IMG/VR virus record: IMGVR_UViG_3300034684_000053
Location: 1-38,499 of that record
From: a virus
DNA length: 38,499 bases
Strand: one strand, 5' to 3'
Made by a program: the position numbers and the translations under genes. The notes under the pieces are model-generated. The model ran no database searches and was not told the origin of the DNA. It was given only the letters and a program-made list of their open reading frames with translations. How positions within the stretch are numbered: position 1 is the stretch's first letter; each line of letters begins with the position of its first letter. This document shows positions 1 through 38,499 of this stretch, one piece after another.

Positions 1-127
1 GCGACCGGATCCGGAAAGAACCCGAAGTCCAGACCGTTGTAAAACTGATTGATTCGCTTGCGGTGTTCTGTCTGATCCTCAATCGTCCAGTTAGTGAAGA
101 TGAGGTTGCCGAGGATACCCCATTTAC
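1..127. repeat. Terminal direct repeat, left copy (circular overlap)
   Basis: This segment is identical to 38373-38499 at the other end. An exact 127-bp overlap is what a k=127 graph assembler leaves when a contig closes on itself. The terminase reading frame continues through it without a break, so the repeat is a joining overlap rather than a biological terminal repeat. Confidence 0.95.
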
Positions 128-1613
128 CCAGGGTGTAAACATCGTAGTAATACTTGTCTGATTCGTCCTCGAGCTTACTGATATCGTCAGCTGTCAGCCA
201 GCGGTTGTGTTTGTAGATTGTTCTGCGAATGAGCAGCTTATCGTCAGCGTAGTAGTCCTTGCTGTCGTCCCACTTGCCTTCGAAGAATTCTGTATATATC
301 CAGTGATCTTGAAGTATCGGGTTGAACAGGAAGATCATACGTTTAATGATCGAATCGTCGCCCGTATCGCCCCTTAGACGCTTAACCAGCGATTTGTAGT
401 CGTTATACTCAATCTCAGTTGACTCCTCGATCAGGATGTCTGTAATAACGCCCTTCTGCGGCGTGATGGACTTGACCTTCTCAACGTCGTCCAGTCCGGC
501 AAACAGAATCTGACAGCCAGACGATTTGTGTGTGATAACCAGGTCTGTCTTGTTGATTGAAAACTCGCTTTCGAGATCCATCCGGCTGATGCACTTCCGC
601 ACCTCGTTAAAGCAGGAGTTTCGAAGAGTTCTGCCAGTCTTTCTGCAGATCAGGTAATTTCGCTTACCGGTCATGACATCGCGCACCGTGCGCTGGCCAA
701 CAATCGCAAACGACTTACCCGAAGACGAACCACCAAAGAAGATCTGTGTAGGCTGCATAGCGGTAAGCTGCTCGGCATAAGCCTGGTTCATTAGTTCGCG
801 CCAAACCGCATCCGGTATAACAATGCCTCCCTGAGCAGCTGAGGTCTCCGCTGTGTTCTTCGCGATCTCTGAGCGGATCTTGTCAAGCTCTGCCTGCTGC
901 CTGGCTGTTGCCATGTCCATATGTTCTGTCAGCCAGTCCAGGGCCTTCATGCGGTCAGCAAGCTTGATAGACGCTCCGTCTCTGCCTTGCTTAACCTCAG
1001 ACAGGATAGAGCCATCAACTTGATCTGAGTCACGGAAACGAACAACGTTGACCATTTTAGTGAGCGGCTGCTTAATGCCTGTAGCTGGATCCTCTATCAT
1101 AATCGGCCCGAACGGACCCATAATCTGTTGTTCTTCCTGGCGCCAGTCGGTAAAGTCGGAAATGTCAGCGAAGGCTATATCCATGTACTTTTGAAAGATG
1201 TCTTCCGGCTGTAAGTAAGCTCTTGCATAGCGCTGTTCTTTGATCTTCATGATTTCTTCAGCGACTCGAACATTTTGCAACAGCCGCGGACCCGCTGTCA
1301 TTGCAGACTCTAAATCAGCACCATACGCCTTCTGGTAACTCCTGGTCGCATTAAAGCTTTTGCTGTAATACAAACAAAAAAGTCTCTGTTTGTCCGTCAG
1401 CTGCTTATTAGCCATTACCGACTTAACCTCAGCGGACGGAACGTTCTTTCTTTTCTTCGGAACGCTCCGCTTTGTTGGAACGCTCCCGGGGGATTTGCCC
1501 CACTTATCCTTACTTTTCCATCCCCGGACCGTGCCAGCCGGTATTCCAAGCTCTTCAGCTATCTGTGAGGGCGACATGCCCTGTAGGAACAATTTCTTAG
1601 CTTTTTCACGCAT
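1..1613 (-). CDS. Fused terminase small + large subunit, first 537 codons (gene continues across contig end)
   Basis: The packaging motor. Residues 1-40 form a helix-turn-helix (MREKAKKLFLQGMSPSQIAE...), and about 66-200 match the Terminase_2/XtmA-type small subunit (LTDKQRLFCLYY). From about residue 264 the frame runs straight into a PBSX/Terminase_3-type large subunit: Walker A GGSSSGKS (294-301), Walker B TDILIEE (391-397), an FNP segment and the first nuclease Asp in GLDFGF (D529). The start at 1613 is chosen because GGAAGGTGGTGAC lies just upstream; the inner ATG at 1415 has no ribosome site. With the right-hand piece the protein is 676 aa. In relatives xtmA and xtmB are separate genes; here no stop lies between them. 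It is the first gene of the late operon, after a terminator. Confidence 0.95.
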   Translation of the reverse strand, partial: MREKAKKLFLQGMSPSQIAEELGIPAGTVRGWKSKDKWGKSPGSVPTKRSVPKKRKNVPSAEVKSVMANKQLTDKQRLFCLYYSKSFNATRSYQKAYGADLESAMTAGPRLLQNVRVAEEIMKIKEQRYARAYLQPEDIFQKYMDIAFADISDFTDWRQEEQQIMGPFGPIMIEDPATGIKQPLTKMVNVVRFRDSDQVDGSILSEVKQGRDGASIKLADRMKALDWLTEHMDMATARQQAELDKIRSEIAKNTAETSAAQGGIVIPDAVWRELMNQAYAEQLTAMQPTQIFFGGSSSGKSFAIVGQRTVRDVMTGKRNYLICRKTGRTLRNSCFNEVRKCISRMDLESEFSINKTDLVITHKSSGCQILFAGLDDVEKVKSITPQKGVITDILIEESTEIEYNDYKSLVKRLRGDTGDDSIIKRMIFLFNPILQDHWIYTEFFEGKWDDSKDYYADDKLLIRRTIYKHNRWLTADDISKLEDESDKYYYDVYTLGKWGILGNLIFTNWTIEDQTEHRKRINQFYNGLDFGFFPDPV

Positions 1614-1711
1614 GTCACCACCTTCCTTTTCTAAAGATCCTGCGCCCCCGCCTGCGCCAACCCGAGTGTACGTCGGTGGATCTTCCCATCGTTCCCGCTT
1701 TCGCACGCCAT

Positions 1712-1740
1712 ATAAAAAAGAGCCCCCGCAAAAGGGCTCT
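1712..1740 (-). terminator. Rho-independent terminator after the arpU-like gene
   Basis: A 7-bp stem, AGAGCCC (1719-1725) with GGGCTCT (1734-1740), has an 8-nt loop. Read leftward it is followed by a T run (A run 1714-1719 on the plus strand). It separates the early operon from the terminase gene. Confidence 0.9.
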
Positions 1741-1763
1741 TGGTCTCAAGCAGACTCGCTCAC

Positions 1764-1813
1764 TTATATTATCTCATGGCGGTCAAGTGCATGGTTTGCG
1801 CAGAATCATGCAC
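1764..1813 (-). promoter_or_regulatory. Candidate late promoter with inverted repeat
   Basis: On the minus strand a TAATAT -10-like hexamer (plus 1766-1771) has the left arm of a perfect inverted repeat near its -35 position: GTGCATG (1787-1793) and CATGCAC (1807-1813), 13 nt apart. There is no consensus -35, which fits an activator-dependent promoter, and the likely activator gene (ArpU-like) ends at 1806. The site and its activator are inferred. The terminator at 1712-1740 would lie within about 20-50 nt of the start site. Confidence 0.4.
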
Positions 1814-2237
1814 CTTTTTCCGGCTGACATCCATGAATCCCGAAAAACAAGATGCGTAACTTGCAATAAGATCTATTAATATCACGCTTAACGGTATCAA
1901 TACTGCAGTCAAATAGATCTGCCAGCTGCTCATTGGTGTATGGCTTGCCGCGACCGTCCGCACCGCCTGAAGGATCCACGAACTTACGCATGATCACATT
2001 GTACGGCCGAACATTGCCTTCATCCTCACAGAGCCGTCTATAGGTCTCAAGGGCAGCATCCATGTGAGACTTATAAGCCATTGTCTCCATACGCGATTCG
2101 GTGATCGCTCTGATCTGGCTGGAAATCTTATAATCAGCAACATACCAGTCGAGTGCATCTACTGCATTCTCGATAAAGGCCGCCAGGTAGCGATAGTGCT
2201 TAAGTGCTTCCTTGATGTTGTATTTTACTTCCGTCAT
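1806..2237 (-). CDS. ArpU/RinA-like late transcriptional regulator
   Basis: A 143-aa protein with a C-terminal sigma-like helix-turn-helix (TNEQLADLFDCSIDTVKRD, about residues 101-119) and an N-terminal helical part. Size, architecture and position (last early gene, just before terminase) match the ArpU family of Firmicutes phage late activators, which switch on the packaging-to-lysis operon. A strong site (AGGAGGATTT) precedes the ATG at 2237. The target is probably the inverted repeat at its own 3' end. The family assignment is by motif and context; its mode of action (activation or antitermination) is not visible. Confidence 0.8.
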   Translation of the reverse strand: MTEVKYNIKEALKHYRYLAAFIENAVDALDWYVADYKISSQIRAITESRMETMAYKSHMDAALETYRRLCEDEGNVRPYNVIMRKFVDPSGGADGRGKPYTNEQLADLFDCSIDTVKRDINRSYCKLRILFFGIHGCQPEKGA

Positions 2238-2246
2238 AAATCCTCC

Positions 2247-2453
2247 TTAGTCCGTAGGCCAGATATCCTTCTGATACTCGTCTTCGCAGTCAGGGCACAA
2301 GTGAACGAAAACTCCCTCGACTTTCATCTTGCGCCAGCCGCTCTCCTTCATGATCTCGAGAGACTGCTCGAAAGACTCAGCCTCGAAGCCATCACCGCAG
2401 TTGTCACAGGTGACCTGCTTAGCTTTGTGTCTGCCGTATATGTCTTCAATCAT
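2247..2453 (-). CDS. Small zinc-ribbon protein
   Basis: A 68-aa protein with two CxxC knuckles, CDNC near residue 16 and CPDC near residue 53, separated by an acidic helical stretch, as in a single zinc ribbon. It overlaps the preceding gene by 8 nt and is followed by the ArpU-like gene after 9 nt, so it belongs to the early operon. Its function is unknown. A similar two-knuckle protein is encoded at 3249-3446, and the two may be distant paralogues. Confidence 0.75.
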   Translation of the reverse strand: MIEDIYGRHKAKQVTCDNCGDGFEAESFEQSLEIMKESGWRKMKVEGVFVHLCPDCEDEYQKDIWPTD

Positions 2454-2592
2454 CAGCGGTCACCTCCCCCAGTGGACAATCAGCAGGCGCTGAGAACAGC
2501 GGAATAGTGTTTCCGGTCAATTCGCACGTTCGGTTCATGAAGTTAGCGATTCGATGTGGACAATCAACGCATTTGTTAGGTTTCATACTCAT
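2446..2592 (-). CDS. Small cysteine-rich protein (48 aa)
   Basis: Starts at 2592 (MSMKPNKCVDCPHR), preceded by AAAGGAGA; the ATG overlaps the TGA of the DUF551 gene in an ATGA junction. It has cysteines at residues 8, 11, 23 and 39 in a C-x2-C...C...C pattern that could hold one metal. A longer version from 2673 would overlap the upstream gene heavily and has no better ribosome site. Function unknown. Confidence 0.7.
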   Translation of the reverse strand: MSMKPNKCVDCPHRIANFMNRTCELTGNTIPLFSAPADCPLGEVTADD

Positions 2593-3092
2593 TCTCCTTT
2601 CGGCGGTTTTGGAAGTGGTTTCCAGTGAGTGACGTTCCACGGAGATATCCTGCCGTACCACTTCCATCTGCAAACTGTTTTCCCTCTTACCGTGTTCTTC
2701 TCGTACGACAACGACATCACCTTGGTGCTACTACAATTATCTACCATGACATTACACATAACACCGTATCCGCCCTCTGGGATTTCCGGCAACCTCTCGC
2801 TTACACTCACCCAAGGCTGATACGCTTGCAGGGCTGTGATGATCGTCTGCACAACATGATCTGGAAGTGTTGAAAGATATTCTGGCTCATTTTTTATACG
2901 TCTGACAAATTCGTGATCGTCAAGTTCATCAAACCAATTCAACGCTATTCGAGCTTCCTCACTCTTGACCGTCTGGCGAGCGATTTCGGCATTGATGAGG
3001 TCTTGCAAATCGGTTAAATATCCAACGCCAGTAACTTTAAGATTTGATTCTGCAACCTCTTTTTTTAATTCTTCCAATCTCTCAAATTCCAT
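2589..3092 (-). CDS. DUF551-containing protein
   Basis: A 167-aa protein. The C-terminal half begins WVSVSERLPE and ends THWKPLPKPPKGE, the signature of the DUF551 domain common in phage accessory regions; no biochemical role is established. The N-terminal half is charged and helical. GGGAGGTTGAATA precedes the ATG at 3092, and the gene overlaps the end of the small upstream gene by 11 nt. Confidence 0.85.
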   Translation of the reverse strand: MEFERLEELKKEVAESNLKVTGVGYLTDLQDLINAEIARQTVKSEEARIALNWFDELDDHEFVRRIKNEPEYLSTLPDHVVQTIITALQAYQPWVSVSERLPEIPEGGYGVMCNVMVDNCSSTKVMSLSYEKNTVRGKTVCRWKWYGRISPWNVTHWKPLPKPPKGE

Positions 3093-3252
3093 TATTCAAC
3101 CTCCCGTATTTAATGTGGTCTTCGATGCATTGTTTTGCCCGGTTAAGTGCGTAGCCATCAATATAATTGCGGAACTGACGCCAGCCTGCTTTACAAATAG
3201 GACAGTAGTACCAGACAGACCCGTCTTCTCTGATTTCTTTGATCGGATTCAT
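3082..3252 (-). CDS. Small CxxC protein (56 aa)
   Basis: Begins MNPIKEIREDGSVWYYCPIC and ends in TGA inside the next gene. The ATG at 3252 overlaps the stop of the upstream zinc-ribbon gene as ATGA, a typical coupled junction, and GAGGG lies upstream. Only one clear CPIC knuckle is present, with a further Cys near residue 42, so a complete metal site is uncertain. Function unknown. Confidence 0.65.
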   Translation of the reverse strand: MNPIKEIREDGSVWYYCPICKAGWRQFRNYIDGYALNRAKQCIEDHIKYGRLNNGI

Positions 3253-3446
3253 CCCTCAGCCCTCGCTTCGCTTCGCTTTTCGTCACAATCTTCACAACTG
3301 TCTAAATTTTTGCCACCCATGAATACTGTCCAACCCATTTCTTCACCGTAGTCATAAGCCTCTTGATACGTGTCAAAACTGTCATGTACACGTCCGCATT
3401 CGTCACAAACCAACTCAAATTTCCCGTTTGCTGTTTTTCCAATCAT
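3249..3446 (-). CDS. Small zinc-ribbon protein (65 aa)
   Basis: Contains CDEC near residue 14 and CEDC near residue 51 around the aromatic segment YDYGEEMGWTVF, so it looks like a two-knuckle zinc ribbon, similar in plan to the protein at 2247-2453. The ATG at 3446 is 8 nt from GGAGG; a GTG one codon earlier is an alternative. Function unknown. Confidence 0.7.
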   Translation of the reverse strand: MIGKTANGKFELVCDECGRVHDSFDTYQEAYDYGEEMGWTVFMGGKNLDSCEDCDEKRSEARAEG

Positions 3447-3449
3447 CAC

Positions 3450-3626
3450 TCAATCCTCCTCATCATCCAGCAGCCACGCCAACGCAGCAGCCCAAATCAG
3501 TCCGATCATGACCCAGCCCCACCAGAGGTCAATCGGCCAGACGAAGATCTGCACCAGCCAGCACGCCACAACAGCGACACAGGCAGCTTGGATTAGTCGT
3601 TTGGCACGCTTAAATAGATTTTTCAT
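3450..3626 (-). CDS. Small membrane protein (58 aa)
   Basis: Start at 3626 (MKNLFKRAKRLIQ) with GGAGGTATCAC just upstream. A basic N-terminus is followed by two hydrophobic stretches, AACVAVVACWLVQIFVW and WWGWVMIGLIWAAALAWL, and an acidic tail (DDEED): a hairpin-type inner membrane protein. It overlaps the preceding gene by 17 nt. No family recognised. Confidence 0.7.
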   Translation of the reverse strand: MKNLFKRAKRLIQAACVAVVACWLVQIFVWPIDLWWGWVMIGLIWAAALAWLLDDEED

Positions 3627-4017
3627 GTGATACCTCCATCGCCAACAGATCAAGCAGGTTCATCTGACGATCCTCCATGTCTGGACTAAGCATTTTTTGA
3701 ATGAAACGCTTTACTTCCGGCCATTTAATCTCGACCGTCATTCTGTTGTATGTCGAAGTGACCATTCCTGAACTGATCGAAACGTCCCATCCGATATCGT
3801 ATTTACTGTGCCCAGAATGTCTGCCGCTGAACGAAAATGACGGCCAATGTTCTAAGGCATAGGTGAAGATGTTTTTCTGCATCGTTTCCCATTCCTCGTA
3901 GCGCCATTCGTTTTCTTTTTCCATCGGGTACAGATAAGGCTTGACACTCCACTTGACTTGTTCAAGCGCATAATTCATTCCCTGCATCCAGAGCCATTTA
4001 CGGATTAGATCGTCCAT
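3610..4017 (-). CDS. Hypothetical protein (135 aa)
   Basis: Start at 4017 (MDDLIRKWLWMQGMNYALEQ), directly after the stop of the upstream zinc-ribbon gene and preceded by a GAGG-like site; a longer version from 4356 would overlap that gene by more than 300 nt. The protein is rich in aromatic residues (WRYEEWETMQKNIFTYALEHW) and ends in a helical region. No motif or family is recognised. Confidence 0.65.
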   Translation of the reverse strand: MDDLIRKWLWMQGMNYALEQVKWSVKPYLYPMEKENEWRYEEWETMQKNIFTYALEHWPSFSFSGRHSGHSKYDIGWDVSISSGMVTSTYNRMTVEIKWPEVKRFIQKMLSPDMEDRQMNLLDLLAMEVSHEKSI

Positions 4018-4018
4018 C

Positions 4019-4411
4019 TCATTCCTCACCCCACCCAACATATTGCGACCACTTGTGACCGCATACATCGCATTCGAACAAAACAACTTCATCATTTTCA
4101 GACCACTCCCAATCAGGATTACATCTATATTTTTTACCTGTTTCTGGATCAACACCTTTACAACTTGGGCAATTATAAAAATCCTGTTCATATAGCCACT
4201 GTGTGAAATCTTCATCGCTGACATATTCACCGGATTCCCACACGTCATTGTCACAACAAAGCTTGCACATGTACCAGTGCTGCCAATCACCTTCAAACAT
4301 TCCTCCTGTGTGATATGCCGTTTTGCCAACCGGAATAATTCTGCAACACGTTTCACATCTATGTGGCTTTCGAGTTTTAACTAATCTCATCTCACAACCA
4401 AACGTGCTCAC
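4019..4411 (-). CDS. Zinc-ribbon protein (130 aa)
   Basis: Contains three CxxC-type pairs, CETCCR, CKLCC and CPSCKG, plus CDVCGHKW near the C-terminus, so it probably binds two zinc ions. The opening MRLVKTRKPHRCETC resembles a frequent phage zinc-ribbon family of unknown role. A GTG start at 4411 follows GGTGGAG; the ATG at 4390 is an alternative. It sits 1 nt after the SANT/Myb-like gene. Confidence 0.75.
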   Translation of the reverse strand: MSTFGCEMRLVKTRKPHRCETCCRIIPVGKTAYHTGGMFEGDWQHWYMCKLCCDNDVWESGEYVSDEDFTQWLYEQDFYNCPSCKGVDPETGKKYRCNPDWEWSENDEVVLFECDVCGHKWSQYVGWGEE

Positions 4412-4412
4412 C

Positions 4413-5123
4413 CTACTCCACCGCCTCTCTCACTCTCGCCAGCTGCCTTGTCAGTCGGTCATTTTCCTGACGCAATTTGTCTGCGTACTCGATTATCTGG
4501 TTCAGCTGTTCAGTAATTGTTTTGACCGTTTCGGCGTAGTCTGGTTCAGGGTTACCGATTAAAAACTCACCCACCGCCGGAACAGCCTCGCCAATCTTCC
4601 CCACCGCACACACGCCGCTCTCACACTTTTCCTTCTCCGCGTCCTTAAACGGATGGCCTAAAATCAGCGCCTTTTGTTTTACAGCATTTACTGACCGGTC
4701 AAAAATCTTAGCCACTTCCTCCGGCGTAGTTCCTTTTTCCGCCATCTCAATCAGCCTGGCCTCGTCAGCGTCCGTCCAGCGCGGGCTCCATTTGCGCCAA
4801 CCCTCTTTACCACCGCCAGTTGTGAGCCCATGTTTTACCGCTCTGGCTTTACAGGCCTGTATTGACCGTCCAAGCTCTTTTGCGACCTTGTAAATCCCTG
4901 TTCCGGCTTCCATCAGCTCTCGGAAGCGTCTGTCCTCCTCAGCCGTCCAAGCGTTCCAGCTCCTGTTTCGTTTTACGCCAGGATTGCTTATAAGCCCGAG
5001 CGTTTCTTCTATTTCTGTTTTCGTTGTGCCGTTTAAGTCTGCCAGTATTCCGATTCTGTCCTGGCTTGGCGCCATTGACTTGTAGCGCGTTTTTATTTCT
5101 TCAGTTGTCATTGGTAAGCTCAT
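4413..5123 (-). CDS. SANT/Myb-like DNA-binding protein
   Basis: A 236-aa protein with two tandem Myb/SANT-like helical modules: WNAWTAEEDRRFRELMEAGT...ELGRSIQACKARAVKHGL (about 57-100) and WSPRWTDADEARLIEMAEKGT...KIFDRSVNAVKQKALILGH (about 111-157), followed by a C-terminal coiled coil (about 200-236) that suggests dimerisation. Such proteins bind DNA and in phages are annotated only as regulators. The start overlaps the upstream gene as ATGA. Its target is unknown; the GGGGC repeats at 7017-7318 are one candidate, by guess only. Confidence 0.75.
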   Translation of the reverse strand: MSLPMTTEEIKTRYKSMAPSQDRIGILADLNGTTKTEIEETLGLISNPGVKRNRSWNAWTAEEDRRFRELMEAGTGIYKVAKELGRSIQACKARAVKHGLTTGGGKEGWRKWSPRWTDADEARLIEMAEKGTTPEEVAKIFDRSVNAVKQKALILGHPFKDAEKEKCESGVCAVGKIGEAVPAVGEFLIGNPEPDYAETVKTITEQLNQIIEYADKLRQENDRLTRQLARVREAVE

Positions 5124-5329
5124 TTAGTTTCCTTCCTTTCTGACGTGGCGTGATCAACCATGTGTATTGTTTTTCGCTGACAGCACTGACACGTCCATTC
5201 ACATTTTCCAGCTTTTCTTATTTCTTCTATCCAGTCAGCATGGCTTTGCCCGAGTCCTGGTATGTTCCATTTATCCGTCTGCCCACACACCGAGCACCTC
5301 AAGGCGAACTGGATCCGGTAAGTGATCAT
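5120..5329 (-). CDS. Small zinc-ribbon protein (69 aa)
   Basis: CSVC near residue 12 and CQCC near residue 47 make one zinc ribbon; the segment between them is helical. Its ATG overlaps the stop of the VRR-NUC gene (ATGA) and its own stop overlaps the next start, so it is tightly coupled to replication-region genes. Function unknown. Confidence 0.7.
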   Translation of the reverse strand: MITYRIQFALRCSVCGQTDKWNIPGLGQSHADWIEEIRKAGKCEWTCQCCQRKTIHMVDHATSERKETK

Positions 5330-5667
5330 TCAATCAACCTCAGCGCATCTTCGACCGATCTGGCCACTCCTGCTGTAAATCCATACGATCTGGCAAGATT
5401 GATAAAGTTTTCCTGTTCCGGTTTCGGCTTCTTCCCTGGCCGCTTAGTTTCGATAAAAACTGTCTTGCCATTCTTGCCGAAGAAAATCAGATCGGGAAAA
5501 CCTTCAGGCAGTCCGGCAACAGGCCTGAGATTTGTTAGAATCCGTTGATTTCTATCCTGGTCGTAAACCTGTTTTCCCTGCCAGAACGTTCCTGCGTTGG
5601 TTCGGAAAACCATGCCGTATTCCGACAGCGCAATTCGGATCGCGTTCTGGATGTTCTGTTCTCTCAT
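5326..5667 (-). CDS. VRR-NUC domain nuclease
   Basis: A 113-aa single-domain protein from the ATG at 5667 (MREQNIQNAIRIALSEYG), preceded by AGAGG and overlapping the helicase stop as ATGA. It has the VRR-NUC catalytic layout: GLPEGFPDLIFF (metal-binding Asp), FIETKRPGKKP (E-x-K) and the following EQ. VRR-NUC proteins are PD-(D/E)XK-fold nucleases; stand-alone phage versions cut branched DNA in vitro and usually sit beside an SF2 helicase, as here. It probably works with the helicase in replication or recombination-intermediate processing. Confidence 0.92.
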   Translation of the reverse strand: MREQNIQNAIRIALSEYGMVFRTNAGTFWQGKQVYDQDRNQRILTNLRPVAGLPEGFPDLIFFGKNGKTVFIETKRPGKKPKPEQENFINLARSYGFTAGVARSVEDALRLIE

Positions 5668-7016
5668 CTGAAACCTCTTTCTTTTGCCTGCATCCAAGCC
5701 CAACCTGGTTTATAACCTCTCGCCCTGGCATACGCTTGAAGCTCAAACAGCGTCTTGCACTGGTTCAAATCCTTGTACTTAACTCGTTCATCAGCATTCG
5801 CCCTGGCTTGCCGCTTAATCTCTGCCAGTTTAATTTCTTTAATGTTTTTAATTTCCTCTCTGGTCAGCTCTCTCTCAGCGCCGCAGTATGGACAGCGGTC
5901 GTGCTTTTTCGTTTCGTACACGCCGTAGCATTTCGTGCACTGAGTAACAATCAGTTTTCCATCCTCGCCGTATTCCTTGCGCGGTTTAACCTTGTCTGTC
6001 AGGCTCCATTCCCTTGGATCGTCCGGCAGTCCATGTCTGGTATGGTTTCCGACATGATCCAGTACGATTGCTATTTTCCCCGGCTGCGGTCTTAACGCTC
6101 TGCCGGCTTGCTGGATGTACAACCCAAGCGAAGCGGTCGGCCTCAGGAGCACGCAGCACCAACAATCAGGAACATCAAATCCCTCACCGATCAAATCCAC
6201 ATTACACAGAACAGTTATTTTCTTATTTCGGAAATCATCGACAATCTGTTTTCTGACCTTTGCCGGAGTGTTGCCATCAAAATGAACGGCGTTGATTCCA
6301 GCTTCCTGAAACGCTTCAGCGGTGGCTTGTGAGTGGCTTATTGACGAACAATACACAATCGTCTGATACCCTGATGCGTATTCCTGCCAGTGTTTAATCA
6401 CATCGCCGAACACTGCTCGTTGTGACAAAATATCTGCCGCCTGAGTTGCGTCGAAGTCTGAACCTTTTTTCTTTAGTCCTGACAAATCCGCAACTGATGG
6501 AGCAAAATATCTGAAGTCACTCAGATAACCTTGACCAATCAAATCGGCAGTTGTCACACCCAGAATCATTTCATCATAGATTGCGCCAAGTGGTTTTCCG
6601 TCAAGTCTGCAAGGTGTTGCGGTCAGTCCGATCAGGTGCGTGTCCGGGAAGTGGTCGACTATTTTCTTCCAGGTGCCGGCGCTTGAATGATGGCACTCGT
6701 CGAAAATAATAATGTCCGGTTTCGGCAGCTTATCTGGTTTGTTCGCGACTGTTGCCACCATGCCGACGTGGATCCGTTCCATCTGGATGTCAAAACGCTC
6801 AAAGGTTTCTATTGTCTGATCCATCAGCTCACGCCGGTGGACCAAAAACCATACTGTATTGTTTTTCTTTTGCGTCTGATTAGCAAGCCAAGCAAACATT
6901 GCTGTCTTGCCTGATCCGGTTGGGCTTACAATCATTATTTTTCTTGATCCGGCTGCCATAGCTCTATGAGTTCTGACAATAAGATCAGTTTGATAATCTC
7001 TTAGGTTTAATTCCAT
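5664..7016 (-). CDS. SF2 DEAD/DEAH-type helicase
   Basis: A 450-aa helicase. Motif I SPTGSGKT (31-38), motif II DECH (106-109), motif III TAT (132-134), a helicase C-terminal domain with motif VI QQAGRALRP (302-310), then a zinc ribbon CTKC...CPYC around 345-370 and a basic helical tail. The start at 7016 (MELNLRDYQTDL) has AAAGGAG just upstream; a longer reading from 7091 runs into the GC-repeat region and lacks a ribosome site. It unwinds DNA in phage replication or repair, next to the VRR-NUC nuclease and downstream of the candidate origin. Confidence 0.95.
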   Translation of the reverse strand: MELNLRDYQTDLIVRTHRAMAAGSRKIMIVSPTGSGKTAMFAWLANQTQKKNNTVWFLVHRRELMDQTIETFERFDIQMERIHVGMVATVANKPDKLPKPDIIIFDECHHSSAGTWKKIVDHFPDTHLIGLTATPCRLDGKPLGAIYDEMILGVTTADLIGQGYLSDFRYFAPSVADLSGLKKKGSDFDATQAADILSQRAVFGDVIKHWQEYASGYQTIVYCSSISHSQATAEAFQEAGINAVHFDGNTPAKVRKQIVDDFRNKKITVLCNVDLIGEGFDVPDCWCCVLLRPTASLGLYIQQAGRALRPQPGKIAIVLDHVGNHTRHGLPDDPREWSLTDKVKPRKEYGEDGKLIVTQCTKCYGVYETKKHDRCPYCGAERELTREEIKNIKEIKLAEIKRQARANADERVKYKDLNQCKTLFELQAYARARGYKPGWAWMQAKERGFR

Positions 7017-7318
7017 ATTTCTCCTTTCTGCCTGCGCCCCATGCGCCCCAGCCCTGCCCCACCAAGTGCCCCGGTCTGAAAATGGCCTCAAACGTAGTCA
7101 TATCAGTGGTTTTCAGGTTTGCGCCCCGCTTGCCCCGCTTTTTTTCGTGTCTATACGCGCGAGGTGTATATAAATTTTTAAGTTTTATGTGTTTATCCCT
7201 ATATAGAGGGTTTCCGGTTTTTTAGCGGGGCACCGGGGCGATTGCCGTAGATAGGGCGTTTCAAGGCTTTTTTTGCGGGGCATTAACGGGGCATCAACGG
7301 GGCAAATGGCCCACTTTT
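7017..7318. other. Candidate replication origin with GGGGC/GCCCC iterons
   Basis: A 302-bp gene-free stretch between the two helicase genes. The left part has six GCCCC copies (7036, 7045, 7056, 7068, 7123, 7132) and the right part five GGGGC copies (7227, 7235, 7277, 7288, 7299). The last three are tandem 11-bp units (GGGGCATTAAC, GGGGCATCAAC, GGGGCAAATGG). Between the two inverted sets lies an AT-rich core (about 7150-7225). Iterons around an unwinding element inside the replication module are typical of theta origins; the function is inferred. Confidence 0.6.
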
Positions 7319-9151
7319 TCATAAATCAAACGGATTTCCGTCAGAATCTGGCAGCTTGATCGCATAACAGCGGACTCGCCTATTCGATATTGTTCGCTTC
7401 GTGGTCATTCGGCCATCATCGCAAATGAGCAAATCTGACTTTTTAAGCCAGCTGAGAAAACCTTTTGACGAATAGCCTTCATCTTCCAAAGTCCGACACA
7501 GGATTGTCGGCAGAATAAACGCCACACCAAACTCCAGGTCTCCATAAACCTCATTCGGATTGTTCGGATTGAGCTTTGATTGATTCTGAGTCACCCAATC
7601 ACAAATGAAGTCGTATGCCCTGCCGTTCAAGCTGACCTCTGATTTTGTCGCCAGGAACTTCTTGATTTCCTGTTCTGTCAGCTCCATGTCGTCCAAGAAA
7701 ATCCAGTCAGTAGCGAGTTTATCGGCCGTCAGCAATAACGCCGCAGCCATGGCTTGCTTTTCCGTCGTGTCAGACAGCAGCAGCTTTCTGAAATTCTCTT
7801 GGTATAACTCCTGCGCTTCCCTTAATCCGTCAGCGTCGAGTCTGTCGATAAATTCCTTGCCGATGTGGCCGTAGTTCAGTTTCACCGCGCTGGCTATCCT
7901 GTGACCGTCTGATATAACCGGTTCGCCTCCAGGGCACTCGATATCGATAACCCTGTTGACTGCGCCGCCGCCTGAATTGTCCGAAGTGATCGGTGATTCC
8001 CCAGTTGTTAAAATGCAATTTGCCCAAGTTGCTGTTTTTTCCAGTCCGCCGAGCTTAGTTCCTCTGGTTTTTCCTGTTCCTGCTGCAAGCATATACGGAT
8101 CAAAATGTTGTTTCCCCTTGCTGTCTTTGGCAAGCTGAAGCTCGTCGATCATCATCGGCATTGAGTTAAAAAACGCCGCGATCCGCTCCTGTCCAACCTT
8201 GGTTGAATTAAATGTCTGGATAAAATGCCCTACAACCGGATTAGCCCAAACAGAGGCCGCCACCATCAGCGCAACGGTCTTGCCGGTACCGGATGAATCA
8301 GATCCCCACAGATGAACAAAAAACGGAAGGCAGCCGCACGGATCCACAAGAACCGAAGCGAACGAGGCCGCCAGGACTATTCTTGCTGTCAGAGAGCCGT
8401 GTCTGATTTCAGAGAATACTTTCATACTCTCCGATCTGGACCCGGCCGACCTGACCGACTCGAAAAATGTTCGATAGTTCGCTTCACCGTCAAACATCAG
8501 CTTCTCAACGTATGGCGAAAAACCATGGTCGTCTATCCACCCCAAACGGCCAACCGAGTACTTTTCTGGGATGTCCTCGTAGTTCATCATTTCGACATCT
8601 TGCAAATAACTGATCAGTGCTTTGGCTGTTTCTGATGTGACCGACACTCCGAGGTCTGAAATTTTAATAATTGAGTTTGGTGATGCCAGGACAGATTTTT
8701 CTACGATGATTTCACGCCATCGGTTCGACTTCTTGAACGCCAGTTTTAGTTTTTCCGTTCCGCTGTCGATATTTACAAGTCTTTCAATCGGCATAATTGG
8801 ATGAGGGCAGGCCAGCTGCTCGCCGTAGCTCGACAGCGTATAGATCCCACCGTCACCGGCAAGCCACTTTCCTGTGTTTAGCTCCAGTTTCTGACCAGTG
8901 AATTCCGTCACATTCCCGACCATTTTAGCCGTTGCCTGGTTGACTGATTTTCGATAATTGTCATAGAATTTCTTAAACGAACGAATCCCGAGCGCCGAAG
9001 CTTGTTTTGCCAGTTTAGCCAACATTCTGTCATGATCGAACGCGTTATCCTTAAACCTGTATAAATATTCATAAGGAGCCGTTCCGTCCAAGAAGTCGTG
9101 TTCTGTGAATTCTGGCGGCTGTCCGGCCGATAAAGTTAATTCGTCTGGCAC
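7319..9151 (-). CDS. DUF927 replicative helicase/ATPase
   Basis: A 610-aa protein. Walker A GSDSSGTGKT (283-292) and Walker B MMIDELQ (about 333-339) lie in the DUF927 ATPase domain, which in Firmicutes phages follows a CHC2 primase gene and acts as the replication helicase or primase-helicase C-terminal part. The GTG start at 9151 follows GGAGGTGGCGCA and overlaps the primase gene by 16 nt, as if a larger primase-helicase were split in two. It is followed directly by the candidate origin. Confidence 0.88.
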   Translation of the reverse strand: MPDELTLSAGQPPEFTEHDFLDGTAPYEYLYRFKDNAFDHDRMLAKLAKQASALGIRSFKKFYDNYRKSVNQATAKMVGNVTEFTGQKLELNTGKWLAGDGGIYTLSSYGEQLACPHPIMPIERLVNIDSGTEKLKLAFKKSNRWREIIVEKSVLASPNSIIKISDLGVSVTSETAKALISYLQDVEMMNYEDIPEKYSVGRLGWIDDHGFSPYVEKLMFDGEANYRTFFESVRSAGSRSESMKVFSEIRHGSLTARIVLAASFASVLVDPCGCLPFFVHLWGSDSSGTGKTVALMVAASVWANPVVGHFIQTFNSTKVGQERIAAFFNSMPMMIDELQLAKDSKGKQHFDPYMLAAGTGKTRGTKLGGLEKTATWANCILTTGESPITSDNSGGGAVNRVIDIECPGGEPVISDGHRIASAVKLNYGHIGKEFIDRLDADGLREAQELYQENFRKLLLSDTTEKQAMAAALLLTADKLATDWIFLDDMELTEQEIKKFLATKSEVSLNGRAYDFICDWVTQNQSKLNPNNPNEVYGDLEFGVAFILPTILCRTLEDEGYSSKGFLSWLKKSDLLICDDGRMTTKRTISNRRVRCYAIKLPDSDGNPFDL

Positions 9152-9648
9152 TGCGCCACCTCCAATCTGTATTCAGTTAAATGGATCTTGTCCCACGCAG
9201 CGCACCACTCATCAGACCACTCAGGAGCGGTCTTGATTGTCTGCCATAGCCTGCAGTGCTCCGTAGCGAGATCAATGATAAGTTTCTGCCGCTTCCGTTC
9301 TTCTCTGCGCTTTTTAGCCTGGTTCCGGTTGAACCTCTCCACTGCTTCCCTGTTCGGGTTGTCCGACACAACGCCAAGACCGAAGTCAGCGTTTAGTCGA
9401 AGAATGGCTTGAGCAAAGGTCAGGCTCAGCAGATTCATTACAAAATCAATAACCGAACCTCCTTTGCCGCAGCCGTAGCAGTGAAAACCCCTGCCAGGAT
9501 CCTTATATAATTTCAGTGATGGTGTTTTTTCGTCATGGAAAGGGCACCGGATAAAACCGGAGCGGTCGGGGCTTAATCCGTACCGCTCGGCTACTTGCCT
9601 GGTTGATAAAGTAGATTTGATCAGCGCGGCGGCTTCTCTGGAGTTCAT
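9136..9648 (-). CDS. CHC2 zinc-finger primase domain protein
   Basis: A 170-aa protein whose N-terminus is a DnaG-type zinc-binding domain: RCPFH (C35, H38) and HCYGC (C57, C60), followed by GKGGSVIDFVM. The TOPRIM catalytic core of full DnaG is absent; the C-terminal 80 residues are charged and helical. It probably recognises template for priming together with the DUF927 protein encoded next. Its ATG overlaps the ssb stop as ATGA. Confidence 0.92.
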   Translation of the reverse strand: MNSREAAALIKSTLSTRQVAERYGLSPDRSGFIRCPFHDEKTPSLKLYKDPGRGFHCYGCGKGGSVIDFVMNLLSLTFAQAILRLNADFGLGVVSDNPNREAVERFNRNQAKKRREERKRQKLIIDLATEHCRLWQTIKTAPEWSDEWCAAWDKIHLTEYRLEVAQCQTN

Positions 9649-10061
9649 AGATCAAACGGAAGCGAAGTGTCGTCATCAGGCAGTGGGAAAGGCAGATCGG
9701 AGTTGTCCGTTGTTGCCTGCGCCGGTTCTGTGCTGCTGGATCCGGATTTTGAATCACCGAAGTAAATCTCATCAGCGATGACCTCAGTTGCATAACGCTT
9801 ATTACCTTCGTTATCTTCCCAATTTCTTGTCTGGATGCTACCTACCACAACGATCCGTGATCCTTTGTGAAAATACTTGCTGACAAACTCAGCCTGCTGC
9901 CTCCAAGCGACTATCGGGATAAAATCAGCCTGACGCTCGCCATTCGCGTTTTTGAAACGACGGTCAACCGCAATGGTAAAACTTGCCACTGGCAGTTGAC
10001 TCTGTGTTGTTCTCATCTCAGGATCCCTGGTTAATCTACCCATTAAAATTGCCTTGTTCAT
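9645..10061 (-). CDS. ssb: Single-stranded DNA-binding protein
   Basis: A 138-aa SSB with an OB-fold start (MNKAILMGRLTRDPEMR), the core IVAWRQQAEFVSKYFHKGSR, a low-complexity linker and the acidic tip DDDTSLPFDL that docks SSB partner proteins. It coats single-stranded DNA in replication and recombination. It is coupled by 4-nt overlaps to the nuclease gene before it and the primase gene after it. Confidence 0.97.
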   Translation of the reverse strand: MNKAILMGRLTRDPEMRTTQSQLPVASFTIAVDRRFKNANGERQADFIPIVAWRQQAEFVSKYFHKGSRIVVVGSIQTRNWEDNEGNKRYATEVIADEIYFGDSKSGSSSTEPAQATTDNSDLPFPLPDDDTSLPFDL

Positions 10062-10819
10062 ATATCCATCTCCCTGTAATCAATTATTTTTGTCAGCTTC
10101 TTGATCGACTTGCAGTAATCGCACTTTCCGCACGCGGTCGGTTCTTCCAGTCCTGCTTTGATCGCCGCAAACCGTGGCGCTAGTGATTCGATCTCTTCAA
10201 GTTTCATGTCGATTACATCCTGCGGAATCAGCAGCAGCGCTTTATCCGGCACGTTTTCCTTAGTTGCGGCGTTGATAATAAACGGCAGCTTGTTTCCCTC
10301 AACGGTCTGATAGATGGCCGCCTGAATGTCGTAGCCCCACGCCTCAATGAAATTCTTCTTTGTCCTGGACTCCTCGTCCCAAACCGGCTTGAAATCTCTC
10401 ATTATCTTCTGATCGACAATTCGAACGCCCGGGATGTACGCGTCAAATTTCACCTTGAACGGAACCCCGGCAATCTCACCTGTCATGATGGTCTGTTTCT
10501 CGCCTTCAAGGTATTTCATCATCAGCGGATCGTCCTCGATGAAATCAATAATCTGATTGGCTCCGGAAAACTCAGCTTTCAGCGTTCCGTCACGCTTGAA
10601 GATTTCAGGATGCTCAGCGTTGAACTGAGCCAGCGTTCCTGAAAAATGAGCATCAACATAGCTGCCGACCAGCATCGCCGTTGAGGGCGGCTCGGAAAAT
10701 GTTCCGTTAATCCGCGCAAGGGCAGCCGCTTCGCATTTCATGAAGTTCTTAAATTGCGTTGATCCCATATATTTCTGTTCAGCTTCCCTGCTGAAATAAT
10801 TCGACTCAGTTAATTTCAT
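10058..10819 (-). CDS. PD-(D/E)XK nuclease-like protein
   Basis: A 253-aa protein resembling the DUF3799/RecE-RecB-Cas4 type phage nucleases: VKFDAYIPGVRIVDQKI (catalytic D with D-x-K around 131-147), WGYDIQAAIYQ (Q-x3-Y motif) and a C-terminal cysteine pair ACGKCDYC that could bind zinc or an Fe-S cluster. By position it should make single-stranded ends for recombination next to ssb. No Erf or RecT homologue is recognised nearby. GGAGGAACCAATAG precedes the ATG. Confidence 0.8.
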   Translation of the reverse strand: MKLTESNYFSREAEQKYMGSTQFKNFMKCEAAALARINGTFSEPPSTAMLVGSYVDAHFSGTLAQFNAEHPEIFKRDGTLKAEFSGANQIIDFIEDDPLMMKYLEGEKQTIMTGEIAGVPFKVKFDAYIPGVRIVDQKIMRDFKPVWDEESRTKKNFIEAWGYDIQAAIYQTVEGNKLPFIINAATKENVPDKALLLIPQDVIDMKLEEIESLAPRFAAIKAGLEEPTACGKCDYCKSIKKLTKIIDYREMDI

Positions 10820-11369
10820 CTATTGGTTCCTCCTGTTTTTCTTCTGCCTGAATTTCCGTTGCCGCTTTCTTGGCCGCATTAGCGCAGTCCATGCAGAGCG
10901 GTCTGCCGTACGACTTTTGAGTTCCTGCTAAAATCTTATCGGCAGGAACGCCGCCTACTGCCTTAATTTCGCCGCCACAGTCCGCGCAGGGAATTGTTAC
11001 TGGCTTCGGCTGCTCGGCTGATTTCGGCGGCACAGGGCTGATTCTGAGCGCGTCCCACAGTTCGCCGAATGCTTTAACCTTTTCCGTTCTGATTGTGATG
11101 CGCTTTCCGGACCAGTTTTCGATGTAATCAGAGCCGGTCACTTTGCTGATTGCTTTGGCGTTAGTCACGTTTACAATCATAGGTTTTAGCTTTTCTTGGA
11201 AATAAATAACCAGGCATTGTTCCTTTCTGCTTGTGCCTGGTTCAAGAACTTCCTCGCGCTTGGCATTTCTGATTGTCGCGACTATCGGGTTAAAATTTCC
11301 GTTGCCATCGTCCAGATCGGCTCCGGCAAGATATTCTGAAACAAGAATTTTTCTCCAATGTGTGCTCAT
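10806..11369 (-). CDS. Conserved phage protein with C-terminal zinc ribbon
   Basis: A 187-aa protein. The N-terminal ~110 residues (WRKILVSEYLAGADLDDG ... GSDYIENWSGKRITI ... ALRISP) belong to a conserved but unnamed family that sits beside exonuclease genes in Firmicutes phages. A linker follows, then a zinc ribbon (CADC ... CMDC, about 129-162) and an acidic tail. The position between ATPase/HNH and the nuclease suggests a recombination or replication accessory role; a single-strand annealing function is possible but not shown. Confidence 0.7.
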   Translation of the reverse strand: MSTHWRKILVSEYLAGADLDDGNGNFNPIVATIRNAKREEVLEPGTSRKEQCLVIYFQEKLKPMIVNVTNAKAISKVTGSDYIENWSGKRITIRTEKVKAFGELWDALRISPVPPKSAEQPKPVTIPCADCGGEIKAVGGVPADKILAGTQKSYGRPLCMDCANAAKKAATEIQAEEKQEEPIDEIN

Positions 11370-12016
11370 ATGGATTTCCTCTTTCTTCTGTGATCAGATG
11401 GAGTTTTAACTGCAGCAACAGGATCCCAACCTCTATCGAGCCGCGCCCATATAGCGACAGGCGGAATGTTGTAAACTCTTCCCCACTCTGTTACCGTCTT
11501 TTTTTCTCCATCAATGTATATACTTCTGTTACTTCTTTTGTTGGATTGCTGTTTGAAAGACGTTATCCAACGACAGTTTTTAGGGCAATAATTTCCGTCG
11601 TTGTCTATGCGATCGATGGTTAAGCTTTCCGAATATCCGTTCTGTATTGCCCAATCACGAAATGCAACGAAATCAAAATTCCACTCATCGCATACTCTTA
11701 TTCCCCGTCCTCCATAATCTTGAAAGTTGATCGCATTTTGGTTGTTGCATCTGGTTTTCATGTTTGTCCATATTCGATGAAGTCTTGTTTTTGTCTGTCC
11801 ATGTATTAAGCTTCTTTTAGACGTAATTTCTCTAATGTGACATCCGCAACTGACAATTGATCCAGACCGGAGGCAACCAGATGCTACTGTTGTTTCATTG
11901 CCGCAATCGCACCTGCATAACCACTTAATATTTCCCGATCTTGTTTTTTCATTTCTCCTAATTACAGTCAAACGACCAAACCTCTGACCAGTTAATTCAA
12001 CAACTCTATTGCTCAT
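11366..12016 (-). CDS. HNH homing-type endonuclease
   Basis: A 216-aa protein: N-terminal LTGQRFGRLTVIRR and a CxC...CGC zinc-binding part (WLCRCDCGNET ... SCGCH), a central segment with IWTNMKTRCNN and YGGRGIRVCDEW, then the HNH-like core LTIDRIDNDGNYCPKNCRW (about 132-150) and a DNA-binding C-terminus. This is the free-standing phage homing endonuclease type found between conserved genes. It overlaps both neighbours by 4 nt, so it is inserted without disturbing coupling. It probably spreads by cutting alleles that lack it. Confidence 0.9.
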   Translation of the reverse strand: MSNRVVELTGQRFGRLTVIRRNEKTRSGNIKWLCRCDCGNETTVASGCLRSGSIVSCGCHIREITSKRSLIHGQTKTRLHRIWTNMKTRCNNQNAINFQDYGGRGIRVCDEWNFDFVAFRDWAIQNGYSESLTIDRIDNDGNYCPKNCRWITSFKQQSNKRSNRSIYIDGEKKTVTEWGRVYNIPPVAIWARLDRGWDPVAAVKTPSDHRRKRKSI

Positions 12017-13443
12017 AGTTCTGTAATCTCCAGTTCATCTGAATCTGTGACGCGAGTTGCAATCAGCTGCAACCCCTTTTCCTTGCACTTGGTATACAGC
12101 TCGTCACGACTCTTTTTATCAAGCCTTTCCGCCCCATCAAGAAGAAGAATTTCCAGGCCGCCCGGCTTCTGGATTGTTACATCCACGCAAAGAGTCATTA
12201 ATTCTCCGTCTGATAAATTACTGATCGGCAATCCATGTATAAGCGGTGTTCCGTTTTCAACAGTCAGCCCCTCGATCGGGATCTTCGCTGTCCTTAAAAT
12301 TTCGCCCGGCAGCTCCCTTGCAATCTCGATTTTCCGTGTCAGCTCTTCAGATTTTGCGGTCAGGATTTCGACCTCTTCCAGTTTTCTGACCATGCGCTGA
12401 TACTCGTTCAAGTGTTTTCTCATTTCCTCAGCTGTGTTGATTTCTTCCTGAAGCTCGGAAATGTCAATTATTTCCTTCTCGGCCCATTCCTGGCTAACCT
12501 CCGTGTCAGCATCGAGCTTGGCTTTTGCCGTTTCAAACTGCGATTCGGCAAGCTTGATCTTGCTGTCGAGTTTCTCATCAAGCCCGAGCAATTTATCTTC
12601 TGCGGCAATGATCTCAGCCTTGAGGCGTTCTATTGTTGACTTGAGTTGCGATTTTTCGTCAGCAACTGTTTTCTCAGCTGTTGACTTGTCAATTTCTCTC
12701 TGTGCTTCCAGTCCGCGCAGCTTATTCTGATACGCATCGGCAAACGCCTTAGCCTTCTCAATCCGGCTGTTGTTTATGCGGATTTTCTCAAGCTCTCGAT
12801 ATTTCGTAGACATATCGAACTTGTTCCATTTTTCAAACTGATAATTGTCCGGCAACGAAAGAGCGATTTCTTCAGCAACCGCCTTCTGGTTTCTAATTTC
12901 GCGGTTCGTGTCCTGACGCGTTTGGAAGTAAACACCTTCCTTTGACTGAATATCTTCCAGAACTTGCAAAATGTGTTGTTCATAACTCACGCCAGCTGGA
13001 ATCTCGCCGAACTTCTCTTTTATCCAGTCAAGATCCCAATCAAACTCAATCAGGTTTAGGATCACTCGGTTTTTCTCTGCCCTGCTCATCTGTGTGAACT
13101 CGATCGGGTTGAGTTGCAGCGGTGTGAAGATTCCTTTCAGAAACTCAGCCGCCCTGGTGTGTGTCGCCTCGCCGTCCTTGACCTTAATGTAAGACTCGCG
13201 GTCAGTTCTGGCCTTGCGGTTGATGTTGAGGCCTGTGTCGGTTTCAATCAGGATCTCGCCTTCGTCCTCGCCTTGTTTGACTATGAAGTCACGATCAGAG
13301 CGGTTTGTCAGCGCGTACCGGATCGAGTCAAGCACTGAGGTTTTTCCCATGCCTTTAGGTCCGGTTATCTCGACTGACTTTCCATCGAGTGAGATCTCCT
13401 TGATCCCGAAAAGGTTTTTAATTTTTATCCTGGTTGTTTTCAT
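12013..13443 (-). CDS. RecF/SMC/Rad50-like AAA ATPase
   Basis: A 476-aa protein with Walker A GPKGMGKT (28-35) after an N-terminal KIKNLFGIKEISL strand set, long coiled coils (about 190-390), then a signature-like NLSDGELM and Walker B LEILLLDGAE. This is the plan of ABC-type DNA-repair ATPases, at the size of the short phage forms. It probably works with the nearby PD-(D/E)XK nuclease as a Rad50/SbcC-like clamp in end processing. ATGA overlaps link it to MazG-like and HNH genes. Confidence 0.88.
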   Translation of the reverse strand: MKTTRIKIKNLFGIKEISLDGKSVEITGPKGMGKTSVLDSIRYALTNRSDRDFIVKQGEDEGEILIETDTGLNINRKARTDRESYIKVKDGEATHTRAAEFLKGIFTPLQLNPIEFTQMSRAEKNRVILNLIEFDWDLDWIKEKFGEIPAGVSYEQHILQVLEDIQSKEGVYFQTRQDTNREIRNQKAVAEEIALSLPDNYQFEKWNKFDMSTKYRELEKIRINNSRIEKAKAFADAYQNKLRGLEAQREIDKSTAEKTVADEKSQLKSTIERLKAEIIAAEDKLLGLDEKLDSKIKLAESQFETAKAKLDADTEVSQEWAEKEIIDISELQEEINTAEEMRKHLNEYQRMVRKLEEVEILTAKSEELTRKIEIARELPGEILRTAKIPIEGLTVENGTPLIHGLPISNLSDGELMTLCVDVTIQKPGGLEILLLDGAERLDKKSRDELYTKCKEKGLQLIATRVTDSDELEITEL

Positions 13444-13844
13444 ATAACTTTCCCTCCATGCCGCATCGGGCGGCTTTCGTTGTATGCCATCTTCTCCCGG
13501 ATTGCTTCCTCAAGATCTATTCCATACAGTCCGCACATATCCGCGATTCTGATCACGACATCAGCCAGTTCGACTGCAATCCCCTCCGGCTTTTTGGACA
13601 GACATGGCGTGCAGGATAAAATCGATAAGTCAGAATAGCTTCTTACATCACATGGGCCATTACCACACGCACTACACACGTAGTAGCACTCGTCCATTTG
13701 CTTGCCGTTCCTGTACTCTTCAAGCGCCTCTGACAATTCTGAATGACACAGAGCAATCAGCTCGCCAAAGGTTCGTTCAGGTTCGTGCCAGCCGTGCGCT
13801 ACGGCGTTCTGGTGTGCATCGTTGATTAGTTCGGTGATTGTCAT
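13440..13844 (-). CDS. MazG-like nucleotide pyrophosphohydrolase with zinc-loop insertion
   Basis: A 134-aa protein. HSELSEALEEYRNGK (35-49) and EGIAVELADVVIRIADMCG (87-105) are the two metal-binding helices of the all-alpha NTP pyrophosphatase fold; KMAYNESRPMRHGGK is the usual C-terminal loop. Between the helices is a segment with C57, C60, C65, C78 and C81 that most relatives lack and that looks like a zinc knuckle. The enzyme should hydrolyse (d)NTPs, cleaning the pool or lowering alarmones. Overlaps at both ends are 1-4 nt. Confidence 0.85.
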   Translation of the reverse strand: MTITELINDAHQNAVAHGWHEPERTFGELIALCHSELSEALEEYRNGKQMDECYYVCSACGNGPCDVRSYSDLSILSCTPCLSKKPEGIAVELADVVIRIADMCGLYGIDLEEAIREKMAYNESRPMRHGGKVI

Positions 13845-14029
13845 TAGTTAGTCCTCCTGTTCCACATTTCGATGGCAAGATGTTTTTGCTGCGACCAGCC
13901 GCTATCTACCATAGCCATACAATCAAGACAAACAACACGCCCACGCCATCGCTTGCCTGCTTCATGTTCATACTCATCAACATGAATATTCTCACCGCCA
14001 CAGAACGGACAAGGCTTTAACTCGCTCAT
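13844..14029 (-). CDS. Lar-like zinc-ribbon protein
   Basis: A 61-aa protein beginning MSELKPCPFCGGENI, with a second knuckle CLDC and the ending AIEMWNRRTN. This is the Lar-family restriction-alleviation protein pattern (CPFCG ... W-N-R-R). Members of this family are common in phage early regions; alleviation of type I restriction is shown for few of them, so the role here is inferred from the motif only. Confidence 0.85.
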   Translation of the reverse strand: MSELKPCPFCGGENIHVDEYEHEAGKRWRGRVVCLDCMAMVDSGWSQQKHLAIEMWNRRTN

Positions 14030-14148
14030 AAGTTCCTCCCTATCACTGCGACCGCTATCCCGATCGCTATAATTGCCACTATTTGTATAATTCGCCAGAT
14101 CGTTTCTGCTCGTCTGGCCTTGGCTTCTTCTCGTCTATGGTTTTGCAT
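14026..14148 (-). CDS. Small membrane protein (40 aa)
   Basis: MQNHRREEAKARRAETIWR is followed by one hydrophobic helix rich in Ile, Val and Ala and a short tail. GGGAGATTGTAA precedes the ATG at 14148 and the stop overlaps the Lar-like start as ATGA. It is a single-span protein with a basic cytoplasmic N-terminus; function unknown. Confidence 0.65.
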   Translation of the reverse strand: MQNHRREEAKARRAETIWRIIQIVAIIAIGIAVAVIGRNL

Positions 14149-14319
14149 TTACAATCTCCCACCTTTCCAGCCGTCAAACGGCCTGACATTTCGCTTCCGC
14201 GCATCCCTAATGTCTAAAATCCAGTCAATCAGCGCTTTTGCGATCAGTGACAATCCGATCGCAAGCCCTGCACCGCACAATAAACCGAAAATAAATTCGT
14301 TATAGAAAACTTCGTTCAT
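14149..14319 (-). CDS. Small membrane protein (56 aa)
   Basis: Start at 14319 (MNEVFYNEFIFG) with GAGGAGGGAAAT directly upstream and an ATGA overlap with the HTH gene. One transmembrane segment (FGLLCGAGLAIGLSLIAKAL) is followed by a basic tail (RDARKRNVRPFDGWKGGRL). It is the first of two adjacent single-span proteins. No family recognised. Confidence 0.65.
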   Translation of the reverse strand: MNEVFYNEFIFGLLCGAGLAIGLSLIAKALIDWILDIRDARKRNVRPFDGWKGGRL

Positions 14320-14531
14320 ATTTCCCTCCTCGGCCATAGATCAGCCAGCGTTTCTTCCGGCTTCCCGATCTCGCTTAGAATCTTCTGCATTTCAGGCTCA
14401 GTAAACGGCGCCTTGCCGGTAAACCGTCTGCTAAGAGCCTGTGGGCTGATGCCGATCATCTCGGCAAGTTCGCCCTGGCTCATGTCGAGTTCTCGCAGTC
14501 TGCGATGAAGCTCTACAAAAACCCTGTTCAT
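14316..14531 (-). CDS. Small XRE-type helix-turn-helix protein
   Basis: A 71-aa protein with the HTH LDMSQGELAEMIGISPQALS (15-34) followed by RRFTGKAPFTEPEMQKILSEIG, a Cro/C1-type DNA-binding domain with nothing else. It lies just after the antirepressor gene with a 4-nt overlap. It may act as an additional early regulator; its operator is not identified. Confidence 0.85.
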   Translation of the reverse strand: MNRVFVELHRRLRELDMSQGELAEMIGISPQALSRRFTGKAPFTEPEMQKILSEIGKPEETLADLWPRREI

Positions 14532-15286
14532 ACCGCCTCACCTCCGAGAAATTTCTGAATGAAATAAATCTGCCCTCGTCCGGTGACTTTCGGAGTTTTG
14601 CTGATTGACGTGTGGCCGTCAGAATGAGTTATCACGGTTTCCTTAACTTCAAACAATCCCATTTCCATCGACCGCTGCGTTGGCATATTGTAGTCAGTGC
14701 CCTGTCTGCGAATCAGGTGTCCGTTGTTTCTCAGCCAGTCAAACAAGCGATTCTGGCCGATGTCGACACCGTTTTGTTTGATTAGCTTGGCAAGCTCTCC
14801 GACCAAGATAGATGTTTTACTGACTGACACTGCATCGGCAAAGAGCGCTTTCGGCGCAAGCTGGTTGATTTGTTCTGTCTGGCGTTTAATAGTGTCCTGA
14901 GCAATCAGCACCGCTTTGGCCATAATCTGTTCTGGCGTTTCGTCTGGTGTAGTGTGAATGTAGCCACCTGATCGTCTGATCGATGGCAAGACTTCTGATG
15001 TAACCCAATGTTTGAATTTTCTTGCTGTGGGAAGTTTGGAGGAAAGAATCAGACTGTATAAGCCGGATTCGTTGATGAACCAACCACCACGTTGACCTAA
15101 ACTCGATAGCGTTTTGCTATTGAATTTGTCCTCTGCATCAACATGGTCTTGAATGGCTTCATTGGGATTCGCATACCCCAAAATCTCTGCGACGTCTTTG
15201 CCTACAAAAAACGGTTCATTATCAACTAACACCGTTCGAACCTGACCGAATTGATTGTTTTCGAAAATTCTGATAGAATTGTCCAT
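14528..15286 (-). CDS. Phage antirepressor (BRO-N + KilAC)
   Basis: A 252-aa protein. Residues 1-110 are a BRO-N domain (IRIFENNQFGQVRTVLVDNE, FFVGKDVAEILGYANP, FKHWVTSEVLPSIRRSGGY) and about 130-245 a KilAC/ANT domain (LVGELAKLIKQNGVDIGQNR, FDWLRNNGHLIRR). Such proteins bind or inactivate the repressor to favour lytic growth. It is the first large gene after cro. A short frame (15226-15357) with its own ribosome site overlaps its start, and an operator copy lies upstream at 15472-15486. Confidence 0.93.
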   Translation of the reverse strand: MDNSIRIFENNQFGQVRTVLVDNEPFFVGKDVAEILGYANPNEAIQDHVDAEDKFNSKTLSSLGQRGGWFINESGLYSLILSSKLPTARKFKHWVTSEVLPSIRRSGGYIHTTPDETPEQIMAKAVLIAQDTIKRQTEQINQLAPKALFADAVSVSKTSILVGELAKLIKQNGVDIGQNRLFDWLRNNGHLIRRQGTDYNMPTQRSMEMGLFEVKETVITHSDGHTSISKTPKVTGRGQIYFIQKFLGGEAV

Positions 15287-15357
15287 AGATAGAACCTTTC
15301 TGGCGATTTCGCCTGACCGTTGTTGCCGCAGCGGTCTTTTTTATGTTCTGAATTCAT
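15226..15357 (-). CDS. Possible leader peptide (43 aa) overlapping the antirepressor start
   Basis: ATG at 15357 follows GGGAGGTAAAA, a strong ribosome site, and the frame (MNSEHKKDRCGNNGQAKSPE...) ends with TAG at 15226, 61 nt inside the antirepressor gene in another frame. Translation of it would pass over the antirepressor ribosome site (GAAAGG) and could set its expression. The peptide has no recognisable domain, so a regulatory upstream frame is more likely than a functional protein. Confidence 0.4.
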   Translation of the reverse strand: MNSEHKKDRCGNNGQAKSPERFYLWTILSEFSKTINSVRFERC

Positions 15358-15471
15358 TTTTACCTCCCATCGGATTGCGGCTTCCCGCTATTCACCGATC
15401 AGTATTTCCCGAATCACCGCCGCTCCCATAGGCCGACACGGTGGCGTTGATGTGCAATCACACGAAACGTG

Positions 15472-15486
15472 TAGAAGTAGTTTCTA
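15472..15486. promoter_or_regulatory. Operator copy at the cro stop codon
   Basis: TAGAAGTAGTTTCTA matches the switch operators in all but one of 15 positions (TAGAAGTACTTTCTA). It overlaps the cro stop codon and lies about 235 bp from the other sites. Beside it is a perfect palindrome ACACGAAACGTGT (15460-15472). It could mediate looping or control antirepressor transcription. Confidence 0.75.
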
Positions 15487-15690
15487 CTGTGGCTTAAAAT
15501 AAATGAAGTCGACGGGTATGCCGTAAACTTCAGATATTTTCTCCTGCTTGATAGGAGTTACCAGACCGGAATTTTTTTCCCACTTAATCAGCGTATCCTT
15601 GCCTATTCCAAGCAGTTTTGCCGCTTCCAGAAGATTTAGTTCTGCGTTAACTCTGGCGGCTTTTAGTGAAATTTGAACGTTTGCTTGCAC
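15484..15690 (-). CDS. Cro-like HTH regulator
   Basis: A 68-aa protein consisting of one XRE-type HTH (LNLLEAAKLLGIGKDTLIKWE, about 19-39) and a short C-terminus. It starts with GTG at 15690 after GGAGGTGAGGACAA and is the first gene from the strong leftward promoter, the place of Cro. It should bind the TAGAA-N5-TTCTA sites and hold down the repressor promoter in lytic growth. Its own stop codon lies in one of these operator copies. Confidence 0.85.
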   Translation of the reverse strand: MQANVQISLKAARVNAELNLLEAAKLLGIGKDTLIKWEKNSGLVTPIKQEKISEVYGIPVDFIYFKPQ

Positions 15691-15713
15691 TTGTCCTCAC
15701 CTCCTTGCGTCTA

Positions 15714-15742
15714 ATTCTAATAGAAGTACTTTCTATTGTCAA
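15714..15742 (-). promoter_or_regulatory. Early leftward promoter
   Basis: Minus strand: TTGACA (plus 15737-15742), 17-bp spacer, TAGAAT (plus 15714-15719). It is near-consensus for the housekeeping sigma factor. One operator lies in the spacer and another overlaps the upstream edge of the -35, so repressor binding would block it. Confidence 0.92.
15721..15735. promoter_or_regulatory. Operator in the leftward promoter spacer
   Basis: TAGAAGTACTTTCTA, an inverted repeat TAGAA-N5-TTCTA between the -10 and -35 of the leftward promoter. Its centre is 20 bp from the next copy, about two helical turns, which would allow cooperative binding. Confidence 0.88.
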
Positions 15743-15755
15743 GAAGTAATTTCTA
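15741..15755. promoter_or_regulatory. Operator next to the leftward -35
   Basis: AAGAAGTAATTTCTA, the same palindrome with one change in the left arm. It overlaps the first two bases of the leftward -35 box. A weaker match, AAGAAATAAAGTCTA (15784-15798), runs into the -10 of the rightward promoter and may serve autoregulation of the repressor. Confidence 0.82.
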
Positions 15756-15773
15756 TTATTTTAGATGTATTTA

Positions 15774-15802
15774 TTGAATTAACAAGAAATAAAGTCTATA
15801 AT
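15774..15802 (+). promoter_or_regulatory. Repressor promoter (rightward)
   Basis: TTGAAT (15774-15779), 17-bp spacer, TATAAT (15797-15802), then AGGGAGG and the repressor ATG at 15827. It diverges from the early promoter, the usual arrangement of a temperate switch. The weak operator at 15784-15798 overlaps its -10. Confidence 0.9.
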
Positions 15803-15826
15803 GATTTTATAAGGGAGGCGATAATA

Positions 15827-16204
15827 ATGAATAGGGAGGAAGAACTTTCGCAAATAATCGGAAGCAATATTAAAACAATAATTGAACGGAACAACTTAAC
15901 ACAAAAAGAATTCGCAGACATTATAGGTGTTCAAGAATCGGCAGTCGGCAAATGGGTACTGGGGAAAAATTCTCCACGTATGGGAACGATACAGAAAATA
16001 TCTGACAAATTCGGCGTTGATAAGTCGTGGATTTTAACCAGGCATGACAACGATTTCCTTGTTGCCGAATCTCCAGCAGAGTACAACGCCAACCCCCACC
16101 GCCAATACCTGATGGACAAGATCGCGAAAGCAGATGACAGAAAACTCGATAAGATCAAAAGATTGATGGAGTTAATCGACGATGAGGAAGATCGCAACTG
16201 GTGA
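15827..16204 (+). CDS. CI-like repressor (HTH, ImmR type)
   Basis: A 125-aa protein with an XRE HTH (NLTQKEFADIIGVQESAVGKW, about 23-43) and a short helical C-terminus; no LexA-type self-cleavage peptidase is present. It is followed, with a 23-nt overlap, by an ImmA/IrrE protease gene, the pairing known from ICEBs1 and phi105-like phages in which the protease cuts the repressor to induce the element. It should maintain lysogeny by binding the TAGAA-N5-TTCTA sites. Confidence 0.9.
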   Translation: MNREEELSQIIGSNIKTIIERNNLTQKEFADIIGVQESAVGKWVLGKNSPRMGTIQKISDKFGVDKSWILTRHDNDFLVAESPAEYNANPHRQYLMDKIAKADDRKLDKIKRLMELIDDEEDRNW

Positions 16205-16454
16205 CGATGTCTTAAAAATTCTGCAACAACTCAATGTTTCAATCAAAGAGGAATCACTCGGCGGATGCTGCCACGGATTCACGCGAAAGCTGAACGACGG
16301 TTATTTGATTGTTATTCAAGAAGGAATGTGTTTCGATGCCATTCTTCGGACGGTCAAGCATGAGATGTATCACATCCTGCTCGGACATCTGGACGACGAC
16401 ATGAAAACCGAAGAACAGAAGGAAGCTGAAGTCAAAATGATTTTAGCAGCATGA
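16182..16454 (+). CDS. ImmA/IrrE-family metallopeptidase
   Basis: A 90-aa protein with the zinc-protease motif HEMYH (60-64) in TVKHEMYHILLGHLDDD. It is shorter than typical ImmA proteins (about 150-180 aa) and keeps mainly the catalytic helix region. The gene overlaps the repressor gene, so the likely substrate is that repressor, and cleavage would trigger induction. The partner and trigger are inferred from the family. Confidence 0.88.
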   Translation: MRKIATGDDVLKILQQLNVSIKEESLGGCCHGFTRKLNDGYLIVIQEGMCFDAILRTVKHEMYHILLGHLDDDMKTEEQKEAEVKMILAA

Positions 16455-16467
16455 AAGGAGATCTGAA

Positions 16468-17169
16468 ATGAAGAACTGTCTAAATTGTGGAACTCAAAAC
16501 GCGGATGAGGCAAAATTCTGTGTTCAATGCGGACAAGACAAATTCACCCAAGCCCAGCAGCAGTACCAGCAGCAACAGTATTACCAACAGCCTCCAAAAA
16601 AGAAAAAAGGTAAAGCAGGAAGAGTTATTCTCATAGTGCTTGCTGTTATTATTGGTCTTGCCATTATTAGCAGTTTGTTTGACGATGCTCCTTCAGAAGC
16701 GGACACTACTACCGCTATAACAACCACTGAGGCAACCACGGACCCAACTACTTCGGAAACAACGACGAGGGAGACTACAACCGAGGCGACAACAACTGAA
16801 ACAACCCTTTCTGACGAAGAAATCCAAGAAGCAATTGAATTCCAAAGACAATACTATGAAGAAGTGGATTACAAGTCTGCTGCCCGAAACCCTAACGATT
16901 TCCTTGAAAAGCAAATTAAAATAACAGGTACCGTTATTCAGGTAATCGAAGACGATGTGGCTCCAGCTTATAGAATTGCTCAGAACGATGATTATGATGC
17001 TATATGGTATGTATCTTATTTCAGAATTGCCGACAGTCCAAGAGTTTTAGAAGATGACACAGTAACAGTTTACGGCTCAGGAATGGGACTGATCACATAC
17101 ACCGCCACGCTTGGAGGTGAGATCTCAATACCGGGCATCTCATCAATGGATATTGAAATAATTGAGTAG
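16468..17169 (+). CDS. Zinc-ribbon, Thr-rich membrane protein (possible lysogenic-conversion factor)
   Basis: A 233-aa protein. An N-terminal zinc ribbon (CLNCGTQNADEAKFCVQCG), a Gln/Tyr-rich and Lys-rich stretch, one transmembrane helix (VILIVLAVIIGLAIISSLF, about 53-71), a Thr/Glu-rich spacer (about 79-113) and a C-terminal beta-rich domain (ITGTVIQVIEDDVAPAYRI...VTVYGSGMG) of OB-like appearance outside the cell. AAAGGAG precedes the ATG. It lies between protease and integrase, where genes expressed in the lysogen usually are; superinfection exclusion or a surface role is possible, but nothing shows it. Confidence 0.75.
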   Translation: MKNCLNCGTQNADEAKFCVQCGQDKFTQAQQQYQQQQYYQQPPKKKKGKAGRVILIVLAVIIGLAIISSLFDDAPSEADTTTAITTTEATTDPTTSETTTRETTTEATTTETTLSDEEIQEAIEFQRQYYEEVDYKSAARNPNDFLEKQIKITGTVIQVIEDDVAPAYRIAQNDDYDAIWYVSYFRIADSPRVLEDDTVTVYGSGMGLITYTATLGGEISIPGISSMDIEIIE

Positions 17170-17186
17170 TAATTTTAGATCCCAAT

Positions 17187-17250
17187 AAAAAAAGACCCAG
17201 CGCCACCTACCAAGTAACCGCTGAGTCTACACGCCGCCAGGGCGCTTTTT
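17187..17250 (+). terminator. Terminator with two alternative hairpins before the integrase gene
   Basis: AGCGCC (17199-17204) can pair with GGCGCT (17241-17246), followed by TTTTT, a rightward terminator. The same left arm can instead form AGACCCAGCG (17193-17202) with CGCTGAGTCT (17219-17228), which has an A run on its left and would end leftward transcripts. The two structures exclude each other. Confidence 0.65.
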
Positions 17251-17282
17251 CTGCGCTCATTATACCACGAAAGGAGACCAAT

Positions 17283-18401
17283 ATGAAACGAATTAACGCA
17301 ACAGAACCCTACTGGAACGGCTCACGCTGGATCTACACGCCTTTTATCGATGGCAAGCAACTATTCTTTTCATCAACAAAGAAAGGCGCTGAGGGCAAGC
17401 GTGCGGTCTTAAAGAAGTATTCGAAGCAGATCGACAACGCTGACCCCGGCATCCGCTTCTCGGCAGCGTGGGAACAGCACCTGTCTGATCGCCTGGCCAA
17501 CTTGGGCGCGGAGTCAGAATCATACCTTAAATCAGAATCGATCGGGCGGATTCACCTACTGCCACGTCTGAAAAAACAGCGAGTCTATTCGATCACTGAA
17601 CAGGACTGGCAGAACTGTATATCTTTGGCCAAGTCGAACAAGGTCGAGCAGTTGTCAAAAAAATCACTCTCGAACATAAAAAACGAAATAATGCTGTTTT
17701 GCAAATTTGCCAAAAAGAACCGCTGGATAGACACCCTGCCAGACAGCCTGACAGTGCCCAAAACAGCGCCGAAGGTTGGGAAGAAAATCCTACACCCCGA
17801 CGAGCTCAAAATCCTGCTATCTGACTCTGACGGCGATTGGTACATAAACGCATGGCGATTGATGGTTGTGACTGGGCTTAGGCCAGGTGAAGTATATGGG
17901 TTGAAATGGGAAGATGTTCAAGATAAGCAAATCAGAATACGAAGATCAATTAATTCCAAAGGTCACGTAACAGGCGGCAAAAATGAAAATGCTGTCAGAA
18001 CACTCTATTCGTCAGGAATAGCGACTGCGATTTTACTTGATCAGAAGAACCAACTCAAGAAGAATGGGATTAATTCTGAATGGATCTTCTGCGACAAGAA
18101 GGGAGTCAAACCGAAAGCGGCCAACATTAACAACCACTGGGCAAGGTATAGAACGAAAATGGGCTTCGATGGGATTGCTCAATATGGCCTCCGGCATACA
18201 TTCGTCAGTGTGTCAAAGTCAGGCTTGCCAGAAGCTTATCTTAAGCAGATCGTCGGTCACTCAAAGTCTATGGACACTCTTGGCATCTATGGCAAAGAGA
18301 TTGATTCTGATAAAGTCCAAGCCGCAAACCTCATTGACGGCATCTTCGGCGAATACAAAACTATTGCAAAAGTATTGCACCCGAAAAAGCAAAAAGCCTG
18401 A
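17283..18401 (+). CDS. int: Tyrosine recombinase integrase
   Basis: A 372-aa integrase: an N-terminal AP2-like arm-binding part, a SAM-like core-binding domain (about 55-165) and the catalytic domain with R200 (TGLRPGE), K233 (GGKNEN), R304 (YGLRHTF, where the usual first His is Tyr301), H326 (VGHS) and the nucleophile Y336 (TLGIYG). GAAAGGAGACCAAT precedes the ATG. It inserts the phage at a tRNA/tmRNA 3' end copied in attP 26 bp after its stop codon; arm-type repeats lie in its own 3' end and beyond attP. Confidence 0.96.
   Translation: MKRINATEPYWNGSRWIYTPFIDGKQLFFSSTKKGAEGKRAVLKKYSKQIDNADPGIRFSAAWEQHLSDRLANLGAESESYLKSESIGRIHLLPRLKKQRVYSITEQDWQNCISLAKSNKVEQLSKKSLSNIKNEIMLFCKFAKKNRWIDTLPDSLTVPKTAPKVGKKILHPDELKILLSDSDGDWYINAWRLMVVTGLRPGEVYGLKWEDVQDKQIRIRRSINSKGHVTGGKNENAVRTLYSSGIATAILLDQKNQLKKNGINSEWIFCDKKGVKPKAANINNHWARYRTKMGFDGIAQYGLRHTFVSVSKSGLPEAYLKQIVGHSKSMDTLGIYGKEIDSDKVQAANLIDGIFGEYKTIAKVLHPKKQKA
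18360..18380 (+). repeat. Integrase arm-site repeats, left of attP
   Basis: ACTATTGCAAAA (18360-18371) followed by AGTATTGCA, in the last codons of int. The same 12-mer occurs twice on the other side of attP. Arm-binding sites of tyrosine integrases have this form. Confidence 0.75.
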
Positions 18402-18427
18402 AACCTTACAGCTTCAGACCTTTTCAG

Positions 18428-18455
18428 TGGTGGAGATGAGGGGGATCGAACCCCT
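18428..18455 (-). other. attP: attP core: 3' end of a host tRNA/tmRNA gene
   Basis: On the minus strand this reads as a T arm and acceptor end: a 5-bp stem AGGGG/CCCCT with the 7-nt loop TTCGATC, then CATCTCC, discriminator A and CCA. No other half of a tRNA is nearby, so this is the phage copy that restores the host gene after integration. The acceptor strand would pair with GGGGATG using a G-U third pair, as in tmRNA, so ssrA is a good guess; a tRNA with GGAGATG is the alternative. A hairpin AACGCC/GGCGTT (18481-18500) follows. Confidence 0.88.
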
Positions 18456-18542
18456 GAGCACTATATCGGCAAGCGAGAAAAACGCCTATTTCAGGGCGTT
18501 TCAAGTCGCTCAGAGATAGAAACAAACGCTAAAATTGATAAA

Positions 18543-18566
18543 ACTATTGCAAAAACTATTGCAAAA
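18543..18566 (+). repeat. Integrase arm-site repeats, right of attP
   Basis: Two perfect tandem copies of ACTATTGCAAAA (18543-18554 and 18555-18566), identical to the copy at 18360-18371 inside int. Together they frame the attP core. Confidence 0.78.
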
Positions 18567-18571
18567 CGCAC

Positions 18572-18602
18572 AAAAAGCCCCCGACCGTTAGGCCGAGGGC
18601 TT
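18572..18602 (-). terminator. Terminator of the late operon
   Basis: A stem of AAGCCC plus an inner part (CCGACC with GGCCGA) has its right arm at 18591-18602; read leftward it is followed by TTTTT (A run 18572-18576). It ends the long late transcript after the endolysin gene and shields attP and int. The right side (TTCTCTTTAT) may also serve rightward transcripts. Confidence 0.85.
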
Positions 18603-18639
18603 CTCTTTATATATCAAGCCGCAGGAGGTGGCAGCTTGA

Positions 18640-19686
18640 TCACTGTGGAATAAGGTCGACCACGCGCATTGCGGCTGTGACCACACCTCTTTGACCGATC
18701 ACCGCCCGCGATCCGGACAGCTGCTGCACGTCGTAGACATTATCATAGACGAAGCTGGCCAATTTTTTGCCTTCGTAGGTCTTGGCACCTGGCTTAACTT
18801 TCACTTTGCTGCCGATCTTGATCTGACCAGCAGGCTCGGAAGCTGCTGGCGCGGATCCGGCTACTGGCAGCTTAATCTTATCGCCAACCTGCAGGTTCAT
18901 TTCTGACTTGCCTGGATTGAGCTCCATGAGCTGCTTGTAGAGGTTCGCGTCACCCATGGTAGTCTTAGCTATGCCCCAGAAGGTGTCGCCCTTCTTAATG
19001 GTGTACACGGCGTATTCCTTGGGTACTGTGCCAGCAGGAATAACCAGAAGTTGGCCAACAGTGATGATATTCGGATTGCTGATACCGTTTGCCGCCGCGA
19101 TCTCCGGGAAGCGGTTAGCATCGCCCAGGTACTGTTTGGCAATCTTAGACAGGCTGTCACCGGTCTTAACTGTGTAGGTCACCTGAGCATCAACCTCAGG
19201 CTTTGTCATGTAGCCTTCGACCATCTTTAGGAACCTTGACCAACCGAGATCCAGTGTTCTGTGTGGGCAGTACTTCTTCATGAAGTCCTGGTGTTTCTTA
19301 ACCTTGGCTATGCCCCAGCCAAACTGCATAAGCAACTGAGCTACCAGCCAGGCACCGTTCTGTTCTGCTTTAATGAAGCGATCGCCTCCGGACTTGGAAT
19401 GACAGATCTCGATAGCAATACCTTTACGGTTACCGATGCCGTTTCTGCCATCGCCGGCATGCCAACCATTGCGATTAAGCGGGATCCCCTGGACAGCCTC
19501 GATATCATCAACAGCGTAGTGGAATGATGTCGTAATGTTTGACCTTGTCATGTAGGCAATCTCATTTCGAGCGCTGGCATCGTTTGCTGTGTTATGAACA
19601 ACAACGAACTCCGGATCCATCGGGTATGGAGATTTGGCGGCATACCTGCTTTCAGGCATTAGAGCCTTAACAATCTTAACACTCAT
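18640..19686 (-). CDS. Endolysin: N-acetylmuramoyl-L-alanine amidase with two LysM domains
   Basis: A 348-aa protein. Residues 1-160 are an Amidase_2 domain (zinc ligands likely H31 in VVVHNT and H142 in CPHRT; FHYAVDD at 55-61), 170-217 and about 225-275 are LysM repeats (YTVKTGDSLSKIAKQYLGD and YTIKKGDTFWGIAKTTMGD) that hold peptidoglycan, and the C-terminus is SH3-like (KIGSKVKVKPGAKTYEGK). There is no signal peptide, so release depends on the holin encoded upstream. GGGGAGG precedes the ATG, which overlaps the preceding TAA. Confidence 0.96.
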   Translation of the reverse strand: MSVKIVKALMPESRYAAKSPYPMDPEFVVVHNTANDASARNEIAYMTRSNITTSFHYAVDDIEAVQGIPLNRNGWHAGDGRNGIGNRKGIAIEICHSKSGGDRFIKAEQNGAWLVAQLLMQFGWGIAKVKKHQDFMKKYCPHRTLDLGWSRFLKMVEGYMTKPEVDAQVTYTVKTGDSLSKIAKQYLGDANRFPEIAAANGISNPNIITVGQLLVIPAGTVPKEYAVYTIKKGDTFWGIAKTTMGDANLYKQLMELNPGKSEMNLQVGDKIKLPVAGSAPAASEPAGQIKIGSKVKVKPGAKTYEGKKLASFVYDNVYDVQQLSGSRAVIGQRGVVTAAMRVVDLIPQ

Positions 19687-19802
19687 TACTGATCCTCCCC
19701 GAGGCCGTCCTCGTGTTCGACATCGGTCACTTCGCCGATGGTATCGATGTTGATTTCTTCATCAGCCTCGAGGCCGACGATTACCTTTTTCTTCTCATCC
19801 AT
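19686..19802 (-). CDS. Small acidic protein (38 aa) between holin and endolysin
   Basis: MDEKKKVIVGLEADEEINID... is strongly acidic and ends with TAA overlapping the endolysin ATG. GAGGTGAAGAAA precedes its start, which overlaps the holin gene end by 8 nt. No domain is visible. The tight coupling suggests it is translated; a lysis role is possible by position only. Confidence 0.6.
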   Translation of the reverse strand: MDEKKKVIVGLEADEEINIDTIGEVTDVEHEDGLGEDQ

Positions 19803-20232
19803 TTTCTTCACCTCTATTTTTTAGTTGCTCAAATGCTTTAACGACTACTGGTGGCAGTGGGACGCCCATAATTCCCATGTTCTCGACAATTGATATGCCC
19901 TCGTTGCCAATAAAGAACAGAATGACAGCCGTTCTGGCCACACCATCAAGGTTCATAACCCGGTCAAGCTGCACGCCGATCAGCACGGCAAGCAGGATAG
20001 TTACTTTCCTGCAAAGCCCTTTAAATCCTGCCCTGCTCTCAAGTGCTCCTGTTTCGCTCTTGCCGGATTTCTTCCAAACGGCTGCGATCATCACGCCGGT
20101 GATGTAGTCGATTCCCATGATGACAATCAGCGCAATCATAGCCGTGTCCCACCCCCCGAGCGCTTGAGCGATAAATGTGCCGACTGCGGAGAGTCCGCCA
20201 AGAATAAATAGTTTAGTTAGTGAAATGTGCAT
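19795..20232 (-). CDS. Holin (phi29/Cp-1 type, phage_holin_4 family)
   Basis: A 145-aa membrane protein with three hydrophobic stretches (LFILGGLSAVGTFIAQAL, MIALIVIMGIDYITGVMIAAV, VTILLAVLIGVQLDRVM) and AVILFFIGNEGISIVENMG, the recognised signature of the toxin-secretion/phage-lysis holin family. It makes the membrane pores that release the amidase. AGAAAGGAGAAACTA precedes the ATG; a terminator lies just upstream. Confidence 0.95.
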   Translation of the reverse strand: MHISLTKLFILGGLSAVGTFIAQALGGWDTAMIALIVIMGIDYITGVMIAAVWKKSGKSETGALESRAGFKGLCRKVTILLAVLIGVQLDRVMNLDGVARTAVILFFIGNEGISIVENMGIMGVPLPPVVVKAFEQLKNRGEENG

Positions 20233-20252
20233 TAGTTTCTCCTTTCTGTCAA

Positions 20253-20278
20253 TAAAAATAGACCGCCTATGGCGATCT
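20253..20278 (-). terminator. Terminator upstream of the holin gene
   Basis: AGACCGCC (20260-20267) and GGCGATCT (20271-20278) pair with one mismatch around a 3-nt loop; leftward reading is followed by a T-rich run (20253-20259). It may reduce read-through into the lysis genes. Confidence 0.75.
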
Positions 20279-20307
20279 GGTTGATTGGTCTCAAATCTTA
20301 ATTTGGT

Positions 20308-20406
20308 TTAATCCAGCAGTGCTTCAACTGCATCGCGAAACCTCTCAGGGACCTGATTAACGTCTAGATTTCCTAATTTTACCTGGATTGCTAAAAACTC
20401 AGCCAC
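20308..20406 (-). CDS. XkdX/CD1375-like small tail-region protein (32 aa)
   Basis: A GTG start at 20406 follows GGAGGTGATTCTCG. The product ends VPERFRDAVEALLD, the pattern of the tiny XkdX/CD1375-like proteins found after tail fibre genes in Firmicutes phages; their role is unknown. It overlaps the preceding gene by 8 nt. Confidence 0.7.
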   Translation of the reverse strand: MAEFLAIQVKLGNLDVNQVPERFRDAVEALLD

Positions 20407-20614
20407 CGAGAATCACCTCCAACAATCCTTTTTCCAGCGCAGCAATGCGCTCTTCGTCTGTGATCGGGGCATGCCCGCCCTCAATCCATTTCTCACCGTC
20501 CCACTTGGGCCGGAACAATCCAACAGGACAAGGTGCCTCAATAATGGCCAAGCCTTTTTCCGGCGTGGTTTCGTCGTCCACATAAAACCCGTCAGCGTCA
20601 ATTCTTCTCTTCAT
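20399..20614 (-). CDS. Small tail-region protein (71 aa)
   Basis: Start at 20614 (MKRRIDADGFYVDDE) with GAGGAGGAACATC upstream. The segment APCPVGLFRPKWDGEKWIEGG resembles small proteins encoded after phage fibre genes (tail fibre accessory or structural type), followed by a helical ITDEERIAALEKGLLEVI. It lies between the DGR reverse transcriptase and the XkdX-like gene. Function unknown. Confidence 0.7.
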   Translation of the reverse strand: MKRRIDADGFYVDDETTPEKGLAIIEAPCPVGLFRPKWDGEKWIEGGHAPITDEERIAALEKGLLEVILGG

Positions 20615-20646
20615 GATGTTCCTCCTCGCTTCTTTTTTCTTCTCGA

Positions 20647-21939
20647 TCAAACGCCTCGTGCATCTCGAGCATCAGGCGTTGCTCGACTATAATGCGAGAT
20701 TGTTTTTGAACAATTTCGCATAGCCGACAAATCAGTTGATTGCTGTTCAATGTCATGTTTCCTCCAGCTGCGGTCAAACAAGCCTACAAAGAGTTTGTCC
20801 ATGTTCTGGACTGTTCGATAGGCGTTCTTGTGCATGATGTATCCACGCCATGAATTGTAAGAAATGCGGACATCCTCAAACTCCATCTCCCCGCGATCAA
20901 CCATTGGCTTGAAAGCCTTGAGCTTCCGCCTCATCCGCACGATGCTATCCCTGCACGGTTTCAAAATAACCTTGCCTGTGTCCGTGAGATAGAACCTTGT
21001 TTTCAGAAACTTAAAGCCCTTGCTTAGCTTTACAATCTGGGTCTTGTTTTGATTAAGGACAATACCGACCTTGTCACACTCGGCGCGGATCCGCTCCTGA
21101 CAGTCTTTGAGATAATCTTTGCTTGGATGAATCAAATAGCAATCATCCATATAGCGACCATAGAACTTGATCCTGAGTTCTTGCTTGATCAGGTGGTCAA
21201 TTTTATTCGTGTAGTGCACCGCTAAAATCTGACTGACCTGACTGCCAAGGCCGAGAGATTTAGCCCCAAAGGGCTCAATGAACTGCCGCGTTAGATCGCG
21301 CACGCCTTTGTCTGTGAACTTCTTCTCCAGGCTCTCGTAAATAGGTTCGTGCAGTATGTTGTCAAAATAGCCTTTGAAGTCCATCATCAAAACATAACCA
21401 TCGGCCCCATGCTTGCGGTAATAGCGCTGTAGATGCTTTTTAGCTCCATCAACCGAGAACTTAATTCCTTTGCCTTTAAGGCTGGCGCCATTGTAGTAGA
21501 TCAGAGACCTACTTAACACGGGCACGAGAGCCCTATCACATAAGGCTCTTTGCACGCACCTCTCAGAGATATGCACGCTCTTAATATGCCTTACCTTGCC
21601 GCGTTCCCGGAGAGTGAATTCGGTAAACCCTTTTGTGATATTTTTTCCATTAGAGATCTGTTCTCTGATCTTAACGGTGTTCCTGAAACGGTTAATACCA
21701 TACCGCTGCACGCTGCCTTTCCAGGACACGCCTTTTCTTGACTGGGCATAACCATCTAAAAGCGCGTTAAACGATACAGCCCGATCCAGATTATCGTACT
21801 TTTCGGTTGTACTAGTGACCTTTTTGGTTCTGGCTTCTTTTCTTCTTTGATATCGTCTCTCATGTCGTTCCTTGCTGTTAATTTTAAGACACCTCGTATA
21901 GCACTCGCGCAATGAATAGCTACATAGCAGTACAGGCAT
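20647..21939 (-). CDS. DGR reverse transcriptase
   Basis: A 430-aa reverse transcriptase. Motif A has the catalytic Asp in MMDFKGYFDN (D187), motif C is YMDD (263-266), and motif 4 reads GLGSQVSQ (230-237), the SQ variant that marks DGR enzymes instead of the usual QG. A basic N-terminus (RRYQRRKEARTKK) probably binds the template RNA. It copies the TR transcript into cDNA with errors at adenines; the cDNA then replaces the VR of the tail adhesin. Order on the minus strand is adhesin-VR, Avd, TR, RT, the classic BPP-1 order. ACGGAG lies upstream of the ATG. Confidence 0.95.
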   Translation of the reverse strand: MPVLLCSYSLRECYTRCLKINSKERHERRYQRRKEARTKKVTSTTEKYDNLDRAVSFNALLDGYAQSRKGVSWKGSVQRYGINRFRNTVKIREQISNGKNITKGFTEFTLRERGKVRHIKSVHISERCVQRALCDRALVPVLSRSLIYYNGASLKGKGIKFSVDGAKKHLQRYYRKHGADGYVLMMDFKGYFDNILHEPIYESLEKKFTDKGVRDLTRQFIEPFGAKSLGLGSQVSQILAVHYTNKIDHLIKQELRIKFYGRYMDDCYLIHPSKDYLKDCQERIRAECDKVGIVLNQNKTQIVKLSKGFKFLKTRFYLTDTGKVILKPCRDSIVRMRRKLKAFKPMVDRGEMEFEDVRISYNSWRGYIMHKNAYRTVQNMDKLFVGLFDRSWRKHDIEQQSTDLSAMRNCSKTISHYSRATPDARDARGV

Positions 21940-22015
21940 GAAACGAGCTCCGTATGCGCGTCAGGAAGCTCGCCATGCAAGCAGCGTCCGCCCACCTGCA
22001 TCGAGGTGTATATTT

Positions 22016-22108
22016 ACCCTTTCGGGAAGGTTGCTTTCTCCTTCCACACACTTGAGGACTGATTTCGGTCATGTGACTTACTTTGTCTGCCTTATTGACG
22101 TGTGCAAT
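22016..22108 (-). ncRNA. DGR template-RNA 3' spacer region
   Basis: This lies between the TR and the RT gene, where DGR template RNA carries the segment needed for cDNA priming. On the minus strand it holds two small hairpins, GGAAGG/CCTTCC (22025-22045) and CCC-GAAA-GGG (22017-22026). The assignment follows the known plan of DGR RNAs; the exact ends are not determined. Confidence 0.55.
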
Positions 22109-22208
22109 CAGAGCGGGATCCGATTAGCGTTGCTGGCGTTGTTGTTGTTCGCATTGCCGTTGTTGTTGACATTACAGAAGTTCGTGGTCGAAGCACGCCT
22201 CGGGGACA
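22109..22208 (-). repeat. DGR template repeat (TR)
   Basis: A 100-bp copy of the VR at 22708-22807. It is rich in AAC/AAT codons in the adhesin frame, which cannot become stop codons when the adenines change. It differs from the VR at 16 positions, all adenines here. Flanks CGGATCCCGCTCTG and TGTCCCCGAGGCGTGCTTCG are identical in both repeats. Confidence 0.97.
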
Positions 22209-22229
22209 CAAATTTAATCAGAAAGCAGC

Positions 22230-22646
22230 CTATGCCAGGTCAGAAAACCTTGCTTTGTCTTTTTTCTTCCAGCCTCGAAGTAGTGAAGTCTCACGCACGA
22301 GACTTTCAGCCAGAGGACTCATGATCCGCTCGGGAATTGGCAGGACATCATATGCGTACTGAAACTCTTGGAGGAGGGCTTCGCACGCACAGATCGCAAG
22401 CGTCTGGTACTTTGCTCGCTCAGTTGCTTCCGCAGCTGAGCCGGGGAAAATACTATTGGCAAACGTAATGTTTTGCGTCATTGCTTGCGCCAGGGTAAAG
22501 ATAGGCAGCGCGTAAAAGTTTCTGCTGCGTTTCGGAAAATATTTCTCATTAAGGCATAATCTGGTGATCTCCTTTCTAAGCTCCATGGCGGTATTGTAAA
22601 ATTCCATTTCTGATGCGGCCCTGTGCCGCTTGTAGACGTTACTCAA
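22230..22646 (-). CDS. avd: DGR accessory protein Avd
   Basis: A 138-aa, all-helical, basic protein (MEFYNTAMELRKEITRLCLNEKYFPKRSRNFY...) of the Avd / four-helix-bundle type that forms a barrel, binds template RNA and RT, and is needed for retrohoming. It is placed between VR and TR on the same strand. The best start is TTG at 22646, 7 nt after GGAGG; an upstream TTG at 22670 would put five Gly codons from the VR hairpin into the protein. Its stop lies 21 bp before the TR. Confidence 0.88.
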   Translation of the reverse strand: MSNVYKRHRAASEMEFYNTAMELRKEITRLCLNEKYFPKRSRNFYALPIFTLAQAMTQNITFANSIFPGSAAEATERAKYQTLAICACEALLQEFQYAYDVLPIPERIMSPLAESLVRETSLLRGWKKKDKARFSDLA

Positions 22647-22658
22647 GTGTCCTCCTCC

Positions 22659-22679
22659 CCCGCCGCACAAGGCGGCGGG
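22659..22679 (-). other. DGR hairpin downstream of VR
   Basis: A perfect 8-bp GC stem, CCCGCCGC (22659-22666) and GCGGCGGG (22672-22679), with a 5-nt loop lies 12 bp past the adhesin stop codon and 28 bp past the VR. DGRs have such a hairpin or cruciform behind the VR that raises retrohoming of the target. Confidence 0.82.
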
Positions 22680-22691
22680 AATTAACCGATA

Positions 22692-24416
22692 TTACGATAC
22701 TCGGAAGCAGAGCGGGATCCGATAAGCGGCGCTGGCGGAGTTGTTGCCCGCAACGCCGTAGTAGTGGACATAACAGAAGGACGCGGTCGAAGCACGCCTC
22801 GGGGACAGTTCCCACCAAGATGAGGCGGAACCACCGTTGCCTGCACCCTTTATAATATGTTTTTCCGACCCTGCAAATAGCGGATACTGCTTGAAATTGC
22901 CGGAACCGTAGCCGATCTCTGACCATGACTGATAGCCGAAAACTTCCAGTTCAGCCGGCAGCCATAGTTTGGTCTCGGTATGCCATGCCCATGTTGTGGA
23001 GTCCGCCGCCGCCTTGTTTTCAAGCAGCATCAGTTTCGGACCAATAACAGCTTTGACGTCAGACGGCAATTTGTCATATATACCACCAGTGCCGTTCATC
23101 GCTGTGTAGAGAGAAGATGCCAACCAGCCGCCAATATTTGTGTTCGTCGTGTTGTACTGATAGGCCGCCGACAAACAATCTCTGCTGATGAAATCTATGT
23201 TGTGTTTGCCGTTAGATGCGTAACCGTAGTAAGTGTCGATGCCTGCGACCTCCATGATGACGGTTTCAGATGTCGTCAAGGTAAGCGGCTTCCAGTCGCC
23301 GACGGAAATATCCGAGAAATCACCAGCAAGGCATTTTGTTTGAATTTGCGCCCAAGTGAATGGAATTTCACGGCCATACTCGTAGGTTTTGATCGTTCGA
23401 CCGAACAGTTTACGGTCTAGGATATCAATGCTATCGGTCATTGGCTGGCTGCTGGAAATGAAATTTTTCTCTGTGTAAAGCCTCGTCCCAAGAACATTCA
23501 TGTGCAGCCATATGGATGTATCTTCATTATGCGTGTCGATCGCATCGCTTAACTGCTGGGCCGATACATCGCCTTGTGCTGCAATCAATAACCAGTGGTT
23601 TACATCTGTCGGCAACGTCCCTGCTACACCTGACACTGTGTGCATGTAGTAGCTGCTTCCCTGATAAGACACTTTGTTTCCGATCTGGTATACCTCAGCT
23701 GGATCGAATGCTTCCCAGACTTGCCTGGCAGTCTCTGCCGCGATTCTGTCTGTTTCGGCAGCATCTCTGATGCCTTCCGCGGAAGCTCTTGCTGTCTCAG
23801 CGGACAGTCTTAGCTGTTCAGCACTATCACGGGCAGTTTCAGCTGACAGCCTTAACTGCTCGGCACCATCCCGGGTGGTCTCGGCGGTTTCCCTGAGGCC
23901 TTCTGCATTGTCTCGCGCTGTTTCAGCACTGTCTCGCAGAGTTTCCGCGTCAACACGATCTTCTTCTGCCGAAACACGTGCTGCCTCAGCTGCCACACGG
24001 TCGTTTTCCGCGCCAAAGATTGTGACGATCTGACCTATTACATCTTGATCCTCTTCCGTTGGTGTAAGATCGTGTCCTGCCAATATCCGCACATTCACAA
24101 ACACAATCAGCGTCGGCGTATAAAGATTGTCCTCTGCGAACCGGATATACATCATTAGTGGTGACGCGACTGCTGTTTCCTGTTCGGTTAATGTATGGTA
24201 GATCTTATTTCCGATCACGTCCTCAGCCGGCACGATTGTTTCCAGAGTAACCTCATCGGATCGGACGAATCGGAGGATGACATTACCTGTTATAGCTTCG
24301 AGATCGGCCAATTCAATGACCAGGTGATAGGCGTTGCTGTCACCGATCATGATCTGGTCATAACAGATCTGCTGCTCGATGCCTGTTCTTGTTCTGATGT
24401 TGATGATCTTATTCAA
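22692..24416 (-). CDS. Tail adhesin / receptor-binding protein, DGR target
   Basis: A 574-aa protein. Residues 1-130 look like a BppU-type baseplate upper protein N-terminus (virion attachment); 140-232 is a coiled coil of Ala/Glu/Arg heptads (SAETARDSAEQLRL repeats); about 238-280 is a small carbohydrate-binding-like module (YQIGNKVSYQGSSYYMH); the C-terminal ~230 residues form a DUF6273/C-type-lectin-like fold whose end (537-570) is the variable repeat. It starts with TTG at 24416 after GAGGTGAAAGCCA. Eleven residues differ from the template-coded ones: 545, 546, 549, 551, 552, 553, 555, 557, 560, 563 and 565. It should set host-receptor specificity. Confidence 0.92.
   Translation of the reverse strand: MNKIINIRTRTGIEQQICYDQIMIGDSNAYHLVIELADLEAITGNVILRFVRSDEVTLETIVPAEDVIGNKIYHTLTEQETAVASPLMMYIRFAEDNLYTPTLIVFVNVRILAGHDLTPTEEDQDVIGQIVTIFGAENDRVAAEAARVSAEEDRVDAETLRDSAETARDNAEGLRETAETTRDGAEQLRLSAETARDSAEQLRLSAETARASAEGIRDAAETDRIAAETARQVWEAFDPAEVYQIGNKVSYQGSSYYMHTVSGVAGTLPTDVNHWLLIAAQGDVSAQQLSDAIDTHNEDTSIWLHMNVLGTRLYTEKNFISSSQPMTDSIDILDRKLFGRTIKTYEYGREIPFTWAQIQTKCLAGDFSDISVGDWKPLTLTTSETVIMEVAGIDTYYGYASNGKHNIDFISRDCLSAAYQYNTTNTNIGGWLASSLYTAMNGTGGIYDKLPSDVKAVIGPKLMLLENKAAADSTTWAWHTETKLWLPAELEVFGYQSWSEIGYGSGNFKQYPLFAGSEKHIIKGAGNGGSASSWWELSPRRASTASFCYVHYYGVAGNNSASAAYRIPLCFRVS
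22708..22807 (-). repeat. DGR variable repeat (VR)
   Basis: A 100-bp segment at the 3' end of the adhesin gene, homologous to the TR. Sixteen substitutions, all at TR adenines (to G, C or T), fall in 11 codons; non-adenine positions are all unchanged. The constant end CGGATCCCGCTCTG is the probable initiation-of-homing site. Confidence 0.97.
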
Positions 24417-24442
24417 TGGCTTTCACCTCATTTCAAAAGTAA

Positions 24443-24471
24443 GGGCGGCCCCGGAGGATGAAGGACCGCCC
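24443..24471 (-). terminator. Terminator between Tal-like and adhesin genes
   Basis: GGGCGGCCC (24443-24451) and GGACCGCCC (24463-24471) pair with one wobble; leftward reading is followed by TTACTTTT. It may partly end the structural transcript ahead of the DGR cassette. Confidence 0.75.
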
Positions 24472-24484
24472 ACAGAATAAGTGG

Positions 24485-26545
24485 TTATTGTTTTTGATAG
24501 CCTATAACCACTAGATGCGCGGTCAAATTGCCGCTGTACTGGAAACCCAAAATACCCCAGTTTCCAGACCAGGCAGGTGCGTCACAGGTAAAAATGAACT
24601 TACCATTACCTGTGGCGAGATGCGCGGCAATATTATTTCCCTCATAGATTGTCGCTATATCCAGCGTTGATGAAGGAGGCGATGACGGAAGCGCAGGAGT
24701 CAAACTCGCCACCCCGAAACAGGAAGATGTGAAATCTGTGCCTACTGCTTTTTCCGCTTCTTCTACTACATAGCCGAAATAGACGGTCACTTTACGGCGT
24801 ACGTTTGGCTGCTTGCGGATACGAATATTTCTTGGTCGGCCCCACCCGGTGTGTGTTGAGGCTTCAAATACAGCTGTATCAGCATACTGCGGGTGCACAT
24901 GCATGTGGATCCTGGCGTCAATTACCGTAAAATTTTCAGGGATGTAGTACTCAAGCGCTGGAAACGCAGTCCTGTATGTTCCCTCAGCTGAAAAAGCTTC
25001 ATAGTATCCAATTTGTGCAAACTCTTCTGTTGAAAAAACAAAAACGCTTAGAACGCCGCCATCGGAGATTAGTTTTGCGCCGTCTGCTAAAGTAATCCCA
25101 TCTTTATTGAGCTTAACGATTGTTTGGTCCAAGGCGTTCTTAACTGAGAGCACACCCTCGACACCGCTGCCACCGATTTTTATCCATTCAGCATTTACAC
25201 CAAAGGCAGTCAGCACTTTAAGCACGGCGTTGCCATCAGCAGTCGTTCCGTATTGCCAGACCGGCGATCCGTCGTTCCAGCCCTGGTCTGTCCAGGCGAA
25301 TCCTGTACCTGTCATGACATAAATATACTGACTTGTTTCCAGCGTTGTGCTGTTGTGCATGTAGTATGTCTTAGCACCAGTCACTGGATCTGTAATTATA
25401 GTGTCATGAAAGCCAAGACTATTACTTATCAACTGATTAAGACTTAGCACAGCCTGTTCCATTGTTGTGACTTGCCGTTCTGCTTCCTGCTTAGCTGCCA
25501 CCTGCAGGATATTTTTCTGCCTGGCAGTGAATGGTGCGGGTTTTGCCTGGCTTGCTATCTGCTTGGTCTCGCCGACTGCCGAGATCCGGCTCCGCCCGTT
25601 CAGCTGGAACAGGTGGCTGGTGATAATGCTCGTGGTCAGCGTCCCGTCATCCGTCAAGAGTTTTCCAATCGTATCGCCAGGCCATAGCTCTGGCCGCGCA
25701 TCAATCTGGGTACTGAACGGACGATAAACGAATCCGCCTATCTTTGCATACAGCTCCTGCATCACCGTTTCTGCATCATCCTGGAGCAGGAGGTTGTCCT
25801 CAATGATCAGAGCATATTCATCAGACCCGATGAGGCTTTCTGACTCACCCTGGCGAAGAAGAAACCCTGTGATCCGGATATCGTTCTCCGCTGTCTCGAT
25901 GCCGTAACGATCATCTTCACTGATCTCGATCTCTGCCGGCTGTACATCACCGTACCAGGTCAGCCGCAGCTGACCGTTCCAGTCCATCCAGGCGTTTGAT
26001 CCTGCCAGCTCCGCGACCATCGCCACAATATTATGATAGGTCAGACTGTCGTCCTCCGGCCGCTCTGCGACCGCATAGTCGTCGTGCAGGAAGGACGTAG
26101 TATAAAGAGTCACTCCGCATTTGCTGCAAGCATCCTGCAGGATCTGCAGCAGGGTAGCTGGATAGGCAAGCTGTGTGTCGTAAAGCCGGTTGAATCGGCT
26201 CATGTTGTCCAATGCGGTGATCCGCATTTGTGTCTCGCGTTTCGGCGGGCTATCAATGATATACACGCCTGCCGGGATGCCGCCAGTTTCACTGAACAAA
26301 GTGACCGTCGCCTCGGCCCCCTCAAAGCGGAAGGAGTCAAAGCGATGGTCTTCATTATCCAGTGAAAAAGCCAGCTCCGAGGTCTCGGCGTTGCCTGCCT
26401 CAATGTTTCTGCCGGAGACGCTGTTGCGGTCTAGTGTCAGGCTGTCCTCGACAATATCGAGGTCTGTGATGATCAGGCTGCCTTCGACGCCCTGGACGTT
26501 GATCTGCGCTCTCAGCAGATCGATGTTATCTGGTACTATTTGCAT
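24485..26545 (-). CDS. Tail-tip / Tal-like baseplate protein
   Basis: A 686-aa structural protein. Residues 1-350 resemble the prophage tail-endopeptidase/gp27-like hub family (GVYIIDSPPKRE, ALDNMSRFNRLYD, LYAKIGGFVYRPFSTQIDA); a helical linker follows (QKNILQVAAKQEAERQVTTMEQA), then beta-rich C-terminal modules ending in a jelly-roll-like part. The position after the distal tail protein and before the adhesin fits the tail-tip hub. GAGAGGGG precedes the ATG. Confidence 0.82.
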   Translation of the reverse strand: MQIVPDNIDLLRAQINVQGVEGSLIITDLDIVEDSLTLDRNSVSGRNIEAGNAETSELAFSLDNEDHRFDSFRFEGAEATVTLFSETGGIPAGVYIIDSPPKRETQMRITALDNMSRFNRLYDTQLAYPATLLQILQDACSKCGVTLYTTSFLHDDYAVAERPEDDSLTYHNIVAMVAELAGSNAWMDWNGQLRLTWYGDVQPAEIEISEDDRYGIETAENDIRITGFLLRQGESESLIGSDEYALIIEDNLLLQDDAETVMQELYAKIGGFVYRPFSTQIDARPELWPGDTIGKLLTDDGTLTTSIITSHLFQLNGRSRISAVGETKQIASQAKPAPFTARQKNILQVAAKQEAERQVTTMEQAVLSLNQLISNSLGFHDTIITDPVTGAKTYYMHNSTTLETSQYIYVMTGTGFAWTDQGWNDGSPVWQYGTTADGNAVLKVLTAFGVNAEWIKIGGSGVEGVLSVKNALDQTIVKLNKDGITLADGAKLISDGGVLSVFVFSTEEFAQIGYYEAFSAEGTYRTAFPALEYYIPENFTVIDARIHMHVHPQYADTAVFEASTHTGWGRPRNIRIRKQPNVRRKVTVYFGYVVEEAEKAVGTDFTSSCFGVASLTPALPSSPPSSTLDIATIYEGNNIAAHLATGNGKFIFTCDAPAWSGNWGILGFQYSGNLTAHLVVIGYQKQ

Positions 26546-26559
26546 AGATGCGCCCCTCT

Positions 26560-26952
26560 CTAAATGTGCAGGCGGTCCATCTTAGCCTCGACCCGCGTCA
26601 AGCGGAACGCCAGGGACTCCCATTTGCCGAGAGCCACGTTGTACGATACCGCGCTGCGATCGCCCACATAGAATTTTCGTGTGATCCAGCCACCCTCTTT
26701 CGCGTCCAGGTGATCCAGATCGACATACTCAGGGTCGAATTCCTGGAGCACCGCAGCGCATTCCGCGTGAGTCAGCATCCTGTACTCGACCTTAAGCGCC
26801 CGCAGTTGGCCTTTTCGTTTCTTCTTCATCGTCAAGGCCTCGTTTCGGCCGGCGTCTTTCGCGGACACGTCCTGCTCGTCCCACTGATAAACCGCGGGCG
26901 CCGGCAGGGAGGTATTGCCATTAACCGACCTTATCGGATTGAATACACCCAT
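26560..26952 (-). CDS. Distal-tail-associated protein (DUF6711-like)
   Basis: A 130-aa protein (MGVFNPIRSVNGNTSLPAPAV ... FYVGDRSAVSYN). The pattern NPIRSVNG, AGRNEA and FYVGDRSAP-like is that of a small family encoded between tape measure and Tal genes in clostridial phages, taken to be a distal tail component. GGAGGTGTAAGAG precedes the ATG. Confidence 0.72.
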   Translation of the reverse strand: MGVFNPIRSVNGNTSLPAPAVYQWDEQDVSAKDAGRNEALTMKKKRKGQLRALKVEYRMLTHAECAAVLQEFDPEYVDLDHLDAKEGGWITRKFYVGDRSAVSYNVALGKWESLAFRLTRVEAKMDRLHI

Positions 26953-26955
26953 CTC

Positions 26956-29754
26956 TTACACCTCCACTGGTATGATTGTGCGCCCGGCTCGAAGGTTCTT
27001 CCTGCTGATTCGCTCTGAGTGGCTGTACACACCGTCCACATAGACATTAAGTACAAGGTCACTGCTGTCGCCTCGCTGGACGTCCTGCATAGCCCTGCGC
27101 ACACCGTCGGCGATACCGTCAACGATCTGCATCTGGTTTGCTACAGCGTTCTGGCTGCCCATACGCCCGATCAGCTCCGGTCCTGCCTCGTTTGCGATAA
27201 AAAGTTCACCGCGCGAAGGCAGACCGCCGGCAGCGTACCAGCGGACATCAAGTTGCGGCTGACCGGGGATCCCCAACAGCTCGCCGATCTTCTTTGCGGC
27301 ATTGCTGCCGAACCCGCCGCCCCAGCTCGCGTCATAGCTGAGCGTGAAGTGAGGCATCTTGATCTTTGGCCATTCAAGTTTCGGAAGCTTGACCCGGTTT
27401 GCTATTTCGAGCTTTACATCTTCCCATCCGTCTTTTATTTGTTTGACCAGATCTTTGAAAAGATTCCGCCAAGTCTCGGCACTGAACCACGGTTTGATGT
27501 GCTCATCAAACCAGTCGCGCATTCCGTTCCAGCGCTCAGTGAGTGCCTCTTTTGCCAGCTCCCAGTTAGTCTTGATCTCTCCGGTTTCCCAGTTGACTTT
27601 GTCAACATGCTCCCCTGCCTGGAGCTGAGCTTCTTCGACTACTCTTCTATGCGTTTCTTCGGCAGCAGCAATCGTTTCATCTCGCTGTTTTTCAGCTTCG
27701 TCGACGATTTTGTTGTAGGTCTCTTCGTTGATCAGGCCGGCCTCTTTCATTCTGGTTGCCTCATCGATGATTGTGTCCGCCTGATCGATAGCGTTCTCAA
27801 TAGTTTTCTGTTTAGCGTCCAGGCTGTTCGCCACAACGTCAGCCGCTTGCCGTGCTGTGATATCACCGGAGGCTACTTCCAAATGCCTGAGAATACGTTC
27901 TTGCTCTGCCGCTGATTCAGACATTGCCTCTATCGCCTGTTCTTTCATCAGCTGCTGGATCTCGTTAACCCGTATCTGTTCTTCTTCGGTTAAAGCTCTA
28001 TTCTCTTCACTTGCTGTGTTGTATATGTCCGTTATTTCCGAGGTATAGTCCTGGATAGTTTTCTTTTTTTCTGCTGCGCTTTCTTGCATGGCCGCCAGCA
28101 TAGCAGCTTCCTCTTCTTCTGTAAGGACATTGGAATTGGCAAAGAATAGAGACATCGTTTCATAGGACTCGTCTGTCTGTTCCTGGATAGCCGCTTGTAC
28201 ATCGAGAGCCATGGCTTCATAAGCCGCAGCGATAGCAGCCGCCGCTTCCTCTGATACTTCCTGACTGCCCCAGGCATACTGTTTGATAGTTGTGTCAACG
28301 TCATGCCACAGTTCCATGAATGGGCCAAGCTTTGCAGCAGTCTCCTCGCTGATGTCATCTGGAAGGAATTTATACTCAGGTATTGACTCTTGGGCAAGCA
28401 GCTTGATTTTCTTGATATTGTCCTCGATCAATAGTGCCAGCAGCCCGAACGGTGTTAGCGCGATAATGCCCCGCAGTACTTTGTTGTGCTCCCGGATCCA
28501 GTCTGCTAAGCCCTGCAGTTTTTCTTTATACCGTGCAATGCTGTCGTCAATAGACTCGGGGACATCAAATTCTGGCAACTCTGGCTGTTCGAAACCTATA
28601 CCGGGAGTCAGTGCCCCGCCACCCGTTCCAACGCCAGACCCAGAGCTGTTGTCTGATTCGAAATTGATCTCATCCAGACCGAAGATCATGCCTCTTAATG
28701 CCTTGACTCCGGCAGCTGCCTTTTTCAGTCCTTCGTCGGCCTTATTGCCGTAATCGTTCCACGCCTGACCGCCTTCATTAACGGCCTTGTTGATCTGCGA
28801 CGTACCGATCTGTAGGCCAGAGGTACGCTTTGAGCCCATCGCTCCTGTGAACTGTTCCATCAGCTGCAGGTTGGCCTGTACGAGACTGGCCAGGGACTGC
28901 AGCGCCGGCAGTGCGACCTGGATGATAGGAAGGAATGCGTTGCCCAGGCTCAGCCGGATATCATTAAGCGATGCGTTGAACCGGCGCAGCTGGTTAAGCG
29001 GGCTGTCAATCGTTCTGGCCATATCGCCTTGGGCTGTGGCCGTTTGTTCCATAACGGTCAGATATCGGCCGTACAGCATGAGCGTTGTGTCGATCTCCTG
29101 ACCGACCTCTGCCAGACCAGCTTTATATAATGCCTGCTTTGCCATCTGCTCGGTCATGATAACGCCGATGTTCTTCCACGGCTCTGACTCCCCAGAATAC
29201 AAAGCTTTGATCATGGTGTCTGTCTGATCTTCGCCCAGGTTATTAAACGACATGATGTCATACTTAAGCAGGTTCAGATTACGTGACATCGAGATCGCGT
29301 TATCCGAGACCAGGCCCATTGACTCGCCCATGGTGTACCACAGACCGACCGTGCGTCTGATCTCGTAGTCGTTAACGCCTAGCGCCTCGGCCACCTGTTT
29401 CGACCATTCGCGGGACGCGTCTGCCATATTGCCAAGAGATGTCTCGAACAGTGACTCTGACTCCCTGACATCCATCGCCAACCGGATCGAAGCCTTGAGC
29501 TCGTTGAACGCAGCTCTGGCGGTACGGACGGCAATAGCTGCAAGCCCCAACTTAGCAGCAATAGCGCCGAATTGTTCTATCATACTCTTGGACGCTACTT
29601 GCGTGGAGCTGGACGCCGTCTGGGCGGACTTCTGGATAGACTCTTTGACCGTATCGACTTCTTTGCGAATATTGGCCATATCCGATTTATAACGATCGTA
29701 TTCAGCCCGCCATTCAACGATAAGAGTCTCAACCTTGGTCCCTTCCATCGCCAT
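26956..29754 (-). CDS. Tape measure protein
   Basis: A 932-aa protein and the longest gene. An N-terminal coiled coil (YDRYKSDMANIRKEVDTVKES) is followed by a hydrophobic segment (AAKLGLAAIAVRTARAAF), a tail-tape region (SEPWKNIGVIMTEQMAKQAL, GDMARTIDSPLNQLRRFNA), a Gly/Pro spacer (about 365-390), long Glu/Ala-rich coiled coils (about 480-720) and a C-terminal GGLPSRGELFIANEAGPELIG motif common in tape measures. It sets tail length and helps DNA entry. AAAGGATGATGGCTC precedes the ATG. Confidence 0.95.
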   Translation of the reverse strand: MAMEGTKVETLIVEWRAEYDRYKSDMANIRKEVDTVKESIQKSAQTASSSTQVASKSMIEQFGAIAAKLGLAAIAVRTARAAFNELKASIRLAMDVRESESLFETSLGNMADASREWSKQVAEALGVNDYEIRRTVGLWYTMGESMGLVSDNAISMSRNLNLLKYDIMSFNNLGEDQTDTMIKALYSGESEPWKNIGVIMTEQMAKQALYKAGLAEVGQEIDTTLMLYGRYLTVMEQTATAQGDMARTIDSPLNQLRRFNASLNDIRLSLGNAFLPIIQVALPALQSLASLVQANLQLMEQFTGAMGSKRTSGLQIGTSQINKAVNEGGQAWNDYGNKADEGLKKAAAGVKALRGMIFGLDEINFESDNSSGSGVGTGGGALTPGIGFEQPELPEFDVPESIDDSIARYKEKLQGLADWIREHNKVLRGIIALTPFGLLALLIEDNIKKIKLLAQESIPEYKFLPDDISEETAAKLGPFMELWHDVDTTIKQYAWGSQEVSEEAAAAIAAAYEAMALDVQAAIQEQTDESYETMSLFFANSNVLTEEEEAAMLAAMQESAAEKKKTIQDYTSEITDIYNTASEENRALTEEEQIRVNEIQQLMKEQAIEAMSESAAEQERILRHLEVASGDITARQAADVVANSLDAKQKTIENAIDQADTIIDEATRMKEAGLINEETYNKIVDEAEKQRDETIAAAEETHRRVVEEAQLQAGEHVDKVNWETGEIKTNWELAKEALTERWNGMRDWFDEHIKPWFSAETWRNLFKDLVKQIKDGWEDVKLEIANRVKLPKLEWPKIKMPHFTLSYDASWGGGFGSNAAKKIGELLGIPGQPQLDVRWYAAGGLPSRGELFIANEAGPELIGRMGSQNAVANQMQIVDGIADGVRRAMQDVQRGDSSDLVLNVYVDGVYSHSERISRKNLRAGRTIIPVEV

Positions 29755-29760
29755 GAGCCA

Positions 29761-30237
29761 TCATCCTTTCTTTTTCTTTTTGCTTAAATTAGCTACCAGT
29801 TCTTCCCGGTGCATCCGCCAGGCTTTCTCATCTTTTGCGGCTTCCTCTTCCGGTGTCAGCGTTTGCGGGAACATATCCTCAAATGATGGGTATGTCACGC
29901 CCTGTGCCGCGCCTTTAACCGCAGCGTAACCGCAGGAAACGGCAAACCCGATATGGTATGCCAGTCTGTTCTGATTCCGGTTGTCGTGTATTGTTCGTTC
30001 CAGCGCAGCGTTCAGCCAGTCGATCAGCTCTCTCCTGGTCATATCAAGAATCTGATCGGGCAGCAGGCCATAGCTCAGGCCTTGTTTGTAGAGCGTTTCT
30101 GCGTCTTTTGTTTCGTCATATCGATCGGGGCCATCTTGAGCGCTTCCGGACTCGCTGTCGCTTCCTTCGGTCCTTTCGCCAGGCTCTCGAACGCCGTGTG
30201 GACCAGCCTCTTGTTGATCTCCCCCACGGCCTTTGTA
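29761..30237 (-). CDS. Tail assembly chaperone, frameshifted part (gpT-like)
   Basis: The -1 frame relative to the upstream chaperone is open from 30261 to the stop at 29761 and has no ribosome site at its first ATG (30042), so it is probably expressed by -1 slippage at TTTTTTT (30237-30243). The fusion would be 260 aa: 102 codons of the first frame plus 158 of this one, whose end (LIDWLNAALERTIHDNRNQN ... KKKKKG) is the usual gpT-like domain that contacts the tape measure. Confidence 0.8.
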   Translation of the reverse strand, partial: YKGRGGDQQEAGPHGVREPGERTEGSDSESGSAQDGPDRYDETKDAETLYKQGLSYGLLPDQILDMTRRELIDWLNAALERTIHDNRNQNRLAYHIGFAVSCGYAAVKGAAQGVTYPSFEDMFPQTLTPEEEAAKDEKAWRMHREELVANLSKKKKKG

Positions 30238-30542
30238 AAAAAACCGGAGACCACACAGATATCAATGACAAGTGCCGTGAACTTCTCGGGATCATAGCCG
30301 GAAGAGATCAGTTCATCGCACAGGTCAAAAGCTCCATCCTCTGTCAGCGGGTCATGACCGGTGTTCTTCTGAGCAGCAGCCCAGATGAACGGTACCGCGG
30401 CCGCCGGATCGTCCATGCAGTTCATGGCGGCGTCCAGGTAGGTCTTCCCGTTTATTTTCTTTTTGAGTTCTGCGACTTCACGCAGGTAGATCCGGAGCTT
30501 GTATTCTTTCGCGCCGGTCTTAAGAACAACATAATTGTCCAT
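30075..30542 (-). CDS. Tail assembly chaperone (gpG-like)
   Basis: A 155-aa protein between tail tube and tape measure genes, with the helical fold and position of gpG (YLREVAELKKKINGKTYLDA, VIDICVVSGFF). It chaperones the tape measure during tail assembly and is not in the virion. Codons TTT TTT after GGT make the slippery heptamer T_TTT_TTT. AAAGGAGGATAGTTTC precedes the ATG. Confidence 0.85.
   Translation of the reverse strand: MDNYVVLKTGAKEYKLRIYLREVAELKKKINGKTYLDAAMNCMDDPAAAVPFIWAAAQKNTGHDPLTEDGAFDLCDELISSGYDPEKFTALVIDICVVSGFFTKAVGEINKRLVHTAFESLAKGPKEATASPEALKMAPIDMTKQKTQKRSTNKA
30237..30243 (-). promoter_or_regulatory. -1 ribosomal frameshift slippery site
   Basis: Seven T in a row on the minus strand, in phase T_TTT_TTT with the gpG-like frame, lie inside the 190-nt region where both frames are open. 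This is a perfect X_XXY_YYZ heptamer and the only one noticed in the overlap. Confidence 0.8.
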
Positions 30543-30565
30543 GAAACTATCCTCCTTTAAGGAAA

Positions 30566-30589
30566 AGCCCCCGGACTATGCCGGGGGCT
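30566..30589 (-). terminator. Terminator after the major tail protein gene
   Basis: A perfect 9-bp stem, AGCCCCCGG (30566-30574) and CCGGGGGCT (30581-30589), is followed leftward by TTTT. It lies between tail tube and chaperone genes and may keep tail tube mRNA in excess. Confidence 0.88.
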
Positions 30590-30614
30590 CATTCATCTTT
30601 ATGCCGCGTCAGCC

Positions 30615-31073
30615 TTAGGTAAAGGTCGGTGCGGTAGCGTCATCGTCGAAATCGCCGCTGACAAACATCGGAACAGTGAACGTGTCCAGGGCATTGACGC
30701 CGGTCGCGTCACGCTGGACGTACGGGGTAGCAACAAACTCAACGGCGCCGCCATCCGGATAGACAACCCCGAACTTGCCAAGATCACCCTCAATGCTCTT
30801 GAAGAGCTTGTAGTTGGTGTCATTGGTTTCGTCATCATGCGCGGCGTGTTTGAACTGGAAGTTCGTGTCACCCAGCTGCTTGACGCCGGCCACCGATGTC
30901 GAGACCAGTTCTTCCTGACTGGTCGAATCGATACGTGTCGGCGCGCCGGGCAGGGTCGGCTTAGTCATCATGCCGTTGATCTTTGTGGCGGTTCCAGGCG
31001 TTTCGGGTGTAATTCCAACAGCCGGAGCCCATCCGGCATAATAATAAAACTGTGTACCTACAGTACTGGCCAT
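30615..31073 (-). CDS. Major tail (tube) protein
   Basis: A 152-aa protein placed before the chaperones, followed by a strong terminator, as usual for the abundant tube subunit. The sequence (TKINGMMTKPTLPGAPTRID, FKHAAHDDETND, FTVPMFVSGDFDDDATAPTF) fits the beta-rich tail tube family of Firmicutes siphophages. AGAAAGGATGATACT precedes the ATG. Confidence 0.82.
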   Translation of the reverse strand: MASTVGTQFYYYAGWAPAVGITPETPGTATKINGMMTKPTLPGAPTRIDSTSQEELVSTSVAGVKQLGDTNFQFKHAAHDDETNDTNYKLFKSIEGDLGKFGVVYPDGGAVEFVATPYVQRDATGVNALDTFTVPMFVSGDFDDDATAPTFT

Positions 31074-31091
31074 AGTATCATCCTTTCTTTA

Positions 31092-31472
31092 TCACGGGCG
31101 GCACATCCGCCCAGTGTCGTTATCATATTCACCGAGAAACAGGATCGTTGACCTGTACGCGGTGATACCTGTGATCAGTTGTTCTTCTGCATGCCTGGTC
31201 ATGCCTCTGGACATACCTTCCTGCGACATGGCATCTTTTACGGCGCTGTCATAGTCTTCCCTCAGCTCCGGAGTCTTCGCCCAGGTGTCCACATAAATGG
31301 AGACATTGGCGGATCCGTCGCCTTCGGTTGTGACGACGCCGGTATCATCACCGGCAAGTCTGAAACAGCCGCGGGGCAGCTTCTTAAAGTCAGCAGGCCA
31401 GCCCGGTGTCCAGGTCAATCCGGAGATGGCCGGCAGCTTAGGGTAGGCCCAGGTTAAAACGGAAAAAGCCAT
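31092..31472 (-). CDS. Tail terminator / completion-like protein
   Basis: A 126-aa protein (MAFSVLTWAYPKLPAISGLTW ... AKTPELREDYDSAVKDAMSQ) encoded just before the tail tube, where the tail terminator (gpU-like) normally lies. The assignment rests on position and size; no motif is diagnostic. Its start overlaps the stop of the HK97-gp10-like gene. Confidence 0.6.
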   Translation of the reverse strand: MAFSVLTWAYPKLPAISGLTWTPGWPADFKKLPRGCFRLAGDDTGVVTTEGDGSANVSIYVDTWAKTPELREDYDSAVKDAMSQEGMSRGMTRHAEEQLITGITAYRSTILFLGEYDNDTGRMCRP

Positions 31473-31999
31473 CAGTCACCTCCTGAAATCTTCTTGACGA
31501 ATCGCTGAAACGACTTCGCCAGGATCTGTCCTGTTATCTTCTTAGCGGCTTGCGCCGCGGGGTACATGAACGGCTGTGCAGGCTGGCCCTTCGTCGCATA
31601 GAACTGACCGTCCTCATCGCGATAGATCCAGTAGTCCGTATAGAACACGGTCCCCTTTTTCGAGACGTGCTTCCACGGCCCCTGTGCATAGCTGACCGGG
31701 ACGTCCGATCCGTTGCCTCCGGATGCCGCACCGACAGGCCCGGTACCGAACTCTTTATACGCAGCGTGATCGCTGTTCGTGTAAAGGTACCCGGTGACTC
31801 CGTTGCCGTCTTTTTCGGTCTTATACCGGATGCTGTTTCTAAGCTCGCCCGAATCAACCGTGACTAGCTCTTTGGCGATCCCCTGCCCAGCGCGCAGGAC
31901 GGATCGCAGTCCGCGTACGACCGCCTCATCCTGCTGCGGTCCACTCAGACGGTTGATCTCGCCCATCAACGATTCAAGATTTTTGATATCAACCTTCAC
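31472..31999 (-). CDS. HK97 gp10-like head-tail protein
   Basis: A 175-aa protein. The GTG start at 31999 (VKVDIKNLESLMGEINRL) follows AGGAGGCGATCAGCG; a longer reading from 32113 overlaps the upstream gene and is arginine-rich like an out-of-frame stretch. It holds the gp10-family features TVDSGELRNSIRY, HAAYKEFGTGPVG and QPFMYPAAQAAK. It acts in head-tail joining or tail completion. Confidence 0.88.
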   Translation of the reverse strand: MKVDIKNLESLMGEINRLSGPQQDEAVVRGLRSVLRAGQGIAKELVTVDSGELRNSIRYKTEKDGNGVTGYLYTNSDHAAYKEFGTGPVGAASGGNGSDVPVSYAQGPWKHVSKKGTVFYTDYWIYRDEDGQFYATKGQPAQPFMYPAAQAAKKITGQILAKSFQRFVKKISGGD

Positions 32000-32354
32000 C
32001 GCTGATCGCCTCCTCATCCGTCGCGGACAGCACCCATCGCTGATGACTGTCACGCGCAAGCGCTTCCTGCACCTGGTAGACCGTCCCGTCATACTGCACG
32101 AAATCACCGACATTTATTGCCAGCGCATCGCTGCAGGTCATGAACGCGTCCTTGCCAAGCCGCAGACCCCACTCAGCTGCCACCACAGCGTCCTGCACGA
32201 TCTGCAGGTTAACCTGATACTCTCCGAGCTTTGCGCCCGCAGAAGCGGTCACAGAACCCAGTGAACCGGTCGCTTTGGATCGCGCGCGGTGTATGATCGT
32301 CTTATCCTGGAACACAGACCGCTGTGCTGCCTTGAATCTGTCTGTCACTCGCAT
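31989..32354 (-). CDS. Head closure / head-tail joining protein
   Basis: A 121-aa protein (MRVTDRFKAAQRSVFQDKTII ... INVGDFVQYDGTVYQVQEAL ... RWVLSA). Size, beta-rich end and place between the gp6-like connector and the gp10-like protein match head-closure (stopper) proteins. It overlaps the gp10-like gene by 11 nt. Confidence 0.72.
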   Translation of the reverse strand: MRVTDRFKAAQRSVFQDKTIIHRARSKATGSLGSVTASAGAKLGEYQVNLQIVQDAVVAAEWGLRLGKDAFMTCSDALAINVGDFVQYDGTVYQVQEALARDSHQRWVLSATDEEAISGEG

Positions 32355-32358
32355 GGCA

Positions 32359-32730
32359 TCACCACCCGGGGACAGACCAGCGCTCGATCTGTGCCTCGTA
32401 GGACTTTATGGACTGCGCCAGGCTGACCAGTACGCGATCCGCGGCACTGTCCCGGTAGGAGACTGTCTGGCCGTTGTCCGACACCGAAGCGATAACTCCG
32501 GTCTCAGCGTCACCGGTCTGCTGCTGGCTTAGCGTATACGCATCGACTGTCAGCTCTGAGAGAATTGGCAGCATATCGTCAGGCAGAAAAGGCTGCCTGG
32601 TTCGATTCAGCAGCATTGTGCCGGCTCGGGCGATATACACTTTTATCAGATCGTCTTTCGACGTGTCCTCAGCATCGATCCCGAGCAGCATCTTCACCTC
32701 TACCAGAGTAATATCGGTCGGCTCGTACAT
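32359..32730 (-). CDS. Head-tail connector (gp6-like adaptor)
   Basis: A 123-aa protein (MYEPTDITLVEVKMLLGIDA ... LIKVYIARAGTMLLNRTRQPFLP ... VDAYTLSQQQTGD), typical of the all-helical phage connector/adaptor family that sits under the portal. The ATG at 32730 is 8 nt after AAGG; a GTG three codons upstream is an alternative. Confidence 0.87.
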   Translation of the reverse strand: MYEPTDITLVEVKMLLGIDAEDTSKDDLIKVYIARAGTMLLNRTRQPFLPDDMLPILSELTVDAYTLSQQQTGDAETGVIASVSDNGQTVSYRDSAADRVLVSLAQSIKSYEAQIERWSVPGW

Positions 32731-32756
32731 AGCGGTCACCTTCTTTCAGATACAGG

Positions 32757-32782
32757 AAAAGGGATCCCGCTTAGGACCCCTT
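32757..32782 (-). terminator. Weak terminator within the head-tail region
   Basis: AAGGGATCC (32759-32767) pairs with GGACCCCTT (32774-32782) with one wobble; leftward reading is followed by a TTTT run. It overlaps the stop codon of the preceding 61-aa gene. Confidence 0.6.
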
Positions 32783-32956
32783 CCTGCTTCTTTTCGGTTT
32801 AGCAGGCGCCTCTTCGGCGGCCTCCTGCTCTTTCGGTTCTTCGACAGGCGCCTCTTCTGGTACCTTCTCGAATTCAGGATCCGCGATCAGCCGATCAATC
32901 GTGTCCTGATGTTCTATAATCCAGAGCTGGCCTGTCTTCTTGTTTCGGAATCTCAT
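32771..32956 (-). CDS. Small charged protein (61 aa)
   Basis: MRFRNKKTGQLWIIEHQDTID is followed by an Ala/Glu/Pro-rich spacer and a basic end (KPKRSRKGS). Comparable small proteins lie between capsid and connector genes in many Firmicutes phages; the role is unknown. AAGGATCCCGT precedes the ATG, which overlaps the stop of the gene before. Confidence 0.7.
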   Translation of the reverse strand: MRFRNKKTGQLWIIEHQDTIDRLIADPEFEKVPEEAPVEEPKEQEAAEEAPAKPKRSRKGS

Positions 32957-33288
32957 ACGGGATCCTTCACCGCGAAGATCGTGCCTGTAGCGCCGGCGGC
33001 AAAGTCAACATTGACAGTGCCGTCTGTCTGCTTGAATCTGGCGGATTCGAGATTGCCCACAGAATAGGTCTCGCCTTCGCCAACAGTGACCACGAGATCA
33101 TCCTGATCCTTGACTGCTTTCACAGTCATGACCAGGTCTTCCGTTGCGTGTGTGTTAGACACAATCAGAGTCAGATCATCACGGTCATACTCGAAATACA
33201 TATCGTCGGTCGCATCGATCGCCACCGGGGTAACTGCCACAGCAGTATTAAGGCCTGCTGTGAAGACAGTGATTTTAGTACGTGCCAT
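32953..33288 (-). CDS. Possible head decoration protein (111 aa)
   Basis: A beta-rich 111-aa protein (MARTKITVFTAGLNTAVAVTP ... DVTVGEG-like turns ... AGATGTIFAVKDPV) encoded directly after the major capsid protein. Position and composition suggest a capsid decoration or head fibre base protein, but no family motif is seen. GGAGGGATTAACAG precedes the ATG. Confidence 0.6.
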   Translation of the reverse strand: MARTKITVFTAGLNTAVAVTPVAIDATDDMYFEYDRDDLTLIVSNTHATEDLVMTVKAVKDQDDLVVTVGEGETYSVGNLESARFKQTDGTVNVDFAAGATGTIFAVKDPV

Positions 33289-33325
33289 CTGTTAATCCCT
33301 CCTTAGGATCTATAGCCTTGGCTGC

Positions 33326-34192
33326 TTAAGCGTTCTTGCTGCAGACCAGCAGGGCCAGACCGGTCGGACGGGTAACTTTCGCGCCGTAAACGTGCAGGCC
33401 TTTGACGGCATCCGCGAAACGCTTTTCGGGGCGATAGGCTTCAACATCAACGATCTGCTCGGCGTAGGACAGAGCTCCACTAAAGCCTGCAATAACTTTG
33501 AATTTTGCACCGCTTACGTTCGGGACATTGTTCGATTCATAGATGCTGAACCCAGCAGCACGGCCAATAAAGCCATTTGCCAGAACTTCATCTGTCTTTT
33601 GGGTTCCTGCTGCGATGAATCGGCTGTCCTTTTGAAGCAGTCCGATGTACCAAGGCGGCAGAACCACCCAGCGGCCATTCTTAGGGACATTAGCTTCCGT
33701 GAGCAGGACACCAAGGTCAACCAGAGTTTCATAGGCCGCTTGAACGCCTGTGGCAGCAGCCACGTCAATCACGATCGGGGTTGTGTCATCACCAAGAGTA
33801 TTGGTGGAAGCGATTCCGGTATACAGCCCTGCGATTATCTGATCAGCACCATCAGCCAGGGCATAGGCCGCGTTTTTCATGGCCTCACCCATAACCTTCG
33901 GTTTCTGCTGCGCTTTGTCTACATCATCTATCTGGAAGTTGAAATACTTCGCCTTATCGATGAGCAGGATGCGCTGATCGTCGGTCAGGGTTTCCGGGTC
34001 AGAGATGTCAGTGTTCTTGGTGTAGTTTCCGACAGATACGGCACCGAGGCTGTTGATCTTGACCTGATCGCCAAAACCGGAGATCTCGCCTTCATAATCT
34101 CTGTTACAGAGATTGGCATATACCAGAGACTTCTGGAGTTCAGACAGGAGCTGCGCGCTCCAAACAGCGGGAATAAAGTTGTTAATCGACAT
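33326..34192 (-). CDS. Major capsid protein (P22 gp5-like, HK97 fold)
   Basis: A 288-aa capsid protein. MSINNFIPAVWSAQLLSELQK at the N-terminus, GDQVKINSLGAVSVGNY, YFNFQIDDVDKAQQ and the C-terminal AEQIVDVEAYRPEKRFADAV and VYGAKVTRPTGLALL are the usual signatures of the P22 coat-protein family found in Firmicutes phages. It is not fused to a protease or scaffold; the scaffold gene precedes it. Confidence 0.94.
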   Translation of the reverse strand: MSINNFIPAVWSAQLLSELQKSLVYANLCNRDYEGEISGFGDQVKINSLGAVSVGNYTKNTDISDPETLTDDQRILLIDKAKYFNFQIDDVDKAQQKPKVMGEAMKNAAYALADGADQIIAGLYTGIASTNTLGDDTTPIVIDVAAATGVQAAYETLVDLGVLLTEANVPKNGRWVVLPPWYIGLLQKDSRFIAAGTQKTDEVLANGFIGRAAGFSIYESNNVPNVSGAKFKVIAGFSGALSYAEQIVDVEAYRPEKRFADAVKGLHVYGAKVTRPTGLALLVCSKNA

Positions 34193-34200
34193 AAGTTAGT

Positions 34201-34839
34201 TCATCCTTTCTTAAGTGTGCCGTCCGCCAATCCTTGGGTAACGGCGTCCATGTTGGCCTGTATCCAGGCCACGTTATTGATGTTTGCTTGGAATGTTTCC
34301 TGGGTAACTTGACTATTTGAGCCGCCCTGACCGTCGTTTCCGGCACTGCCTGAATTAAACCCTGTGCCTTCATCAGTTGAGCTTTGGATCTCAAAGAGAT
34401 ACGGCTTTTCTTTCCGGAGGCCATCGAGGTCAAGTCCTTCAAGCGTTCCGTCTTCTTTGATCTTGATCCCATCACGCTTGATATGCGCCTTGACGCTCAC
34501 CAGATCGCGCGCCTTTGCCTGCAGCAGTTGTGTGTCCAGGAGATTGTCAAGTTTCTGATCGGCGAGCTGCTTATTCAGCGCTTCCGTGTCAGTCTTGTAC
34601 TTGTCCTGCATTTCACTGAGCTGCTTTTCGAGATCGGATCCTTTGCCGGCTTCCTTTTGCAGATTGGCGATGTCTTTGTCACGATCAGCCAGCTGAGTAT
34701 TAAGTGCTGTCACCTTGCCCGATTCTTCATCCAATCGTGCCCTGGGGACAAAACCTTTCATCTCATCTGTCTGCTGCGCAACAACCTTGTCCGCTTGTTC
34801 TGCAGTAAGACCCAATGCCATCAGTTGTTCCTTTGTCAT
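34201..34839 (-). CDS. Capsid scaffolding protein (GP20/DUF4355-like)
   Basis: A 212-aa, mostly coiled-coil protein (about 35-110, LNTQLADRDKDIANLQKEAG) with a small C-terminal domain, encoded directly before the capsid gene, as scaffold proteins are. The ATG at 34839 (MTKEQLMALGLTAEQADKV) is 5 nt after AAAGGAG; an upstream GTG at 34854 has no site of its own. Confidence 0.87.
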   Translation of the reverse strand: MTKEQLMALGLTAEQADKVVAQQTDEMKGFVPRARLDEESGKVTALNTQLADRDKDIANLQKEAGKGSDLEKQLSEMQDKYKTDTEALNKQLADQKLDNLLDTQLLQAKARDLVSVKAHIKRDGIKIKEDGTLEGLDLDGLRKEKPYLFEIQSSTDEGTGFNSGSAGNDGQGGSNSQVTQETFQANINNVAWIQANMDAVTQGLADGTLKKG

Positions 34840-34966
34840 GTTGGCTCCTTTCACACCTTCGCCTTGTTATCGCGGCCTCGGCCCGCGTCGGGTGTCCAGT
34901 TTGATGTCGCTGTCCGGTCAGCGTAGTTTTGTGCCCCTCTGCCCTCATGCAGGCTTCGCGGCGTAT

Positions 34967-35050
34967 AAAAGGACAGCCGCTCCAGAGATACCCGCACTCT
35001 GGTTAAGCTGTCCTTGTCCTACGGCAGCGGAGTTCCTTGTCAGTCTCCGC
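34967..35050 (-). ncRNA. Structured non-coding segment upstream of scaffold gene
   Basis: The 262-bp space between 34855 and 35116 has no credible gene. On the minus strand it can fold a 6-bp hairpin GCGGAG/CTCCGC (35027-35050) and, after it, a two-tier stem: outer AGGACAGC/GCTGTCCT (34970-34977 with 35007-35014) and inner CCAGAG/CTCTGG (34982-34987 with 34997-35002), ending in TTTTATA. The last part looks like a terminator; the whole could be a small RNA, a leader controlling scaffold/capsid expression, or a packaging or recombination remnant. No known RNA class recognised. Confidence 0.5.
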
Positions 35051-35116
35051 CCCGGTTACCCGGTTATGTTGCTCCTCTTACCCTCAGAGCCTGGGAGATG
35101 TCAGATCACCTCCGCG

Positions 35117-35329
35117 CTATCCTGTACGAACGCAGCGCCCGTTCTGCCAAGCGGCGCAGCCCTCTTTCAGACAATCAGCAAATGTCTGAACGGTGACTGA
35201 GCTTCGCCCGTTGTTGGTCAGGTGCAATCGCCCGGGCGTTCCATCTTCATTTTCCACATCGAGAGGCTTGTAGATCAATTCGCCAGGCCATTCGAAGTAG
35301 GCCTCTGTCATACGGTACGGGCATTTCAT
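35117..35329 (-). CDS. Small cysteine-containing protein (70 aa)
   Basis: Start at 35329 (MKCPYRMTEAYF), which overlaps the MuF stop as ATGA and follows AAGGA by 9-10 nt. Cysteines at the N-terminus (KCPYR), DCLKEGC and RCVRTG may bind a metal. Small proteins of this kind sit between the minor head protein and scaffold in related phages; function unknown. Confidence 0.7.
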   Translation of the reverse strand: MKCPYRMTEAYFEWPGELIYKPLDVENEDGTPGRLHLTNNGRSSVTVQTFADCLKEGCAAWQNGRCVRTG

Positions 35330-36369
35330 GTGAACTTTTCCTTCCATTGGCTGTAGCTCATACCGCGCGGTACAAGGATTGTCTCCCCTGTCCTGGGATC
35401 TCTTGCCCTGCGTTTAAGAGCCGGTAGCAGCTGATCGATGTCTTCATCGTATTCAATGGTTGTAGACCGACAAAACGGATGCAGCGGCGGGAAATTGGTG
35501 CCCGGCTGACGGTCCTTTAGCTTAATGATTTTCCCGTCCATTTTTTGGCACACATCACTGGTTCGGTTATCCAGAGTCGCCACGAACTTGTACTGATCAA
35601 TCTCAGCCTCTTCATAGGCCTCTGCTTCCATCTCGTTGGCGACAAAGTTTGTCTCTGTACGCAGGATCCTCTTCGCCGAATAGCTGCCGCCGTTCTTGAC
35701 AAGATCAGAGACATCGTCCAGGCTTCGGCGCCAAGACCGGCCTGTCACGACATTCTGCCGGAGGATACCAGGCAGTCGGCCTGCAATGTCTTTTGGTTTA
35801 TCCCAGATCCGCTGCGAGTAATGCCGGCCTGACCAGCGTTGTTTCAGTACACCGTCCAGATCCCGTTCCGTCAGCTGTGCAAACGAAAACCCAATGCCAG
35901 TCTTGCGGTGTATATCGTAGATCGTTTGCAGGTACATCTCACGCCCCGCTGATCTGAGCGCAGTATCTGTGATCCTCAACTGGACCGGCGCGACTCTAGC
36001 CAGTTCAACTTCTGCGTTGAGGCGTATTGCCTCAAGCCTTGTTATCCTTGCCCTGTATGCCGGAGCATTGACCTGAGCCATCATCCTGGCACGTTCGGCC
36101 GGATCCTCGATTGTTGCAGCCATTAGCTGAATCCGATTAAGCTCAGCAGGATCCAGTAGCTCCCTAAGAATCCTAAGCGCGTCCTCTTTTGTCAGATCAG
36201 CGTTTCGCATAAAGTTGCCAAGGATCCGGTCAATGTCCTCAGATATCTGCTTAGACACGTCAAGATACAACTGATCGAGGTCTTTAAGATATCGAGCGTT
36301 CCCGCGTTCTACCTGCATCATTCGAAGTTCTGACCTCTTCTGCCAATAGACTGGACTCGGTAAAGCCAT
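35326..36369 (-). CDS. Minor head protein, MuF/SPP1 gp7-like
   Basis: A 347-aa protein with a helical N-terminus and the C-terminal Phage_Mu_F domain: RILRTETNFVANEMEAEAYEE, FVATLDNRTSDVCQKMDGK and FPPLHPFCRSTT. SPP1 gp7 binds the portal and DNA and helps ejection. It overlaps the portal gene stop by 1 nt. No toxin domain is appended after the MuF part, unlike some MuF proteins. Confidence 0.93.
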   Translation of the reverse strand: MALPSPVYWQKRSELRMMQVERGNARYLKDLDQLYLDVSKQISEDIDRILGNFMRNADLTKEDALRILRELLDPAELNRIQLMAATIEDPAERARMMAQVNAPAYRARITRLEAIRLNAEVELARVAPVQLRITDTALRSAGREMYLQTIYDIHRKTGIGFSFAQLTERDLDGVLKQRWSGRHYSQRIWDKPKDIAGRLPGILRQNVVTGRSWRRSLDDVSDLVKNGGSYSAKRILRTETNFVANEMEAEAYEEAEIDQYKFVATLDNRTSDVCQKMDGKIIKLKDRQPGTNFPPLHPFCRSTTIEYDEDIDQLLPALKRRARDPRTGETILVPRGMSYSQWKEKFT

Positions 36370-37955
36370 TACTCATCAGCTCCATCCTCTTCTTCGTTTT
36401 CCGGAGGCTGTCCGTAATCTGACATAAACGCCTGCTGCTGTTCTATGCGCTGTTGACGCTGTTCAAGAAGCTGCTTGTAAGCTTCATCGATATCATCGAC
36501 CAGTGGATGCGCAGCAAGGAGCATTCTCTCTGGCACGATGTTATCGGACTGCGCTATCATCTGCACTGTCTCCAGATCGTTTGTGATCGGTGCCTTATTA
36601 AAAGCTACCTGCACCAGTTCCGGATCGTACTTCTTTGATTGTTTGCGGTTAATCTCTTCAGTAACGAAGCCGAAATGTTCTACAAGCGCTGTTTCTGCCT
36701 GGATGATCAAATTGTCAGCCTTAAGGTCCAGCAGTGTGTACTGAAATTTAAGCGACACGCCAGAAGGCGCATTGCCAAGATTATCGTTAGTGACATCAAC
36801 CGCTTGTCCAAACACGTGGATTGCTTTCCAGAGTTCTTTCAGCCAGTCTATACGGCCGGTCATTTGCATATCCAGCTGTTTCATATCGACTGATCCACCG
36901 TTCGCGGTAACCGACACTACTCGGTTAACCAGGAGCTTCTTAGCAATTGCCGAAGCAGCGTCACCACCAAAGCCGATGATAGCTGCATAGAACTCGTTAA
37001 AGTCCATCAGATTGTTTGTGCCTTTACTAGCAATCAGGTCGTAAGCATCTATTAGATCCTTGTAGACCTCAAGGTCAGTCAGCTTATCGTCATTGTTGGC
37101 AAGCTCGACAAACGGCACACGCCCCCAAGATTTAGGCTTCCTGCCAGTCTCTACGACTGTCACGCCGTCAATCGCGGTTGTTGTTGTGACTTCCCAGTAG
37201 TGCGGCGCTGGATTAATCTCATAGTCACTATCAAGATAAAAGCGGCCTGTAGTCGCATCTTGGATGTAATAAGTGACATCGTTTGCCGTCCACCACTCAG
37301 CCTTTATAATCTGCTTGTAGTCCTTACCGGTGTAGAAATCCACCGTATACCAACGAATAAACTCAACAAGCTCCTGCTCGTGCACAGTGTCATAGATCGG
37401 GATGCCTTCAAGCCTGGTCACAACGACCTGCTTAAGTTTGCCGGACTTGTCCTTGTACTCATGCAGCCAGGCAACACCATGCTGTGAAGCTTTTCTTAAC
37501 CAGCGGAGCAGGATCTTTAAGAACTTGCTGGATGTAGTCTTCACAAGCTCGTTCTGATACTGCCACTCCTCATTACCGGTGCTGCCGTCCTCACCATGCT
37601 CAGCACCATCAACGGTAACCGAAGGCTCCTTGCGTGAGATATAGGCTACCTTCTGCTCGATGTGGTTGAACAGGAATTTATGTTGCTGCCGGACATTGGA
37701 TCCGTTAGGATTAGTGAAATCCTCCTCGACATCCTCTGCAGGATTGCTGGGATTAGGCTTAATGATTGTGGTCTTATTAAACGAATGATTTTTGATATCG
37801 TGCTCGCCTTTGTAATAGCGCTCACCATCAACCGCCTTAAGCCTTGCCGGATCTTCCTTGTGTTTTTTAATCAGGTCAGCCAGGATATCCGGCTTAGTCA
37901 TTGCAGCGTTCTGCTGGATCCTGAGCTTAGCCAGGTCTGTTTGTGTAATTATCAT
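36369..37955 (-). CDS. Portal protein (SPP1 gp6 family)
   Basis: A 528-aa portal. Features: DGERYYKGEHDIKN, NGSNVRQQHKFLFNHIEQKV, the central GRVPFVELANNDDKLTDLE, the stem/crown region DAYDLIASKGTNNLMDF and a Gln/Glu-rich C-terminus. Twelve copies should form the ring through which DNA is packed. Its ATG overlaps the terminase stop (TAATG), keeping the motor and portal genes coupled. Confidence 0.95.
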   Translation of the reverse strand: MIITQTDLAKLRIQQNAAMTKPDILADLIKKHKEDPARLKAVDGERYYKGEHDIKNHSFNKTTIIKPNPSNPAEDVEEDFTNPNGSNVRQQHKFLFNHIEQKVAYISRKEPSVTVDGAEHGEDGSTGNEEWQYQNELVKTTSSKFLKILLRWLRKASQHGVAWLHEYKDKSGKLKQVVVTRLEGIPIYDTVHEQELVEFIRWYTVDFYTGKDYKQIIKAEWWTANDVTYYIQDATTGRFYLDSDYEINPAPHYWEVTTTTAIDGVTVVETGRKPKSWGRVPFVELANNDDKLTDLEVYKDLIDAYDLIASKGTNNLMDFNEFYAAIIGFGGDAASAIAKKLLVNRVVSVTANGGSVDMKQLDMQMTGRIDWLKELWKAIHVFGQAVDVTNDNLGNAPSGVSLKFQYTLLDLKADNLIIQAETALVEHFGFVTEEINRKQSKKYDPELVQVAFNKAPITNDLETVQMIAQSDNIVPERMLLAAHPLVDDIDEAYKQLLEQRQQRIEQQQAFMSDYGQPPENEEEDGADE

Positions 37956-38499
37956 TAGCTAACCCTCGTTTCTACCATTATGTGCGATAGGCTATACCTT
38001 AGGCTGTCGATCCAATGATTGTCACGATCGACCGGCTCCGGTAGCACTGTGCCGTTCTTATCTTCGCGGTATTTGTACTTCTTCATTTCCTGTATGATCT
38101 CTACACAGCGCGGATCAATGAAAATCTTCTGTTTTTGTAGCCACTTGATCCCGAACAAAACAGAGCCCGGCCCCTTTTCGGCCGGTATCGCATTTATCCC
38201 GAAATTGCATAGTTCTTGGATGCTCTTCATCTCGTTGTCGCAGGAGATCACTTCTCGGCCGATTATCGGCTTAAGCTTCTCGGCAATCAAGTCGTTGGTC
38301 ATATTCTGTCCGCCATCTGTCAGGAATATACGAATTTCCTTCCTCGCCCTGTCATAGCTGCAGCGAACATAAGCGACCGGATCCGGAAAGAACCCGAAGT
38401 CCAGACCGTTGTAAAACTGATTGATTCGCTTGCGGTGTTCTGTCTGATCCTCAATCGTCCAGTTAGTGAAGATGAGGTTGCCGAGGATACCCCATTTAC
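37955..38499 (-). CDS. Fused terminase, C-terminal part of the large subunit (gene continues from the left contig end)
   Basis: This completes the gene whose first 537 codons are at 1-1613; positions 38373-38499 repeat 1-127. It encodes the rest of the RNase H-like nuclease domain: SCDNE (D583 in the full protein), the G-rich FGIKWLQKQKIFIDPRC region and HWIDSLRYSL (D660). With D529 these form the expected metal-binding triad. The stop overlaps the portal start. Confidence 0.95.
   Translation of the reverse strand, partial: KWGILGNLIFTNWTIEDQTEHRKRINQFYNGLDFGFFPDPVAYVRCSYDRARKEIRIFLTDGGQNMTNDLIAEKLKPIIGREVISCDNEMKSIQELCNFGINAIPAEKGPGSVLFGIKWLQKQKIFIDPRCVEIIQEMKKYKYREDKNGTVLPEPVDRDNHWIDSLRYSLSHIMVETRVS
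38373..38499. repeat. Terminal direct repeat, right copy
   Basis: Identical to bases 1-127. Removing one copy gives the circular unit of 38,372 bp. Confidence 0.95.

Follow-up and report, generated by a model that had tools for sequence, protein, structure and literature searches.

A reverse transcriptase (RT) gene lying among the tail and lysis genes of a virus raises the question whether the locus is a complete diversity-generating retroelement (DGR) aimed at the phage adhesin, and whether such an element may still alter the binding of this phage. The window, i.e. the whole stretch of DNA that was analysed, is a virus record of 38,499 bases.

Layout and phage context

A real DGR was present at 20647-24416 on the minus strand, with all parts that had been described for it from the sequence alone (the sequence-only reading). 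Its identification as a DGR was borne out by adenine-only differences between TR and VR, a DGR-type RT, and a match of Avd to its profile. As that reading had stated, target, hairpin, avd, TR and RT were all located on the minus strand in the order of Bordetella phage BPP-1, namely adhesin with VR, hairpin, avd, TR, spacer RNA, and RT; the structured RNA that fills the spacer was absent from its description. The features are as follows.

22692-24416, minus strand: DGR target, a tail adhesin of 574 amino acids; its stalk (about residues 136-235) is heptad-like and rich in alanine and glutamate, and its C-terminal domain is DUF6273
22705-22807, minus strand: variable repeat (VR), adhesin residues 537-571, with adenine-only differences from TR
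22708-22721, minus strand: GC-rich 3' end of VR (CGGATCCCGCTCTG), identical in VR and TR, likely the IMH by analogy with BPP-1
22659-22679, minus strand: hairpin with a stem of 8 bp and a loop of 5 nt, 26 nt 3' of VR
22230-22646, minus strand: avd, with a TTG start at 22646 and AGGAGG upstream
22106-22208, minus strand: template repeat (TR), forming a repeat pair with VR
21869-22095, minus strand: Rfam RT-2 RNA (RF03077), matched over its full length with 143 bits (gathering score 40)
20647-21882, minus strand: DGR RT, with an ORF open from 21939 and a probable ATT start at 21882

The surroundings agreed with the tail and lysis flanks claimed before, as a tail protein and the tape measure were encoded upstream and a holin and an amidase downstream. 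An integrase gene followed the holin and amidase genes, downstream of the DGR and on the opposite strand. A temperate life, as proposed, was supported by a Cro/CI-type HTH protein and a BRO/KilAC antirepressor. The portal, the minor capsid protein and the relatives of the portal were of the SPP1 or Gram-positive-phage type, suggesting that the host of this phage probably belongs to the Bacillota.

The repeat pair and its target adhesin

TR and VR (103 nt) were 83% identical and differed at 17 positions, all 17 of which were adenines in TR (A to T in seven, A to G in five, and A to C in five cases). Adenines account for 30 of the 103 bases of TR, and the probability that 17 out of 17 mismatches fall on them by chance is about 1e-11. 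The outermost mismatch (22707), just beyond the GC-rich end of the repeat, may mark the repeat boundary; when it was omitted, 16 of 16 mismatches were at adenines. No second repeat pair of this kind emerged when the window was scanned with offsets of up to 6 kb. In the reading frame of VR, TR reads SPRRASTTNFCNVNNNGNANNNNASNANRIPL, its codons being mostly AAC or AAT, and the translation of VR is SPRRASTASFCYVHYYGVAGNNSASAAYRIPLC, with the adhesin stop only a few codons further. No stop can be reached from the AAC and AAT codons of TR by adenine mutagenesis, and no codon within the repeat is able to turn into one, this being confined to the TGA at the boundary; about 1e17 protein outcomes of VR are possible. 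The candidate IMH (22708-22721) and the hairpin (22659-22679) together provide the pair of signals by which a DGR is recognized. A stem of at least 7 bp at most 70 nt from the VR end was found in 84 of 112 related loci, versus 2.4 expected in shuffled sequences.

The target was rightly taken for a tail adhesin. Its DUF6273 match exceeded the Pfam cutoff (4e-7), VR adjoins the C-terminus, and matches to tail-fibre PHROG profiles were weak. In the predicted structure of the C-terminal 245 residues (mean pLDDT of 89.6; above 90 for the VR part), VR maps onto well-modelled strands. The best solved match of this domain was 9qa6, an IgA peptidase with an N-terminal DUF6273 domain; matches to C-type lectins were weak (E of 1 or worse). 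A C-type lectin fold has been reported for DUF6273 targets (PMC10743442), and such a fold would be compatible with the present model, which does not prove it. The closest solved structure of the variable domain being the DUF6273 of a gut bacterial IgA peptidase (9qa6), this domain occurs outside phages and DGRs as well. In most related loci, the VR-bearing proteins had the DUF6273 domain in common, on differing stalks.

The designation of the adhesin as BppU-type was not upheld, its N-terminal 140 residues being devoid of any Pfam match, even at E<=10. Nor did a DUF6273 target turn out to be of special worth, as DUF6273 domains have been published as DGR targets before (PMC10743442, PMC11792537). 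The gut phages nd4/nd12 and the Faecalibacterium prophages described there also have VR at the C-terminus of a DUF6273 domain, although the stalks and N-termini of their targets differ from those of the window adhesin.

Reverse transcriptase, Avd and activity of the element

Profile searches, which the sequence-only reading had recommended for both proteins, matched the RT ORF (20647-21939) with phrog_1423 'Reverse transcriptase' (3e-75) and Avd with phrog_3206 'Avd protein of DGR' (1e-7), the latter supplying the accessory protein that belongs to a DGR. The SQ motif noticed before was present as LGSQVSQ, accompanied by YMDD, in keeping with the [ILV]GxxxSQ and YxDD motifs of DGR RTs. The best solved relative was 8ub7 'Reverse transcriptase', presumably the BPP-1 DGR RT; among solved structures, this DGR RT was the closest with 77 bits, against 42 for a group II maturase. 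In an RT tree, the window RT fell within a group of RTs adjoining TR/VR pairs, and not outside DGRs as would have counted against the assignment; this tree is without a non-DGR outgroup, so that the case for DGR membership is made by the TR/VR pair together with the profile matches. The RT also weakly matched group II, retron and defence RT profiles, as would be expected if a duplicated segment lay next to an RT of another kind, be it from a retron, a group II intron or a defence system, and VR and TR differed by drift. Yet all NCBIfam matches were far below their cutoffs, and each of these three readings was rejected. Furthermore, a DGR-specific Avd is present, and the adenine-only differences already refute drift, making this explanation practically negligible.

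The BPP-1 DGR (mtd-avd-TR-brt) resembles the present element in order, strand logic, adenine mutagenesis, hairpin after VR, Avd, and a structured spacer between TR and RT. It differs in its RT (about 25% identical), its Avd (no similarity by BLAST), a spacer RNA from another Rfam family, and its target domain, which is Mtd instead of DUF6273. Closer to the window is the DGR of Roseburia phage Shimadzu (LR596903), with the same order, an annotated Avd (29% identical), an RT-2 RNA, an RT and a target domain that are 51% and 38% identical, respectively, and 17 of 18 TR/VR mismatches at A. However, Shimadzu carries baseplate J/P2-type (myovirus-like) tail genes and represents a separate phage lineage.

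A search for close relatives of the phage with its RT, portal and tail protein had a portal of 62% identity as its nearest match. As no close relative was found, we infer the activity of this DGR from the wider group. Related RT loci were gathered from viral contigs and public genomes, and adenine-specific repeat pairs were sought in them without a prior model; such a pair occurred beside the RT in most of these loci. Between loci with TRs at least 97% identical, 328 of 337 VR differences were at TR adenines and nine elsewhere, the locus pairs behind these counts overlapping, so that the counts are not independent. In two loci with an identical TR of 124 nt (L002 and L004), the VRs differed at 16 sites, all TR adenines; their RTs are 55-57% identical to the window RT and grouped with it in the RT tree. 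An invariant VR, named beforehand as a refuting outcome, was thus not encountered among related loci. The near-confinement of VR differences to TR adenines among relatives with a common TR argues that the wider group is active. Some related loci were arranged differently. One TR was accompanied by two VRs in both L135:3298-5770 and L030:112-5858, and one viral contig (L122:2319-7227) contained tandem DGR machineries, with VR, Avd, TR, RT-2 and RT followed by a second Avd, RT-2 and RT; a VR of this second cassette was not found in the stretch examined.

Taken as a complete DGR that is laid out as in BPP-1 and carried by a temperate tailed phage whose head is SPP1-like, the element would change phage binding by replacing VR with adenine-mutagenised cDNA, a reading to which a probability of about 95% was assigned. 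By analogy with BPP-1, RT and Avd would copy the TR RNA into adenine-mutagenised cDNA, with the folded RT-2 spacer as the starting point and the IMH end copied first. Retrohoming would then put this cDNA in the place of VR, close to the 3' end of the adhesin gene, with the IMH and the hairpin behind it as guides, so that about 12 AAY codons in a beta-rich part of the DUF6273 domain may be rewritten and receptor binding altered. The DGR is complete and in all likelihood functional, and it would provide one more example of a phage able to switch its adhesin.

An unlikely alternative is that the DGR was active once but has since fallen silent in this phage, for instance because the RT, after loss of its ATG, is poorly initiated at ATT. 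Relatives indeed have an ATG (MTSEERH, MNS) at the position of the ATT at 21882, where the window RT probably starts, rather than at the ATG at 21939. However, GAGGTG precedes this ATT by 7 nt, ATT is usable as a start codon, and RT, Avd, TR and hairpin are otherwise intact, all of which favours a functional element.

The RT-2 RNA between TR and RT

RT-2 is listed in Rfam under a title without function; the present analysis connects it with the template RNA of DGRs, an assignment that a specialist might not expect. It was found in seven out of the first seven related loci examined, and BPP-1 carries Phage_DGR (RF03022) in the same slot. Among 49 viral records with related RTs, 47 contained an RT-2 match, and 47 of 49 matches were beside an independently found TR, starting at a median of 5 nt after its end (39 within 11 nt). 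As these records had been picked by their RT, further genomes were searched by RT-2 alone. These were about 1,460 genomes, chosen around an Oscillospiraceae genome at the level of phylum and order, and around a Lachnospiraceae and a Treponema genome at the level of the family. All 16 new matches above the cutoff were directly upstream of a DGR-type RT, and 15 of them had an adenine-specific TR/VR pair. Two matches below the cutoff (L168 and L176), with neither a DGR-type RT nor a TR/VR pair, are probably due to chance. An alignment of 30 spacers showed compensatory changes in 25 out of 31 predicted pairs, and the presence of RT-2 on the RT tree requires only three changes. Of 26 additional loci that do not belong to the RT-2 group, three had a Phage_DGR match, and the other 23 spacers matched no RNA family.

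The BPP-1 spacer has been described as adopting a fold by which RT-Avd is recruited and in which the priming adenine is located (PMC12875486). Since position, conservation and exclusivity agree, RT-2 is most likely the counterpart of Phage_DGR, forming the structured 3' portion of the template RNA across a large clade of DGRs, and it may by analogy prime cDNA synthesis. A cis-regulatory function in RT translation, instead of a part in the template RNA, is suggested by the location of RT-2, which abuts the RT start, and by the closing helix in the window, the last strand of which contains GAGGTG, the likely Shine-Dalgarno sequence. Against this stand the near-constant distance of the RT-2 5' end from the TR end and the occurrence of the BPP-1 template-RNA spacer, reported to fold and recruit RT-Avd, in the same slot; the regulatory function on its own is thus improbable, slightly more so than a silenced element, although both roles could coexist. 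The arrangement of RT start and closing helix is not common to all relatives, and it is only a suggestion that, with the ribosome site ahead of the ATT masked, RT translation in this phage would be coupled to the folding of the RNA.

The fuller proposal is that, in a large clade of DGRs from phages and genomes of Bacillota and Spirochaetota, RT-2 forms the 3' portion of the template RNA that binds RT/Avd and primes the cDNA, and that it represents a second architecture of DGR RNAs next to that of BPP-1, not stated before. This proposal is evenly poised between acceptance and rejection. A literature search for papers linking RT-2 to DGRs found none; it did not reach the likely original description of RT-2, and earlier recognition of this link could exist. 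A paper from 2017 reportedly introduced many RT motifs. The link between RT-2 and DGRs matters more than the element itself, as it offers a likely role for an orphan structured-RNA family. The RT-2 covariance model finds the TR-proximal RNA of this DGR clade directly, and a comparison of RT-2 with the BPP-1 RNA may indicate which RNA features set priming and adenine mutagenesis.

A GUA-hairpin-GAAA motif was located at the 5' end of RT-2 in RT-2 loci and near the 3' end of the BPP-1-type RNA in three others (L018, L063 and L064), reflecting either a shared building block that has moved or chance. A search with the strict pattern found it in only part of the RT-2 set and, at another position, in two BPP-1-type spacers. 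The Phage_DGR model did not match the window spacer even at E<=10, and neither model detected the RNA of the other at E up to 10; given this and the partial occurrence of the motif, no homology between RT-2 and Phage_DGR is claimed. Within the RT-2 clade of RTs, three loci (L091, L114 and L138) had spacers of 136-162 nt and no RT-2 match above the cutoff; these spacers probably contain a reduced or diverged RT-2.

Follow-up and report, generated by a model that had tools for sequence, protein, structure and literature searches.

The stretch of DNA analysed here, hereafter the window, comprises 38,499 nucleotides (positions 1 to 38,499 of the viral record IMGVR_UViG_3300034684_000053). The two ends of the record share an identical 127 bp, which indicates that the genome, of about 38.4 kb, is circularly closed, and its gene content (portal, head, tape-measure, tail, holin, endolysin, integrase and repressor) suggests a temperate tailed phage. 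A diversity-generating retroelement (DGR) is encoded entirely on the minus strand, in the order target gene, Avd, template repeat (TR), RT-2 RNA and reverse transcriptase (RT), and the target gene lies directly downstream of a tail protein gene (26545-24485, minus strand). The following features were identified:

22692-24416, minus strand: target gene (variable protein, VP) of 574 aa, a probable tail adhesin with DUF6273 and matches to tail/structural PHROGs
22708-22807, minus strand: variable repeat (VR) spanning codons 537-570, 3'-terminal in the target gene, with 16 of 16 differences from the TR at TR adenines
22705-22708, minus strand: GCTT at the 3' boundary of the VR, IMH-like, the counterpart of GATT at the TR
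22659-22679, minus strand: target-site hairpin with an 8-bp stem (CCCGCCGC/GCGGCGGG) and a 5-nt loop, CTTGT, not followed by a T-run
22230-22670, minus strand: ORF of the Avd accessory protein, matching phrog_3206 ('Avd protein of DGR', E = 9.9e-8)
22109-22208, minus strand: TR, with 29 adenines and 12 in-frame AAY codons
22106-22109, minus strand: GATT at the 3' boundary of the TR, IMH*-like, opposite GCTT at the VR in 89 of the 90 loci with GATT, window included
21869-22095, minus strand: RT-2 RNA (RF03077), structured 3' part of the template RNA region, 143 bits against a gathering score of 40
20647-21939, minus strand: ORF of the DGR reverse transcriptase, matching RVT_1 and phrog_1423, with YMDD at residues 263-266

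The DUF6273 (PF19789) match covers residues 418-571 of the target protein, the C-terminal domain that contains the VR. A DUF6273-like domain has been said to resemble C-type lectins (PMC10743442). For the C-terminal 201 residues, an AlphaFold2 model built on 43 aligned sequences has a mean pLDDT of 91.3, and C-type-lectin domains make up most of the VIA-align matches listed for the VR domain, at Z 5-7, where values below 8 are weak when taken alone. The best VIA-align match of this domain (window 22692-23297, minus strand) is 9qa6, chain residues 40-283 of the IgA peptidase of Thomasclavelia ramosa (Z 15.8, rmsd 2.4, 170 aligned); a bacterial enzyme thus has a similar domain. Mtd is not among the Foldseek and VIA-align matches listed for the VR domain, an absence that excludes nothing. 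The target protein is probably a tail adhesin with a predicted C-type-lectin-like C-terminal domain, and its gene position and fold suggest that it binds a receptor.

No Pfam match was obtained for Avd at E up to 0.1; its true start is probably the TTG at 22646, as judged from the sequence. For the model of the RT (pLDDT 83.3), PDB ranks 1-5 are all DGR ribonucleoprotein RT structures, including 8ubd and 8ub7, which we take to be those of Bordetella phage BPP-1. Where relatives commonly start the RT, the window reads ATT (21880-21882, minus strand), with GAGGT eight bases upstream, while the ATG at 21939, inside the RT-2 RNA, is probably not the RT start. As the common position lacks ATG, GTG and TTG, expression of the RT could be weak. 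An RT start was found in 76 of the 127 dereplicated loci of the panel described below, of which 14 are without a Shine-Dalgarno site. The site may be sequestered in an RT-2 stem, its predicted pairing probability being above 0.5 in 38 of the 62 loci that have it (mean 0.57, a figure without a control).

The RT-2 RNA of the window matches the full Rfam model (1-222) and scores well above its gathering threshold. Both in the window and in 28 of the 33 relatives scanned (11/13 and 17/20), it adjoins the TR on its 3' side, at a gap of -8 to 31 bases in 27 relatives, and an RT-2 RNA follows each of the seven template units of one Clostridia locus (L149, see below). In BPP-1, a spacer RNA 3' of the TR primes cDNA synthesis, and by analogy the RT-2 RNA appears to sit in the place of that spacer. 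Rfam files RT-2 as 'Gene; sRNA', whereas here the RNA adjoins a TR. No link between RT-2 and DGRs was found in the literature searched, in which the Rfam 15 paper tabulates RT-2 without mention of retroelements; the link may nevertheless already be in print. A direct repeat of 37 nt with 73% identity (14578-14614 and 22068-22104), the second copy of which lies just after the TR, is probably due to chance.

Besides a TR/VR pair with mismatches at template adenines, which is treated in the next section, a DGR is recognized by an RT of the DGR type, an accessory protein Avd, a target gene carrying the VR at its 3' end within a C-type-lectin-like fold, an IMH/IMH* difference and a hairpin downstream of the VR. 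The first is present as the RVT_1 and phrog_1423 matches and the top five PDB fold matches, the second as the phrog_3206 match and the third as a VR that ends four codons before the end of the 574-codon target gene; the last two are treated with the boundary below.

Adenine-specific differences between the repeats

TR and VR align without gaps over 100 bases of the coding (minus) strand, with 16 mismatches. The TR consists of 29 A, 33 C, 21 G and 17 T, and mismatches at its C, G and T number 0, 0 and 0 (0/71 non-A positions); by the hypergeometric distribution, 16 mismatches among 100 positions would all hit the 29 adenines with a probability of 5.0e-11. The changes from TR to VR are 7 A>T, 5 A>G and 4 A>C. 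In the frame of the target gene they affect 11 codons (545, 546, 549, 551, 552, 553, 555, 557, 560, 563 and 565), with 11 mismatches at first and five at second codon positions, so that 10 of the 12 AAY codons and 55% of the TR adenines are changed. The preliminary description had reported 16 differences in 11 codons, from A to G, C or T in every case, and had called for a recount in a pairwise alignment; the recount reproduced all of these figures. In the reverse reading no mismatch falls on any of the VR's own 13 adenines, and the direction from TR to VR is therefore unambiguous. A search of the whole window with A mismatches tolerated gave no further VR for this TR, the next-best place having 33 non-A mismatches; hence, a single VR was found in the window, 599 bp from the TR.

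In DGRs at large, a bias towards adenine has been documented as nearly universal (PMC8144416). Relatives were collected by RT searches, which gave 6, at least 80 (one repeated) and at least 80 loci, by an Avd search, which added one, and by the addition of three GenBank phage loci; the clade sampled in this way occurs mostly in genomes of Bacillota and in viral contigs of gut type. When the surroundings of the RT were scanned for repeats, base-blind and without gaps, a pair emerged in 154 of 170 RT-match loci, the window slice included. Among the 16 loci without a pair, 13 hold less than 1.1 kb upstream of the RT and the others 1110, 1416 and 1776 bases. Eight of the 154 pairs fall under an A-fraction of 0.8, a cut made on the outcome itself; for the hairpin count the cut was 0.75 (148 loci). 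Four loci with low A-fractions were kept (L116, 10/23; L038, 4/7; L055, 10/13; L159, 14/18), for two (L080 and L083) a lower-ranked, A-only pair was taken, and two (L104 and L149) were left out; the remaining 152 loci group into 127 TR clusters when an identity of 97% is applied.

Across the 127 dereplicated loci (the window among them), a TR A underlies 1968 of 2073 mismatches and another base 105, and without the window the figure is 1951 of 2056 (126 relatives); both counts still include a boundary A>C, described below, where the repeat pair reached the boundary. Loci with A mismatches only number 68/127 with the window and 67/126 without it. After trimming at the boundary in the 89 anchored loci, the window among them, A accounts for 1343 of 1379 mismatches, and 64 of these loci have no others. 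Every one of the 146 loci counted has its VR upstream of the TR and on the same strand. For the fraction of TR adenines that are changed, the panel has a median of 0.50, and the window ranks 64th of 89 from the lowest. Among 29 pairs of loci within clusters, ten are identical in TR and VR, ten differ in the TR at one to three positions and nine share the TR but not the VR; in the last group 171 of 172 VR differences are at TR A, although the pairs share loci and are not all independent. Thus, members of the clade diversify the VR and keep the TR. Closer to the window phage, a VP search gave no near relative, in a searched set from which near-identical records may be left out; an Avd search gave one remote locus only (36% identity), and a search for TR-like patterns gave one contig, for which blastn at E 1e-3 showed no similarity to the window.

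Several loci of the panel depart from the simple arrangement. L149 (JAAWKZ010000005.1, a Clostridia MAG) carries seven tandem units of a TR-like sequence with RT-2 between Avd and a single RT (approximately 2020-5055) and is a multi-template DGR. Its first unit differs from the local VR (1304 onward) by 11 A and no non-A mismatches; the other units fit that VR worse or not at all, the second looks A-mutated itself, and further unit copies lie on other contigs of the assembly. In L083 (TR approximately 4642-4770) there are two VR-like partners with 14 and 22 mismatches, all at A, and in L080 (TR approximately 4699-4827) two with 18/18 and 17/18 mismatches at A, so one template may serve two targets. 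The pairs of L116 and L038 have many non-A mismatches (13/23 and 3/7), unlike most, and are possibly decayed or recombined repeats.

The preliminary description had read the repeats as the fingerprint of adenine-specific mutagenic retrohoming, active in this lineage. That reading is supported by the confinement of 16/16 changes to A, by the appearance of all three other bases and by the adjacent Avd, RT and template RNA; it is the sole mechanism considered that predicts such changes in this setting. Past activity of this copy of the DGR is a sound inference from the TR/VR pattern, ongoing activity lying outside it. The DGR might have diversified the VR in the past and now be inactive in the window phage, for example through a poor RT start, as the ATT at the position common in relatives would allow. 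We consider this unlikely: the RT, Avd and VP ORFs are open, the YMDD motif, the RNA module (143 bits) and the hairpin are intact, the ATT with its upstream GAGGT may still be used, and the proportion of TR adenines changed is near the panel median. Base editing or deamination of one DNA strand, instead of error-prone reverse transcription, would likewise give base-specific changes on one strand, but mainly one product would be expected from it, whereas T, G and C appear here in similar numbers (7/5/4) next to an RT and its template RNA, and this reading is disfavoured to the point of being negligible. Two diverged duplicate repeats with ordinary point mutations, A-only by chance or base composition, could stand 599 bp apart after a small duplication, but the reading is refuted, its probability practically nil, by P of about 5e-11 with the other bases at 0/71, by the position of the TR copy outside the target gene, between Avd and RT, and by the same pattern in the 126 dereplicated relatives (1951/2056).

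The codons for N558 and N559, the two unchanged AAY codons of the 12 in the window, had been described as possibly constrained or simply not yet hit. The codon-frame alignment confirms that both are still AAC. In 90 anchored loci, window included, 200 of 958 AAY codons (21%) are unchanged, as against 13/71 at the N558 position and 17/61 at that of N559; these rates are near the panel average, no constraint need be assumed, and constraint was rejected. 'Not yet hit' gives a slightly wrong picture, since a retrohoming event would replace the repeat in its entirety, and it is thus more likely that both codons were copied faithfully in the last event. The RT of BPP-1 in Escherichia coli has been reported to misread 30.65% over all adenine contexts and to change 68% of AAC codons (PMC12875486), as against 10 of 12 AAY codons in the window.

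Boundary and hairpin at the variable repeat

The identity of TR and VR runs three bases beyond the 100-bp repeat (22106-22108), with a 17th mismatch, A>C, at 22108/22707. Counting it as a 17th mutagenesis event was rejected, because the same difference is fixed in relatives. In a survey of the 127 dereplicated loci, window included, the TR has GATT in 90, opposite which the VR has GCTT in 89 and GTTT in one, and there is no GATT in the stretch searched in the other 37. Thus, the 100-bp extent of the repeat and the count of 16 given in the preliminary description are right. With the reading frame taken from the window, 75 loci are open through the boundary, and the GATT/GCTT difference would turn Cys into a stop in 39 and is synonymous in 36 (Gly 33, Arg 3); coding constraint therefore does not explain the fixed C. 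In BPP-1, the IMH/IMH* difference gives directionality (PMC3240598). We take GATT/GCTT as this clade's form of the IMH/IMH* difference, which by analogy would mark the end of the exchanged segment. As a practical rule, a terminal A>C adjoining the repeat is to be left out of any count of mutagenesis.

The hairpin of the window has a GC stem and lies 28 bases past the VR. Among 148 loci, window included, stems of at least 7 bp within 70 bases occur 3' of the VR in 114 and 3' of the TR in five, with a mean of 2.6/148 in shuffled flanks. With stems of at least 6 bp within 60 bases, 100 of the 127 dereplicated loci have a hairpin and 27 do not, and the 100 hairpins comprise 85 distinct stems. Their loops are of 5 nt in 61, 6 nt in 26, 4 nt in eight and 7 nt in five, and a T-run follows in five. 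The consensus of the 5-nt loops is YTTRT, and the CTTGT of the window is common in the clade. The BPP-1 hairpin is needed for efficient retrohoming, and the consensus published for phages has a 4-nt GRNA loop, in a figure that names few species; a CTTT loop, or one 2 nt larger, lowers BPP-1 activity to near background (PMC3240598). A 4-nt GRNA loop is absent from the window and present in only one of the 100 dereplicated hairpins. The clade thus keeps the hairpin structure with another loop, a loop type that may have been noted elsewhere, and this, together with the 27/127 loci without a hairpin, indicates that the BPP-1 rules are not automatically transferable.

Two ideas about the loop were considered. 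Pairing of the loop with the RNA after the TR as a recognition code is unsupported, the mean longest complementary run being 3.86 as against a mean of 3.74 and a maximum of 3.94 for shuffled loops. On the RT tree, a quick tree with long branches, the loop classes are clustered (45 changes as against a shuffled mean of 64.3), and one origin per loop class was rejected on the same tree.

Mechanism and comparison with known systems

The window element is almost certainly a working-type, phage-borne DGR that diversifies the VR of a tail adhesin. By analogy with BPP-1, a transcript with the TR and the RT-2 RNA would be bound by RT and Avd, and cDNA would be copied from it with random misreading at template adenines. 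The cDNA would then replace the VR at the end of the adhesin gene, up to the GATT/GCTT boundary, with the hairpin just 3' of the VR marking it, and not the TR, as the recipient. The lectin-like domain could in this way be redrawn at up to 13 codons (the 12 AAY codons and T545) while its scaffold is kept, and the redrawn tail protein would probably switch the bacterial surface molecule that it binds.

The gene order of the BPP-1 DGR is mtd/avd/TR/brt, and the window resembles it in this order and in the AAC-rich TR, the A-only VR changes, the Avd and the RT fold. The two differ in the target (Mtd in BPP-1, a DUF6273 lectin-like tail protein in the window), in the GATT/GCTT boundary of the window and in the RT, which is about 24% identical to the solved structure. 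Both have a hairpin with an 8-bp GC stem downstream of the VR, although the loop is GAAA in BPP-1 and the 5-nt CTTGT in the window (PMC3240598). Roseburia phage Shimadzu (LR596903.1) also carries a similar DGR: its RT is 51% identical, Avd and a tail-fibre target stand in the same order, 17/18 TR/VR mismatches are at A, an RT-2 RNA is present and the VP C-terminus is about 40% identical. However, its repeat is longer (129 aligned bases), and its tail region has P2-like and baseplate genes, whereas upstream of the VP gene the window carries genes for a tape measure and a phrog_6616 tail protein. DGRs of Faecalibacterium prophages, as described, also have DUF6273 targets with the VR at the DUF6273 C-terminus (PMC11792537).

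The element is an ordinary, canonical DGR with variant details at the target site. It joins the many catalogued phage DGRs as another well-formed example; the adenine pattern is known DGR behaviour, and the target-site variants are what differs. The proposal that the donor/recipient code of this clade differs from that of Bordetella, with a near-invariant one-base GATT/GCTT switch that ends the copied segment, a 5-6-base YTTRT-type loop on the hairpin that marks the recipient and RT-2 as the conserved 3' half of the template RNA, has in our view an even chance of being correct. If true, an element of this clade could work beside BPP-1-type elements without cross-talk. The panel also provides expectations for natural VRs, in which about half of the template adenines are changed and about one-fifth of the AAY codons are untouched. 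With the conserved boundary base, the non-GRNA loop and the position of the RT-2 RNA, target choice and priming become open to testing in a second lineage of DGRs.
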